Assembly: GCA_021202335.1 (NCBI GenBank)
Contig: JAJQDE010000054.1
Coordinates: forward strand, 1-56,601
Reading direction: 5' to 3'
Source: Lachnospiraceae bacterium
Lineage (GTDB): Bacteria > Bacillota > Clostridia > Lachnospirales > Lachnospiraceae
Length of the DNA: 56,601 bases
Under the pieces are notes generated by a model that worked only from the letters and a program-made list of their open reading frames with translations, ran no database searches and was not told where the DNA came from. This document shows, piece after piece, positions 1-56,601 of this stretch; the first letter of the stretch is position 1, and every line of letters begins with the position of its first letter. A program made the position numbers and the translations under genes.

Positions 1-10
1 CAGCATAAAA

Positions 11-130
11 GAGGCTGTCGCCTCACGAAATTTTATTCGTTAAAGCGACAGCCCCGGCAAGTTTGTGACTGCGCGCTGCTTGCACAAACATTGCTTTATG
101 CGCAAAAAGCAGCGCAGAAATGAGGAAAAG
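11..130 (+). repeat. Stem-loop leader element, copy G (class 2), before modA
   Basis: Seen: a 9-bp hairpin (arms 13-21 and 45-53) is followed by a second hairpin whose arms GTTTGTG (61-67) and CACAAAC (83-89) enclose a loop containing GCGCTGC (73-79). That loop is the exact complement of GCAGCGC at 109-115, which lies just before the Shine-Dalgarno GAGG (122-125) of modA. A local hairpin TGCGC/GCGCA (99-103 and 112-116) would compete for the same bases. GAGG also occurs at the left edge (11-14). The same architecture recurs before glgP. Function is inferred only; the window starts here, so the left end may be incomplete. Confidence 0.7.
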
Positions 131-1066
131 ATGAAAAATAAGATATTAAAGACAATTGCAATTGTTACAACAGGTGCGGTTTTGATGGCGGGCTGCGGTT
201 CAGGCAGCGATACTGCGGCAAACACTGCTGCCGAAACAGCCGCTGAGGCAGAGGAAGCGGCGCAGGAAACGACTGCAGCATCAGAAAAGACTGCAGCATC
301 AGAAAATACTGATGCTGCAGAAACGGTGACGGAAGCGGTGCAGGAAACGGAAATTTCAGTAACCGACGAGGAGGTTACGCTCACAATCCTTGCGGCTGCC
401 TCACTCACTGATGTGTGTGACGAGCTGAAAACCCGATTTGAGGATGAGTACCCGAACGTTACGGTAAGCATTTCATACGGCGGCTCGGGAGCTTTGCAGA
501 CTCAGATTGAGGAGGGCGCGCCTGCCGACGTGTTTATGTCTGCGGCTCAAAAGCAGATGACGGCTTTGGACGAGGAGGGGCTTATGGACTCCGATTCCAT
601 CATCAACCAGCTCGAGAATAAGGTTGTCCTCATCGTGCCGAAGGACAGCGACACAGGCATTGCATCTTTTGAGGATTTGGCGACGGACGCCGTGACGATG
701 GTAGGCTTGGGCGAGCCGGGAAGCGTGCCCGTGGGACAGTATTCGGAGGAGATTTTTGACAGCCTTGGAATTTTGGACGAGGTGACGGCAAAGGCAAACT
801 ATGGCTCTGACGTGCGCACCGTGCTTTCATGGGTGGAAACATCGGCGGTCGACTGCGGCGTGGTATATGCGACGGACGCTTACACAAGCGAGGACGTTGA
901 GATTATCGGCGAAGCGCCTGAAGGCTCATGTCAGCAGGTTATTTACCCTGTCGGCGTGGTAGCGGCAAGCGAGTACCCCGATGCGGCTGCGGCATGGATT
1001 GCGTTTATCCAAAGCGACGAGTCCATGGAGCTGTTTGCGTCATACGGATTTTCGGATGCAAGATAA
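131..1066 (+). CDS. modA: Molybdate ABC transporter substrate-binding lipoprotein ModA
   Basis: Extracellular molybdate (possibly tungstate) receptor that delivers the oxyanion to ModB. The 311-residue product has a lipoprotein signal with lipobox LMAGC (Cys22), then an unusual low-complexity Ala/Glu/Thr linker (about residues 24-80), then a ModA fold from about residue 82, with the ligand-contact AAASL segment and the conserved GGSGALQTQIEEGAPADVF stretch. The start at 131 is chosen because GAGG lies 5 bases upstream and the signal peptide begins there; an upstream in-frame ATG at 65 lies inside the stem-loop element. modB and modC follow. The linker is longer than in typical ModA and probably lifts the domain off the membrane or through the wall. 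Mo versus W specificity cannot be decided from sequence. Confidence 0.93.
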   Translation: MKNKILKTIAIVTTGAVLMAGCGSGSDTAANTAAETAAEAEEAAQETTAASEKTAASENTDAAETVTEAVQETEISVTDEEVTLTILAAASLTDVCDELKTRFEDEYPNVTVSISYGGSGALQTQIEEGAPADVFMSAAQKQMTALDEEGLMDSDSIINQLENKVVLIVPKDSDTGIASFEDLATDAVTMVGLGEPGSVPVGQYSEEIFDSLGILDEVTAKANYGSDVRTVLSWVETSAVDCGVVYATDAYTSEDVEIIGEAPEGSCQQVIYPVGVVAASEYPDAAAAWIAFIQSDESMELFASYGFSDAR

Positions 1067-1071
1067 AAATG

Positions 1072-1215
1072 GAGGATAGTATGAAAAATAAGCTCGATAG
1101 CTTATTTTTCACACACAAATTTGTGCCGGAGCGTCACAAATTTGAATCGCAGAGCCGAATTTGATATTCGGCTCGCGGACCTGCGCGATAAATCGCTTCG
1201 GAATGGGGGATTAAG
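1072..1215 (+). repeat. Stem-loop leader element, copy A (class 1), between modA and modB
   Basis: Seen: hairpin 1 has perfect 12-bp arms (1082-1093 and 1100-1111, loop TCGATA). Hairpin 2 has 10-bp arms (1116-1125 and 1135-1144) with loop CCGGAGCGT (1126-1134). Hairpin 3 has 9-bp arms (1152-1160 and 1166-1174). The segment CGCTTCGG (1194-1201) can pair with the hairpin 2 loop over 8 bp including one G-U, and lies directly before the modB Shine-Dalgarno (1204-1209). GGAGGATAG precedes the element and GGGGGATTAAG ends it, an imperfect direct repeat. It sits inside an operon, so any effect would be on translation or on modA/modB stoichiometry (inference). Confidence 0.75.
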
Positions 1216-1899
1216 ATGGATTATTCGCCATTGTGGATTTCATTAAAGGTAGCGGCGCTTGCCACGGTATGTACGTTTATATTGGGGCTTTTTGCGGCGC
1301 GCTGGGTGCTTTCCCTTAAAAAAATCCGTTTTGTGATTGACGGCGTTTTCTCCCTCCCTATGGTGCTGCCCCCGACAGTGGTAGGCTTTTTCCTGCTGAT
1401 TATTTTCGGCAAAAATTCCGTGCTCGGAAAGCTTCTGATGAGCATGGGGCTGAACGTGCTGTTTACGTGGCAGGGTGCGGTCATTGCGGCGACGGTCGTA
1501 TCGTTTCCGATTATGTACCGCACCTCCATAGGTGCTTTTGAGCAGGTGGATAAAAATCTGCTTCACGCGGCAAGGACGCTTGGAATGTCGGAGCTGAAGC
1601 TGTTTTTTAAGGTGCTGCTGCCCGTGTCGTGGCCGGGAGTGGCGGCGGCGACAATCCTTGCCTTTGCAAGAGCCTTGGGAGAGTTTGGCGCGACCATCAT
1701 GCTGGCGGGAAATATCCCCGGACGGACACAGACCATGTCGGTAGCAATCTATACGGCAATGCAGAGCGGCAACAGGGAGCTTGCGTACCGCTGGGTGGCA
1801 ATCATCATGGCAATTTCTTTTCTGACGATATTTTTAATGAATTATTGGACAAGTCACCAGAGCGCGCTGCTTACGGGCAGAGGAAGGAGAGGTCGCTGA
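1216..1899 (+). CDS. modB: Molybdate ABC transporter permease ModB
   Basis: Inner-membrane channel subunit of the molybdate importer. The 227-residue product is hydrophobic with five to six predicted membrane segments and carries the permease EAA-type cytoplasmic loop around residues 113-135 (EQVDKNLLHAARTLGMSELK), which docks onto the ATPase. The motif ALGEFGATIMLAGNIPGRTQT is characteristic of ModB/CysT-type permeases. The start follows a G-rich Shine-Dalgarno at 1204-1209 supplied by the end of stem-loop element A. The stop overlaps the modC start by one base (TGATG), indicating translational coupling. Confidence 0.94.
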   Translation: MDYSPLWISLKVAALATVCTFILGLFAARWVLSLKKIRFVIDGVFSLPMVLPPTVVGFFLLIIFGKNSVLGKLLMSMGLNVLFTWQGAVIAATVVSFPIMYRTSIGAFEQVDKNLLHAARTLGMSELKLFFKVLLPVSWPGVAAATILAFARALGEFGATIMLAGNIPGRTQTMSVAIYTAMQSGNRELAYRWVAIIMAISFLTIFLMNYWTSHQSALLTGRGRRGR

Positions 1900-2951
1900 T
1901 GGCATTATATGTGGATATCAGAAAGCGCTGCGGCGACTTTTTGCTGGAGGTCAGCTTTGAAACGGACAGGGAAATGTTTGCGATACTCGGCGCGTCGGGC
2001 TGCGGCAAAAGCCTGACGCTTAAGTGCATCGCGGGAATTGAAAAGCCCGATGCGGGCGTAATAAGGCTGGACGATACCGTGCTTTTCGATTCGGAAAGGA
2101 AAATAAACGTCCCAACAAGGAAAAGGGGTATCGGCTATCTTTTTCAGGATTATGCGCTGTTTCCGAACATGACCGTTTATCAGAATATTTTGTGCGGCGC
2201 GGGAAACAAAAAAAAGGCGTATGAATACATTGAAAAGTTCGTTCTCGAGGGCAAGGAGGAGCTTTATCCCGCACAGCTTTCGGGAGGGCAAAAGCAGAGG
2301 GTGGCGCTTGCGAGGATGCTTTCTCAGGCGCCGCGCCTTGTCATGCTGGACGAGCCGTTTTCCGCGCTGGACAATTATTTAAAGACTCAGCTTGAGCGCG
2401 AGGTTATGAACGCGATGGAGGAGTTTGGCAACGGCGGAATTTTCGTGTCGCACGACCGCAACGAGGTCTATCGCCTGACGGATAGGATTGCGGTGATGGA
2501 GAACGGCTCCATTGCAGACATACAGGATAAGCATAGGCTGTTTGAAGCGCCTAAGACGCTTGCGGCGACGCTCCTTACGGGCTGCAAAAACATCACGCGG
2601 CTTGAGCGCAGGGGCGACGGCTTTTACGCCTTGGACTGGGGCATTTTGCTTACGGCTGTAAAAGACCCGCAGGACGGAAACGATTTTCGGTATGCGGGGG
2701 TGCGCGCGCATTTCCTTGAGCCGGCGGATGAGTCGCTAAACGGCACGGAAAATGTTGTCGCCTGCGATATCCTGAGGGTGATTGAGGACACGTTTTCCAT
2801 GATTGTGCTTTTTACAAGCCGGACGGCGGCGGAAAAGACGGGCTATGCCGTTATGACCTATGAGCTTTCGAAGGAGGAATGGGAGGCGGTTAAGGATAAG
2901 CCGCTGTATCTTAAGATTCCGGCGGACAAGCTGATTTTGATGTGCAGATAA
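1899..2951 (+). CDS. modC: Molybdate ABC transporter ATP-binding protein ModC
   Basis: Cytoplasmic ATPase that powers molybdate import. The 350-residue product has a Walker A motif GASGCGKS (residues 31-38), a Q-loop (FQDYALFP), the ABC signature LSGGQKQR, a Walker B LVMLDEP and the switch histidine in SHD. The region after about residue 235 is weakly conserved and takes the place of the molybdate-binding TOBE/MOP domain. The start is ATG at 1899, overlapping the modB stop by one base and preceded by AAGGAGAGG; a longer frame from 1629 overlaps modB and is not real. moaA follows after 20 bases. Confidence 0.93.
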   Translation: MALYVDIRKRCGDFLLEVSFETDREMFAILGASGCGKSLTLKCIAGIEKPDAGVIRLDDTVLFDSERKINVPTRKRGIGYLFQDYALFPNMTVYQNILCGAGNKKKAYEYIEKFVLEGKEELYPAQLSGGQKQRVALARMLSQAPRLVMLDEPFSALDNYLKTQLEREVMNAMEEFGNGGIFVSHDRNEVYRLTDRIAVMENGSIADIQDKHRLFEAPKTLAATLLTGCKNITRLERRGDGFYALDWGILLTAVKDPQDGNDFRYAGVRAHFLEPADESLNGTENVVACDILRVIEDTFSMIVLFTSRTAAEKTGYAVMTYELSKEEWEAVKDKPLYLKIPADKLILMCR

Positions 2952-2971
2952 TATCAGGACGGAGGGCTTTC

Positions 2972-3946
2972 ATGAAGGACGGATTTGGCAGGGAAATAGA
3001 TTATTTGCGGATATCGGTCACGGACAAGTGCAATCTGCGGTGTAAATACTGTATGCCGCAAAACGGGGTGGATAACATACCGCACGGGGATGTGCTTTCG
3101 CTGGAGGAGCTTTACCGCGTCGTGCGGATTATGGAGCCGCTCGGTATAAAAAAGCTGCGCTTTACGGGAGGTGAGCCGCTTGTGCGCAAAAACCTTGCAA
3201 AGCTGATTGGCGACGTGAATTCCATTCCCGGAATTGAGGATATCGCGATGACGACGAACGGCGTGCTTTTGCGGGAAAATCTGGATGCGCTTGCGCGCGC
3301 GGGCTTAAGGCGCGTAAATATAAGCCTTGACACCTGCGACAGGCAGACCTTTGAGCGCATTACGGGCTATGACGGTCTGGAGCGCGTCATGAATGCGATA
3401 TATGCGGCATCGGAGGCGGGAATGCAGGTGAAGCTGAACTGTGTGCCGTGCAGGGAGCTTAATGGGGACGGTATAGACGCGCTTGCGCAGCTTGCCCGTG
3501 ACAAAAGGCTTGACGTGCGTTTTATTGAGCTGATGCCGATTGGCTGCGGAAGAAGCTTTCACGGAATCGCTTCGGAGGAAATACTTGCCGGGCTGAAAGC
3601 AAAACACGGTCCATGTAAGGAAGCGCCTTGCGAACGGCGCGGCGAAACGGCGCGGTATTATCTGTTTGACGGATTTTTGGGAAGGATAGGCTTTATCAGC
3701 CCGATGTCGCACAAATTCTGCAGTGACTGCAATCGCGTGCGCCTTACGGTCGAGGGGCGGCTTAAGCTGTGCCTTCATTATAACGATGGAATTGAGCTTA
3801 AGCCTCTTTTGAGGGGCGGGAAAAGCGATGAGGAAATCAGGGAACGTATTTTGGCGGCGGTGAGGCGAAAGCCGCAGGCGCATGCCTTTTCGGAGCATGA
3901 CGGCAGCAACGCGGATAAAAGAAAGATGGTGCAGATTGGCGGCTAG
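2972..3946 (+). CDS. moaA: GTP 3',8-cyclase MoaA (molybdenum cofactor biosynthesis)
   Basis: Radical SAM enzyme that, with MoaC, converts GTP to cyclic pyranopterin monophosphate, the first step of molybdenum cofactor synthesis. Seen in the 324-residue product: the N-terminal SAM cluster CNLRCKYC (Cys20, 24, 27), the TGGEPL motif, the C-terminal second cluster C-x2-C-x13-C (Cys250, 253, 267), and a terminal Gly-Gly, known in the family to be needed for activity. The start at 2972 has GGAGGG seven bases upstream; the in-frame ATG at 2942 overlaps modC and is less likely. No moaC, moaE, moaD or moeA is in the window. The stop codon lies at the edge of stem-loop element F. Confidence 0.95.
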   Translation: MKDGFGREIDYLRISVTDKCNLRCKYCMPQNGVDNIPHGDVLSLEELYRVVRIMEPLGIKKLRFTGGEPLVRKNLAKLIGDVNSIPGIEDIAMTTNGVLLRENLDALARAGLRRVNISLDTCDRQTFERITGYDGLERVMNAIYAASEAGMQVKLNCVPCRELNGDGIDALAQLARDKRLDVRFIELMPIGCGRSFHGIASEEILAGLKAKHGPCKEAPCERRGETARYYLFDGFLGRIGFISPMSHKFCSDCNRVRLTVEGRLKLCLHYNDGIELKPLLRGGKSDEEIRERILAAVRRKPQAHAFSEHDGSNADKRKMVQIGG

Positions 3947-4090
3947 TGTGAGAAGAATTTCTAACGCTTGCAGCAAGGGCTGTTTCGCGAAGAAATTCTA
4001 AATCTCACACGGCAAATTTGCGCGGGGCGCAAATTCGCGGGCTTTGAAATAGAGGGAAATTCGCGGTTTTGAGAAGAAATGAGGATTATG
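3946..4090 (+). repeat. Divergent stem-loop leader element, copy F, after moaA
   Basis: Seen: a long hairpin (GTGTGAGA + AGAATTTCT pairing with AGAAATTCT + TCTCACAC, arms 3946-3962 and 3991-4010, 17 bp with a three-base bulge) is followed by GGC and a 9-bp hairpin AATTTGCGC/GCGCAAATT (4015-4023 and 4027-4035). The outline (GTGTGA...TCACAC hairpin, then CGGC, then a second hairpin, then a Shine-Dalgarno and ATG) matches elements A, B, C and H, but the sequence is diverged and the second loop is only GGG, so no loop-to-leader pairing is visible. AAATTCGCGG occurs twice (4031, 4057). Membership in the family is inferred. Confidence 0.5.
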
Positions 4091-5023
4091 ATGGGAAAAA
4101 TCAGGGCAGTATGTATCAGTGAAAAAAAAGGAACGGCAAAGAAAAATATCGGTAAATGCATGTTGATTGAAAATCACGGGCTTGAAAACGACTCCCACGC
4201 GGGGAACTGGCACAGGCAGGTGAGCCTTCTTTCACATGAGGCGGTTGAAGCGTTTCGGAAAAGAGGCGCAAGCGTGGCGGACGGAGCGTTCGGCGAAAAC
4301 CTTTTGGTCGAGGGCTTTGACTTTAAAACCTATCCTGTCGGCACGCGGTTCAGGTGCAATGATGTGATTTTGGAGATTACCCAGATTGGAAAGCAATGCC
4401 ATTCGGAATGTGAAATTTTTCATCAGGTGGGCGATTGCATCATGCCAAGAGAAGGCGTATTCGCAAGGGTGCTGCACGGCGGGACGATATGCGTCGGAGA
4501 TGAGCTTTTGCTGATGGAAAACAAGCCCAAATTCAGGGCGGGAGTGATAACGGCAAGCGACAAGGGAAGCCGCGGCGAGCGCGAGGATTTGAGCGGTCCT
4601 GCGATATGTGGGATGCTGGAAAAGGACGGCTATGAAATCGTGCGCACAAGCCTGCTCCCGGACGATGAAGACGCGCTTTATGAGGAAATCGTGCGCTTTT
4701 GCGACGAGGACGGGGTTGACGTGCTTTTTACCACCGGCGGAACGGGCTTTTCCCCGAGGGACTGCATGCCGGAGGCGACGCTTCGCGCAGCCACGAAAAA
4801 CGCGCCCGGCATCGCGGAGGCAATCAGGTATTACAGCCTTAAGATTACGCCGCGCGCAATGCTTAGCCGTGCCGTGAGCGTGATTAGGAATCAAACGCTG
4901 ATTATCAATCTCCCGGGAAGCACAAAGGCAGTGAAGGAGGGCTTGGAGTGTATTCTGCCGTCGCTTGAGCACGGCATTGAGATTATGCGCGGCGATGCGG
5001 GGGAATGCGGAAGGGAACGTTAA
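4091..5023 (+). CDS. MOSC domain - MogA/MoaB fusion protein (molybdenum cofactor)
   Basis: Two molybdenum-cofactor domains in one 310-residue chain. Residues about 1-145 are a MOSC domain, the family that handles sulfur transfer to the cofactor, with the conserved GKQCHSEC cysteine segment. Residues about 150-305 are a MogA/MoaB molybdopterin-binding domain with the TTGGTGFSPRD motif; in MogA this domain adenylylates molybdopterin before metal insertion. The start at 4091 is chosen because GAGG (4081-4084) lies six bases upstream; ATGs at 4079 and 4088 are in frame. It follows moaA after 144 bases holding stem-loop element F and is probably co-transcribed with it. Which MOSC reaction it performs is not known from sequence. 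Confidence 0.9.
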   Translation: MGKIRAVCISEKKGTAKKNIGKCMLIENHGLENDSHAGNWHRQVSLLSHEAVEAFRKRGASVADGAFGENLLVEGFDFKTYPVGTRFRCNDVILEITQIGKQCHSECEIFHQVGDCIMPREGVFARVLHGGTICVGDELLLMENKPKFRAGVITASDKGSRGEREDLSGPAICGMLEKDGYEIVRTSLLPDDEDALYEEIVRFCDEDGVDVLFTTGGTGFSPRDCMPEATLRAATKNAPGIAEAIRYYSLKITPRAMLSRAVSVIRNQTLIINLPGSTKAVKEGLECILPSLEHGIEIMRGDAGECGRER

Positions 5024-5111
5024 AACCGGAGAGAAGCAGATTTTTTCGGGAAATAAGCTTGAAAATTTTGTTAAAAAAATAATTATGTTGTGTAAATTCG
5101 ACAAATATAGT

Positions 5112-5244
5112 AACATGAATATAGGTATGTGATTAAGTGGGCGGATTGGAAATCGATATACCGGATTTTCAATCTGCGATTTATTCTTTGCCCGGATTTG
5201 AAGCTCCGGGGATGAGAATGGGGATTAGCATAGGGAGGTTATTC
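5112..5244 (+). promoter_or_regulatory. Structured leader before the formate dehydrogenase genes
   Basis: Seen: GATTGGAAATC (5144-5154) can pair with GATTTTCAATC (5165-5175) over 11 bp with one G-U, and CCCGGA (5190-5195) pairs with TCCGGG (5204-5209). A strong ribosome binding site AGGGAGG follows at 5232-5238. GGGC at about 5138-5141 and GCCC at about 5189-5192 could close a larger fold. Position before a molybdoenzyme operon fits a regulatory leader, but I could not match it to the Moco riboswitch consensus. A possible -10 box TATAGT lies at 5106-5111 with a poor -35. Confidence 0.35.
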
Positions 5245-7080
5245 ATGTACAAAAAAAGCGTGTTACAAAAAAATGAAATGAACGAAAAGACGACCAAATT
5301 CCTGCATCGGTTCGTCAAGCGTGTGAAAGCTAACCCGCCGGGAGTCTGCCCGATAGCGGTTCAGCTTTCTTTTTTACAGAGCTCAAGAAGCCAGACCTGC
5401 GGAAAGTGCGTGCCCTGCCGTGACGGCTTGGAGCAGGTGGAGAACATGATGCGCGCCATTCTTGACGGAAAGGCAGACACGGACACCTTCAATAATATGG
5501 TAGAGCTTGCGAAAATGATACAGGACACGGCGGACTGCGCAATAGGATATGAGGCGGCAAATGTGGTGCTTGAGAGCGTGGAGCTTTTCCACGACGAGTA
5601 TATGAGCCATATCAACGCTCACCGCTGTCAGGCGGAAATCGGGCAGAAGGTTCCGTGCATCTCGTACTGTCCGGCAAACGTGGACATTCCGGGCTATATC
5701 GCCCTTATCGGCGAGGAGCGGTATGCGGATGCAATCAATCTGATACGGAGAGATAACCCCTTCCCGACGGCATGTGCGTTTATCTGCGAGCACCCGTGCG
5801 AGGAAAAGTGCAGACGGGATTTGCTGGACAGCCCCGTCAATATACGCGGACTGAAAAAATTTGCGGTAGACCAGATTGCGGCGGATAAGGTCCGGGTTCC
5901 CGAGTGCAATGTCACTACGGGCAAAAAGGTGGCAATCGTGGGCGGCGGTCCGTCGGGACTGACGACAGCCTATTTCCTTTCCCTGATGGGACATAAGGTC
6001 GTGGTGTTTGAGGAGCGCGACAGGCTGGGCGGAATGCTCAGATACGGAATCCCCAATTACAGGCTTCCCAAGGACAGACTTGACGAGGATATCAATGCAA
6101 TCCTGTCAACGGGAAATATTGAAGTGAGATACAACGCTGCCATTGGAAAGGATATTTCCATGGAGCAGCTTTTAGAGGAATATCATGCAGTATACATAGC
6201 AATCGGCGCACAGGTCGGCAAATCAGTGCGTGTCGACGGCGTTGAGAGCAAGGGTGTGTATTCGGCGGTAGACATGCTCGGCGAAATCGGGCGCGGAAAT
6301 ATTCCCGACTATACGGGAAAACGCGTGGTTGTCGTTGGCGGCGGAAACGTGGCGATGGACTGCGCGCGCTCGGCAATCCGCTGCAATGCTAAGGAGGTTA
6401 CGGTCATATACCGCAGAAGGCAGATTGACATGACTGCGCTTCCTTCCGAAATTCAGGGAGCGATTGAGGAGGGCGTGGAGCTTTTGACCTTAAATGCGCC
6501 CGTCAGAATCAACGCGGACGAAAACGGCAGCGTGAAAGGCTTTGTGTGCCAGCCGCAGATTATCAGCAAGTACGACAGGCAGGGCAAGCCGGGCGTGACG
6601 ACGGCGAATAAAGAGGAAATCGAGGTGCCGTGCGAGATTGTGCTCATGGCAATCGGTCAGGACATCGTGTCGGAGCCGTTTGAGAAGTACAGCGTCAATC
6701 CAAAGAGGAAAACCTTTGAAACGGAGCCGGACACAAGGATTAAGGGCTATGAAAAGGTATTTGCGGGCGGCGACTGCGTGTTTGGACCTGCCACGGTAAT
6801 CAAGGCAATCGGCGCGGGAAAGATTGCGGCGATAAACATTGACGAGTATCTTGGCTATCATCATAAATACCTTGCGGAAATTCAAATTCCCGAGCCGCGT
6901 GAAAACGACCGCACGAACTACGGCCGCGTACACCTTACGGACCGCTCGGCAAGGGAGAGAAAGCATAATTTTGAACCCGTCGAGAACGGCATGTCGTATG
7001 ACGAGGCAATGCAGGAGTGCCATAAGTGCCTGCGGTGCGATCACTTTGGCTGTGGAGTAGTGGAAGGAGGCAGAGTATGA
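5245..7080 (+). CDS. NuoF-like/GltD-like iron-sulfur flavoprotein, formate dehydrogenase electron-transfer subunit
   Basis: Probable NAD(P)H-linked flavoprotein that passes electrons to or from the adjacent formate dehydrogenase. The 611-residue product has an N-terminal NuoF-type iron-sulfur segment (Cys52, 55, 58 in CGKCVPCR plus a later DCAIG cysteine), a GltD-type N-terminal cluster region (PCISYCPANVDIPGY and C-x3-C-x3-C in CAFICEHPCEEKC), two dinucleotide folds (GGGPSG for FAD and GGGNVAMD for NAD(P)H), the GGD FAD motif, and a cysteine cluster CHKCLRCDHFGC at the C-terminus. It lacks the NuoF FMN/NADH fold. The start at 5245 has AGGGAGG six bases upstream. Its stop overlaps the next start. 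Electron donor (NADH or NADPH) is not decided. Confidence 0.82.
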   Translation: MYKKSVLQKNEMNEKTTKFLHRFVKRVKANPPGVCPIAVQLSFLQSSRSQTCGKCVPCRDGLEQVENMMRAILDGKADTDTFNNMVELAKMIQDTADCAIGYEAANVVLESVELFHDEYMSHINAHRCQAEIGQKVPCISYCPANVDIPGYIALIGEERYADAINLIRRDNPFPTACAFICEHPCEEKCRRDLLDSPVNIRGLKKFAVDQIAADKVRVPECNVTTGKKVAIVGGGPSGLTTAYFLSLMGHKVVVFEERDRLGGMLRYGIPNYRLPKDRLDEDINAILSTGNIEVRYNAAIGKDISMEQLLEEYHAVYIAIGAQVGKSVRVDGVESKGVYSAVDMLGEIGRGNIPDYTGKRVVVVGGGNVAMDCARSAIRCNAKEVTVIYRRRQIDMTALPSEIQGAIEEGVELLTLNAPVRINADENGSVKGFVCQPQIISKYDRQGKPGVTTANKEEIEVPCEIVLMAIGQDIVSEPFEKYSVNPKRKTFETEPDTRIKGYEKVFAGGDCVFGPATVIKAIGAGKIAAINIDEYLGYHHKYLAEIQIPEPRENDRTNYGRVHLTDRSARERKHNFEPVENGMSYDEAMQECHKCLRCDHFGCGVVEGGRV

Positions 7081-9773
7081 TGGTTAAGGTTACAATTGAC
7101 GGTGTTGAGCTTTCCGTCCGTGAAAATATGTCCATTTTGGAGGCGGCAAAGGAGGCAGGCATTAAAATCCCCACGCTCTGCTATCTGAAGGACGTCAACG
7201 AGATTGGCGCCTGCAAAATGTGTGTCGTTGAGGTTGAGGGAAGAGAGCAGCTTGTGACCTCATGCAACACAAAGGTTAAGGAGGGCATGGTCGTCACCAC
7301 CAATTCCGACCGTGTCATTAACAGCAGGAAGCAGGTATTGAACATGCTGCTTGCAAACCATGACGTGAGATGCTTTTCATGCAGCAAATCGGGAGCATGT
7401 GAGCTTAGAGAGCTTTCAAACGAATATGATATCAAGGAGTCGTGCTACAAGGGAAGCGCCGCGACATATGCGGCGAAAAAGGAAAATCCTTTCCTTACAT
7501 ATTATCCCGAGCTCTGCATTAACTGCCAGCGCTGCGTAAGCACCTGCAACAAGGTGACGGGAAACGGCACGCTGCACAACGAAAAAATCGGTACAAGAAC
7601 GCTTATTGACGCGCCCTTTGGACCGGATTGGAAGGAAACCACCTGCGAGTCCTGCGGGAACTGCGCTAATGTGTGCCCTACGGGAGCGCTTGTGGCAAAA
7701 AACAGGAAGCATTATCAGGCGGGCGCGGTGAAGAAGGTGCTCACCACATGCCCTCACTGTGCGACAGGCTGTCAGTATTATCTGATTGTAAGCGACAATC
7801 GGATTGTGGACGTCGAGCCTGCCGACGGCCCCTCAAACAGGAACCTTCTCTGCGTAAAGGGACGCTTCGGCTCGTTCAACTTTGTCCATTCGCCCGAGAG
7901 ATTGAAATATCCTCTGATAAAAAATAAGGAAACAGGCGAGTTTGAGCGCGCGACGTGGGATGAAGCGCTTGATTTGATTGCCTCGAAATTTAACGAAATC
8001 AAAAAGCAGTACGGTCCGGATGCGCTGGCAGGCTTTGCGTGCTCGCGCTCCCCGAACGAGGATTGCTATATGCTTCAAAAAATGGTGCGCTGCGCATTCG
8101 GCACTAACAACGTGGATAACTGTGCGAGGGTGTGCCACTCGGCGACCGTTGCCGGTCTTGCGATGACGCTCGGCTCAGGCGCGATGACAAACCCGATTGC
8201 GGACATCACGAACGACGTCGACACCATTTTGCTGGTAGGCTCCAACCCCGAGGAGGCGCATCCCGTAATCGGTATGCAGATACGTCAGGCGGTTGAGCGC
8301 GGTACAAGGCTGATTGTGGTGGATCCCAGAGATATCGGTCTTTCGAAGAGAGCCGACATCCATCTTAAGATTAAGCCCGGCACAAACGTTGCTTTTGCAA
8401 ACGGCATGATGAATGTTATCATCAACGCCGGTCTTGCGGACGAGGAGTTTATCCGGACGAGGACAGAGGGCTTTGAGGAGCTTAAGGAAATAGTGAAGGA
8501 TTACACGCCGGAGAAGGTGGCTGAAATATGCCACATTGACCCCGACCATTTGAGAGAGGCGGCGCTGATGTACGCCACTGCAAAGAAAGCGCCGATTATA
8601 TACTGCCTTGGAGTTACGGAGCACTCGACGGGCACTGAGGGCGTTATGTCGATGTCAAACATGGCGATGCTTGTGGGCAAGCTCGGCAAATCGGGCTGCG
8701 GCGTAAATCCTCTGCGCGGTCAGAACAATGTGCAGGGAGCGTGCGACATGGGCGCGATGCCCGGAGATTTCCCGGGCTATCAGAAGGTCACAAACCCCGA
8801 GGTGCTGGAAAAATTTGAGAAAGCGTGGGGCGTAAAGCTGAACCCTAAGCCGGGCGTGCATGCAACGGACGTGTTCCCTGCGGCAATCAGAAAGGAAATA
8901 CGCGGCTTGTTTATTTTCGGCGAGGATCCCGTCGTCACGGACGCTGACCAAAATCACATCAGGAAAGCGCTTGAGAGCCTTGACTTCCTTGTGCTTTCGG
9001 ATTTGTTTATGACGGAAACGGCGCAGTATGCGGACGTCATTCTTCCCGGCACAAGCTATGCGGAGAAGGAGGGAACGTTCAGCAACACTGAACGCCGCGT
9101 GCAGAGGGTGCGCAAGGCAGTCACCTTGGACGGTGAGATGCGTCTTGACACGGATATCTTTATCGACCTTATGAACCGTATGGGATATCCGCAGCCTCAG
9201 CTTACCTCAGAGGAGATTATGGATGAAATTGCGTCGGTGACGCCGATATTCGGCGGCATCAGCCACAGAAGGCTTGACAGGGGCGAGAGCATCCAGTGGC
9301 CGTGTCCCGATAAAAAGCATCCGGGAACGCCAATTCTTCATGTCGGAAAATTCTCGAGAGGCTTGGGCTGGTTCTATCCCGCAAACTATACTCCGAGCGC
9401 GGAGCTGCCTGATGAGGAATATCCGTTTATCATGATGACGGGACGTATTCTTTACCACTATAATACAAGAGCCATGACGGGAAAGACCCCCGGGCTGATG
9501 GAGAGGGAGGGGCACTCCTTCATCGAGATAAACACTGAGGACGCGGCAAGAATCGGTATCGAAAACGGCGAGAAGGTGCGCGTCAGCTCAAGGCGCGGCT
9601 CGATTATCTCCACGGCAAGGGTAAGCGAGAAGGTTTCGCCGAGGGAAACATGGATGCCGTTCCACTTCCCTGACGGGAACGCGAACGTGCTCACCAACGC
9701 GGCGCTTGACAAATACGCGCGCATTCCCGAGTATAAGGTCTGTGCGATAAAGGTTGAAAAAATAGCAAACTGA
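7077..9773 (+). CDS. fdhA: Formate dehydrogenase catalytic subunit, cysteine-type, with NuoG-like N-terminus
   Basis: Molybdenum or tungsten bis-molybdopterin enzyme for reversible formate/CO2 conversion in the cytoplasm. Domains in the 898-residue product: [2Fe-2S] ferredoxin (about 1-80), His/Cys NuoG cluster (HDVRCFSC...C), two ferredoxin clusters (CINCQRCVSTC and CESCGNCANVCP), molybdopterin-oxidoreductase [4Fe-4S] segment (CPHCATGC...C), catalytic core and the C-terminal molybdopterin-dinucleotide domain. At the position where E. coli FdhF has selenocysteine (ARVUH), this protein reads ARVCH: Cys353, codon TGC at 8133. Overlap with the upstream stop (ATGA) and an AAGGAGG Shine-Dalgarno show translational coupling. 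A strong terminator follows. Other members of this architecture include NAD-linked formate dehydrogenases and related hydrogenase partners; the ARVCH motif favours formate. Confidence 0.9.
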   Translation: MMVKVTIDGVELSVRENMSILEAAKEAGIKIPTLCYLKDVNEIGACKMCVVEVEGREQLVTSCNTKVKEGMVVTTNSDRVINSRKQVLNMLLANHDVRCFSCSKSGACELRELSNEYDIKESCYKGSAATYAAKKENPFLTYYPELCINCQRCVSTCNKVTGNGTLHNEKIGTRTLIDAPFGPDWKETTCESCGNCANVCPTGALVAKNRKHYQAGAVKKVLTTCPHCATGCQYYLIVSDNRIVDVEPADGPSNRNLLCVKGRFGSFNFVHSPERLKYPLIKNKETGEFERATWDEALDLIASKFNEIKKQYGPDALAGFACSRSPNEDCYMLQKMVRCAFGTNNVDNCARVCHSATVAGLAMTLGSGAMTNPIADITNDVDTILLVGSNPEEAHPVIGMQIRQAVERGTRLIVVDPRDIGLSKRADIHLKIKPGTNVAFANGMMNVIINAGLADEEFIRTRTEGFEELKEIVKDYTPEKVAEICHIDPDHLREAALMYATAKKAPIIYCLGVTEHSTGTEGVMSMSNMAMLVGKLGKSGCGVNPLRGQNNVQGACDMGAMPGDFPGYQKVTNPEVLEKFEKAWGVKLNPKPGVHATDVFPAAIRKEIRGLFIFGEDPVVTDADQNHIRKALESLDFLVLSDLFMTETAQYADVILPGTSYAEKEGTFSNTERRVQRVRKAVTLDGEMRLDTDIFIDLMNRMGYPQPQLTSEEIMDEIASVTPIFGGISHRRLDRGESIQWPCPDKKHPGTPILHVGKFSRGLGWFYPANYTPSAELPDEEYPFIMMTGRILYHYNTRAMTGKTPGLMEREGHSFIEINTEDAARIGIENGEKVRVSSRRGSIISTARVSEKVSPRETWMPFHFPDGNANVLTNAALDKYARIPEYKVCAIKVEKIAN

Positions 9774-9774
9774 T

Positions 9775-9845
9775 AAAATAAAATCCCTCTTTATCTATGG
9801 AAGAAAATGTAGTATTCTATATAAGATAAGAGGGATTTTATTTTT
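9775..9845 (+). terminator. Terminator after formate dehydrogenase
   Basis: A long inverted repeat (arms 9775-9796 and 9824-9845, AAAATAAAATCCCTCTT pairing with its complement, one bulged T) ends in TTTTATTTTT. The arms are A- and T-flanked, so it could stop transcription from both sides. It separates the molybdenum/formate block from the DUF4422 gene. Confidence 0.85.
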
Positions 9846-9863
9846 GCTGAAAGAGGTTTGGCA

Positions 9864-10997
9864 ATGGTCAGAATTTTTGCTATGACGCATAAGAAATTTG
9901 ACGCGCCGAAGAACCCGATGTACATACCGCTGCATGTAGGGCGCGCCGGCGCTAAGAAGGATTTGGGTTATCAGGGCGACGACACGGGGGACAACATATC
10001 CGATTTAAACTGCTATTACGCGGAGCTTTCGGGCGTATATTGGGTGTGGAAGAATTACCGCGGAGCCGATTGCGTGGGCGTGTGCCATTACAGGCGCATT
10101 TTAATCAGCGACGCGGGATATGCCTTTTCGGAAAAGGAATATGAGGCGCTTCTTGAAAGCCATGATATTATTACGACAAAGCAGCTTGAGCTTCCCGGGT
10201 CATACCGCAGCGGCTTTGCGGCGCATCATAATGTGGCGGCGCTTGACGAAGCCGGACGGATTATCAGTGAGCTTTACCCGCAGTTTTATGACACGTATGT
10301 CAGTCTGGTAAACCAAAATAAAACCTATTTTGGAAATATCATGGTGGCAAAAAAGGCGCTGTATGACGAGTATTGCGAATGGCTGTTTTCGATTCTCTTT
10401 GTGCTGCAAAGGCGCATTGATATGACCTTTGCGGACGACTACCACAGGCGCGTTTTCGGTTTTATTTCCGAGTTTCTGCTCTACGTGTGGGTGCAGGCGA
10501 AGGGGCTTTCGGCATACGAATGCCGCGTGGCGGTGATAGGCGAAAAAACGGAGGTCGGCGAGATTAGGGAAGCGATGGGGCGCTTCTTTGCAAAAAAGGA
10601 CGCGGCGGGGGCAAAGGAATATTTTGCGCAGTATTTAAAACGGCGTCCGGATGTTATAATGGAGGCGGCTGACGTAACCGGGGAGTGTAAGCTTTGTCTG
10701 CAGGCGGTTTCCACGGCAAACCTTGAGCTTGCGGAGTACGGAAGGTGCTTTTTGGAAGAAATCAACGATTACGATGCTGTTATCAGCTATTTCCAGCGGC
10801 TGAACAGGGCTGCGTCGGAGCATGTTAAAAAAATTAAGATTGCCAAGGCGGAATATGAAAGGACGATAGAAGCCGCAGACTACGATGAGGAGGTTATCGG
10901 ACAGGCCTCGGATATAGCGCTTTTGGCGGCAATCAGGCTGTACGCGGCGGACAGCCGGGCGGCGCAGGCGGCATTTGAGGAAATTAAAGGGTGTTAA
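9864..10997 (+). CDS. DUF4422 protein, glycosyltransferase-like
   Basis: The first 230 residues carry the DUF4422 signature found in capsule and exopolysaccharide clusters: AMTHKKFDAP, YIPLHVG, GDDTGDNIS and YYAELSGVYWVWKN, followed by VCHYRR. The family is assumed to contain glycosyltransferases, by context rather than biochemistry. The C-terminal 140 residues are helical and not recognised. ATG at 9864 is chosen because AAGAGG ends seven bases upstream; a TTG at 9858 is too close. The gene stands alone between a terminator and a sensor kinase, whose start it abuts within three bases, so the two may be co-transcribed. No other capsule gene is nearby. Confidence 0.75.
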   Translation: MVRIFAMTHKKFDAPKNPMYIPLHVGRAGAKKDLGYQGDDTGDNISDLNCYYAELSGVYWVWKNYRGADCVGVCHYRRILISDAGYAFSEKEYEALLESHDIITTKQLELPGSYRSGFAAHHNVAALDEAGRIISELYPQFYDTYVSLVNQNKTYFGNIMVAKKALYDEYCEWLFSILFVLQRRIDMTFADDYHRRVFGFISEFLLYVWVQAKGLSAYECRVAVIGEKTEVGEIREAMGRFFAKKDAAGAKEYFAQYLKRRPDVIMEAADVTGECKLCLQAVSTANLELAEYGRCFLEEINDYDAVISYFQRLNRAASEHVKKIKIAKAEYERTIEAADYDEEVIGQASDIALLAAIRLYAADSRAAQAAFEEIKGC

Positions 10998-10999
10998 GT

Positions 11000-13279
11000 A
11001 TGGCATCAGATATATTGGAAACAGCTTATAAAATATTGGAATTTTTGGGAGTGATTGTCAGCGTGGTGTGCTGCGTCAGCCTTGCGACGGCAAAGCCCTC
11101 CCAAAATCAGCAGAAATTACTTTTGACCTGCATCTTCGGGCTGACTGCAACCATCGGAAACGTCATGGAGGTCTGCGCGATGTCGCCCGATGCGGCAATG
11201 GTGGCAATTAAGGTGGCATATATAGGAAAGTGTTATATTATCACCTTCGTGCTGATGTTTGTGAGCGGCTACAACAATGTAAAGCTCAACAAGGGCTTTT
11301 TGCATTTCCTGCTTTTGGCAAATACCGCGGTGCTTGCGACGGTAATGACCTGTGGGCAGCATACGCTGTATTACCGGACGATTGACTATGAAATACGCCC
11401 GAGCGGCAGGGCGGCGATGCTTTTGACGCCGGGACTGTTTTACTATATTTGGGTAGGGCTTCTGCTGATGGGGGCGGGAGCGTATATCATCATCGCCGTG
11501 CGCGAAATCAGGCACGGCTCGCGCATGGCAAGACCGCGGATGTGGCTCATCTTTTTTGCGGTGGCGTTGCCTATGGTGGTGTCGATTGCCTTTCTCATCA
11601 TGAAACCGACGTATTTTGATCCGGCAACGTTTGTTATTATGATAGTAGAGATATGTTTTCTGCTTGCGATGAAGCTCTACGGGCTTTTGGACACGCTCGA
11701 GCTTGCGCAGGAGAGGATTATCGAGGACACGCGTGACGGCGTTCTTGTCATTGACAATACGAAGAGCAGGGTTCTGTATCAAAATGCGGCTGCCGAGGAG
11801 CTGATAAGAAAGGTAACTGAGGTGACGGGCGGCTTTGACCTTGAGCAGTTTACGAAAAGTCAGGAAAACGTGTATGAGCTTGACGGGCGCCATTATGAGT
11901 TCAGAGTGTCGGAAATTATGCAGAGTGAGAAGCGGGCGGAAATACAGGGCTACGTAATCTGGATTTTCGACATGACCTTTATCAGCGAATATACGAGCGA
12001 AATGATACATCTGCGGGAGGAGGCCGAGAAGGCAAACAGGGCAAAGACAAGCTTCATTGCCAATATCTCCCACGAAATCCGCACGCCTATGAATTCGATT
12101 GTCGGCTACTCGGAGCTTGCGCTTAGGAATAAGGACGAGCATGCGATTAACGGATATCTGAAAAAGATAAAGCAGTCGTCGCATGTCCTGACGCATCTGA
12201 TTGACGAGCTGATAGACATTACGCAGATAGAGAGCGGAAAAATGGAAATAAATAAGGAAAATTACAGCCTGCCGGAGCTTATCGACGAGGTCAGGCATAT
12301 GATGGAGATACAGGCGGGACAGGCGGGGCTTGCCTTTTTGGTCATGCTTGACGGGGAGCTGCCGGAATATCTCTACGGCGACAGGGAAAAGCTGCAGGAT
12401 ATTATGGTAAATCTCATCAGCAACGCCGTGCAGTATACTCATGACGGCAGCGTGGTTTTGAATGTGCATTTAAAGGAAATTACGGATAAAGGAGCGTTGA
12501 TTAATATTAGAGTGGATGATACCGGGATTGGAATAAATGAAGAGGAGGGAGAAAGGATTTTTGCAAAATTTGAAAGAGGAGAGAGCGGCAGGTTCTCCGA
12601 TTCGTGCGGACTGGGCTTAGGGCTTTCCATCGTAAAGAGCTTTGTGGACATGCTTGACGGCGAAATCACATATGAGAGCGGGTACGGTATGGGGACGCGC
12701 TTTAACGTTGATGTTTGGCAGGAGATTGGCTTTGACGCGGAAAAAACCGCATCGGCAGCAGCACAAACCGGCGTATGCACACAAACCGGCGTTTGCGCTC
12801 AAACCGGCGGGCTTGAGCAGGAAAGGGAGATTGAGAACGACGCCGCAGAGGAAACTCCGGGGGGCACAGCCATAAACAGCGGCAGGGTTTTGATTGTGGA
12901 CGATAACGACCTGAATCTGGAGGTCGCATCGGGTATTATGGAGCTTTTGGGGATGATGACAAAGACGGCATGCTCAGGAACGGAATGTTTGGAGCTTTTG
13001 GAGCATGGGGAAAGACCTGATATCATTTTCATGGACCACATGATGCCGGAGCCGGACGGAGTGGAAACGATGAAGATAATAAGAGGGCGCAGCGATGGCG
13101 CGGAAAAAATACCCATTGTGCTTCTGACGGCGAACGCGGTGGCGGGAGTGAAGGAGCAGATGCTCCAAGAGGGCTTCGACGATTTTCTGTCCAAGCCGAT
13201 TGAGATTGACGAGCTTTCGCGCATACTGATTCGATTTTTGGGTGAAAAGGGTTGTCAGACGGGAAAAACATCTTTATAA
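11000..13279 (+). CDS. Hybrid sensor histidine kinase/response regulator
   Basis: Membrane sensor of unknown signal, 759 residues. An N-terminal region with about seven hydrophobic segments (residues 1-225) resembles the 7TM histidine-kinase sensor module. A PAS-like segment follows, then a HisKA domain with HEIRTPMNS (phospho-His), a HATPase_c domain (DDTGIGI, GLGLSI), a short repeated linker, and a C-terminal receiver domain (VDDNDLN, acceptor Asp in FMDHMMP, LTANA, KPI). ATG at 11000 is preferred over GTG at 10991; AAAGGG lies eight bases upstream. No separate output regulator or DNA-binding domain is present, so a downstream phosphotransfer partner is expected elsewhere. The linker holds three 18-bp repeats. 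Confidence 0.9.
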   Translation: MASDILETAYKILEFLGVIVSVVCCVSLATAKPSQNQQKLLLTCIFGLTATIGNVMEVCAMSPDAAMVAIKVAYIGKCYIITFVLMFVSGYNNVKLNKGFLHFLLLANTAVLATVMTCGQHTLYYRTIDYEIRPSGRAAMLLTPGLFYYIWVGLLLMGAGAYIIIAVREIRHGSRMARPRMWLIFFAVALPMVVSIAFLIMKPTYFDPATFVIMIVEICFLLAMKLYGLLDTLELAQERIIEDTRDGVLVIDNTKSRVLYQNAAAEELIRKVTEVTGGFDLEQFTKSQENVYELDGRHYEFRVSEIMQSEKRAEIQGYVIWIFDMTFISEYTSEMIHLREEAEKANRAKTSFIANISHEIRTPMNSIVGYSELALRNKDEHAINGYLKKIKQSSHVLTHLIDELIDITQIESGKMEINKENYSLPELIDEVRHMMEIQAGQAGLAFLVMLDGELPEYLYGDREKLQDIMVNLISNAVQYTHDGSVVLNVHLKEITDKGALINIRVDDTGIGINEEEGERIFAKFERGESGRFSDSCGLGLGLSIVKSFVDMLDGEITYESGYGMGTRFNVDVWQEIGFDAEKTASAAAQTGVCTQTGVCAQTGGLEQEREIENDAAEETPGGTAINSGRVLIVDDNDLNLEVASGIMELLGMMTKTACSGTECLELLEHGERPDIIFMDHMMPEPDGVETMKIIRGRSDGAEKIPIVLLTANAVAGVKEQMLQEGFDDFLSKPIEIDELSRILIRFLGEKGCQTGKTSL
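12763..12816 (+). repeat. Three 18-bp tandem repeats in the kinase linker
   Basis: Units begin at 12763, 12781 and 12799 with ACAAACCGGCG or TCAAACCGGCG and encode QTGVCT, QTGVCA and QTGGLE. The repeat lies between the HATPase and receiver domains and keeps the frame, so copy-number change would alter linker length only. Confidence 0.75.
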
Positions 13280-13305
13280 TGGTGAAAGCAGAAAGGCGGA
13301 AAGCT

Positions 13306-14319
13306 ATGATTCGTTTAAATAATGTATCTAAGATATACAATACAAAGGATGGGACGGTGCAGGCGTTAAAGGATGTGAGCCTGACCATTGAAAAGGGTGA
13401 TATATTCGGCATCATCGGCATGAGCGGCGCGGGAAAGAGCACGCTTGTCCGGACGCTGAACTTTTTGGAAAGACCGACCTCAGGCACGGTCACGGTGGAC
13501 GGCAGGGATCTGTCGAGCCTTACCGAAAAGGAGCTTCGGCATGAGCGGCGCGGTATCGGCATGATATTCCAGCATTTTAATCTGCTGATGCAGAAGAACG
13601 TGACGGACAACATCTGCTTTCCGTTGAAGATAGCGGGTATGCCAAAGGATGAAGCACGCGCAAGGTGCAGCGAGCTTTTGGAAATAGTAGGGCTTACCGA
13701 AAAGGCGAAGGCATATCCGATACAGCTTTCGGGAGGGCAAAAGCAGCGCGTCGCGATTGCGAGGGCGCTTGCCACAAATCCCAAGATACTGCTCTGCGAT
13801 GAGGCGACCAGCGCGCTTGACCCGCAGACGACAAAGTCCATACTTGCGCTCCTAAAGGAAATAAATCAGCGCTACGGCATTACCATTGTCATAATCACGC
13901 ATGAGATGGCGGTGGTGCGCGAAATATGCAACCGAGTGGGAATTATCGGAAACGGCGAGCTGGTGGAGCATGGAAACGTGATAGACGTGTTCAGCCACCC
14001 GCAGTCCGACGAGGCAAAGGAGCTTGTGCTCAGGAACTACGGCGAGAACTACGAGCTTGTGGAAAGCCTTGAAACGAAAAACTGCGTAAGAATCGTGTTT
14101 TCCGAAAATTCCTCATTTGAGCCGGTGATCGCAAACATGGTGCTCCGGTTCGGCAAGCCCGTCAATATCCTGAAGGCGGATACCAAAAACGTGAGCGGCA
14201 TCGCGCGCGGGGAAATGATATTGGGGCTTCCCGAGGACAAGGCAGTGGAGGAGGAAATGCTCGTTTATTTAAGGGAACGCAATCTGGCGGTTGAGGAGGT
14301 AACAGGCTATGTGGGATAA
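13306..14319 (+). CDS. metN: Methionine ABC transporter ATP-binding protein MetN
   Basis: ATPase of a methionine importer, 337 residues. Seen: Walker A GMSGAGKS, Q-loop FQHFNLL, signature LSGGQKQR, Walker B ILLCDEATSALD, and a C-terminal NIL (ACT-like) domain from about residue 260, which in E. coli MetN binds methionine and inhibits transport. ATG at 13306 begins the conserved MIRLNNVSKIY; the preceding site is a modest AAAGGCGG. The gene lies 26 bases after the sensor kinase and overlaps metI by 11 bases. No methionine-binding lipoprotein MetQ is in the window, so the receptor is encoded elsewhere. Confidence 0.93.
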   Translation: MIRLNNVSKIYNTKDGTVQALKDVSLTIEKGDIFGIIGMSGAGKSTLVRTLNFLERPTSGTVTVDGRDLSSLTEKELRHERRGIGMIFQHFNLLMQKNVTDNICFPLKIAGMPKDEARARCSELLEIVGLTEKAKAYPIQLSGGQKQRVAIARALATNPKILLCDEATSALDPQTTKSILALLKEINQRYGITIVIITHEMAVVREICNRVGIIGNGELVEHGNVIDVFSHPQSDEAKELVLRNYGENYELVESLETKNCVRIVFSENSSFEPVIANMVLRFGKPVNILKADTKNVSGIARGEMILGLPEDKAVEEEMLVYLRERNLAVEEVTGYVG

Positions 14320-14971
14320 GGCAGTGGTGGACATGATTATTGCGGGGATTGGCGAAACGCTGTATATGACGCTTGTGTCGACCTTTTTCGGATATGTATT
14401 CGGGCTTCCGCTCGGCGTGGCGCTTGCGGTGACGGATAAGGGCGGCATCAGACCAAACGCGGTGGTATATAAAATCCTCGATTTTATTTCAAACATCGTA
14501 AGAAGCGTGCCGTTTTTGATTTTGCTTATTGTGCTCATTCCGTTCACGCGTATGCTTGTCGGAAAAAGCTATGGCTCGACCGCGACCATAGTGCCGCTTG
14601 TGGTGGCGGCGACTCCGTTTATAGGGCGCATGGTGGAGTCCTCCTTAAAGGAGGTGGACGGCGGAGTCATAGAGGCGGCGCAGTCCATGGGAGCGGGCAA
14701 TTTCACGATTATTTTCCGTGTGCTTTTGGTGGAGGCGCGCACCTCTATTCTCGTGGGGGCGACCATCGCCATAGGCACGATTTTAGGCTATTCCGCCATG
14801 GCGGGAACGGTCGGCGGCGGCGGACTTGGCGATATCGCAATCCGTTACGGCTATCACCGTTATCAGGCGGATATAATGATTGTGACGGTCATTTTGCTGA
14901 TTGTGCTCGTGCAGATATTTCAGAGCATAGGAATGTTTATTTCGAATAAATTGGACAGAAGAAAAAGATAA
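14309..14971 (+). CDS. metI: Methionine ABC transporter permease MetI
   Basis: Membrane channel of the methionine importer, 220 residues with five predicted membrane segments. Family features seen: the start MWDKAVVDMI, RSVPFLILL, the EAA loop VIEAAQSMGAGNFTIIFRVLLVEA, and GYSAMAGTVGGGGLGDIAIRYGY. ATG at 14309 lies inside the end of metN, with GAGGAGG nine bases upstream; the 11-base overlap points to translational coupling. Confidence 0.94.
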   Translation: MWDKAVVDMIIAGIGETLYMTLVSTFFGYVFGLPLGVALAVTDKGGIRPNAVVYKILDFISNIVRSVPFLILLIVLIPFTRMLVGKSYGSTATIVPLVVAATPFIGRMVESSLKEVDGGVIEAAQSMGAGNFTIIFRVLLVEARTSILVGATIAIGTILGYSAMAGTVGGGGLGDIAIRYGYHRYQADIMIVTVILLIVLVQIFQSIGMFISNKLDRRKR

Positions 14972-15064
14972 CAGGCAGCGGATGCATAAATTCCTTCATA
15001 CGGGTTAGGCTATTCATGTAGGAAAATTCCTTACGATAACAAAAAAGGAAGGTATGGCCTGTAT

Positions 15065-15655
15065 ATGAAGAAAATTGCTGTTTTTTTGCTGACGGCGGTA
15101 TTGTGCGCCGGTCTGCTTACGGGCTGCGGCACAAGCGGCGGCAGAAGCTCGGATGAAGTAATCGGGGAGGAGTCCGGCTTGGACCCCTCCGGCATGGTGC
15201 ATCTTGAGGGGGCAGACGCGGTGCCGGCATTTATGGAGGAAGTGTATGGGGGAGTGGCGCAGGACCTGCTCCCTGATTCCATTCAGACCACGGAGCTTGA
15301 CGTGTACGATGCCGACCTGCTGGAATACCACACCGGTCTGATTAATCTGACTGGCGAGGAGGCAGTTTGGCTCTCGGAATCCTTTACCGGCTCGGACGCA
15401 TACAGCGCCGTGTACATTGTCACCAATGATGAGGCGGACGTTCCCGCGCTTCAGGAGCAGCTTATGGAGAACATAAATCCCGCAAAATGGGTGTATATGT
15501 CGGCTCAAAAGCAGATATCCGCCGTTTTCGGGAAGGATATATTTTTCGTGATGGGTGCGGAGGATACCGCGGACGAGGTATTTGACAGCGCAAGGGATGC
15601 TGCGGCTGCGCGCGATATGAGCGTGTCCGGCGCGGAAACAAAAAATACAGGGTGA
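15065..15655 (+). CDS. Small lipoprotein, DUF4358-like
   Basis: Function unknown. The 196-residue product has a lipoprotein signal (lipobox LLTGC, Cys21) and a compact extracellular domain whose outline (a Tyr/Asp-rich centre, then AVYIVTNDEADVPALQEQL, then AVFGKDIFFVMG) resembles DUF4358 proteins of Clostridia. It is not MetQ, although it follows metI. The likely site GGAAGG lies 13 bases before the ATG, further than usual. A bidirectional terminator follows. Confidence 0.7.
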   Translation: MKKIAVFLLTAVLCAGLLTGCGTSGGRSSDEVIGEESGLDPSGMVHLEGADAVPAFMEEVYGGVAQDLLPDSIQTTELDVYDADLLEYHTGLINLTGEEAVWLSESFTGSDAYSAVYIVTNDEADVPALQEQLMENINPAKWVYMSAQKQISAVFGKDIFFVMGAEDTADEVFDSARDAAAARDMSVSGAETKNTG

Positions 15656-15691
15656 AGAGAAGCGGTGCAGCTTCCTTTCGCCCTGTATTTT
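15642..15691. terminator. Bidirectional terminator between the lipoprotein gene and uxaC
   Basis: Arms AAAATACAGGG (15642-15652) and CCCTGTATTTT (15681-15691) pair perfectly, with an inner GAAGC/GCTTC stem. T-runs are present on both strands, so it can serve the rightward lipoprotein gene and the leftward uxaC gene, whose stop codon lies at 15701. Confidence 0.85.
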
Positions 15692-15700
15692 TTATCGTAT

Positions 15701-17116
15701 TTAAACAGTCTTTAAGTCAAATCCAAAGTAATTTACCGCGTTATTGTAAGAGATACCCTTCACAATCTCCTCAAGTATTTCCATGTCGGCAGGGAACTCT
15801 CCGTCCTCAACCCAGTTGCCGATAAGGTTGCACATAATCCTGCGGAAATATTCATGCCTTGTGTAAGAGAGGAAGCTTCTTGAGTCTGTCAGCATTCCCA
15901 CGAAGCCTGAAAGGTTTCCGAGGTTTGCAAGGGAAATCATCTGATCCTGCATGCCGGTCTTGTGGTCGTTGAACCACCATGCGCTTCCCTGCTGGATTTT
16001 CGCACATGCGGTTGAGTCCTGGAAGCAGCCCAAAATGGTGCCGATAGCCTGATTGTCGTTCGGATTCAGGCTGTAAATGATTGTCTTGGGCAGCTCGTCG
16101 GTCTTAATCAGCGCGTTCAGGAAATCGGCAAGCTCCGCGGACGGCGCATAATTGTTGATGCAGTCGTAGCCCGTATCGGGACCTAATTGGTCGTAGCGGA
16201 GCGTGTTGTTGTCGCGCTTGCAGCCGTAATGAAGCTGCATCACCCAGCCCAGCCTGTGGTACTGCTTTCCTACAAAGAGCATGAATGCGGTCTTGTACTT
16301 TAACTCCTCCTCGCGGGTAACGGCAGCGCCGCCCTTTCTTTTTGCGAAGATGGCTTCAATTTCATCGTCGGATGCCGGCTGATACATCACATATTCCAAA
16401 GCGTGGTCGGAAACCAGACAGCCCATGGAAGCGAAAAAGTCAAGCCTGTTTAACAGAGCGTTCTTCAAGTCGGCGAAGGTGTTAATGGCAACGCCGCTTA
16501 CCTCGGAAAGCTTTGAAAGGTAGTCGAAGTAGTCGGGCTTTTCAATGTTCATAGCCTTGTCGGGACGCCATGCGGGAAGCACCTGCACGTCAAAGGTGTC
16601 GTCAGCGGAAATCTGCTTATGGTATTCAAGCGAATCAACAGGGTCGTCAGTGGTGCAGATTAAGGTGACGTTTGAGCTTTTGATAAGTCCGCGCACGCTC
16701 ATGCTGCTTTCCTGAAGCTTAGCGTTGCAGAGGTTCCAAACCTCCTCAGCCGTGCGCTTGTTGAGAGTGCCCGTGTAGCCGAAATAGCGCTGCAGCTCAA
16801 GATGCGTCCAATGATAGAGCGGATTGCCGATTGCCTTTCCCACACATTCCGCCCACTTGAAGAATTTCTCCTTGTCCGACGCGTCGCCCGTGATATATTT
16901 CTCATCAATGCCGCAGGAGCGCATAAAGCGCCATTTGTAGTGGTCACCGCCGAGCCATACCTGCGTGATGTTTTCAAATTTGCGGTCGTTTGCTATCTCT
17001 GCGGGATTGATGTGGCAGTGATAGTCAAGCACCGGCGCTTTCTCTGCGAAATTGTGATACAGGTCGCAGGCAGTCTTTGTCTGAAGTATGAAATCCTTAT
17101 CCATAAAAGCTTTCAT
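15701..17116 (-). CDS. uxaC: Glucuronate isomerase UxaC
   Basis: Converts D-glucuronate to D-fructuronate and D-galacturonate to D-tagaturonate, the first cytoplasmic step of hexuronate use. The 471-residue length fits the family; seen are the start MKAFMDKDFILQTKTACDLYH, the metal-binding HCH in DYHCHINP, GGDHYKWR and YSLNPNDN. GGAGGAACC lies just before the ATG. It is the second gene of a leftward pair, 37 bases after the LacI regulator. The later enzymes (uxaB, uxuA, kdgK, kdgA) are not in the window. Confidence 0.96.
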   Translation of the reverse strand: MKAFMDKDFILQTKTACDLYHNFAEKAPVLDYHCHINPAEIANDRKFENITQVWLGGDHYKWRFMRSCGIDEKYITGDASDKEKFFKWAECVGKAIGNPLYHWTHLELQRYFGYTGTLNKRTAEEVWNLCNAKLQESSMSVRGLIKSSNVTLICTTDDPVDSLEYHKQISADDTFDVQVLPAWRPDKAMNIEKPDYFDYLSKLSEVSGVAINTFADLKNALLNRLDFFASMGCLVSDHALEYVMYQPASDDEIEAIFAKRKGGAAVTREEELKYKTAFMLFVGKQYHRLGWVMQLHYGCKRDNNTLRYDQLGPDTGYDCINNYAPSAELADFLNALIKTDELPKTIIYSLNPNDNQAIGTILGCFQDSTACAKIQQGSAWWFNDHKTGMQDQMISLANLGNLSGFVGMLTDSRSFLSYTRHEYFRRIMCNLIGNWVEDGEFPADMEILEEIVKGISYNNAVNYFGFDLKTV

Positions 17117-17153
17117 GTTGGTTCCTCCTGTTTTTGATTAAATTTAATTTTAT

Positions 17154-18158
17154 TTAAAGAGTTGGACCTCTTTTTATCAGTTCGCCTGAAAAAATGACCT
17201 TCTGCGGCATCTCGCGGTTGTCCAAAATGCCTATCAGTGTGTTTACGATATGGTGGCAAAGCGTTTCAAGGCGGTTGTCCACGCTTGTAAGCTCCGGGTC
17301 ACAGCAGACGCTTAAAATGGAATTGTTATATCCCACAATCGATAAATCCTCGGGAATGCGAAGCCCTCTTTTGTGTGCGTATTTGACCGCGCCGATTGCG
17401 AGATTGTCGTTTGCGGCGATAATGCCCTTATATCGGATGGCGCCGTCAAGCTCCGCAAGAAAGTCCGCTATCGCGGGAAGATGGGCGTTCCTTCCGGGGA
17501 AAAACTGCATGTATTCCATGCGCGGCACAATGCCCTTCTGCGTCAGCGCGCTCTGATAGCCGGAAAGCTTGCGGAACGCGGAGTAGGATTTGGAATTGTA
17601 CAGATACAGAATATCCTCCACGCCTGTCTGCAGCAGATAGGCTGTCGCCTGCATGGTCGACTTGAAATCATCGCACAGGCTGCAGTATACGTTTTCACAG
17701 TCAAAGTCCGCATTCAGCAAAAGCACCGGAATTTCCGCCGCCGCGCTGCGGATATAGTCATTGTCGGCGTCATTGTCAGAAACAAAATTCGAGCCGACCA
17801 AAATTACGCTGTCAACCTTTTTATTCACCAAAAGATTAAGGTATTTCTGCTTGTCGGAAAGATCATAGCCCGTACAGCACAATATGCAGTTGTAATTGCT
17901 TGCCCGAAGCTCCTGCTCGATGTGATATACGGCATTGGCAAGGTACAGGTCGGAGGAGTCGGCGCACAAAATGCCGATGGTATTCATCGAGTTTAAGCCC
18001 AAGCCCCTTGCGAAGGCATTGGGGGTGTAATCGCATGCCTCAATGACTGCGAGTACCTTTTGCCGTGTCTGCGCGCTGACATTATCCGAGCCGTTTAACA
18101 CACGGGACACGGTAGCAATCGACACGCCTGCCTTCTCGGAAACATCGTAAATCGTCAT
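17154..18158 (-). CDS. LacI-family regulator, probable hexuronate regulator
   Basis: DNA-binding repressor, 334 residues. The N-terminal helix-turn-helix reads MTIYDVSEKAGVSIATVSRVLNGSDNVS, and the remainder is a periplasmic-binding-protein-like sensor domain ending in the usual IKRGPTL. ATG at 18158 is chosen because GGGAAGGA lies eight bases upstream; a TTG at 18179 would add seven residues. Clustering with uxaC and divergent kduI, and the operator-like palindrome before kduI, suggest that it senses a hexuronate or a pectin breakdown product. The effector cannot be read from the sequence. Confidence 0.88.
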   Translation of the reverse strand: MTIYDVSEKAGVSIATVSRVLNGSDNVSAQTRQKVLAVIEACDYTPNAFARGLGLNSMNTIGILCADSSDLYLANAVYHIEQELRASNYNCILCCTGYDLSDKQKYLNLLVNKKVDSVILVGSNFVSDNDADNDYIRSAAAEIPVLLLNADFDCENVYCSLCDDFKSTMQATAYLLQTGVEDILYLYNSKSYSAFRKLSGYQSALTQKGIVPRMEYMQFFPGRNAHLPAIADFLAELDGAIRYKGIIAANDNLAIGAVKYAHKRGLRIPEDLSIVGYNNSILSVCCDPELTSVDNRLETLCHHIVNTLIGILDNREMPQKVIFSGELIKRGPTL

Positions 18159-18291
18159 GAGTCTGTTCCTTCCCGCCAAATGAAAAAAATCATGTAAGCA
18201 CTATCATAAAACCGCCCCTGCCCGCTCCCGAAACAGTGGTACGGACTGTAATTAGTTTACTATGAAAATACGTGAAAATCAAGTGGAAATG

Positions 18292-18344
18292 TTGACTATT
18301 TATAAAGAATGAAGTAAAATATTATAGGCGTGTAAGCGCTTTCA
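18292..18344 (+). promoter_or_regulatory. kduI promoter with cre/LacI-type operator
   Basis: TTGACT (18292-18297), a 17-base spacer and TAAAAT (18315-18320) form a sigma-A-type promoter. TGTAAGCGCTTTCA at 18331-18344 matches the Firmicute catabolite-response (cre) consensus throughout and is also a plausible LacI-family operator. Its position at about +4 to +17 would block initiation when bound. CcpA or the neighbouring LacI protein could be the ligand. Confidence 0.8.
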
Positions 18345-18419
18345 GACATAAAACCGTTTAACGGTGTATGATAATTAAACATTCTATATTCAAAAAAATG
18401 ATAAAGTGAGGTAAGGATT

Positions 18420-19280
18420 ATGGAGCTTCGTACAGCGGCGTCCCCAAAGGACGTAAAAAATTACACAACACAAAGACTGAGAGAGGAATTTTTGATTGAC
18501 GATTTGTTTCAGGTTGACGAAATCAAGCTGGTTTACAGCCACATTGACCGCATCATCACGGGTTCCGCCGTGCCGGTAAAGCCCCTGAAGCTGACAGCCG
18601 GCGATGAGCTTCGCGCGGAGTATTTCTGCCAAAGACGCGAGCTTGGCGTGATCAACATCGGTCCTGCGGGCGTCATTACAATCGACGGCAAGAGATACGA
18701 GGTAGGGCATAAGGAAGGCATGTATATCGGAATGGGCGCGCGTGATATCACGTTTGAGTCTGTGGACTCCTCAAAGCCCGCCAAATTCTATTTAAACAGC
18801 GCGCCGGCGCATAAGGAGTACCCGACAAAGCTGATAAAGCCGCAGGGCGAGCCGTCGGAGGACGTGGTAATTATCAAGGATGAGAACAAGGTCGAGCTTG
18901 GCTGCCTTGAGGACGCAAACCACAGAGTGATCAATAAATACATACTGCCGGGACAGGTTGAGAGCTGCCAGCTCGTGATGGGCATGACCGCATTGAAGCC
19001 CGGAAGCGTATGGAACACGATGCCGTGCCACACGCACGACAGGCGCATGGAGGTTTACCTTTATTTCGATATGCCCGAGGACGCGTTTGTGATGCATTAC
19101 ATGGGCGAGCCGTCGGAAACAAGGCATATCGTGATGAGAAATGAGCAGGCGGTAATTTCCCCGAGCTGGTCAATCCATTCAGGCAGCGGAAGCCGCGCAT
19201 ATACCTTTATTTGGGGTATGGTCGGAGAAAATCAGGACTTCGACGATATGGACGGAGTGGAAATGAAGGATTTGCTGTAA
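18420..19280 (+). CDS. kduI: 5-dehydro-4-deoxy-D-glucuronate isomerase KduI
   Basis: Isomerises 5-keto-4-deoxyuronate, the product of unsaturated uronides from pectin or glycosaminoglycans, to 2,5-diketo-3-deoxygluconate. The 286-residue cupin has the zinc-site segment MPCHTHDRRMEVYLYF and the conserved SPSWSIHSGSGSRAYTFIWGM end. The Shine-Dalgarno GTGAGGTAAGG lies before the ATG. It is transcribed alone from the promoter at 18292 and closed by the terminator at 19306. Its partner dehydrogenase KduD is not in the window. Confidence 0.96.
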   Translation: MELRTAASPKDVKNYTTQRLREEFLIDDLFQVDEIKLVYSHIDRIITGSAVPVKPLKLTAGDELRAEYFCQRRELGVINIGPAGVITIDGKRYEVGHKEGMYIGMGARDITFESVDSSKPAKFYLNSAPAHKEYPTKLIKPQGEPSEDVVIIKDENKVELGCLEDANHRVINKYILPGQVESCQLVMGMTALKPGSVWNTMPCHTHDRRMEVYLYFDMPEDAFVMHYMGEPSETRHIVMRNEQAVISPSWSIHSGSGSRAYTFIWGMVGENQDFDDMDGVEMKDLL

Positions 19281-19305
19281 GCGATACATTCACGGAGAAA
19301 AGCAG

Positions 19306-19339
19306 GAGCGTTTGATGTTGGAAACGCTCTTGTTTTTTT
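19306..19339 (+). terminator. Terminator after kduI
   Basis: GAGCGTTT (19306-19313) pairs with AAACGCTC (19322-19329) and is followed by TTGTTTTTTT, a typical intrinsic terminator. Confidence 0.9.
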
Positions 19340-19353
19340 GCGGCAATGCTTTG

Positions 19354-19406
19354 GCAACAGGATATGGAAATATCAGTCGGGATGTGGTAAAATAAACCAT
19401 ATACGG
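19354..19406 (+). promoter_or_regulatory. Sortase promoter, duplicated copy 1
   Basis: TGGAAA (19365-19370), 17 bases, TAAAAT (19388-19393) with an extended -10 (TGG before it). The 53-base block 19354-19406 matches 21758-21810 without gaps at 46 positions, the last 23 of them identical. The matching block lies before the surface protein gene, so sortase and substrate probably share control. Confidence 0.7.
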
Positions 19407-19436
19407 CTGCAGTCCGGAAGTAAGGGGGCGTGAACG

Positions 19437-20252
19437 ATGCAAAAAAGAAGGGCGCTTCGGCTTGTAAGGGCGGCGCTTTTGCTGATTATGCTGGCGTGCC
19501 TGTTTGGGCTTGCGCGGGAATACATTTTGTCCGTAAGGCACCAAAGGGCGCAGGCGAAGATAACAGATGCCTTGACGGCGCAGGAGGAGCTGCCGTCTGT
19601 CACGGAAACGCAGGAGTCCGAATCGGAGCCTGTGCCTGAAACGCAGACGGAAAGCGACGGCGAAAAAGAGCCTGCCATCATTGACAGGCTTGCGGATTTA
19701 TATGCGCAAAACAACGATTTGGTCGGGTGGCTTTCCATTCCGGGCATGGAGATAGATTATCCCGTTATGCAGTGCGCGGACAACGAATACTATCTCCACC
19801 ATAATTTCTATGGCGAGGAGGACAGATACGGCTGCCTGTTCGTCAAGGACATTGCGGATGTCGATACCCCCGGCACGAATTTTATCATATACGGGCATAA
19901 CATGAAGGACGGCAGTATGTTTGGGGATTTGGACGCGTACCGGGAGGAAGCGTTCTACCGCGAGCATACAAAGCTTAACTTTGAAACGCTGTATGAGGAG
20001 CGAACCTATGAAATCATGGCGGTATTCCTCTCGCACGTATATAAAAGCGATGAGGAAGGGTTTCGCTACTACGGGTTTTATCAGGCGGACACTGAGGAAG
20101 AATTCCTTGACTTCTATGACAACGTAAAGGCTTTGGCGCTTTACGACACGGGAGTTGAGGCGGCATTTGGGGACACCCTTCTGACCCTCTCTACCTGCGC
20201 CTACCACGAGGAGGACGGCAGGCTTGTTGTTGTGGCAAAGAGGGTAGTGTGA
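19437..20252 (+). CDS. srtB: Class B sortase
   Basis: Membrane transpeptidase that anchors surface proteins to peptidoglycan, 271 residues. Seen: one N-terminal membrane segment (about residues 9-28), a Glu/Thr/Ser-rich linker, then the sortase fold with catalytic His in IYGHNMKDGSMF, Cys in TLSTCAYHEEDGR and Arg in GRLVVVAKR. The YGHN and TLSTC context is class B. AAGGGGG lies before the ATG. The surface protein gene at 21868, with a matching promoter and an EPKTGD sorting motif, is the obvious substrate; the intervening ATPase gene is likely a later arrival. The stop codon lies inside hairpin 1 of stem-loop element B. Confidence 0.93.
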   Translation: MQKRRALRLVRAALLLIMLACLFGLAREYILSVRHQRAQAKITDALTAQEELPSVTETQESESEPVPETQTESDGEKEPAIIDRLADLYAQNNDLVGWLSIPGMEIDYPVMQCADNEYYLHHNFYGEEDRYGCLFVKDIADVDTPGTNFIIYGHNMKDGSMFGDLDAYREEAFYREHTKLNFETLYEERTYEIMAVFLSHVYKSDEEGFRYYGFYQADTEEEFLDFYDNVKALALYDTGVEAAFGDTLLTLSTCAYHEEDGRLVVVAKRVV

Positions 20253-20381
20253 AAAATAAGCTCGATAGCTTATTTTTCACACGGCTATTTGTGCAAAAGT
20301 GTCACAAATAGCTTTGATGGCAGACGCAAATCTGATATTTGCGTCGCCCCGTCGCGTAAAACGCTCCGGAATAGAGGGTAG
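20239..20381 (+). repeat. Stem-loop element, copy B, flanked by a 9-bp direct repeat
   Basis: Seen: hairpin 1 has perfect 15-bp arms (20247-20261 and 20268-20282); hairpin 2 has 10-bp arms (20284-20293 and 20303-20312) with loop CAAAAGTGT; hairpin 3 has 9-bp arms (20323-20331 and 20337-20345); then CGCGTAAAACGCTCCGG. AGAGGGTAG flanks it on both sides (20239-20247 and 20373-20381). No rightward gene follows: the next gene is convergent. This is the only long class 1 copy whose hairpin 2 loop no longer complements ACGCTCCGG (20361-20369). The sequence at 21813-21842 reads like the same site without the element. Confidence 0.75.
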
Positions 20382-20392
20382 AATAATTAGAT

Positions 20393-21646
20393 TTATAATT
20401 CCAAGCTATTCTCACGTAAAAGGAAATCATATATATTGATATACTCAACACCGTCTTCATCATGTTTTAGATTAATGACATCCTTTACAATAATAATTTT
20501 TTTGAAGGAATCGTTGATACTGATCAGGGATGCTTTCTCCTGCTTCGTTTTTTCTATATCGGGTAGGCTGTAAGCGGATTGAATATAGTATTTTTTACTT
20601 CCAAGACTGGCTACAAAATCTACCTCTAATTGTTTTTTTGCCATCACGCCATCTCGGTTACGTTCTCTTTTTTGAACCACACCTACATCTACCTGAAATC
20701 CGCGCATTCGTAATTCATTATAGATAATATTTTCCATCAAATGCGTTTCTTCAACCTGCCTGAAGCCTAATCGGGCGTTTCTAAGCCCTACATCCTCAAA
20801 ATAATATTTTACAGGCGAACCAATATATTTTCTGCCTTTTACATCATAACGCTGCGCTTCTGTTATCACAAACGCGTCTTTCAAATACTCAATATACTGC
20901 CTGATTGTGTTTACGCTGATATTTGACTGAATCACACTGCGGAAGGTTCCTTCAATCCTTGTTGGATTTGTGAGTGTACCAATGGAGAATGCAAGTATGT
21001 TAATCAAATCATTTAATTCTTGAATCCGTTCAATGCTGTTACGTTCCACAATATCCTTAATATATGTTTCATTAAACAATGTGCTGAGATACTGTATCTT
21101 TTGTTCCTCTGATTTCATCGTAACAGTGAGCGGGAGTCCGCCGTAGGCGATGTAATCCGCCCATCCCTGATACCGATCTTTGTCATACACTTGCATAAAT
21201 TCTTTAAAGGACAGTGGGTAAATGTGAATTTCATCACCACGACCTCTAAATTCTGTAATAATATCCTTTGATAAGAACTTTGAATTGCTTCCGGTCACAT
21301 AGACATCTGCATTTTCAATATGGAGCAGAGAGTTTAATACTTCTTCAAATTCATCCAACATCTGCACTTCATCTAATAAAATGTAATATTGCTCGGAAGC
21401 CTTTATCTGCTCATCAATGTAATCAAGAATTTTGTCCGGATTTCTTAGCTCCTTGTTTTTTCGCTGATCTAATTCGATGGTGATGATATGATCTTCTTTT
21501 ACACCGCTTTCCAACAGATAATTTTTAAAAATGTGAAAAACCATGTAAGACTTACCACATCTGCGAAGACCGGTAATTACTTTAATCATTCCATTGTGCA
21601 TACGCACCTTTAAGGCATCTAAGTATCTGTCTCGCCTGATTTCCAT
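20393..21646 (-). CDS. AAA ATPase with DUF4143 domain
   Basis: Predicted ATP-binding protein of unknown role, 417 residues. The N-terminal AAA_14 domain has Walker A TGLRRCGKS (about residues 25-33), a Walker B-type YILLDEVQ and the sensor TGSNSKFLS; the C-terminal DUF4143 domain, with LEVDFVAS, resembles restriction-endonuclease-like folds. Such genes are common, often multicopy and scattered in gut Firmicutes and Bacteroidetes. Base composition and codon use are clearly more A+T-rich than the neighbours, it lies on the opposite strand between sortase and substrate, and a 15-bp direct repeat (20373-20387 and 21828-21842) brackets it. These points favour insertion. An extended -10 (TGGTATAAT, leftward, about 21702-21710) lies upstream. 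Confidence 0.85.
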   Translation of the reverse strand: MEIRRDRYLDALKVRMHNGMIKVITGLRRCGKSYMVFHIFKNYLLESGVKEDHIITIELDQRKNKELRNPDKILDYIDEQIKASEQYYILLDEVQMLDEFEEVLNSLLHIENADVYVTGSNSKFLSKDIITEFRGRGDEIHIYPLSFKEFMQVYDKDRYQGWADYIAYGGLPLTVTMKSEEQKIQYLSTLFNETYIKDIVERNSIERIQELNDLINILAFSIGTLTNPTRIEGTFRSVIQSNISVNTIRQYIEYLKDAFVITEAQRYDVKGRKYIGSPVKYYFEDVGLRNARLGFRQVEETHLMENIIYNELRMRGFQVDVGVVQKRERNRDGVMAKKQLEVDFVASLGSKKYYIQSAYSLPDIEKTKQEKASLISINDSFKKIIIVKDVINLKHDEDGVEYINIYDFLLRENSLEL

Positions 21647-21757
21647 AAACTCAACCCTCGCTTCATTGATTGTTAAGGGTAATTGTGCCCTTTTTTGTCA
21701 ATGATTATACCACATATCAGAATTTTTTGCTATTATTATATGGAATTTGGGAAAAAA

Positions 21758-21842
21758 GCAGCAGGTTATGGCAATATAATTAGGGCTGTGGTAAAATAAA
21801 CCATATACGGATTTGTTGCCGTGGCAAAGAGGGTAGAATAAT
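21758..21842 (+). promoter_or_regulatory. Surface protein promoter (duplicated copy 2) fused to a sortase gene tail
   Basis: TGGCAA (21769-21774), 17 bases, TAAAAT (21792-21797): a near copy of the sortase promoter block (46 of 53 positions). Two bases after it, 21813-21836 matches the last 24 bases of the sortase reading frame (20224-20247) with two differences. The segment therefore looks like a duplicated sortase locus with its middle deleted. AATAAT then leads to the AGAGGAG ribosome binding site of the surface protein gene. Confidence 0.7.
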
Positions 21843-21867
21843 CAAGGATAGATAGAGGAGAAAAGCT

Positions 21868-24800
21868 ATGGATAAGCTGATAAAATGTCAAACAATTTTT
21901 TACAAGGGGCTGGCGATTTTTCTGGCAGTCGCGCTTATTGTAAGCCAAAACGAGTTTGTATCGCTCGCGGCGGAAAGTGCGGAAGCTGAAACGGAAGCCG
22001 TGTCGGAAAGCGCGGAAGCTGAAACGGAAGCCGTGTCGGAGAACGCGGAAGCTGAAACGGAAGCCGCAGCGGAGAGCGCGGAGCCGGAGCAGAGCGAAAA
22101 TGACGAAACGGAGCAGTATGCGCCGCTTGAAAGCGATACCGATATTGAAACCGCTGCCGAAACCGAGCCGGAGGATGTTGATTACAATACCGGGGGGGGG
22201 TATTTCGAAAGAAGAAACACAGGAAGCTGAAACGACTAAGGAAGAGGCTGCGGACTTCGAAACGACAGCCGGAGTGGATGCGGCGGAGAACGGAAGCGTG
22301 GGGGACACGTTTGATGATGGGACGTATACATACACGGTTACTTCGGCTGACGCGGGCGATTTGCAGGTGGAGGTAACGGGGCTTGTGGCTGGAATTTCGA
22401 CTGTTACGAATCCGACGATACCATCGGCAGTGAACTATAACGGAGATTCTTATGCAGTGAAACAGATAGGGGAGAAAGCATTTTATAATGAGTATAATGA
22501 GTATAATGGACTGACAGGAAATCTTACGATACCGAATAGTGTGACGAGCATAGGAGATTACGCATTTTATAAGCGCAGAGGACTAACAGGAGATTTGACA
22601 ATACCAAACAGTGTTACAAACGTAGGAGATCACGCGTTTGGTGGATGCGATGGATTTACTGGAAGCCTGACGATATCGAATAATTTGACAAGTATAGGAG
22701 AAGGCGTGTTTAGTTCGTGCAGCGGGTTAACAGGAAACCTGATAATACCGGACAGTGTGACAAACATAGGATATTCCGCATTTGCCGGATGCAGCGGATT
22801 AACAGGAAGCTTGACAATACCAAACAGTGTAACAAGCATGGGGGATTATGCGTTTTTGGAATGTAAAGGTTTGACAGGTCTGACATTATCTAGTGGATTG
22901 ACGAGTATAGGAATATGTGCGTTTTCGGAATGTAAAGGACTAACAGGAAATCTTACGATACCAAGTAATGTGGCAAGTATAGAAGCTGATGCGTTTGTAA
23001 ATTGTAGTGGCTTGACAAGCCTGACATTATCTAGTGGATTGACGAGTATAGGAAATGGTGCTTTTTATGTATGTAGTGGACTAACAGGAAACCTTATAAT
23101 ACCGGACAGTGTAACGGAAATAGGTGATGAAGCGTTTGCAAGAACGGGAATATCATCAGTAAAATTATCAAACAATATGACGAGCTTATCTTCGGGCGTT
23201 TTTTATAATTGTGATAATTTGGATAATGTAGAAATACCTGGTGGTATTAAAGAAATTGGAACATTTGCGTTTTGGGGATGCAACAATCTGTCCAATATAC
23301 AGGTATATGCAGGAATTTCAATTGGTGATTACGCATTTAGGTATTGCGATGCTTTGGAGCAGCTTAAAATTGTTATGCCTGACAGCGTGGACTTGATTAC
23401 GCTGCTGTATGACGAAACCGATGGCGGCAGACAAAAATGGTTTGATGGCTGCCCCAGTGACCGCTATATCAATTTTTTGGCGGCTGACGGCACCGAACTA
23501 AGTACAATCTCCACCCCAACGCTGGAGCAGGCAATAAATGCGTATAAAAGTGTAGACGACGGCGATACAAGCGATAATCTGTGGTATGGATGGAAGCTGT
23601 CGGCTGCGGGAAATTCGGGCATCAGCATAGTTGTACTCAAAGATGGTCTTACATGGTTAAATTGTGATAAAAAGTTTGCTTTGAAAGAGCAAGACAACGC
23701 GAACGCAAGTTATATTACGGATTATGAAACGGTAAGTGTACCTGACGGAACCTATGATATATATGAAATAACGGAAAGCGGAGAGTATGTTGATATCCAA
23801 ACTAGCCGTTATATACCTCCTGATGAGGATAACATCACTTTACATTTATATTATTACACAGTGACATTTTATGACGATGCGGTTGAATACGGAAGCGATA
23901 CGCCTTGGAAGCCGCAAATAGTTCCGTATAATACTTGTGCAGAAGAACCTGAAGAAAATCCGGTTAAGGATGGATATACTTTTAAAAGATGGGTGACGAT
24001 AAATGATAATGGAACCACTAATTTTAGTTTTGGCACAAGAATTACAAAAAAGACGGATTTATATACAAGCTGGACGGCAAACAAATATTCCGTGTCAGTC
24101 ACGGTTTATAAGGATGGTGAGAGTTGGGAGAATAGCGGTAAAGAGTTTGCTTTTAAGAATAGCAGTTATTCCGGGTCGAGTCCGATACCGAACGGAAGCT
24201 ATGAAATATATGATAAAAATGACTCGGTATATTTCACTGATTGGATAGATACAGGTGTTGAGGTGACGGTAGATGGGAGTGATACAACGGCTGAGGTATA
24301 TTATTATACAGTGACATTCTGTGATGAGAATGGAAATACATATTATGGACCGAGATCACCCAAAATGATACCAAAAGGTCAGAAGGTAACCTGCCCTACG
24401 AATCCTACAAAGACCGGTTATACCTTTGCAGGGTGGGTTACAAAGAACGCGAATAATGAGGAAGAGAAATTTGACTTTGAAAATACAGCAATCGAGAGCA
24501 CTATATATTTATATGCAACTTGGACAACCCAAGCATATTCGCTTGGCATAACCGTAAACAAGGACGGTGCGGAGTGGACAGACCACGGTAAAACCTTTGT
24601 CCTGACCTCTGACAGCGGCTCAAGCTTCATAAGCGATTATACAAGCCTGACAAACGGCACATACGAAATCTACGACGCAACTGGGGCAACAGACAGCACA
24701 GCCTACATAGACACGGGCGTTCCGGTGACGGTAAACGGTGAAGCGGCGACTGCGACAATAGATTATTACACCGTGACCTTCTATGACGATGGCACTGCAT

Positions 24801-26368
24801 ACACGGATGAAACAGCGCAGAAATCGCAGATAATCCTAAGCGGTCGTACGGCGGCCGCGCCGGAAATCCCCGTAAAAGAGGGTTATACCTTTGCGGGCTG
24901 GGTGACAAAGGATGTAAACGGCACGGAAACGCCATTTGACTTTGAAAATACCCAAATCACGGCAGCGACCGCGGTCTATGCGGGCTGGACAGCCGACACA
25001 TATCCCGTGACGCTGGAGGTGCGAAAGGACGGCGCGGAGTGGGCAGACCACGGCAGGACGTTCCAGATCAGGGACGCGTCGGGGAGCACAGCCGGTCCTG
25101 AGGACAAGCTGACGCAGGGGACATATGAAATCTACGACGTGACGGGACAGGGAACGGCGGTCGATACCAATGTGGAGCTGTATGTCACGGCGGCGGGCGA
25201 AAACAAAGCCGTTATAAACTATTACACCGTGACCTTTTATGACGGCGAAACAGCCTATGATGAAACCGCCGCGCAGAAACCGCAGATAATCTTAAGCGGT
25301 CAGTCTGCGACCGAGCCGGCAGCGCCCGAAAAGGACGGCTATACCTTTTCGGGGTGGACGACGTTACCGGGCGGCTCCGAAGCCTATGATTTTACGGCAG
25401 CGGTAGTTTCCTCAACCGCCGTCTATGCGGGCTGGATAGCAAATGCAGCCACGGCTTGGACCATCACTGCAACGGCGGGAGAGGGCGGCAGCATCTCGCC
25501 GTCAGGGAGCGTATCGGTCGAGGCGGGTGCGAATCCAATTTTTACCATTACGCCCAATGAAAATCACCGCATCAAATCCATAACGGTGGACGGAGCGGAG
25601 CTTGCTTCGGACGCGACGACGGGCGTATACGTCCAAAACGACGCGTACAATGTGAACGAAGTCAGATACTATACATTCTATAACGTGCAGGAGTCCCACA
25701 GCATTGCTGCCGCCTTTGAGGAAAGCGGCGGAACCGAGGAAAGCAGCGGAACCGAGGAAAGCAGCGGCGCTGAAGAAAGCAGCGGAACCGAAGAAAGCAG
25801 CGGCGCTGAAGAAAGCAGCGGAACCGAAGAAAGCAGCGGAACCGAAGAGAGCAGCAGCACCGAGGAAAGCAGCAGCACCGAGGAGAGCAGCGAAGCTTCC
25901 AAGAGTGAAACCGGCGGCGGCAGTGATGATGATGGCGACTCGGACGACAGCTCGGACAGCGGCGCCCAAACTGCGGCTTCGAGTGATAACACCATAAATA
26001 CCATAGAAGCAAGCGCGGCAGCGGTAAGCGAAGCCGTATCTCCGGCACAGGAGCAGCCCGCACCCGGCGCGGCATCCGTGCCCGATAACGAGCCGAAAAC
26101 GGGAGATGCCTCACACGTCGAAATGTATGCGACAGTCGCCATGATATCGGGACTTTTATACATCATGCTCTATTTTGCGGACAAAAAGCACGGCATGACC
26201 GAGGACGAAAAGAAGAAAAAGGTGGCGGCGCTCGTGAAATGGGCGCGTTCGGGCAGCCGCTTCAGAAAATACGTGGCGCTGACGCTCATCTTCTTCCTGC
26301 TTGCCTATTATCATGGCATCGGAAAATACATCTGCGCCGAAACGTCGGAGTGCTCGAAATCGTTTTAA
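21868..26368 (+). CDS. BspA-like LRR/InlB-repeat surface protein, reading frame broken at a G9 tract
   Basis: Large cell-wall protein, probably an adhesin. Frame 1 (21868-22230) gives a signal peptide (about residues 1-34) and three 11-residue repeats ESAEAETEAVS. At 22192-22200 nine G's shift the frame; everything after lies in another frame, open to 26368. With eight or eleven G's one chain of about 1,500 residues results. The second frame has about 13 LRR_5 (BspA-type) repeats with IPxSVTSIGDYAF, four Listeria-Bacteroides-type (Flg_new) repeats with YTVTFYDDG and GYTFAGWVT, a GTEESS repeat tract, then NEPKTGD plus a membrane segment (sortase signal). Oddly, about 80 more residues with a second membrane segment follow. 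The LRR part is more A+T-rich than its ends. Phase variation, decay or a sequencing indel are all possible. Confidence 0.85.
21970..22080 (+). repeat. 33-bp tandem repeats encoding ESAEAETEAVS
   Basis: Three copies of a 33-bp unit containing GCGGAAGCTGAAACGGAAGC encode a Glu/Ala-rich linker after the signal peptide. The period is a multiple of three, so copy-number change keeps the frame. Confidence 0.75.
22192..22200 (+). repeat. G9 homopolymer at the frame break
   Basis: Nine consecutive G's after ACC (Thr). The upstream frame (signal peptide side) and the downstream frame (LRR side) differ by one base here. Eight G's would read DYNTGGGISKEETQ, which continues the Glu/Thr-rich composition on both sides. 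Confidence 0.9.
25727..25895 (+). repeat. 18-bp tandem repeats encoding GTEESS
   Basis: About nine units of roughly GGAACCGAGGAAAGCAGC encode a GTEESS/GAEESS/STEESS tract just before the wall-anchoring region. Such acidic Ser-rich stalks are common wall spacers; the period keeps the frame. Confidence 0.85.
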
Positions 26369-26371
26369 TTG

Positions 26372-26400
26372 TTGCAACAATTTGGCAAAACGTGTAAAAT
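26372..26400 (+). promoter_or_regulatory. Promoter before the debranching enzyme gene
   Basis: TTGCAA (26372-26377), 17-base spacer, TAAAAT (26395-26400). The -35 overlaps the palindrome ATTGTTGCAACAAT (26368-26381), directly after the surface protein stop. Confidence 0.55.
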
Positions 26401-26408
26401 AGTACAAA

Positions 26409-26476
26409 AGGGGTGAAAACAGACAATGTTTGTTTTTGATGGCATTATGTCGCGTAAAACGCTCAGAAATGGGGAT
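26409..26476 (+). repeat. Truncated stem-loop leader element, copy E
   Basis: Only the 3' part of class 1 is present: TTTGATGGC (26436-26444), then GTCGCGTAAAACGCTC (26449-26464) with the small GCGT-AAA-ACGC hairpin, then the Shine-Dalgarno ATGGGGATTAAT. AAAGGGG at the left edge (26408-26414) resembles AATGGGG at the right. Hairpins 1 and 2 are missing, so the proposed loop pairing cannot form. Confidence 0.55.
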
Positions 26477-26480
26477 TAAT

Positions 26481-28658
26481 ATGTTTAACATATTTATGCG
26501 TAAAAAACCCGTGAAAGAAGAATACGCATGGGAAAGGGTAAAAACAACAATGAACGAAAACAGTATCATGAAGAAAAAGCGCTATGAGCCTACAGATGAG
26601 GTAAACGGATATAAAATCAGACCGGGGAAATTTTTGAGAAACGGCGCGACCTGCGTGGATGGAGGCGTAAACTTCACAATCCATTCCAACGGCGCGAAAT
26701 CCTGTACGCTGTGCCTGTTCCACAGGGGCGAGGACGAGCCGTATGCGGTGATACCGTTTCCTGATTCATACTGTCTTGGCAACACTTATTCCATGGTGGT
26801 ATATGATATCGACCCGAGCGAGTTTGAGTATGCCTATCAGTTTGACGGAGAGTATGATGTGAGCAGAGGGCTTTTGTTTGATAAGTCCAACTATATCCTT
26901 GACCCGTATGCAAAGGCTGTGGCAGGTCAGGGGATATGGGGCGAAAGAAAGGCGCCCAACAGGCATGTTTACAAGGCGCGTGTGGTTGACAGCGGCTATG
27001 ACTGGGGAAATTTTAAAAGAACAAATCTGGAACCGAAGGACATGATCATATATGAAATGCATGTGCGCGGTTTTACGAGGGACGGCTCCTCGGGCGTGGA
27101 GCATAAGGGCACCTATGAGGGTATTCGGGAAAAAATCACGTATCTGCTTGAGCTGGGAGTCAATGCCGTGGAGCTTATGCCCATTTTTGAGTTTGATGAG
27201 ATGGAGGACGTCAGGGAGTTTGACGGTGAGAAGCTTCTTAATTATTGGGGCTATAACACGGTCTGCTTTTACGCGCCCAATACGGCGTATGCCTCGAAGC
27301 ATGAGTACAATAGGGAAGGAAACGAGCTAAGAGAGCTTATCCATGACCTCAACAGGAACGGAATTGAGGTAATTCTTGACGTGGTGTTCAATCATACGGC
27401 GGAGGGAAATGAGCTGGGACCGTGCTTTTCCTTTAAGGGGATTGACAACAATATCTATTACATGCTTACCCCTGATGGAAAGTATTATAATTTCAGCGGC
27501 TGCGGAAACGTTTTGAACTGCAACCACCCGATTGTGCAGCAGTTTATTTTGGAATGTCTGCGGTATTGGGTTGTTTCTTACCGGGTTGACGGCTTTAGAT
27601 TTGACCTTGCGTCAATACTCGGACGGAATGAGGACGGCTCTCCGATGAGTAAGCCGCCGCTTTTGCAGAGTATAGCCTATGACCCGGTGCTGGGAAGAGT
27701 CAAGCTGATTGCGGAGGCGTGGGACGCGGGCGGTCTGTATCAGGTGGGAAGCTTTCCTTCGTGGAACCGCTGGGCGGAGTGGAACGGCAGATACCGGGAC
27801 GACATGCGCTGCTTTTTGAAGGGCGATTACGGCATGGCACAGGCGGCGATTAACCGCATCACCGGATCCTTTGACCTGTACGGAAAGGAAAACCGCGGGG
27901 AGAATGCCACGGTGAATTTCCTGAACTGTCACGACGGCTTCACCCTTTACGACATGTATGCGTATAATCAGAAGCACAATGAGAAAAACGGCTGGAACAA
28001 TACGGACGGCGCAAACGACAATAACAGCTGGAACTGCGGAGTGGAGGGCGAAACGGACGACCCCGAGATTTTGGAGCTTCGCAGCCGGCTTCGGAAAAAT
28101 GCCTTTGCGGTTTTGATGTGCAGCCGCGGCTCGGCGATGTTCCTTGCGGGGGATGAGTTCTGCAACACGCAGTTTGGAAACAATAATCCGTACTGTCAGG
28201 ACAATATCATTTCATGGCTGGATTGGAGCAGGAAAGAAAAATACAGCGAAATGTTTGAGTTCTGTAAGTTCATGATACGGCTTCGCCGTGAGCATCCGAT
28301 TTTGAGAGGGCGTTCAGGGCCAAGCGGCTGCGGCTTCCCGGAGGTGTCGATACACAACAAGACCGCGTGGAACAGTCAGTGCGACCCGGATACACGCACA
28401 ATAGGCGTGATGTTTGCGGGGCGAACGGATGGAAATGTCGAGGACGATATCATTTATATAGGCGTCAACGCGTTTTGGGATTATGAGGATGTGCAGCTTC
28501 CAAAGCTTCCGCTCGGAAGAAAATGGCGCATACTCGTAAACACGGAGTTTACGCATACTGCGGATGTCGATTACCATGCGCTTACAAAGTGGGCGAAAAA
28601 TGATACCGTTACAATGTGCCCGAGGTCGGTCATTATTGCGATTGTAACAAAAAAATAA
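26481..28658 (+). CDS. Glycogen debranching enzyme / type I pullulanase family (GH13)
   Basis: Hydrolyses alpha-1,6 branches of glycogen or related alpha-glucans. The 725-residue product has a CBM48-type N-terminal domain (GVNFTIHSNGAKSCTLCLF), then the GH13 barrel: DVVFNHTAEG, VDGFRFDLAS (nucleophile Asp), LIAEAWDAGG (acid Glu) and NCHDGFTLYD, as in isoamylase/GlgX. ATG at 26481 follows GGGGATTAAT; later ATGs at 26550 and 26568 are possible because the first 25 to 30 residues are unconserved. No signal peptide is seen, so it is cytoplasmic. With glycogen phosphorylase and 4-alpha-glucanotransferase nearby it forms an alpha-glucan mobilisation set. Confidence 0.9.
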   Translation: MFNIFMRKKPVKEEYAWERVKTTMNENSIMKKKRYEPTDEVNGYKIRPGKFLRNGATCVDGGVNFTIHSNGAKSCTLCLFHRGEDEPYAVIPFPDSYCLGNTYSMVVYDIDPSEFEYAYQFDGEYDVSRGLLFDKSNYILDPYAKAVAGQGIWGERKAPNRHVYKARVVDSGYDWGNFKRTNLEPKDMIIYEMHVRGFTRDGSSGVEHKGTYEGIREKITYLLELGVNAVELMPIFEFDEMEDVREFDGEKLLNYWGYNTVCFYAPNTAYASKHEYNREGNELRELIHDLNRNGIEVILDVVFNHTAEGNELGPCFSFKGIDNNIYYMLTPDGKYYNFSGCGNVLNCNHPIVQQFILECLRYWVVSYRVDGFRFDLASILGRNEDGSPMSKPPLLQSIAYDPVLGRVKLIAEAWDAGGLYQVGSFPSWNRWAEWNGRYRDDMRCFLKGDYGMAQAAINRITGSFDLYGKENRGENATVNFLNCHDGFTLYDMYAYNQKHNEKNGWNNTDGANDNNSWNCGVEGETDDPEILELRSRLRKNAFAVLMCSRGSAMFLAGDEFCNTQFGNNNPYCQDNIISWLDWSRKEKYSEMFEFCKFMIRLRREHPILRGRSGPSGCGFPEVSIHNKTAWNSQCDPDTRTIGVMFAGRTDGNVEDDIIYIGVNAFWDYEDVQLPKLPLGRKWRILVNTEFTHTADVDYHALTKWAKNDTVTMCPRSVIIAIVTKK

Positions 28659-28667
28659 AACGCAAAA

Positions 28668-28694
28668 AGTGACACTTTACAAAAAAGTGACACT
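28668..28694 (+). promoter_or_regulatory. Pair of AGTGACACT palindromes
   Basis: Two identical 9-base palindromes (28668-28676 and 28686-28694) lie 18 bases apart just after the debranching gene. They could bind a dimeric regulator of the downstream response-regulator gene or belong to a weak terminator. The protein that might bind is unknown. Confidence 0.35.
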
Positions 28695-28717
28695 AAAGCT
28701 TTTAAAATTAATAAATA

Positions 28718-28728
28718 TATGTTAGAAT
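28718..28728 (+). promoter_or_regulatory. Extended -10 promoter before the cheY-like gene
   Basis: TATGTTAGAAT carries an extended -10 (TGT then TAGAAT at 28723-28728). The -35 region is poor. The 11-bp repeats start 48 bases downstream, within the leader. Confidence 0.4.
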
Positions 28729-28776
28729 ATAGAAATAAGGAAAGCTATTGGGTGTACTTGATAAAATACATTAAGG

Positions 28777-28820
28777 TATAACATAAGTATAACATAAGCA
28801 TAACATAAGTATAACATAAA
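28777..28820 (+). repeat. Four 11-bp tandem repeats before the cheY-like gene
   Basis: TATAACATAAG, TATAACATAAG, CATAACATAAG and TATAACATAAA follow one another without gaps. They lie between the promoter and the ribosome binding site AAGGAGG (28836-28842). The period is close to one helical turn. Confidence 0.9.
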
Positions 28821-28853
28821 TTGTTGAGGATTAGTAAGGAGGTACAAGGGCGG

Positions 28854-29216
28854 ATGGCAAGTGTTTTGGTGGTAGACGATGCGGCTTTTATGCGAATGAC
28901 TTTAAAGAAAATGCTCGAGGCAAATAATCACAAGGTTGTTGCCGAGGCGGAAAACGGAGTAGAGGCCATCAGGAAATATGCCGAGTCAAAGCCTGATGTG
29001 GTGCTTCTTGACATTACCATGCCGGAAATGAACGGCGTTGAGGCGTTGAAGAAATTAAAGGAGATAGACCCTAAGGTGAGAGTCGTTATCTGATCTGCGA
29101 TGGGGCAGCAGGCGATGGTCGCGCAGGCAATCCAGTTTGGCGCAAAGGACTTTGTGGTAAAGCCCTTTGAGGAGGACAGGCTGATTGCGGCGGTAAACAG
29201 GGTGGCAATGAAATAG
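28854..29216 (+). CDS. cheY: CheY-like response regulator with in-frame TGA at a conserved Cys position
   Basis: Single-domain receiver of the chemotaxis type, 120 codons. Seen: VVDDAAFMRMTLKKML, the phospho-acceptor Asp in VVLLDITMPEMNG, a hydrophobic strand RVVI, then TGA at 29091-29093 (codon 80), then SAMGQQAMVAQAIQFGAKDFVVKPFEEDRL to TAG. CheY relatives commonly read ICSAMGQQ, so TGA replaces a Cys codon by one base. Either a nonsense mutation truncates the protein at 79 residues, or TGA is recoded as selenocysteine; GCGA-TGG-TCGC (29112-29122) gives a small hairpin 18 bases after the TGA. AAGGAGG lies 11 bases before the ATG. No flagellar or chemotaxis genes are nearby. Confidence 0.8.
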
Positions 29217-29242
29217 TATTTTAGGAAAATTAAATAAAAACC

Positions 29243-29270
29243 AAAAAAGCGGTAGACAAACCGCTTTTTT
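29243..29270 (+). terminator. Terminator after the cheY-like gene
   Basis: AAAAAAGCGGT (29243-29253) pairs with ACCGCTTTTTT (29260-29270), loop AGACAA. The T-run continues to 29271. Confidence 0.9.
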
Positions 29271-29284
29271 TATTGTATCATAAA

Positions 29285-29309
29285 GAAAACGTTTTCGGAA
29301 AACGCTTTC
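29285..29309 (+). promoter_or_regulatory. Two LacI-type operators before the second LacI gene
   Basis: GAAAACGTTTTC (29285-29296, a perfect palindrome) and GAAAACGCTTTC (29298-29309) lie side by side, 13 bases apart, just before the regulator gene. The central CG with flanking AAA/TTT is typical of LacI-family sites and suggests autoregulation. Confidence 0.7.
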
Positions 29310-29340
29310 AAAAAATCTGGAGAAAAGGGGTGAAGCTTAA

Positions 29341-30330
29341 GTGGTTTCCATAAGAGATGTGGCGAGGGAGGCAGGCGTTTCCATTTCCACAGTCTCCAAG
29401 GTTTTGAATGATTACCCGAATGTGAGCGGCAAGACAAGGGAAAAGGTAAACGAGGCAATAGAGCGTTTGGATTATGTGCCAAATTCCATTGCCGCCGCGC
29501 TCTCCTCAAAGAAATCGGGGCGTGTGGCGCTGGTGATTGACGTAAACAGAAATATGCAGGCGATAGACGAGATACCGATGCAGTACATCGTGGGCGCGAC
29601 AAACAGGGCAAAGGAGCTTGGCATGGACATCATCACCGTGTTTGCGACCATGATTGACGATATGGACGCGGAGGAGATGAAGCGTTATTTCCAGTCGCAG
29701 AGCATAGAAGATCTGATTTTGTGCAATCCGCCGACGGAAAATAAGGCGCTTTACGCGCTTGCGGAGGAGGGGAGCTTTAAGACTGTGCTGGTTGACGCGC
29801 CGGGTGTGGGGCAGAATATATCATGCGTTCACATTGACAATAAAAAGGCGCAGTACGAGGTGGCAAAAAAGTTTCTGACTGAATGCAGAGCGAAACGGAT
29901 ATTATATATATCGGGAAAAAAGGATGGCTACGCGTCGCGTGAGCGCTTAAAGGGAATTAAGGAGCTTGCGGGGGAGCTTGGGCTTACCGTCCTTGTAAGG
30001 CTCGGGCATTTTGGCGAGCTTGAGGCGAGAAAGCTCACGATACAGTATGCCGAGGCAAAGGACGCTATCATATGCGCGTCTGATTTAATGGCAATCGGCG
30101 CGATGAAAGCGTTGATAGATATGGACATTTACCGTCCCGTGTGCGGCTTTGACGGCGTAAACCTTATGGGCTACGCGGGAAAGCAGATGCATACGGTAGG
30201 GCAGGATTTTAAGGCAGCCGCCGCAAGCGCGGTCGATGAGGCGGCGCGGCTTATCGGCGGTGAAAAGGGACGTGAGCTTGTACTTCCGCACAAGCTGATG
30301 CGGATTAAGTATCTTGATGTTATCAAATAG
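29341..30330 (+). CDS. LacI-family regulator, probable alpha-glucan regulator
   Basis: DNA-binding regulator, 329 residues. The helix-turn-helix is VSIRDVAREAGVSISTVSKVLNDYPNVS with the hinge YVPNSIAAALSSKKS; the rest is the sugar-binding-type sensor domain. The start codon is GTG with AAAAGGGG ten bases upstream. Two palindromic operators precede it. The position between a debranching enzyme and glycogen phosphorylase suggests control of glycogen or maltodextrin genes; the effector is unknown. Its stop lies 11 bases before the GGAGG that borders stem-loop element H, so glgP may be co-transcribed. Confidence 0.88.
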   Translation: MVSIRDVAREAGVSISTVSKVLNDYPNVSGKTREKVNEAIERLDYVPNSIAAALSSKKSGRVALVIDVNRNMQAIDEIPMQYIVGATNRAKELGMDIITVFATMIDDMDAEEMKRYFQSQSIEDLILCNPPTENKALYALAEEGSFKTVLVDAPGVGQNISCVHIDNKKAQYEVAKKFLTECRAKRILYISGKKDGYASRERLKGIKELAGELGLTVLVRLGHFGELEARKLTIQYAEAKDAIICASDLMAIGAMKALIDMDIYRPVCGFDGVNLMGYAGKQMHTVGQDFKAAAASAVDEAARLIGGEKGRELVLPHKLMRIKYLDVIK

Positions 30331-30334
30331 TAAA

Positions 30335-30460
30335 GGAGGCAGAGTGAAAAATAAATTTTTCACTCGGCAAGTTTGTGACTGCGCGCTGCAAAGCAACGCA
30401 TAGCGTTGCCTGCACAAACTTGCTTTATGCGCAAAGAGCAGCGCAGAAAAGAGGTAAACA
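30335..30460 (+). repeat. Stem-loop leader element, copy H (class 2), before glgP
   Basis: Seen: GGAGG at the left edge (30335-30339); hairpin 1 arms 30342-30352 and 30355-30365; CGGC; hairpin 2 with perfect 11-bp arms GCAAGTTTGTG (30367-30377) and CACAAACTTGC (30413-30423). Its loop holds GCGCTGC (30383-30389), the exact complement of GCAGCGC (30438-30444) just before the Shine-Dalgarno GAGG (30451-30454). Inside the loop is a further 8-bp stem, AGCAACGC/GCGTTGCC-type (30391-30409). A competing local hairpin TGCGC/GCGCA spans 30428-30445. Confidence 0.75.
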
Positions 30461-32731
30461 ATGAGCGTAAAAACAAATTTAGAGGCAGTAACACAGAGGA
30501 TGTATGGGAAGAATATCGGCGGCTTGAGTGACAAAGAGCTTTACTTTGCCATTCTGAACATGACAAAGGAAATGATAGACCCAAAGGAGGTTATCAAGGG
30601 AAAAAAGAAGGTTTACTATATTTCAGCGGAGTTTTTGATTGGAAAGCTTCTCTCAAACAATCTGATAAACCTTGGCATATACGATGAGCTGGAGCAGGCG
30701 CTTAAGGAGGAGGGGAAGGAGCTTAGCCGTATTGAGGAAATTGAGCCTGAGCCTTCGCTTGGAAACGGCGGGCTTGGACGTTTGGCGGCGTGCTTTCTTG
30801 ACTCCATCGCGACATTGGGGCTTTCGGGGGACGGCGTCGGCTTGAATTATCATTTAGGGCTTTTTAAGCAGGTATTTAAGAACAGGCAGCAGACAGAGGA
30901 GAAGAATGATTGGATTGAAGCGCAGTCGTGGCTGACAAAGACGGACGTTTCATTCCCCGTTTATTTCGGTGATAAAAAGGTAATGTCAAGGCTTTACGAT
31001 ATTGACGTTATCGGCTATGACAACGGCAGGAACAAGCTGCACTTGTTTGACATTGAAACCGTTGACGAGAGCATCGTCAGCGACGACATTGACTTTGACA
31101 AGACGGATATTGACAAAAACCTCACGCTTTTCCTCTATCCAGACGATTCGGACGAGGCGGGCAGACAGCTTAGGATTTATCAGCAGTATTTTATGGTGTG
31201 CAACGGCGCGCAGCTGATTTTAAAGGAAATGAAGGACAACGGCTATGACCTTCACAAGCTCAATGAGCACGCCGTAATCCAGATTAACGACACGCACCCG
31301 ACCATGGTTATCCCTGAGATTATTCGCATTTTGACGCAGGAGGAGGGCTTTGGCATGGACGAGGCAATCGACGTCGTGAGTAAAACCTGCGCGTACACAA
31401 ACCACACCATTCTTGCCGAGGCGCTTGAAAAGTGGCCAGTGGACTATCTTGAAAAGGTTGTTCCACAGCTTATGCCCATTATCAGGGAGCTTGACAGGCG
31501 TGTCGCGGAAAAGTACACAGACGAAAAGGTGCAGATTATCGACAAGGAAAACCGTGTGCATATGGCACATATCGACATTCACTACGGTTTTTCGGTAAAC
31601 GGCGTTGCGGCAATCCATACGGATATTTTAAAGGAAACGGAGCTGAATCATTTTTACAGGCTCTATCCCGAAAAATTTAACAATAAGACAAACGGCATTA
31701 CCTTCCGCAGATGGCTGCTTTCGTGCAACAGGGAGCTTGCCGCGTGCATTACAAGGACAATCGGCGAGGGCTGGAAGAAGGATGCCGCGCAGCTTGAAAG
31801 GCTTATGGAGCATATCGACGATGAGGCGCTTTTGACGCAGATAAGGGATATAAAGAATGATAAAAAGACCGCGCTTGCCGCGTATATCGGGGAGCATGAG
31901 GGCGTTGAGATAAACCCTGAGTCGATTTATGACATACAGATAAAAAGGCTTCACGAGTACAAGCGTCAGCAGATGAACGCGCTGTATATTATCCACAAGT
32001 ACCTTGAGATTAAGGGCGGCAAAAAGCCCTCTACACCCGTCACTTTTATTTTCGGGGCAAAGGCGGCACCCGCTTATATCATTGCGCAGGATATAATCCA
32101 TCTGCTTTTGTGCCTGCAGGAAATTGTAAACAACGATCCTGACGTGAAGGATTACATGAAGGTGGTAATGGTAGAAAACTACAATGTAAGCTATGCGGAG
32201 AAGCTCATTCCCGCCTGTGACATTTCGGAGCAGATTTCACTTGCTTCAAAGGAAGCGAGCGGAACGGGCAATATGAAGTTTATGCTAAACGGCGCGGTGA
32301 CGCTTGGCACAAGCGATGGCGCAAATGTTGAGATTAACGAGCTTGTCGGAGATGACAATATCTATGTTTTTGGCGAGAAGTCGGAGAGCGTGATCGCGCA
32401 TTATGAGAAAGCGGATTATGTGGCGAAGGACTTCTACAAAAACAGCAAGGTTATCAGGGAGGCAGTGGACTTTATCACGAGCAAGGCAGTTTTGCAGGTC
32501 GGCGACAGGAAGCGCCTTGTCAGGCTGCAGAAGGAGCTGATTAACAAGGATTGGTTCATGACTTTGCTTGACCTTGAGGATTATATTGCCACAAAGGACA
32601 GAATGCTTGAGGACTATAAGGACGAGGCGAAGTGGAAGCGCATGATGCTTGTAAACATTGCAAAGGCGGGCTTCTTCTCATCAGACAGAACAATTGCCGA
32701 ATATAACCGCGATATTTGGAAGCTGAATTAA
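30461..32731 (+). CDS. glgP: Glycogen (alpha-glucan) phosphorylase
   Basis: Releases glucose 1-phosphate from alpha-1,4-glucan ends using pyridoxal phosphate. The 756-residue product shows [37 protein letters not shown] and the cofactor lysine in [17 protein letters not shown]. It is somewhat shorter than the 800-840 residues usual in the family. The ATG follows AGAGG, six bases away, at the end of stem-loop element H. Product glucose 1-phosphate would enter glycolysis or UDP-glucose synthesis, which supplies the next gene's substrate. Confidence 0.96.
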
Positions 32732-32737
32732 GTTTTA

Positions 32738-32810
32738 TTGCAGAATATACAAAATTGCTATATAATGTACACGAAAGCAAACTTAAAATAATTTTTCGAG
32801 TTTGCTTTCG
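32738..32810 (+). promoter_or_regulatory. ugd promoter with hairpin at the transcript start
   Basis: TTGCAG (32738-32743), 17 bases, TATAAT (32761-32766). The predicted transcript starts with a perfect 12-bp hairpin: CGAAAGCAAACT (32772-32783) pairs with AGTTTGCTTTCG (32799-32810). No good T-run follows, so a 5' stabilising hairpin is as likely as a terminator for glgP. Confidence 0.6.
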
Positions 32811-32836
32811 AGTTTATTTGCACGGAGGAGATTATT

Positions 32837-32977
32837 GGAGGATAGTGTGAAAAATAAGCTCGATAGCTTATTTTTCACACGGCTATTTGTGCCGGAGCGT
32901 CACAAATAGCTTTGATGGCAGACGCAAATCTGATATTTGCGTTGCCTCGTTGCTAACGCTCCGGAATGGAGATTAAG
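32837..32977 (+). repeat. Stem-loop leader element, copy C (class 1), before ugd
   Basis: The best-preserved copy. GGAGGATAG at the left edge; hairpin 1 has perfect 15-bp arms (32845-32859 and 32866-32880); hairpin 2 has 9-bp arms with loop CCGGAGCGT (32892-32900); hairpin 3 has 8-bp arms ACGCAAAT/ATTTGCGT (32922-32929 and 32935-32942). ACGCTCCGG (32956-32964) is the perfect 9-base complement of the hairpin 2 loop and is followed at once by the Shine-Dalgarno AATGGAG and ATG. CGTT-GCT-AACG is a competing local hairpin. Confidence 0.8.
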
Positions 32978-34144
32978 ATGAAAATAGCAGTAGCAGGTAT
33001 AGGGTACGTGGGGCTTTCAAACGCCATACTTCTTTCGCAGCACAATGAGGTGGCGGCGGTGGATGTGTTCCAAGAAAAAGCGGACATGATAAACAACAGG
33101 AAATCGCCGATAGTTGATAAGGAAATCGAGGAGTATCTTGCCGAGAAGGAGCTTAACCTTACGGCGACGATAGACGGTGAGTCGGCGTATAAGGACGCGG
33201 AATATGTAATCATAGCCACGCCAACCAATTACGATCCTGATAAGAATTATTTCGACACAAGCTCTGTAGAGGCAGTCGTGGAGCTTGTGCTTAAGGTAAA
33301 CCCAAACGCCGTGATGGTGATTAAGTCAACCGTTCCTGTTGGCTATACACTGGGCTTGCGCAAGCGCTATGGCGTTGACAATATCATTTTCTCACCCGAG
33401 TTTTTGCGCGAGGGCAGGGCGCTGTATGACAATTTATACCCATCAAGGATAATCGTGGGCGAGCGTTCGTACAGGGCTGAGGTTTTCGCGGACTTACTTA
33501 AGGAAGGCGCGATAAAGGATGACATTCCGACGCTCTTTACCGATACGACTGAGGCGGAGTGTATCAAGCTTTTCTCAAACACCTATCTTGCGCTGCGCGT
33601 GGCGTATTTCAACGAGCTTGACACCTACGCGGAGATGAGGGGGCTTGACACGAAGCAGATTATAGAGGGCGTAGGGCTTGACCCCAGAATCGGGACGCAT
33701 TACAATAACCCCTCATTTGGCTACGGCGGCTACTGTCTGCCAAAGGACACCAAGCAGCTTCGGGCGAATTTTGAGAATGTGCCGAACAACCTTATCTCGG
33801 CAATCGTCGATTCAAACAGGACGAGGAAGGATCACATTGCGGACATGATTTTGGCAAAGCATCCGAATATTGTCGGCGTTTACAGGCTTACGATGAAAAC
33901 AAATTCCGACAATTTCCGTCAGTCGTCAATTCAGGGCATTATGAAGCGTATCAAGGCAAAGGGCATCGAGGTTGTAGTCTATGAGCCGACGCTGAAAGAG
34001 GACAATTTCTTCCGCTCAAGGGTGATACGCAGCCTTGACGAGTTCAAGAAAATGTCTGATGTCATCATAGTAAACCGCGTGACGGACGAGCTTAAGGATG
34101 TGGAAGAAAAGGTATATACAAGAGATATTTATGGAAGGGATTAG
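32978..34144 (+). CDS. ugd: UDP-glucose 6-dehydrogenase
   Basis: Oxidises UDP-glucose to UDP-glucuronate with two NAD+, a precursor for capsule or wall polymers. The 388-residue product has the NAD fold [10 protein letters not shown] at its N-terminus, the conserved [21 protein letters not shown], and the catalytic cysteine in [14 protein letters not shown] at 32978 is chosen because GGAG lies six bases upstream and the family start MKIAVAG fits; ATG at 32966 would place the Shine-Dalgarno inside the gene. It has its own promoter. Confidence 0.95.
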
Positions 34145-34205
34145 GACTTTTGGTAACGGCATATAGTTAATGTATAATCAGTCTTTTGAAATGGAGGGAA
34201 AAGAC

Positions 34206-34475
34206 ATGATGTATCCTTATATGGAATTAGCAGACGAAACGGAAATTGTGCATTCGCATATTATAAACGAGGATGGGATAAAAAAGGTATTGGTTAATTT
34301 TGAAAGACCTACTGATACCGGCTTCGATTCGGCAAGGTGTGAATTGCCAAGCTATAAGTGGATTTTTGCAGAAGGCTATTCGGATAGGGAAATCGCGATG
34401 TTTGAACAGCTGCTGCACAGTAATGCACATTTGCTGTATAAATATGCTGAAAGCGGGGGAGTTCAGATTGCCTAA
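34206..34475 (+). CDS. Small protein of unknown function paired with DUF4160
   Basis: 89 residues, no signal peptide or membrane segment, acidic. I do not recognise a named domain. ATG at 34206 follows GGAGGG by eight bases; a second ATG is adjacent, and an in-frame ATG at 34170 lies before the ribosome site. The stop overlaps the next start by eight bases, so the two genes form a translationally coupled pair. Small gene pairs with DUF4160 are sometimes discussed as toxin-antitoxin-like, but nothing here proves it. Confidence 0.7.
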   Translation: MMYPYMELADETEIVHSHIINEDGIKKVLVNFERPTDTGFDSARCELPSYKWIFAEGYSDREIAMFEQLLHSNAHLLYKYAESGGVQIA

Positions 34476-34746
34476 ATTATTTACCGTAAGCGGTTATATC
34501 GTGTATTTTTGGTCAAACGAAGAAGGAGAACCCATCCATGTTCATGTATCTAAGGGGAAAACAAGCCCAAACGCAACAAAGCTGTGGCTGACAAGAGATG
34601 GCGGATGTATTGTGGCAAACAACGGAAGCAAAATTCCAGATAGGGAATTGAGCGAATTGATGGAGTTTATATCCGCGCAGTTCTTTTTGATTTGCAGCAG
34701 GTGGAAAGAGTTTTATGTTACGGATACAATTAAATTTTATTGCTAA
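34468..34746 (+). CDS. DUF4160 protein
   Basis: 92 residues. The signature of DUF4160 is clear: YIVYFWSNEEGEPIHVHVSKG near the N-terminus. The start is TTG at 34468, set by GGGGGAG (34455-34461) six bases upstream and by the family start MPKLFTVSGY; the nearest in-frame ATG at 34444 lies well before that site and inside the upstream gene. It overlaps the preceding gene by eight bases. Function unknown. Confidence 0.8.
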   Translation: MPKLFTVSGYIVYFWSNEEGEPIHVHVSKGKTSPNATKLWLTRDGGCIVANNGSKIPDRELSELMEFISAQFFLICSRWKEFYVTDTIKFYC

Positions 34747-34770
34747 TGTTTGAGATAGGCAGGTATATTT

Positions 34771-36261
34771 ATGAGAAGATGTGGCGTATTGATGCCCGTG
34801 TCAAGTATTCCGACGAGGTTTGGCATAGGCGGCTTTTCAAAAGAGGCATATGATTTTGTGGATTTTCTGGCGGACTCCGGACAGTCGCTTTGGCAGATTT
34901 TACCGCTGGGGCCAACAGGCTATGGGGACTCACCCTATCAGTCGTTTTCGACATTTGCCGGCAATCCGTATTATATCAGCCTTGACAGCCTGATTGACGA
35001 AGGGCTGCTTAGCGAAAAGGAGTGCGCGGCGGCGGACTCCGGAGATGATGAATGTAAGGTTGATTACGAAAAGATTTATAACACAAGATTTAAACTCCTG
35101 CGGAAAGCGTTTGACAGGGCGGACATCACAAAAAACGCCGCTTATCGCAAATTCGTTGAGGAAAATAAGGAGTGGCTTGACGACTACGCGATGTATATGG
35201 CGGTCAAGGATTTTCTTGGGGGCATTTCATGGATTGAGTGGGACGAGGGTCTGCGCCTAAGAAAGCCCGAAATCATGGCGGAATATCGAAAAAAGCTTGC
35301 GGATGAGATAGAATTTTACTGTTATCAGCAGTACCTTTTTAGCGCGCAGTGGCAAAGGCTAAAGGCATATGCCAACAAAAAGGGCGTAAGCATTGTGGGC
35401 GATATACCGATTTACGTGGCGTTTGACAGCGCTGACACCTGGGCAAACCCGGAGCTTTTCCTGCTTGATGAGAGCAACCGGCCGGTGGCGGTGGCAGGCT
35501 GTCCGCCTGACGCGTTTTCCGAGACGGGGCAGCTTTGGGGGAATCCGCTTTACCGCTGGGAATATCACGAGGAAACAGGCTTTGCATGGTGGCTTAGGCG
35601 GCTTGAATATTGCTTCAGGCTTTATGATGTGGTGCGCATCGACCATTTCCGGGGCTTTGACGAATACTGGGCGGTGCCCTACGGCGATAAGACCGCCCAA
35701 AACGGCGAGTGGAAAAAGGGACCGGGCTATAAGCTCTTTGACGCGGTGAAAAAAACACTTGGAAAGCGCGAGGTGATTGCCGAGGATTTGGGCTTTTTGA
35801 CTCCGAGCGTTTTAAAGCTTGTGAAAAAAACAGGCTTTCCCGGCATGAAGATTTTGCAGTTTGCGTTTGACTCGCGGGAGGAGAGCGATTATCTTCCTTA
35901 TAATTATCCGAAGAACTGCGTCGTGTACACGGGAACGCATGACAACAATACGGTAAAGGGCTGGATAGGGGAAACGGGCAGGAAGGACTTGGCGTTTGCG
36001 CGGAAATTTTTGAACGTTACGCGAAATGCGGCAATACCCGACAGCATGATCAGGGCGGCGCTTGGAAGCGTGGCGGACACGGCGATTATCCCGATGCAGG
36101 ATTATCTCGGGCTTGGAAGCGAAGCAAGGATAAATACTCCCTCCACACTGGGCGGAAACTGGGAATGGCGGATGGAGCGCGGCGCGTGTACAAAAGAGCT
36201 TTCGGAGCGTATGCTGGAGCTTTCGCGGGTGTACGGCAGGACAAAAAGGTCTGACAGGTAA
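34771..36261 (+). CDS. malQ: 4-alpha-glucanotransferase (amylomaltase)
   Basis: Transfers alpha-1,4-glucan segments between maltodextrins so that phosphorylase can use short chains. GH77 features in the 496-residue product: RRCGVLMPVSSIPTRFGIGGF, WQILPLGPTGYGDSPYQSFS, the catalytic region VRIDHFRGFDEYWAVP (nucleophile Asp), AEDLGFLTPSV (acid Glu) and TGTHDNNTVKGW. AGGCAGG lies before the ATG. It completes the alpha-glucan set with the debranching enzyme and glgP. Confidence 0.96.
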   Translation: MRRCGVLMPVSSIPTRFGIGGFSKEAYDFVDFLADSGQSLWQILPLGPTGYGDSPYQSFSTFAGNPYYISLDSLIDEGLLSEKECAAADSGDDECKVDYEKIYNTRFKLLRKAFDRADITKNAAYRKFVEENKEWLDDYAMYMAVKDFLGGISWIEWDEGLRLRKPEIMAEYRKKLADEIEFYCYQQYLFSAQWQRLKAYANKKGVSIVGDIPIYVAFDSADTWANPELFLLDESNRPVAVAGCPPDAFSETGQLWGNPLYRWEYHEETGFAWWLRRLEYCFRLYDVVRIDHFRGFDEYWAVPYGDKTAQNGEWKKGPGYKLFDAVKKTLGKREVIAEDLGFLTPSVLKLVKKTGFPGMKILQFAFDSREESDYLPYNYPKNCVVYTGTHDNNTVKGWIGETGRKDLAFARKFLNVTRNAAIPDSMIRAALGSVADTAIIPMQDYLGLGSEARINTPSTLGGNWEWRMERGACTKELSERMLELSRVYGRTKRSDR

Positions 36262-36288
36262 GAGCAAAGCGACAAGGGGGCTTATAGG

Positions 36289-37356
36289 TTGAAAATGAAA
36301 CGCGGAAACATCCTACAAAAACAGGCGGTGAATATACTTGCGGCTTTGGCAGCGGTATGCCTTTTTGGCTGTGGCAGCCAAAGCGAAAACACCAATCTGC
36401 AGGCGGGCATGGAGCTGATTGAGCAGTATGATTTTCAGGGGGCGCTTGAGTGCTTCGACCTTGCGAGGCTTAACAATGAGGATCTGCAGCTTACAAGCAG
36501 AGGCGAGGGGCTTGCATATATGGGGCTTGGCGAATACGAGCAGGCGCAGGACGCGTTTTTGGCTTCCATACAGAATGCGGGGAATAAGCTGACCGCATTG
36601 GAGTACGATACCAACTATTATCTTGCCGCAGCGTACATGAAGCAGGGGAAATATACCGAGGCGTATGACATTTATTCGGCGATTATCGCCTTAAAAAGCA
36701 AGGAAACGGACGCCTATTACCTTCGCGCCTGCGTGCTTTTGCAGCAGGGCGATTATGAAGCGGCAGTCGCTGATTTTGAGAAGGTGTTTGCTCTTGAGCC
36801 GGACGATTTGGGGCTTGTGACGGACGCGTATGTCGAGATGCAGGCGGCGGGCTTTGGAGAGGAGGGCAAGACCTTCCTTTTGGAGCTTATGGAGGAGCGG
36901 GAAAAGAGCCTTTCCGACGGGGATAAGGGCACGATTTACTATTACCTTGAGGATTACCAAAACGCGAGAACCTATTTGGACGGTTATCTGAACGGGAGCG
37001 ACGCCAAACGCTCGCTGCTCTTGGGGCAGACCTATGAGAAGCTTGGCGATATGAACTACGCGACGGTCGTGTATCAGACCTATCTTGCTTCCAATGAGCC
37101 GGACGCCGCGATATACAACAGCCTCGGCATGTGCTATATGGCTCAGGAGAAGTATGAGGAGGCGCTTGAAGCGTTTGAGGCAGGGCTTGCGACGGACAGC
37201 GGAGAGTATCTGCAGGAGCTTAAATTCAATATGATAGCGGCATATGAATATTCCGGCGAGTTCACGCAGGCAAGGACGCTCATGGAGGAGTATCTTCAGG
37301 CATATCCCGATGATGATAAGGCAAAGCGGGAATATGAGTTCTTACAGACGCGGTGA
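36289..37356 (+). CDS. TPR-repeat lipoprotein
   Basis: Membrane-anchored scaffold of unknown partner, 355 residues. A lipoprotein signal ends in VCLFGC (Cys about 28), followed by some eight tetratricopeptide repeats, for example NYYLAAAYMKQGKYTEAYDIYSAI and IYNSLGMCYMAQEKYEEALEAFE. TTG at 36289 is chosen because AAGGGGG (36274-36280) lies eight bases upstream; the ATG at 36295 is 14 bases away. It follows malQ by 27 bases and may share its transcript. Confidence 0.85.
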   Translation: MKMKRGNILQKQAVNILAALAAVCLFGCGSQSENTNLQAGMELIEQYDFQGALECFDLARLNNEDLQLTSRGEGLAYMGLGEYEQAQDAFLASIQNAGNKLTALEYDTNYYLAAAYMKQGKYTEAYDIYSAIIALKSKETDAYYLRACVLLQQGDYEAAVADFEKVFALEPDDLGLVTDAYVEMQAAGFGEEGKTFLLELMEEREKSLSDGDKGTIYYYLEDYQNARTYLDGYLNGSDAKRSLLLGQTYEKLGDMNYATVVYQTYLASNEPDAAIYNSLGMCYMAQEKYEEALEAFEAGLATDSGEYLQELKFNMIAAYEYSGEFTQARTLMEEYLQAYPDDDKAKREYEFLQTR

Positions 37357-37388
37357 GCGGCACGGTACATGACACCGGTGTCATAAAA

Positions 37389-37434
37389 ACACAAGATATT
37401 GTGCCCGACAAAAAAAGAACATACGATATTTAGT
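37389..37434 (+). promoter_or_regulatory. Tandem NrdR boxes before nrdD
   Basis: ACACAAGATATTGTGC (37389-37404) matches the NrdR-box consensus well; ACATACGATATTTAGT (37419-37434) is a weaker second box. Their starts are 30 bases apart, about three helical turns, as expected for NrdR pairs. They lie directly upstream of the -35 element and predict repression of nrdD when deoxynucleotide or ATP status is high. Confidence 0.75.
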
Positions 37435-37442
37435 GGTGGCTG

Positions 37443-37471
37443 TTGACATAATTCTTTCTATCTGATATGAT
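37443..37471 (+). promoter_or_regulatory. nrdD promoter
   Basis: TTGACA (37443-37448), 17-base spacer, TATGAT (37466-37471): near-consensus sigma-A promoter, just after the NrdR boxes. Confidence 0.85.
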
Positions 37472-37551
37472 TGTTCCAAATGGCGTTTCAACGCAGCAGC
37501 GAAGCCGGAAGGGCAGGCTGCCGAGCTGGGGCCGGGGAAGGAGCAGATTTA

Positions 37552-39948
37552 ATGTTAAATGTGATAAAGAGGGACGGCAGTGAGGCGGAATTCGGTCTTG
37601 GCAAAATCAGCGCGGCGATTATCAAGGCATTGGACGCAACGCAGATGCATTATAATCAGGATATTGTCGACCTGCTGACCTTGAGAGTGACGGGAGATAT
37701 CCAGGAAAAGGTTAAGGATGGCAGAGTCCATGTGGAGAACATTCAGGACAGCGTGGAAAAGGTTTTGGAGCAGTCCGGCTACACGGAGGCTGCAAAGGCG
37801 TTTATTCTTTACAGGAAGCAGCGGGAAAAAATGCGCAATATGAAGTCCACCATCCTTGATTACAAGGAGGTTGTCAACAGCTACGTGAAGGTAGAGGATT
37901 GGCGCGTGAAGGAAAATTCCACTGTCACTTATTCCGTGGGCGGGCTTATTCTATCCAATTCGGGCGCGGTGACGGCAAACTACTGGCTTTCGGAAATTTA
38001 TGATGAGGAGATTGCCGAGGCGCACAGAAACGCCGACATCCATATCCACGATCTGTCGATGCTCACGGGCTACTGCGCGGGCTGGTCGCTGAAACAGTTG
38101 ATAAAAGAAGGGCTTGGCGGCATCGCGGGGAAAATCACCTCAGCGCCGGCAAAGCATTTGTCCGTGCTCTGCAATCAGATGGTCAATTTCCTTGGCATTA
38201 TGCAGAATGAATGGGCGGGAGCGCAGGCGTTCTCTTCGTTTGACACATATCTTGCGCCATTTGTAAAGGCGGACGGGCTTTCATACAGGGAAGTGAAAAA
38301 GTGCATTGAGGCATTTATATATGGCGTAAACACGCCCAGCCGCTGGGGAACTCAGGCGCCCTTCAGCAATATCACGCTGGATTGGACGGTTCCTGACGAT
38401 TTGGCAGAGCTTCCCGCGATTGTAGGCGGCGAGGAGATGGATTTCTGTTATAAGGACTGCAAGCGCGAGATGGATATGATAAATAAGGCGTTTATCGAAA
38501 CGATGATAGAGGGTGACGCCAACGGAAGAGGCTTTCAGTACCCGATTCCCACGTATTCAATAACACGTGATTTTGACTGGAGCGACACGGAAAACAATCG
38601 CCTGTTATTTGAAATGACGGCAAAGTACGGGACGCCGTATTTCTCAAATTATATCAACTCCGACATGCAGCCCTCCGACGTGCGCAGCATGTGCTGCCGG
38701 CTGCGCCTCGACCTGCGCGAGCTGCGTAAAAAAACGGGCGGTTTCTTTGGATCGGGCGAGAGCACGGGGAGCGTGGGAGTTGTGACCGTGAACATGCCGC
38801 GCATCGCTTATCTTGCAAAGAACGAGGAGGACTTTTACAGACGTCTTGACCACGTTATGGATATCAGCGCGCGTTCGCTTAAAATTAAGAGAAATGTCAT
38901 TTCAAAGCTTTTGGATGAGGGGCTGTATCCGTATACCGGGCGTTATCTTGGCAGCTTTGAAAACCATTTTTCCACCATCGGTCTTATCGGCATGAACGAG
39001 GCGGGGCTTAACGCGAAATGGCTTAGGAAGGACTTGTCGCATAAGGAAACGCAGGAGTTCACAAAGGCGGTTCTGAACCATATGCGTGAGCGTCTTTCCG
39101 ATTATCAGGAGCTTTACGGGGATTTATACAACCTTGAGGCGACGCCGGCGGAGAGCACGACGTACAGGCTTGCAAAGCACGACAGGGCGCGCTATCCGGA
39201 TATCATCACGGCAGGGCACGAGGGAAATACGCCCTATTACACCAACTCGTCACATTTGCCGGTCGATTATACCACGGATATTTTTGACGCGCTTGACATA
39301 CAGGACGAGCTTCAGACGCTTTATACATCGGGGACGGTTTTCCATGCCTTTTTGGGCGAGAAGCTGCCCGACTGGAAGGCTGCGGCGGAGCTTGTCAGGA
39401 CGATTGCGGAAAATTACAAGCTTCCGTATTATACCATTTCGCCCACCTATTCCATCTGTCAGGAGCACGGATATCTGAGCGGAGAGCAGAAGCGCTGCCC
39501 GAAGTGCGGAAGGGTGACGGAGGTTTACAGCCGCATTACGGGCTATTACCGTCCTGTGCAGAACTGGAACGACGGAAAGCTGCAGGAATATGAAGACCGC
39601 ACCGAATACAGGATGGACGGCATGACGCGCGCGGCTTCGGGAAAGGAGCCGGCACAGGCTGTGACCGCGTCGAAGAAGGCGGCGGAAATCCGCTCGATAA
39701 AGAGAAACGACAAGAATAAAACAATGCTTTTTACGACGAAAACCTGTCCGAATTGCAGTCTTGCAAAGGAATATTTGAAGAATGTGGATTACACGGTGGT
39801 TGATGCGGAGGAGAACGCCGAGCTTGCGATACAATACGGCGTAATGCAGGCTCCCACGCTCGTAATCGTGTCAGGGCAGTCGCAGCAGAAGTACGTGAAC
39901 GCGTCAAATATCAGGCGTTATGCGGAGTTTTTGAAAACAAGTGTATAA
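37552..39948 (+). CDS. nrdD: Anaerobic ribonucleoside-triphosphate reductase NrdD with C-terminal thioredoxin-like domain
   Basis: Glycyl-radical enzyme making deoxynucleotides without oxygen. The 798-residue product has an N-terminal ATP-cone (about residues 1-95, LNVIKRDGSEAEFGLGKI), the catalytic barrel, a zinc-type CPKCGRVTEVYSRITGYYRPVQNWN segment with the radical Gly in RITGY, and, unusually, about 75 C-terminal residues resembling glutaredoxin/thioredoxin with CPNC. The fused domain may supply electrons to the enzyme. ATG at 37552 follows AAGGAG; the frame upstream overlaps the promoter. The activating enzyme NrdG is not in the window. Controlled by the tandem NrdR boxes. pyrF follows after 18 bases. 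Confidence 0.93.
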   Translation: MLNVIKRDGSEAEFGLGKISAAIIKALDATQMHYNQDIVDLLTLRVTGDIQEKVKDGRVHVENIQDSVEKVLEQSGYTEAAKAFILYRKQREKMRNMKSTILDYKEVVNSYVKVEDWRVKENSTVTYSVGGLILSNSGAVTANYWLSEIYDEEIAEAHRNADIHIHDLSMLTGYCAGWSLKQLIKEGLGGIAGKITSAPAKHLSVLCNQMVNFLGIMQNEWAGAQAFSSFDTYLAPFVKADGLSYREVKKCIEAFIYGVNTPSRWGTQAPFSNITLDWTVPDDLAELPAIVGGEEMDFCYKDCKREMDMINKAFIETMIEGDANGRGFQYPIPTYSITRDFDWSDTENNRLLFEMTAKYGTPYFSNYINSDMQPSDVRSMCCRLRLDLRELRKKTGGFFGSGESTGSVGVVTVNMPRIAYLAKNEEDFYRRLDHVMDISARSLKIKRNVISKLLDEGLYPYTGRYLGSFENHFSTIGLIGMNEAGLNAKWLRKDLSHKETQEFTKAVLNHMRERLSDYQELYGDLYNLEATPAESTTYRLAKHDRARYPDIITAGHEGNTPYYTNSSHLPVDYTTDIFDALDIQDELQTLYTSGTVFHAFLGEKLPDWKAAAELVRTIAENYKLPYYTISPTYSICQEHGYLSGEQKRCPKCGRVTEVYSRITGYYRPVQNWNDGKLQEYEDRTEYRMDGMTRAASGKEPAQAVTASKKAAEIRSIKRNDKNKTMLFTTKTCPNCSLAKEYLKNVDYTVVDAEENAELAIQYGVMQAPTLVIVSGQSQQKYVNASNIRRYAEFLKTSV

Positions 39949-39966
39949 AATTTGCGGAGATTGAAA

Positions 39967-40896
39967 ATGATAGATAAGCTGATTGAAAAAATAAAAAAGA
40001 CAGGCGCGCCGATTGTGGTGGGGCTTGACCCGATGCTTCAATTTGTGCCCGAGCATATCAAAAAGACCGCTTTTGCGTCAAAGGGGGAAACCCTTGAGGG
40101 CGCGGCGGAAGCGGTTTGGATTTATAATAAGGAAATTATCGACAGCATTTACGATTTGATTCCGGCTGTGAAGCCCCAGATTGCAATGTATGAGCAGTTT
40201 GGAGTGCCGGGGCTTGCGGCATTTCAGAAAACGGTGGACTATTGCAGGGAGAAGGGGCTTATTGTGATTGGCGACGTCAAGCGCGGAGACATCGGCTCGA
40301 CCTCGTCCGCATACGCTTCGGCGCATCTTGGCAGGGTTTTGGTCGGAAACCGTATGTGTACGGCATTTGGCGAGGATTTTGCCACGGTGAACCCCTATCT
40401 TGGCACGGACGGCATACAGCCCTTTATTGATGTATGCAAAGAGGAGAAAAAGGGCATTTTTATATTGGTAAAAACCTCTAACCCGAGCAGCGGCGAGTTT
40501 CAGGACAGGCTGATTGACGGCAAGCCGCTTTACGAGCATGTCGGCGAACAGGTAGCGGCGTGGGGAGAGCAGCTTATGGGCGAAAACGGTTACAGCTATG
40601 TGGGCGCGGTGGTCGGCGCCACCTATCCGGAGCAGGGAAGGCTGCTGCGCAGGGTGATGCCGAAATCCTTTATTCTTGTGCCGGGCTATGGAGCGCAGGG
40701 CGCGACGGGCAGGGATCTGGTGCACTTTTTTGATAAGGACGGGCTGGGCGCCATCGTAAATTCCTCAAGAGGCATCATCGCAGCCTACCGAAACGAAAAA
40801 TACGCCGGCTTCGGCGCAGAGGGCTTTGCTGAGGCTTCAAGGCAGGCAGTGCTTGACATGATTGCGGATATTCAGGGCGCTTTGCATTTAATTTAA
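39967..40896 (+). CDS. pyrF: Orotidine 5'-phosphate decarboxylase, type 2
   Basis: Last step of UMP synthesis. The 309 residues fit the longer type 2 form. Seen: GLDPMLQFVPEH, VKPQIAMYEQFG, and the catalytic GDVKRGDIGSTSSAYA, then VNPYLGTDG. ATG at 39967 follows CGGAGA by six bases; TTG at 39952 is in frame but lacks a site. It is probably transcribed with nrdD; no other pyrimidine genes are adjacent. Confidence 0.95.
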   Translation: MIDKLIEKIKKTGAPIVVGLDPMLQFVPEHIKKTAFASKGETLEGAAEAVWIYNKEIIDSIYDLIPAVKPQIAMYEQFGVPGLAAFQKTVDYCREKGLIVIGDVKRGDIGSTSSAYASAHLGRVLVGNRMCTAFGEDFATVNPYLGTDGIQPFIDVCKEEKKGIFILVKTSNPSSGEFQDRLIDGKPLYEHVGEQVAAWGEQLMGENGYSYVGAVVGATYPEQGRLLRRVMPKSFILVPGYGAQGATGRDLVHFFDKDGLGAIVNSSRGIIAAYRNEKYAGFGAEGFAEASRQAVLDMIADIQGALHLI

Positions 40897-40902
40897 AATT
40901 GA

Positions 40903-40931
40903 TTGAATAAATAACGGGAATCTGTTACAAT
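40903..40931 (+). promoter_or_regulatory. secA promoter
   Basis: TTGAAT (40903-40908), 17-base spacer, TACAAT (40926-40931). The start codon of secA lies 66 bases downstream. Confidence 0.7.
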
Positions 40932-40996
40932 ACATAATGGTTTGTGTTGTTATGGATTTTGCATTACAGGTAAATTTAAATTGATTGGAGCCAAAA

Positions 40997-43561
40997 ATGA
41001 GTATTGTAGAAAAAGTATTTGGTACACACAGCGACCGTGAGCTTCGCAGGATAGAGCCTATTGTGAAAAAGATAGAGAGCTATCGCGAGCAGATGGGGAA
41101 GCTTACCGACGATGAGCTGCGGGCAAAGACTGCCGACTTCAAAAAAAGAGTGTCTGAGGGGACAAGCCTTGACGATATTCTGCCGGAGGCGTATGCGGTT
41201 GTCCGCGAGGGCGCGAAGCGTGTACTGCATCAGGAGCATTACAGGGTGCAGCTGATCGGCGGCATTATTCTTCATCAGGGACGTATCGCAGAGATGAAAA
41301 CAGGTGAAGGTAAGACGCAGACCGCGCTTTTGCCGGCATATCTGAACGCATTGGAGGGAAAGGGAGTCCATGTTGTCACGGTGAATGACTACCTTGCAAA
41401 GCGTGACGCCGAGTGGATGGGACAGGTGCATGAATTTTTGGGCTTGAAGGTCGGCGTGGTTTTAAATGATATGAAGCCGGAGGAGCGGCGCGAGGCTTAC
41501 GCCTGCGATATCACCTATGTCACGAACAACGAGCTGGGCTTTGACTATCTGCGTGACAATATGGTTATATATAAGGAACAGCTTGTGCTGCGCGATCTGC
41601 ATTATGCCATTATCGACGAGGTCGACTCGGTTCTGATTGATGAGGCGAGAACGCCGCTTATCATTTCAGGGCAGAGCAGCAAGTCGACAAAGCTTTATGA
41701 GGTGTGCGATATTTTGGCAAGGCAGCTCAAGCGCGGTGAGGATGTTCCCGAGATGACAAAAATGGATTTTGTCATGGGCATTGAGCAGGAGGAATCGGGA
41801 GATTTCATTGTCAACGAGAAGGATAAAATAGTGAACCTCACGGCGGCGGGCGTGGAGAAGGTTGAAAAATTCTTTCAGATAGAAAACCTTGCAGACCCCG
41901 AGAACCTTGAGATACAGCACAATATTATCCTTGCGCTCAGGGCGCACAATCTCATGTTCCGCGATCAGGATTACGTGGTGAAGGACGATCAGGTATTGAT
42001 TGTCGATGAGTTTACGGGACGTATCATGCCCGGACGCCGTTATTCTGACGGGCTTCATCAGGCGATTGAGGCGAAGGAGCATGTCAAGGTAAAGCGCGAG
42101 AGCAAGACGCTTGCAACGATTACCTTCCAAAATTTCTTTAACAAGTTTGATAAAAAATGCGGCATGACCGGTACGGCGCAGACAGAGGAAAAGGAGTTCC
42201 GCGATATTTACGGAATGGATGTTGTGGCAATTCCGACGAACAAGCCCGTCATAAGGGTGGACAGCCAGGATAGCGTGTACAAGACAAGAAAGGAAAAGCT
42301 TAGCGCGATTGTGAGCGCGGTTGAGCAGGCGCACTTGACAGGGCAGCCCGTGCTTGTCGGCACGATTACCATTGACGCCAGCGAGGAGCTTAGCAAAATG
42401 CTCACGAAGCGCGGCATACCGCACAAGGTATTGAACGCGAAGTTCCATGAGCTTGAGGCGGAAATCGTGGCGGACGCAGGCCAGCACGGCGCAGTAACCA
42501 TCGCTACGAACATGGCAGGACGAGGCACGGATATTAAGCTGGATGAGGAAGCAAGGGCGGCAGGCGGTCTTATGATTATCGGTACGGAGCGGCACGAGTC
42601 AAGGCGTATCGACAATCAGCTCAGAGGACGTTCGGGACGTCAGGGCGACCCCGGAATGTCGCGGTTTTATATTTCGCTTGAGGACGACCTGATGCGTCTG
42701 TTTGGCTCGGAGCGTCTGATAAACATGTTTAATGCGCTCGGAATCCCTGAGGGACAGGAGATTGAGCACAAGATGCTCACAAGCGCCATCGAGAATGCGC
42801 AGAAGAAGATAGAGAACAACAACTTCGGTATCAGAAAGAATCTTCTTGAGTACGACCAGGTCATGAACGAGCAGAGGGAAATCATTTATGAGGAGCGGCG
42901 CCGAGTGCTGAACGGCGAGAGCATGAGGGACTTTATCTATAAAATGATTGTGGATATTGTCGAAAGCTCGGTAGATACCGCGATAAATGATGACCTGGAG
43001 CCTGAGGAGTGGGATTTAAGGGAATTGAACGCGCGTTTGCTTCCCATTGTGCCGCTGCAGCCCGTGACGGTGGAGCGTATCACTAAAAAGACGAAAAACG
43101 GCGTGAAGCATCAGCTCAAGGAAGAAGCCGTCAAGCTCTATGAGAGCAAGGAGGCGGAGTTCCCCGAGCCTGAAAATATCCGTGAGATTGAGCGCGTAAT
43201 TTTATTGAAGGTCATTGACCGTAAGTGGATGGACCATATTGACGATATGGAGCAGCTTCGTCAGGGCGTGGGTCTGCAGGCTTACGGACAGAAAAATCCT
43301 CTCGTGGAATATAAAATGAGCGGCTACGACATGTTTGACGCGATGATTGCGAGCATGAAGCAGGACACGGTGCGTCTGCAGCTCCATGTGAAGGTAGATC
43401 AGAAGGTAGAACGTGAGGAGGTTGCAAAGGTTACGGGCACGAACAAGGAGGATACTGCCCAAAAGGGACCGGTAAGGAAAGAGGCAAGGATTTATCCGAA
43501 CGACCCGTGTCCGTGCGGAAGCGGCAAAAAGTATAAGGTATGCTGCGGCAGAAATTCGTAA
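40997..43561 (+). CDS. secA: Preprotein translocase ATPase SecA
   Basis: Motor of the general secretion pathway at the membrane. The 854-residue product has Walker [27 protein letters not shown] (DEAD-type box), [20 protein letters not shown], and the C-terminal zinc tail [24 protein letters not shown] at 40997 follows TTGGAG by six bases. It exports the lipoproteins and surface proteins in this window, among others. prfB follows after 32 bases, a common order in Firmicutes. Confidence 0.97.
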
Positions 43562-43593
43562 ATAAAATATACATCAAAAAGGTGGTGAACGCA

Positions 43594-44707
43594 ATGGTAG
43601 AGCTCGACCAAATGAAACAGGAGCTGCAGACCTATGAAAGTCCATTAGCGGAAGTGAGGGATTCACTTTGACCTTGCGGGCAAAGTGAAACGCATAGAGG
43701 AGCTTGAGCGTGAGATGGAGGCTCCCGGCTTTTGGGACGACCCCGACCGTTCAAACGGACAAATGAAGGAGCTTAAGCAGCTAAAGGGCACGGTGGACGA
43801 GTGCAACGGACTGCAAACGCAGTATGAGGATATCGAAACGCTGATTGAGATGGGCTATGAGTCTGAGGATGCGGAGCTTATTCCTGAAATCAGCGAGGAG
43901 CTTAAGCGTTTTGAAGATGCTTTTGAAGCGCTTCGCATACGCACGCTGCTTTCGGAGGAGTATGACAGGTGCAATGCCATACTGAAGCTGAACGCGGGCG
44001 CGGGCGGCACCGAGAGCTGCGACTGGGCAGGCATGCTTGACCGGATGTACACAAGATGGGCGGAGCGTAAGGGCTTTTCCATCGAGGTGCTGGATTATCT
44101 GGACGGTGATGAGGCGGGCATAAAATCCGTCACCTTTCAGGTAAACGGCGAAAATGCCTACGGATATCTGAAATCGGAGAAGGGCGTTCACAGGCTTGTG
44201 CGCATATCGCCGTTTAACGCGCAGGGAAAGCGCCAAACCTCGTTTGTGTCGCTTGACGTTATGCCGGATATTGAGGAGGATTTGGACGTTGAAATCAATG
44301 AGGACGACCTTCGTATTGATACCTACCGCAGCAGCGGCGCGGGCGGTCAGCATATCAACAAGACCTCGTCGGCAATCCGTATTACGCATATCCCCACGGG
44401 AACGGTAGTGCAGTGCCAAAACGAGCGCTCGCAGTTCCAAAATAAGGATAAGGCGATGCAGATGCTGAAGGCTAAGCTGTTTCTGCTTAAAAAAGAGGCA
44501 AATGCCGAAAAGCTCTCCGATATACGCGGCGAGGTAAAGGAAATAGGCTGGGGAAATCAAATCCGTTCCTATGTCATGCAGCCATACACGATGGTTAAGG
44601 ACCACAGGACGGGCTTTGAGTCCGGAAATGTGGACGCCGTTATGGACGGCAGCCTGGACGGCTTTATTAACGCATATCTGAAATGGAAAAGCGCGGAAAG
44701 CGAGTAG
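43594..44707 (+). CDS. prfB: Peptide chain release factor 2, with programmed +1 frameshift
   Basis: Terminates translation at UGA and UAA. The first 25 codons (43594-43668) end at an in-frame TGA (43669-43671); a +1 shift at CTT-TGA-C continues as DLAGKVKRIEELE in the frame that stays open to 44707, giving about 370 residues. The stimulatory GAGGG (43656-43660) lies five bases before CTT. Also seen are the anticodon-like SPF motif (RISPFNAQ) and the catalytic GGQ in GAGGQHIN. The shift is the known autoregulatory device of bacterial RF2: low RF2 lets the ribosome shift and make more. Confidence 0.97.
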
Positions 44708-44728
44708 GGGCTTCAATCCTGTGCATAA

Positions 44729-44759
44729 AAAAGTGAATGCCGTTTCGGCATTCACTTTT
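44729..44759. terminator. Bidirectional terminator between prfB and the DUF975 gene
   Basis: AAGTGAATGCCG (44731-44742) pairs with CGGCATTCACTT (44746-44757); flanking A's and T's extend it and serve both strands of this convergent junction. Confidence 0.9.
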
Positions 44760-44797
44760 ACATATTTATTAAAGGAACCGTCTCGCACTGCCTTTAA

Positions 44798-45592
44798 TCA
44801 GATATTATGGTTTCTTACTGCCATTATATCCAAATAGAAGTTGGCGCTCGTCATATGCATATATGGGAGCACCCATATCAGGGCAATTCCGCAGGTGAGC
44901 ATGCTTAAAAGCAGGAGCGGGATAAAGCTTATCTGCAAAGTAAGATAGCGCAGCTTGTTCCCGCGCATGACCTCTGCGCTTGTCTTTAGGATTGACATGA
45001 CGCTCCGGTCGGGAAAATCGAGCATCAGATAATACGCAGGCATAAACACCAGCTTGATTAGAAAAGCCGCAAGTATACAGCAGATTGCCAGCGAATAATA
45101 GGACATCAGAATACTGTAATATATATTGTAAAATTCCATCATTTCGTTAATTGTGGTGCTTTCCGTAATCTCCGGAAGCATCAGGTCGGTGGTATTTAAA
45201 AGCTGCATATTCATTATGTCGCAGGGTATGAGGCAGATAGAGTCAATCAGCGTAAACAGGAAGCCGAGCTTTAGCGCGTCCGTCAGATTGTTTTTATAGC
45301 CGTGCAGCAGGTCGTTCATCTGCGAGGGCATGCTGCAGGCGCTTTTTAAATAAATCAGGCTTGCGCCGACCTGCATAACTGACAGAATAATCTGTATGAT
45401 GAACGCGATAACATAATTAACGGTATAGCCCGCCGCTGATGTAACCGACACAACGGACGAAAGCTGCGTTACAAAAAAGGAAATCAGAGCGGGAATAAGC
45501 ACTGCCCCGATTAACAGACCAAAGCGCCCGGACATTTGCGCCCGCGCAAGATATTTTAGCTCCGCGCGGCTTTTGTATTGTGATTGTCCCAT
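44798..45592 (-). CDS. DUF975 membrane protein
   Basis: 264 residues with five to six predicted membrane segments and the DUF975 start pattern (SRAELKYLARAQMSGRFGLLIGAVLI) and the segment YKNNLTDALKLGFLFTLID. The family is widespread in Firmicutes; function unknown. A GGGGG run lies just before the ATG. It is transcribed away from tex and toward the bidirectional terminator. Confidence 0.85.
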   Translation of the reverse strand: MGQSQYKSRAELKYLARAQMSGRFGLLIGAVLIPALISFFVTQLSSVVSVTSAAGYTVNYVIAFIIQIILSVMQVGASLIYLKSACSMPSQMNDLLHGYKNNLTDALKLGFLFTLIDSICLIPCDIMNMQLLNTTDLMLPEITESTTINEMMEFYNIYYSILMSYYSLAICCILAAFLIKLVFMPAYYLMLDFPDRSVMSILKTSAEVMRGNKLRYLTLQISFIPLLLLSMLTCGIALIWVLPYMHMTSANFYLDIMAVRNHNI

Positions 45593-45672
45593 AAAAATCC
45601 CCCATTCTTTTTATATAATTTTTATATAGTATAGCATGCCCGCCGGGATTAAACAATGAAAATAAAATTAAA

Positions 45673-45745
45673 CAATTTGTGCCAGAGCGTCACAAATTGC
45701 CTTGATGGCGTCTTTCGCGTAAAACGCTCCGGAAGGAGGAATTAC
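45673..45745 (+). repeat. Stem-loop leader element, copy D (class 1, short), before tex
   Basis: Hairpin 1 is absent. Hairpin 2 has 9-bp arms (45673-45681 and 45691-45699) with loop CCAGAGCGT (45682-45690), which pairs at 8 of 9 positions with ACGCTCCGG (45724-45732). TTGATGGC follows hairpin 2, hairpin 3 is missing, and the GCGT-AAA-ACGC hairpin (45717-45727) is present. The Shine-Dalgarno AAGGAGG comes next. Confidence 0.7.
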
Positions 45746-48106
45746 ATGGATATTATTTTAAAACTAAAGGAAGAGCTTAACATAGAAAAATGGCAGGCGG
45801 AGGCGGCGATAAAGCTGATTGACGAGGGAAATACCATTCCCTTCATATCAAGATACCGCAAGGAGGCGACAGGCTCCCTGAATGACGAAACGCTGCGAAA
45901 TCTGTATGAAAGGCTGGGCTATCTGCGAAACCTTGAGGAGAAAAAGGAGCAGGTGCTTGGAAGCATAGAGGAGCAGGGCATGCTCACCGATGAGCTTAAG
46001 GAAAAAATCCTTGCGGCGGAAACAATGGTGGCAGTGGAGGATTTGTACCGCCCGTACAGACCAAAGCGAAAGACAAGGGCGAGCGTGGCAAAGGAAAAGG
46101 GGCTTGACGCTCTTGCGGAGATTATTCTTGCGCAGGAAACGGATAAGCCTCTGATTGAGGAGGCAGAGCCTTTTGTAAATGAGGAGCGGGAAGTAAAGAA
46201 CGTGAAGGAGGCGCTTCAGGGCGCGATGGACATTATCGCGGAGCAGATATCGGACAATGCCGATTACCGGACATATATCCGCGAAGCGTCCTATGAGGAG
46301 GGCAGGCTTACAAGCCATGCAAAGGACGAAAAAGCGCAGAGCGTCTATGAAATGTACTATGATTTTGAGGAGCCCGTGAGCAAGGTGGCAGGTCACAGAG
46401 TGCTTGCCATTAACCGCGGCGAGAATGAAAAAATACTCACGGTGAAAATCGAAGCGCCGACAGAGCGCATCATACGCTTCCTTGAAACAAAGGTGATTAC
46501 AGGGGAGAACGAAAATACCGCGCCCGCGCTTCGTGAGGCAGTAAGGGACAGCTATGAAAGGCTGATAGCGCCGGCAATCGAGCGAGACATCAGAAACGAG
46601 CTTACACAAAAGGCGGAGGACGGCGCAATTTCCGTATTCGGCAAGAATCTGGAGCAGCTTTTGATGCAGCCGCCGATTACCGGAAAGGTAGTGCTGGGGT
46701 GGGACCCCGCTTTCAGAACCGGCTGTAAGCTTGCGGTTGTCGACGCCACGGGAAAGGTGCTTGACACAAAGGTGATTTATCCCACTGCGCCTCAAAACAA
46801 GGTGGAGGAGTCAAAAAGAGAGCTGAAAAAGCTGATTGCCAAATACCATGTGGATTTGATTTCCGTGGGAAACGGGACCGCTTCAAGGGAATCGGAGCAG
46901 GTCATAGTGGAGCTTATCAAGGAGCTTGACGAGCCGCTGCAGTACGTGATAGTAAACGAGGCGGGGGCATCAGTGTATTCCGCGAGTAAGCTTGCCACGG
47001 AGGAGTTCCCCAATTTTGACGTGGGACAGAGGAGCGCGGCTTCCATCGCGAGGCGGCTTCAGGATCCGCTGGCGGAGCTTGTGAAAATAGACCCGAAGTC
47101 CATCGGCGTAGGACAGTATCAGCACGACATGAATCAGAAAAAGCTGAGCGAGGCGCTCAACGGAGTGGTGGAGGATTCCGTCAATAAGGTCGGAGTGGAT
47201 TTGAACACGGCTTCCGCATCACTTCTGGAATATATATCGGGCATTAGCAAGACCATTGCGAGGAATATCGTTGATTACCGCGAAGCCAACGGACGGTTTA
47301 CAAACAGAAAGCAGCTTTTGAAGGTGGCAAAGCTCGGACAGAAGGCGTATGAACAGTGCGCGGGATTTATGAGGATTGCGGACGGCGACAATCCGCTTGA
47401 CGCGACAAGCGTGCATCCGGAGTCCTATGATGCGGTCGTGAAGCTTTTGGAGAAGCTTGGCATGTCGATGGAGGATGTAAGGAAGCTCCAAAAGGACGCG
47501 GCTGCCTCGAAAAATACGAGGGCTAAGGCACCAAAGCCGCAAAAAAATGCCAAAAAGAAGAATATCGTTATCCGCAATACCAACACGGCAATGGGAAAGG
47601 CGCTTGCCGCAGCTATGGGACAGCTTGCGGATATGCCGGAGGACGGTATGACGGAGAAGGAAGGAAAAAGCGGCACGGATGTCAGAAATGAGCCGGCGGC
47701 GGGAGGTCTTGAGAAGCGTGTGAGGGATAAGGCAAAAATGGCGCAGGAGCTTGGGATTGGCGAGATTACGCTCACTGATATTCTGCATGAGCTTGAAAAG
47801 CCCGCAAGGGACCCGCGCGAGGATATGCCGAGACCGATTTTGAGAAGCGATGTTATGGACATGAAGGATTTAAAGCCCGGCATGATTTTGAAGGGAACGG
47901 TCAGAAACGTCATTGATTTTGGCGTGTTTGTGGATATCGGCGTTCATCAGGACGGGCTTGTACATATTTCCCAAATTACCGAACGGTTTATAAAGCATCC
48001 GCTTGAGGCGGTCAGCGTCGGCGACATCGTGGACGTAAAGGTTTTGGATGTGGATTTGGCAAAGAAAAGGATATCGCTTACCATGCGCCTTGACGGGAAA
48101 ATGTGA
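45746..48106 (+). CDS. tex: Tex-family RNA-binding transcription accessory protein
   Basis: Nucleic-acid-binding protein of the Tex/Spt6 group, thought to act in transcription or RNA metabolism. The 786-residue product has the Tex N-terminal domain, a YqgF-like segment (VLGWDPAFRTGCKLAVVDATGKVL), helix-hairpin-helix motifs (VGVDLNTASASLLEYISGI) and a C-terminal S1 domain (GTVRNVIDFGVFVDIGVHQDGLVHIS). It is longer than the usual 710-730 residues because of a Lys-rich insert of about 80 residues (near 590-680) before the S1 domain. ATG at 45746 follows AAGGAGG by six bases; an in-frame ATG at 45656 lies before stem-loop element D. Confidence 0.94.
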   Translation: MDIILKLKEELNIEKWQAEAAIKLIDEGNTIPFISRYRKEATGSLNDETLRNLYERLGYLRNLEEKKEQVLGSIEEQGMLTDELKEKILAAETMVAVEDLYRPYRPKRKTRASVAKEKGLDALAEIILAQETDKPLIEEAEPFVNEEREVKNVKEALQGAMDIIAEQISDNADYRTYIREASYEEGRLTSHAKDEKAQSVYEMYYDFEEPVSKVAGHRVLAINRGENEKILTVKIEAPTERIIRFLETKVITGENENTAPALREAVRDSYERLIAPAIERDIRNELTQKAEDGAISVFGKNLEQLLMQPPITGKVVLGWDPAFRTGCKLAVVDATGKVLDTKVIYPTAPQNKVEESKRELKKLIAKYHVDLISVGNGTASRESEQVIVELIKELDEPLQYVIVNEAGASVYSASKLATEEFPNFDVGQRSAASIARRLQDPLAELVKIDPKSIGVGQYQHDMNQKKLSEALNGVVEDSVNKVGVDLNTASASLLEYISGISKTIARNIVDYREANGRFTNRKQLLKVAKLGQKAYEQCAGFMRIADGDNPLDATSVHPESYDAVVKLLEKLGMSMEDVRKLQKDAAASKNTRAKAPKPQKNAKKKNIVIRNTNTAMGKALAAAMGQLADMPEDGMTEKEGKSGTDVRNEPAAGGLEKRVRDKAKMAQELGIGEITLTDILHELEKPARDPREDMPRPILRSDVMDMKDLKPGMILKGTVRNVIDFGVFVDIGVHQDGLVHISQITERFIKHPLEAVSVGDIVDVKVLDVDLAKKRISLTMRLDGKM

Positions 48107-48135
48107 AATTCGTTTTAGAATTTTTAATTTCCCTA

Positions 48136-48164
48136 TTGAACATCATATAAATCTGTGCTATAAT
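48136..48164 (+). promoter_or_regulatory. ribU promoter
   Basis: TTGAAC (48136-48141), 17-base spacer, TATAAT (48159-48164). Transcription would start about 17 bases before the FMN riboswitch. Confidence 0.85.
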
Positions 48165-48187
48165 AGTGTCTGTAAATAAATAAGGAA

Positions 48188-48324
48188 ATTCTTCGGGGCA
48201 GGGTGAAATTCCCTACCGGCGGTATAGTCCGCGACCCGTATTTGCGCAATGGAAAAGACGCGTTAAATGCGGCTGATATGGTGAAATTCCATAACCGACA
48301 GTAAAGTCTGGATGAGAGAAGAAT
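48188..48324 (+). promoter_or_regulatory. FMN riboswitch (RFN element)
   Basis: The conserved RFN parts are all present: GGGGCAGGGTGAAATTCCC, TACCGGCGGT, the variable stem, GGTGAAATTCC, and ACCGACAGTAAAGTCTGGATGAGAGAAGA. The closing stem is ATTCTTC (48188-48194) with GAAGAAT (48318-48324). FMN binding would stop expression of ribU through the terminator at 48378. Confidence 0.97.
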
Positions 48325-48377
48325 GGTATTTTTTGAATGATGTTTTGCGCATGATGCGCGGATTTGGAAAGGTATCA

Positions 48378-48409
48378 CCCCCGAATATTTTATATATTCG
48401 GGGGTTTTT
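48378..48409 (+). terminator. Riboswitch expression-platform terminator
   Basis: CCCCCGAATAT (48378-48388) pairs with ATATTCGGGGG (48394-48404), followed by TTTTT. It sits between the FMN aptamer and ribU. Confidence 0.92.
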
Positions 48410-48438
48410 GGCTTTTCCGGAAGAATTGGAGGAAGAAA

Positions 48439-49206
48439 ATGAATCAATTTATTACGAACATTATGGAAAATGTAACCTTTGTGCTGGAATTTGTGGCTCT
48501 TGTGGCGGTGCTTGTTGTCATTGCGGTGGCTGCTGAAAAGCTCATAGCAAGGAAGAACGGTGTGGAGGGAAAAATCCTGACTACCAGGAAAACGGCAATG
48601 ATAGGCATGTTTTCGGCGATTGCCGGCGTTTTGATGACAATTGAATTTCCGGTGCCGTTTGCGCCGTCGTTTTACGGAATTGACGCAAGCGAGCTTCCCG
48701 TGCTGATATGCGGCTTTGCGTTCGGTCCCGTGGCAGGTGTGCTGACGGAGTTCTTAAAGATTGTCATTAAGCTGTTTTTCAAGCCCACGTCGACGGCGTT
48801 TGTGGGAGAGCTTGCGAACTTTTGCGTGGGCTGCGCGCTGATTTTGCCGGCAACGGTTATCTATCAGATTAAAAAGAAAAAGCTTACGGCGATTATCGCG
48901 TGTGTGACAGGCACTCTGATCATGACTGTATTCGGCACGCTCTTCAATGCGGGGTATCTTCTGCCGACCTTTGCGGTCATATACGGCATGCCGCTTGACG
49001 CGATTATCGGCATGGGTACCGCGCTCAACGCCAATGTCACCAATGTATTCACCTTTGTGGCATTCTGCGTGGCTCCGTTAAATCTTTTGAAGGGAGCCGT
49101 GGTGTCGGTGCTGACCTTCGTGCTGTATAAGCCTTTAAGCCCCATTTTAAAGGCGTCCTATGACGGTGCGTCGGCCGGCAGGTCGAAAAAAACAAAGCAG
49201 ATATAG
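48439..49206 (+). CDS. ribU: Riboflavin ECF transporter S component RibU
   Basis: Substrate-binding membrane subunit of an energy-coupling-factor importer for riboflavin, 255 residues with about six hydrophobic segments. Conserved features include IEFPVPFAPSFYGIDASELPVLICGFAFGP and the ECF-binding region. ATG at 48439 follows GGAGG by six bases; the upstream part of the frame overlaps the terminator. The shared ECF module (EcfA, EcfA', EcfT) is not in the window. The FMN riboswitch confirms the substrate. Confidence 0.95.
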   Translation: MNQFITNIMENVTFVLEFVALVAVLVVIAVAAEKLIARKNGVEGKILTTRKTAMIGMFSAIAGVLMTIEFPVPFAPSFYGIDASELPVLICGFAFGPVAGVLTEFLKIVIKLFFKPTSTAFVGELANFCVGCALILPATVIYQIKKKKLTAIIACVTGTLIMTVFGTLFNAGYLLPTFAVIYGMPLDAIIGMGTALNANVTNVFTFVAFCVAPLNLLKGAVVSVLTFVLYKPLSPILKASYDGASAGRSKKTKQI

Positions 49207-49217
49207 AGATAAAACCT

Positions 49218-49245
49218 TTGAAAAATGTGTCAAATAGGATATAAT
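49218..49245 (+). promoter_or_regulatory. purL promoter
   Basis: TTGAAA (49218-49223), 16-base spacer, TATAAT (49240-49245). The leader to purL is about 190 bases and holds stem-loop element I. No purine riboswitch was recognised. Confidence 0.7.
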
Positions 49246-49378
49246 GAACGCAGGGGCTGCGTTCATCAGCAAGTTTCTGCGAAACTTGCGGTATGCGCAA
49301 AGGGCAGCGCAATAGTTGTGATATAGGGCGAAGCCCGCGAATGAGAGAGTCGCAGGCTCTCGAATGGTGCACGGCGGA
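49244..49378 (+). repeat. Divergent stem-loop leader element, copy I, in the purL leader
   Basis: Hairpin 1: ATGAACGCA/TGCGTTCAT (49244-49252 and 49258-49266). Hairpin 2: GCAAGTTTC/GAAACTTGC (49269-49277 and 49281-49289) with loop TGC. Then TATGCGCAAAGGGCAGCGCA (49292-49311), the class 2 3' part. GGGC-GAA-GCCC (49327-49336) and GAGAG/CTCTC stems follow. The hairpin 2 loop is too short for the pairing seen in G and H, and the purL Shine-Dalgarno lies 117 bases further on. Confidence 0.6.
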
Positions 49379-49441
49379 GTAATTGCGATATAATAAAGAT
49401 TATATCATAAGATTAAGGAAAAGACACGGAGGACTCATTCA

Positions 49442-52400
49442 ATGGGAAATGTTAGGCGGATCTATGTTGAAAAAAAGGATGACTTTGCCGTAAAGGCGCG
49501 GGAGCTTGAGGACGAGCTGAAAAGCTATTTGGGGATTGGCGGACTTGAGAAGGTCAGGGTACTGATACGCTATGATGTGGAAAACATCTCGGATGAGGTT
49601 TTTGAAAAAGCCTGCAAAAGCGTATTTTCGGAGCCGCCCGTCGACGAGCTGTATTTGGAAAGCATCGAAATACCCTCAAATGCCCGCTGCTTTTCGGTGG
49701 AGTATCTGCCGGGGCAGTTTGACCAAAGAGCGGATTCGGCAGTGCAGTGCGTGCAGTTTTTGAAGGAGGACGAGGAGCCGATTATCAGGACTGCGACGAC
49801 ATATCTTTTAATAGGAAATATTTCCGACAGTGACTTTGACAGGATAAAAAGCTATTGCATCAATCCCGTGGATTCCCGGGAAACGGATATGGTAAAGCCG
49901 GAAACGCTGGTTGCGGAATTTGAGGAGCCTGCCGACGTGGCAAGCTTTGACGGCTTTGCGGATATGTCTGAGGAAAAACTAAAGGAGCTTTACGATTCGT
50001 TGGGGCTTGCGATGACCTTTAAGGATTTTCTGCATATTCAGAATTACTTTAAAAACGATGAGCACAGGAACCCGACTGTCACGGAAATAAGGGTGCTTGA
50101 TACATATTGGTCTGACCATTGCCGCCACACAACCTTTTCAACCGAGCTGAAGGACATAAGCTTTGAGGACGGTTATTATACTAAGCCTCTTAAGGCGGCA
50201 TATGAGCAGTATCTTGCGGCGCGAAAGGAGGTTTATGCGGGCAGAAAGGATAAATATGTCTGCCTGATGGACTTAGCGCTCATGGCGATGAAAAAGCTCA
50301 AAAAGGACGGAAAGCTTGAGGACATGGAGAAATCCGATGAGATTAACGCCTGCTCGATTGTTGTCCCGGTGGAGATTGATAAGGAGGACGGGAAAGGCGT
50401 TGTCACGGAGGAGTGGCTTGTAAACTTTAAGAATGAAACACACAACCACCCTACGGAGATAGAACCCTTCGGCGGCGCGGCGACATGCCTGGGCGGAGCA
50501 ATCCGCGACCCGCTTTCAGGGCGTACTTATGGATATCAGGCGATGCGCGTAACGGGCGCGGCAGACCCGACAGTGCCGGTTACGCAGACCATGAAGGGTA
50601 AGCTTCCTCAGAAAAAGCTGGTGCGCGGCGCGGCAAGCGGCTATTCCTCTTATGGAAATCAGATAGGTCTTGCCACGGGATATGTGAAGGAGATATATCA
50701 CCCTGATTATGTGGCAAAGAGAATGGAGATAGGCGCAGTCATGGCGGCGGCGCCGAGAGCGGGCGTTATCCGTGAAACCTCAGATCCCGACGACATTATC
50801 ATTTTGCTCGGCGGGCGCACGGGGCGCGACGGATGCGGAGGCGCGACCGGCTCGTCAAAGGTACACACTACGGCGTCCCTTTCTACCTGCGGAGCTGAGG
50901 TTCAGAAGGGAAACGCACCTACGGAGCGCAAGCTGCAAAGGCTTTTCAGACGCCCGGAGGTAAGCCGGCTTATCAAAAAATGCAATGATTTCGGCGCGGG
51001 CGGAGTGTCCGTCGCCATTGGAGAGCTGGCGGACGGTCTTGTCGTTGACATGGACAAGGTTCCGAAAAAATATGCGGGTCTTGACGGCACGGAGATTGCA
51101 ATTTCGGAGTCACAGGAGAGAATGGCAGTCGTAGTCGACCCTAAGGACGCCGACAAATTCCTTGAATATGCGGCGCAGGAGAACTTAGAGGCGGTAAAGG
51201 TTGCGGTTGTGACTAAGGAGCCGAGGCTTGTGCTGATGTGGAGAGGCAAAAAAGTCGTGGACATTGCAAGGGCGTTCCTCGACACGAACGGCGCGCATCA
51301 GGAAACGGGCGTGAAGGTTGACGCTCCCGCAAAGGATGAAAACTACTTTAACAAATTCGCAATTCCCGGGGTGGCGGACGCGCTTGCGGCAGGAGATGTA
51401 AAGGGTGCAGTGCTTACAACCCTGCACGACTTAAACGTGTGCTCGCAAAAGGGGCTTGTGGAGATGTTTGACTCATCGATTGGAGCGGGCAGCGTGCTGA
51501 TGCCTTACGGCGGTAAATATCAGTTGACGGAAACACAGACAATGGTGGCGAAGCTTCCTGTCCTTAAGGGAAAGACGGACGTCGTGACGATGATGTCCTA
51601 TGGTTTTGACCCGTATCTTTCAAGCTGGAGTCCGTATCATGGGGCAGTGTATGCCGTTACGGAGTCTATGGCAAAGATTGTCGCGGCAGGCGGCGATTAC
51701 GGAAAGATAAGGTTTACCTTCCAGGAGTATTTCAGACGCATGACGGAGGAGCCTTCACGTTGGAGCCAGCCTTTTGCGGCGCTTCTTGGCGCTTACGACG
51801 CTCAACTGGGCTACGGGCTTCCCTCAATCGGCGGCAAGGATTCGATGTCCGGCACCTTCAATGATACGGATGTGCCGCCCACATTGGTGTCCTTTGCGGT
51901 GGATGTGGCAAAGAAGCAGGATATCATTACGCCGGAATTAAAGAACGCGGGCGATAAGCTGGTCGTGGTTGATATACCGAAGAATGAGTATGACCTTCCG
52001 AAGTATGATGAGGTTATGAAGCTGTACGGCGGTGTCGCCAAACTGATTGCCGACGGGGTGATTGCGGCGGCATATGCGCTTGATTCAAAGGGAATTGCGG
52101 CGTCTGCGGCAAAGATGGCGTTTGGAAATCATTTGGGTGTGGAGTTTGACAGCGCCCTGGATGCAAATGAGCTGTTTGCAAACGGCATGGGAAGCATTAT
52201 TGCAGAGGTTTCCAACGACAGGCTTGAGGCGCTTGCGGCAAGCGGAGTGCCTTACAGAACGGCAGGCACGGTGCTTGCTGAAAATGCGGGCTTTATATAT
52301 AAGGATGTGAAGGTGTCTGGGGAGGAAGCGCTTGAGGCATGGACTTCAAAGCTTGAAAGGGTATTCCCCACAAAGGCGGTAAAGGGTGCGCAGCCCGTCG

Positions 52401-53251
52401 AAACAAAGCTTTATGACACAAAGGACGTGTATGTATGCAAAAATAAGGTGGCAAAGCCTACCGTGTTCATTCCCGTATTCCCGGGTACAAACTGCGAGTA
52501 CGACTCTGCGACAGCCTTTGAGCGTGCGGGCGCAAACGTTGTCACAAGAGTATTCCGCAACATGTCGGCGGCTGATATCAGAGCATCCGTTGATGAGTTT
52601 GAAAAGGCAATATCTCAGGCGCAGATTATCATGTTCCCGGGCGGCTTTTCAGCAGGTGATGAGCCTGACGGAAGCGCGAAGTTCTTTGCGACTGCTTTCC
52701 AAAACGCAAAGCTTAAGGAGGCGGTGAACAGGCTTCTGAATGAGCGCGACGGACTGGCGCTTGGCATCTGCAACGGTTTTCAGGCTATCATTAAGCTGGG
52801 GCTTGTGCCATACGGTGAGATTACGGGGCAGAAGGAGGATTCGCCGACGCTTACATATAATACGATAAACCGCCATATTTCGAAGATGGTATATACGAAG
52901 GTGGTTACAAATAAATCACCGTGGCTGCAGCTTGCACAGCTTGGGAAAACCTACGTGACGCCAGCTTCTCATGGCGAGGGGCGTTTTGTGGCGCCGAAGG
53001 CTTGGATAGACAGGCTGTTTGCAAACGGGCAGGTCGCGACACAGTACGCTGATTTTAACGGAAATATTTCAATGGACGAGGAGTGGAACGTAAACGGCTC
53101 CTATGCGGCAATCGAGGGCATCACGTCGCCCGACGGAAGATGCCTTGGAAAGATGGCGCATGTCGAGAGGCGCGCGGACGCGGTTGCAATCAACATCTGC
53201 GGAGAACAGGATATGAAGATTTTCGAGTCGGGCGTTGCGTATTTTAAGTAA
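49442..53251 (+). CDS. purL: Phosphoribosylformylglycinamidine synthase, single chain
   Basis: Fourth step of purine synthesis: FGAR plus glutamine to FGAM. The 1,269-residue chain holds the synthetase halves ([47 protein letters not shown]) and a C-terminal glutamine amidotransferase with [18 protein letters not shown], the nucleophile Cys in LGICNGFQ, and PASHGEGRF. It is the shorter variant common in Clostridia and Bacteroidetes, not the 1,295-residue enterobacterial form. CGGAGG lies nine bases before the ATG. No other pur gene is adjacent. Confidence 0.96.
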   Translation: [1269 protein letters not shown]

Positions 53252-53371
53252 TATGCAGTGGTTTACCATAACGCACACGGCGTGCGCCCCACTGACCGAA
53301 AAATTCCTCATGGTCGGCAGACTCACAAAGATTTGGCAGATTTACATAAAATTCTTAGTAAATATGTCAAC

Positions 53372-53446
53372 TGTACATTTTGAAGGTTTGAGGCTATACT
53401 AATATATAGTGCTTATTTTGTGCAGAGCTTACGTGAAAGCACAAAA
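53372..53446 (+). promoter_or_regulatory. Promoter and leader hairpin before a small gene
   Basis: TGTACA (53372-53377), 17-base spacer, TATACT (53395-53400). In the predicted leader TTTTGTGC (53416-53423) pairs with GCACAAAA (53439-53446). The rest of the gap 53252-53371 shows only a short GC-rich palindrome near 53269-53286 that may end purL transcription. Confidence 0.5.
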
Positions 53447-53472
53447 AGCTGATTGAAGATGAGGGAAGTGGT

Positions 53473-53733
53473 ATGGCCGTGAAGGTGCAGGAGCGCGAGA
53501 TTGCTTTTGTTTCTACGTATGACGAGGACGCGAAGGGAGCGATAGAGAAGGCGGTTTTGAGGCATGGGGTTTCCTATCTGATAAAAATGGACAAGGCAAA
53601 AAAGTACGGAAAAGGACATTTTGAAACAAAGACAAGGTATGTGTTTCAGATTAACAGATTTCAGGAGGACGAGGCGAGAGCCGCCCTTGCCGAAAAACAG
53701 CTTTCAGAGGACAGCGTTAAATATCTGACATAG
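53473..53733 (+). CDS. Small protein of unknown function
   Basis: 86 residues, charged, no signal peptide or membrane segment. I do not recognise a family. ATG at 53473 follows GAGGGAAG. It has its own promoter and ends in a strong terminator that includes its stop codon, so it is a single-gene unit. Composition and codon use match the neighbours, which supports it being a real gene. Confidence 0.7.
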   Translation: MAVKVQEREIAFVSTYDEDAKGAIEKAVLRHGVSYLIKMDKAKKYGKGHFETKTRYVFQINRFQEDEARAALAEKQLSEDSVKYLT

Positions 53734-53765
53734 CAAAAGTACCACCGTCAGGCGGTACTTTTGCT
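53732..53765 (+). terminator. Terminator after the 86-residue gene
   Basis: AGCAAAAGTACC (53732-53743) pairs perfectly with GGTACTTTTGCT (53754-53765). The left arm overlaps the stop codon TAG. Confidence 0.8.
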
Positions 53766-53770
53766 GTATA

Positions 53771-53824
53771 GAATGTGCCAACGGCAGAATGTGCCAACGG
53801 CAGAATGTGCCAATGGCACATTCT
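53771..53824 (+). repeat. Three 16-bp repeats forming a terminator-like hairpin
   Basis: GAATGTGCCAACGGCA at 53771 and 53787 and GAATGTGCCAATGGCA at 53803. The last unit forms AGAATGTGCC (53802-53811) - AAT - GGCACATTCT (53815-53824) with TTTATTT after it. The earlier units can also pair with the right arm, giving nested alternatives. Confidence 0.85.
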
Positions 53825-53857
53825 TTATTTATATCAGCATTAAGGGGGATTATAGTT

Positions 53858-54082
53858 ATGGATTTTGGAAGCATTATGAAAATGAAAGGCGCATGGGACA
53901 CGTTTACTAAAAACCACCCTAAATTTATGCCGTTTATGCAGGCGGTGGGGCGTGAGGCGATGATGGACGGCACAATCATTGAGGTCAAGGTGAAAAGCCC
54001 CGAGGGTAAGGAATATAATACCAACATGAAAATCACGCAGAGCGACCTTGAGCTGTTTGCCCGGTTGAGGAATATGGTGTAA
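53858..54082 (+). CDS. Small conserved protein of unknown function
   Basis: 74 residues starting MDFGSIMKMKGAWDTFTKNHPKF. Similar short proteins occur in Lachnospiraceae to my recollection, without an assigned function. ATG at 53858 follows AAGGGGG by nine bases. No signal peptide. Convergent with the nuclease gene 15 bases away. Confidence 0.72.
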   Translation: MDFGSIMKMKGAWDTFTKNHPKFMPFMQAVGREAMMDGTIIEVKVKSPEGKEYNTNMKITQSDLELFARLRNMV

Positions 54083-54097
54083 ACATGACCGTGCATA

Positions 54098-54898
54098 TTA
54101 CTTAATCAGATTCTTAAAGGCATCCTCGCTCATGTCTGCCCGTTTTGCCGCATCTGCGGCGGAAAGCAGACCATCGCGCACGAGATTTACAAGGGCATCA
54201 AGCAGTCCTTCACGTCTGCCTTTTTGCAGTCCATCCTCCAAGCCTTCCTCATATTTTTCCTGTTCAAGCATAAGCAGTGTCATGTATTCCACCTCCAATT
54301 CTTTATCGGTTTTGATTTTTTCGACCTCGTCCGCAAGCTCCTGCGTGAAGCTGTCGCACGCTATAGCGTCCGCAAGGTAGGTCAGGAAATTCTTCAGATC
54401 CGCATCAATGTCGTTCATGTCCGATTTCGGGTTCAGGAACACTTTGATTGCCTCGTCGCCCAGGATGATTCGGTCATCCTCAAGACACCTGTTCCCAAAC
54501 CTGTATATATGCCGCCCCGCACCGAACGGGTCGAAGGTGCATATGAAGATAACATAGCTTTTCCGCAGGCTTTGATAGCCTGAGCCTTTCATCAGCAGAT
54601 TTATGTCTATTATGCTTTGGTAATATCTGCTGCGCTTTGGCAGATTGCGCGTGTTGCCGGTCTGCATCTCGACGTCGTAGACCGTGCCGGCGTCATCGCT
54701 CACGTACACGTCAAGCCTCACGCTTTTAGAGTCGGGCTTTCCGGTGAGCGACACCTGCTCCTTTACATACTCGATTTTAGAGATTTTTACATTTAAAATC
54801 ACTTCTAAAAGCTTCTGACAGAGTTTTTTGTTCCGCATGACCTTTGCAAAGATAAAATCGTTAGCAAACGTCAAATCCTTGAAATTATTAATGACCAT
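54098..54898 (-). CDS. Rpn/PD-(D/E)XK-type nuclease family protein
   Basis: 266 residues of the group annotated as Rpn family recombination-promoting nuclease or PD-(D/E)XK transposase-like protein. Seen: start FKDLTFANDFIFAKVMRNKKLCQKLLEVIL, the catalytic-core pattern KSVRLDVYVSDDAGTVYDVEMQTG (D...ExQ), RSRYYQSIIDINLL, and a C-terminal EEGLEDGLQKGRREG helix. In E. coli, Rpn proteins are DNases that promote RecA-independent recombination. The ribosome site is weak (AGAGCC, well before the ATG). A mobile or multicopy gene is likely; no inverted repeats or target duplication were found around it. Confidence 0.85.
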   Translation of the reverse strand: MVINNFKDLTFANDFIFAKVMRNKKLCQKLLEVILNVKISKIEYVKEQVSLTGKPDSKSVRLDVYVSDDAGTVYDVEMQTGNTRNLPKRSRYYQSIIDINLLMKGSGYQSLRKSYVIFICTFDPFGAGRHIYRFGNRCLEDDRIILGDEAIKVFLNPKSDMNDIDADLKNFLTYLADAIACDSFTQELADEVEKIKTDKELEVEYMTLLMLEQEKYEEGLEDGLQKGRREGLLDALVNLVRDGLLSAADAAKRADMSEDAFKNLIK

Positions 54899-55037
54899 GA
54901 TTGATTAGACAGGCTCTTTATAAATATATTAGCATAATACTTTTTTATGCACAAGCGATAAAACATAAATGTCATATCTAAAAGCTCATAAGTGCATAAG
55001 CGTAAAAAGCGGTAAAGCGTAAAAAGCCCATAAATGG

Positions 55038-55066
55038 TTGACTTTTCGCATATATTCAATTATATT
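55038..55066 (+). promoter_or_regulatory. Upstream promoter for the second surface protein
   Basis: TTGACT (55038-55043), 17-base spacer, TATATT (55061-55066). It reads rightward through the GACA tract. Confidence 0.55.
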
Positions 55067-55131
55067 AAAAATAACGAATACATTGGAATTAGAAGATTTT
55101 TGAGAAATTTTCAGCTTTTTTGGGAAAGGTC

Positions 55132-55160
55132 TTGACAGGATGAAAGAACACGTGTATGCT
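55132..55160 (+). promoter_or_regulatory. Promoter abutting the GACA tract
   Basis: TTGACA (55132-55137), 17-base spacer, TATGCT (55155-55160). The predicted start, about 55167, falls inside the (GACA)12 tract. Confidence 0.6.
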
Positions 55161-55163
55161 TGC

Positions 55164-55211
<48 letters not shown>

Positions 55212-55357
55212 GGACGCTAATCTTGTCTTATTTTGCCGTTATATATATTTGATAAAATCAAGGGGTGATTTGCGTGGCGAAAGCAGGCGCGGGTCGCCCC
55301 TTTGGCTTTGCAAATCCCGGATTACATATAACCATAACTCGCAGAAAGGAGCCACCT

Positions 55358-56601
55358 ATGAATAATAAAATTAAACCTTCAAATAAATTATTAAGCCTGC
55401 TGTTGGCGGTGTGTCTGATTGCGGGGACGTGTTTTGGAAGTACATACGCAAACCCGTATGCGACAGCATACGCGCAGGAAGAGGATGAAGCTGCGGTTGA
55501 AACGACTGCGTCCGGAACGGACGCGGAATCGACAGCGGAATCCGACGACAGCGGGGAAGCTGCGGATTCTGACGCGGCGGCAGAATCAGAAAGCGGTAAA
55601 GAAACGCTGACAGAAGCCGAAAACTCTGAAGCGTCAGAAGCGGAAACGTCAGAATCAAAAGCGTCAGAAGCGGAAACATCAGAATCAGAAACGTCAGAAT
55701 CAGAAACGTCAGAATTAGAAGCTTCCGAATCGGAAAACACGGAATCAGAAAACACGGAATCAGAAAGCACGGAATCGGAAAATTCGGAAACGGAAAGCAC
55801 GGAATCGGAAAATTTGGAATCGGAAAGTGAATCGGAAACAGAATCAGAAACGGAAACAGACACCGAAGAGGCTGCGCTGTGCAGTCACGGCAATCCCGAG
55901 GGCGAGTGCGCCATCTGCGATATAGAGGAGCGTATCGCCGCTTTGCCGAGCGTGGAAGAGCTTGACGGGATGGACACGGAAGAGCAGAGCGATATATATA
56001 ATGAAGCGTCGGACATTTGCGACGCTTATTACGAGTTGAGCGACGAGGAGCAGGAGCAGGTATCGAATATTGATGATTTGTGGGATATTTTGGATTATTT
56101 CAGCGGCGCAATTTCGACGGCTGATGAAGATAGCTCGACAGGCGATTTTAGCGTCACTGTTGGTGATGACGGCAGCAGCGACGGTTACAGCTATGAAAGC
56201 AATCTGCTTACCATATCGGGCAGTGGTGAATATACAATTTCCATGGCGGACGAAACTGAAAGCACCTCATCAGACAGGATAAAGGTTACATCGGGAAGCG
56301 ATGTCACAATCACGCTGTCGGACGTGAGTATCACAAGCTCAAGCGGCTCGCCGTTTGAGATAAACGCGGAGGGCGATGTCACGATAAAGCTTAGCGGCGA
56401 TAATACGCTTAAATCGACCGCGAGCGGCTATGCCGGATTGCAGAAAAGCTCGACATCCAACACGCTTACGATAACAAACGAGGATGATAACACGACTGCC
56501 AGCCTGAGCGCGACGGGCGGCAGCAATGGAGCGGGAATCGGGGGCGGTAAAAATGTAAGCGGCAGCAATATCACGATAAGCGACGGAATAGTGACCGCGA
56601 C
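55358..56601 (+). CDS. Secreted surface protein with carbohydrate-binding (Cthe_2159-like) domain, partial
   Basis: First 414 codons; the gene continues past the window. A signal peptide (MNNKIKPSNKLLSLLLAVCLIAGTCF..., cleavage probably near residue 31-39) is followed by an acidic Ser/Glu/Thr stalk with ESETS/ESENTE repeats (about 70-165), a short Cys segment (CSHGNPEGECAIC), and from about residue 260 a beta-rich repeat region (ITLSDVSITSSSGSPFEI, GDNTLKSTASGYAGL, GGSNGAGIGGG) that resembles the Cthe_2159-type carbohydrate-binding family. ATG at 55358 follows AAAGGAG; an in-frame GTG at 55274 with AAGGGG could extend it but would spoil the signal peptide. It is a probable adhesin or polysaccharide binder. 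Confidence 0.85.
   Translation, partial: MNNKIKPSNKLLSLLLAVCLIAGTCFGSTYANPYATAYAQEEDEAAVETTASGTDAESTAESDDSGEAADSDAAAESESGKETLTEAENSEASEAETSESKASEAETSESETSESETSELEASESENTESENTESESTESENSETESTESENLESESESETESETETDTEEAALCSHGNPEGECAICDIEERIAALPSVEELDGMDTEEQSDIYNEASDICDAYYELSDEEQEQVSNIDDLWDILDYFSGAISTADEDSSTGDFSVTVGDDGSSDGYSYESNLLTISGSGEYTISMADETESTSSDRIKVTSGSDVTITLSDVSITSSSGSPFEINAEGDVTIKLSGDNTLKSTASGYAGLQKSSTSNTLTITNEDDNTTASLSATGGSNGAGIGGGKNVSGSNITISDGIVTA

Follow-up and report, generated by a model that had tools for sequence, protein, structure and literature searches.

A family of pseudoknotted RNA-like repeats inserted at ribosome-binding sites in Lachnospiraceae, with a possible translational relay

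REP/RAYT palindromes and the MITEs of the IS200/IS605 group are short hairpin repeats without a gene of their own, and translational riboswitches are known to have pseudoknots on the side of the Shine-Dalgarno sequence (SD). The BOX element of pneumococcus is, in the passages of the paper at hand, a modular hairpin repeat with optional middle modules that can contribute open reading frames (PMC3049150). YPAL, or RU-2, of Yersinia is described, again in passages, as having internal inverted repeats, no TA ends and target duplications of 3-26 bp (PMC2229807). The closest known system in logic to the one described here is that of the mycobacterial interspersed repetitive units (MIRUs). According to the part of the source available, MIRUs are apparently mobile, insert at start codons, where a spacing of -4 nt couples an ORF of the repeat to the gene, and their insertion likely has minimal effect on expression (PMC12548453).

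Here we describe a family of elements of ~70-180 nt, copies of which are dispersed in a 56,601-nt stretch of DNA from a Lachnospiraceae bacterium (the window; contig JAJQDE010000054.1, positions 1 to 56,601). They share with MIRUs, as far as the available part of that account goes, the nature of a sense-orientation mobile repeat at translation starts. The comparison is by description only, and it also brings out differences: here the SD rather than the start codon appears to be the target and flanks both sides, what lies between is an RNA with a pseudoknot and hairpins that can be exchanged, and other bacteria are the hosts. Nor do the leader frames here keep an overlap with the host start at -4 nt, their ends being variable among 84 copies. 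The likeness to YPAL/RU-2 lies in internal inverted repeats, the lack of TA ends, putative target duplications of variable length and the comparison of empty with filled sites, although the passages of that paper describe neither SD targeting nor a leader frame (PMC2229807). The likeness to BOX is in modular hairpins with optional modules, but BOX is over-represented between convergent genes, and placement at SDs is not described in the passages (PMC3049150). The elements resemble REP/RAYT repeats and IS200/IS605 MITEs as short geneless hairpins, and they are, like MITEs, non-autonomous, short, dispersed and missing from the corresponding sites of relatives; unlike the former, they stand in a draft genome in which no Y1 transposase was found. 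With translational riboswitches they share a conserved structure and a pseudoknot adjoining the SD, but the element is mobile, its genes are unrelated, its site is not conserved in 29 of 29 orthologous loci for groEL and likewise for der, and it has no Rfam match at threshold. In the literature searched, with subscription papers largely outside it, nothing described a repeat that inserts at SDs in this manner, and two further papers gave nothing decisive (PMC2267715, PMC4833913). The family is large, real and, as far as the literature searched reaches, undescribed, and its strategy is already known from MIRUs.

The reference copy, C (32837-32977; all features on the plus strand), illustrates the layout. 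It is preceded by an SD copy, GGAGGATA (32837-32844), which from its sequence, the flank statistics and the empty sites at other loci would be the original SD side of the host gene. Hairpin 1 (32845-32880) is a near-perfect palindrome, GTGTGAAAAATAAG...CTTATTTTTCACAC, supported by covariation. A candidate leader frame (32847-32909) starts with a GTG in hairpin 1 and stops with a TAG at the end of hairpin 2 (32881-32910). The loop of hairpin 2, CCGGAGCG (32892-32899), is the 5' strand of a pseudoknot, whose 3' strand is the tail CGCTCCGG (32957-32964), directly before the new SD. Between the two lies hairpin 3 (32917-32946; helices 4 and 5 of the alignment), an optional and exchangeable module that is missing in L021 and L025. 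The downstream SD copy, recognized from its sequence, is GGAGATTAAG (32968-32977), and the ATG at 32978 opens a gene for a UDP-glucose/GDP-mannose dehydrogenase (Pfam).

The earlier note on this DNA had counted about nine copies in the window, A to I. Of these, A to H read as members or as partial or divergent members, whereas I looks like a separate repeat and is not counted in the family. Copies B, C and A are near-copies of a single type, scoring 157, 156 and 126 bits, respectively, with R1, a covariance model built from 20 own-genome copies that included B and C among its rows. Copy D, which lacks hairpin 1, scores 40 bits, H, of another subtype, 22, and the decayed E 19; F, G and I gave no R1 match at E up to 1. 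All of A to H are on the plus strand. Copy G (11-130) has an H-type core behind a different first hairpin and precedes a solute-binding protein gene (SBP_bac_11; Pfam). Copy A (1071-1215) is upstream of a transport permease gene (blastn, Pfam, R1). Copy F (3946-4090), before a MOSC/MoCF gene (Pfam), is a divergent member with the same layout and stems of its own, and its sequence on reading had no clear pseudoknot. Copy E (26409-26480; R1 18.7 bits), without hairpin 2, precedes an alpha-amylase/CBM48 gene (Pfam), and copy H (30335-30460), an H-type element, precedes a carbohydrate (glycogen-type) phosphorylase gene (blastn, Pfam, R1). Copy D (45673-45745) is a minimal core of hairpin 2, tail and SD before tex (Pfam, R1). 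The Pfam results on the window genes are consistent with the gene names given earlier, and the targets look unrelated. Copy B (20239-20382) is a full element away from a gene start, with AGAGGGTAG on both flanks (a 9-nt direct repeat); its sequence runs into the end of a sortase gene, and the gene that follows has the opposite orientation. A 53-base direct repeat, 87% alike and ending GTGGTAAAATAAACCATATACGG, is found at 19354-19406, where it precedes the sortase gene, and at 21758-21810. The large ORFs of the window contain low-complexity direct repeats (25681-25932, 55595-55819 and 21966-22082, with 18-, 15- and 33-base spacing), and a GACA tetranucleotide run, a possible slippage site, lies at 55164-55219, shortly before an ORF at 55265.

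Most elements had also been said to end exactly at an SD. The probable reason is that insertion is targeted to the SD. Of the copies in the window, B does not fit in position, since no gene starts there, and neither does copy I (49244-49378), which has no SD at its end and lies 63 nt from the purL start. Matches like copy I occur elsewhere in the same genome (C33:87716 and C16:2855, making at least 3 copies in all), not at SDs. The repeat is palindromic, CAGCAAGTTTCTGCGAAACTTGCG..., and its end resembles an H-type tail.

Many more copies exist outside the window. In the organism's own genome (2.74 Mb, 99% complete), blastn with C found 41 places and with H 40, none in common, which gives 81 places after merging, 2 of them I-like; the palindrome's own minus-strand matches and short satellite hits were not counted. 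Near-identical copies stand at unrelated genes. Some contigs of the draft start or finish inside a copy (C14, C25, C60). In other gut genomes of Lachnospiraceae type, at least 103 stretches of genome_contigs contain a 29-base hairpin-1 pattern; among the matches listed, the records were mostly labelled Lachnospiraceae, Roseburia, Acetatifactor and similar. Within the order, the covariance model matches 34 of 392 genomes, the own one among them, and these belong to two families and 19 of 172 genera, a patchy distribution; 18 of the 34 carriers have at least 8 matches. Blastn alone was positive in 8 of 60 relatives, own included. A search of the window against Rfam gave no match to the element at the gathering score and only an ordinary FMN riboswitch elsewhere in the window (48185-48327, 118.8 bits). 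When four loci were compared with Rfam at E up to 5, an element was overlapped once and weakly, in L058, by TD-2 on the opposite strand (26.8 bits vs a threshold of 48.7, E 1.7), which was taken as chance. The proposal of a dispersed, modular and structured family at ribosome-binding sites is borne out by the 81 places in the genome, by the matches in other genomes of Lachnospiraceae type, by the covarying stems described below and by the lack of an Rfam match at threshold.

Most copies stand before genes. At 55 of 60 own loci, the match end and the start of an ORF of at least 70 aa are no more than 60 nt apart. In other genomes, a downstream SD and an ORF start are present in 79 of 91 usable copies vs 20 of 87 on the opposite strand (13 of 104 copies were too short and were left out). 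Of the remaining 12 copies, 10 also end, by eye, in an SD-like sequence and ATG, followed by an ORF that is shorter or broken. The set found by the model and missed by the hairpin-1 pattern comprises 24 loci, all from other genomes; in each of the 22 shown in register, a start codon by eye directly follows the element, and the SD is clear in 21 and weak in L270. The downstream SD is usually 5-6 nt before the host start codon, the best match being there in 93 of 123 copies. Copies at no long gene are B, L125, L128, L132 and L137, and the copy at C45:83281 is also away from a gene start. The target names groEL, groES, der, coaD and flagellin are our assignments from the first residues.

The element is an insertion and not an ancestral leader, because orthologous groEL and der loci are without it. 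In the groES-groEL gap, the own genome has an H-type copy, and 29 other loci of the same genus have, by eye, no element, the SD and ATG being separated by a few bases (34 of 38 genomes matched; 30 loci fetched, 1 filled and 29 empty, with 190 nt shown each; L182 has undetermined bases beyond ~50 nt). In five of these loci (L177, L187, L188, L190 and L192), the gap contains another palindrome, in variants of GAGAACGCAAAGGGCGCGTTCTC. At der, one locus is filled (own) and 29 of the 30 fetched have, by eye, no element at the start codon (37 of 38 same-genus genomes matched). The relatives read, for example, AGAAATGGAGATATAGAATGG, and the own genome reads AGAAATGGAGATTA, then the element, then GGAATGGGAGATTATAAAATGG. 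In the relatives L214-L216, the SD of der is preceded by a palindromic repeat of another kind (TGTGAAATC...GATTTCACATGGCGAATTTGTGC), its hairpins in a similar order.

The flanks point to the SD as the likely target, since SD-like sequence is present on both sides of the element. The longest word shared by the two flanks averages 5.67 vs 4.77 in shuffled flanks (88 copies, 0/2000), and 6.42 vs 5.05 in the 36 own copies (0/2000). The flanks also share oddities, such as GGTGATTA in L011, GGGGGATTA in L027 and L095, and AGAGGGTAG in B. Exact flanking repeats are present in only part of the copies, and many flank pairs do not match; possibly the SD is partly supplied by the element itself. Tandem copies abut exactly, head to tail, at L258 (1360-1500/1501-1636) and L272 (2426-2570/2571-2713). 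The position of the elements, their copy number, their stems and the absence of the insertion in relatives are firm. The insertion nature, the SD-like sequence on both sides, the pseudoknot and the start codon in hairpin 1 are additions to the earlier note.

The element is a folded RNA whose stems covary. The stems were tested in 103 model-aligned copies (93 loci outside the own genome) in an alignment fitted to these same stems; seven of 100 loci, with inserts in the hairpin-2 loop or without hairpin 2, had been left out before alignment, and the E-value was stricter. Stem cells are paired in 98.0% vs 84.1% after shuffling, with 461 double-change cells vs 114, and 36 pairs show double changes vs 19.7 (0/500). 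In hairpin 1 (helix 2), 13 of 15 pairs have double changes. G-U exceeds A-C in hairpin 2 (58:15), the pseudoknot (45:21) and hairpin 3 (14:4), in cells that are not independent of one another, and the excess points to a sense-strand RNA or single strand. In hairpin 1, wobble pairs are scarce and G-U is not in excess (8 G-U, 12 A-C), as if this hairpin were kept as a DNA palindrome.

The covariance model used for alignment did not contain the pseudoknot, a pairing between the hairpin-2 loop and the strand that directly precedes the new SD. The cells of the pseudoknot are 92.7% paired vs 83.9% in shuffles, with 68 double-change cells vs 16.0 (both 0/500) and a covariation of 0.292 vs 0.147; registers slid along the sequence are 24-50% paired. 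With no row dropped (127 rows, some of them antisense matches of the palindrome), the values are 92.1% vs 83.4% and 68 vs 16.1. The number of pseudoknot pairs with a double change is not above shuffles (5 vs 4.4, 229/500), and covariation within the main loop/tail type does not reach significance (210 and 1426 of 3000; 77 of 156 items parsed). The shuffles leave relatedness in place, so that the independent changes in the pseudoknot are few, namely the subtypes. Examples of the loop/tail pairs are CCGGAGCG/CGCTCCGG, CCGAAGCG/CGCTTCGG, TTCTGAGCGA/TCGCTCAGAA, TCAGAGC/GCTCTGA, CCGCAGGCAC/GTGCCTGCGG and GACGAGC/GCTCGTC. The longest complementarity between tail and body, in 156 of 180 items (24 had no start), is 7.29, compared with 5.22 when tails are shuffled and 5.64 when they come from other types; for 130 of the 156 items it lies in a hairpin loop, vs a mean of 92 with shuffled tails. 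Among 40320 permutations of eight loop/tail types, only the true pairing is as good; these types were chosen partly after the pairing had been noticed, and the shuffle tests carry more weight. The pseudoknot is likely and well supported across subtypes, though by few independent changes. In predicted folds, the SD is unpaired with a probability of 0.36, which becomes 0.58 when loop and tail are held together (control 0.35), with a rise in 39 of the 56 usable copies out of 104; a narrower folding of 9 copies gave 0.29 and 0.71. This modeling suggests that the pseudoknot may also free the new SD.

A second feature of the element is the putative reading frame that starts in hairpin 1. In 104 copies, the codon there is GTG in 54, TTG in 44, ATG in 4, GCG in 2 and CTG in none; its first base covaries with the base it pairs with, yet is confined to G, T and A. 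In L274, hairpin 1 offers no start codon. The best match to an upstream SD is 4-8 nt before this codon in 94 of 123 copies, and AGGAGG is matched at 5 or more of 6 bases in 60 of 123 on each side of the element, against a background of 0.13. The frame is open for at least 57 nt in 106 of 115 copies and 31 of 35 representatives, and for at least 55 nt in 79 of 84 copies. Of these 84, 46 leaders end more than 25 nt before the gene, 20 end within 25 nt or overlap it and, of the other 18, 13 read into the gene in frame by an automatic count and 5 end early. With hairpin 1 held fixed, 30 of 34 leaders are open vs 25.2 in shuffles (27/1000 as high), a modest signal, and the chain is found in 29 of 34 vs 24.2 (36/1000). 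Shuffling of whole bodies gives 31 of 35 vs 15.8, which overstates the signal because hairpin 1 is common by descent, the fixed-hairpin test being fairer. An early stop (within 45 nt) is present in 4 of 40 own copies and 3 of 104 others; in L002 and L028 (the copy before der), one extra A stops the leader after three codons. In the main type the leader stops ~65-75 nt before the gene, so a hand-over to the gene would need a second frame. A ribosome relay through the leader is plausible but unproven, with moderate support from the reading frames.

The explanation that we favor, and hold to be fairly probable, is that of a short, non-autonomous, mobile, RNA-carrying family that inserts at SDs, possibly with a translational relay. 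The element would enter in sense orientation at a purine-rich SD, repeating roughly 8-11 nt of it. The old SD, now upstream, would then face the GTG, TTG or ATG at the base of hairpin 1, and the 3' end of the element would place an SD before the host gene's own start codon. Between the two SDs would lie hairpins 1 and 2, the optional hairpin 3 and the tail that pairs with the hairpin-2 loop. Ribosomes binding the old SD may read the leader across both hairpin 1 and hairpin 2 and be handed over at the gene or close to it; in addition or instead, the pseudoknot may stop the tail from pairing with the new SD. By either route the insertion would cost the gene little, and the element could therefore spread through essential operons. 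The SD as target, leader translation, re-initiation and near-neutrality for the host are the inferred parts of this scheme.

As an alternative, an ordinary MITE- or REP-like repeat could insert blindly, and selection could have spared the copies at SDs since they brought along an SD of their own. The elements are indeed non-autonomous, hairpin-rich and dispersed, and some copies (B, C45:83281) are away from gene starts. However, their ends, GTGTGAAAAA and CGCTCCGGAAT, are by eye not mutual inverted repeats that would join the two ends, and the flanking repeats include the SD itself, being SD-like even off gene starts (AGAGGGTAG at B, GAGAGGTA at C45:83281). We regard blind insertion as rather unlikely. 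A cis-regulatory RNA recruited to many genes is a slightly weaker candidate. In such a translational switch, the tail would pair with the hairpin-2 loop to leave the SD free or with the SD to close it, in response to leader translation or a ligand. A pseudoknot directly before the SD, and the higher computed accessibility of the SD when loop and tail are held, are what such a device would have, but it would not be expected to serve genes that look unrelated, to be missing from 29 orthologous loci each of groEL and der, or to be complete in copy B, where no gene starts; by eye, moreover, pairing of the tail with the SD is not kept in every subtype.

About as doubtful, or a little more so, is an extension of the favored explanation, in which an SD-targeting class with a relay moves by way of a folded single strand (RNA or ssDNA) and selection acts on the pseudoknot as a substrate of mobilization, not as a means of controlling genes. 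The element would then be a bacterial analogue of a SINE that lands at the ribosome's address. Far less probable than any of these is a leader RNA inherited vertically in the clade: strong covariation of the stems is what it would predict, but it is contradicted by the empty orthologous sites, and the patchy distribution and the near-identical copies at unrelated genes also speak against it.

Several candidate movers were considered for the family and rejected. The Y1 (IS200/REP-type) transposase has 0 matches in the own genome and, among 22 carriers (draft genomes), was found in 9 and is lacking in 13. A reverse transcriptase is present in 13 of 22 carriers, with one in the own genome. Carriage by phage was set aside, the hairpin-1 pattern, which covers the hairpin-1 subtype only, having no exact match in viral_contigs. 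In the search for an autonomous partner, 22 further places were read, all of them short, decayed or cut by a contig end, and in none was an internal gene seen; among these candidates and places, no mobilizing enzyme or autonomous copy was found.

The family matters for the annotation of the genomes that carry it. The 13 of 84 leader frames that run in frame into the gene, by the automatic count, imply that start calls in annotation may be wrong. With its hundreds of copies in many subtypes, it is also a natural library of 5' leaders that can be inserted and have a pseudoknot beside the SD, and it would be useful for studying the effects of structure and leader translation on protein output in gut Clostridia. 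If the favored explanation is right, essential operons (groEL, der, glgP, tex) are open to a repeat that enters at a single short motif needed by most genes and then returns it.
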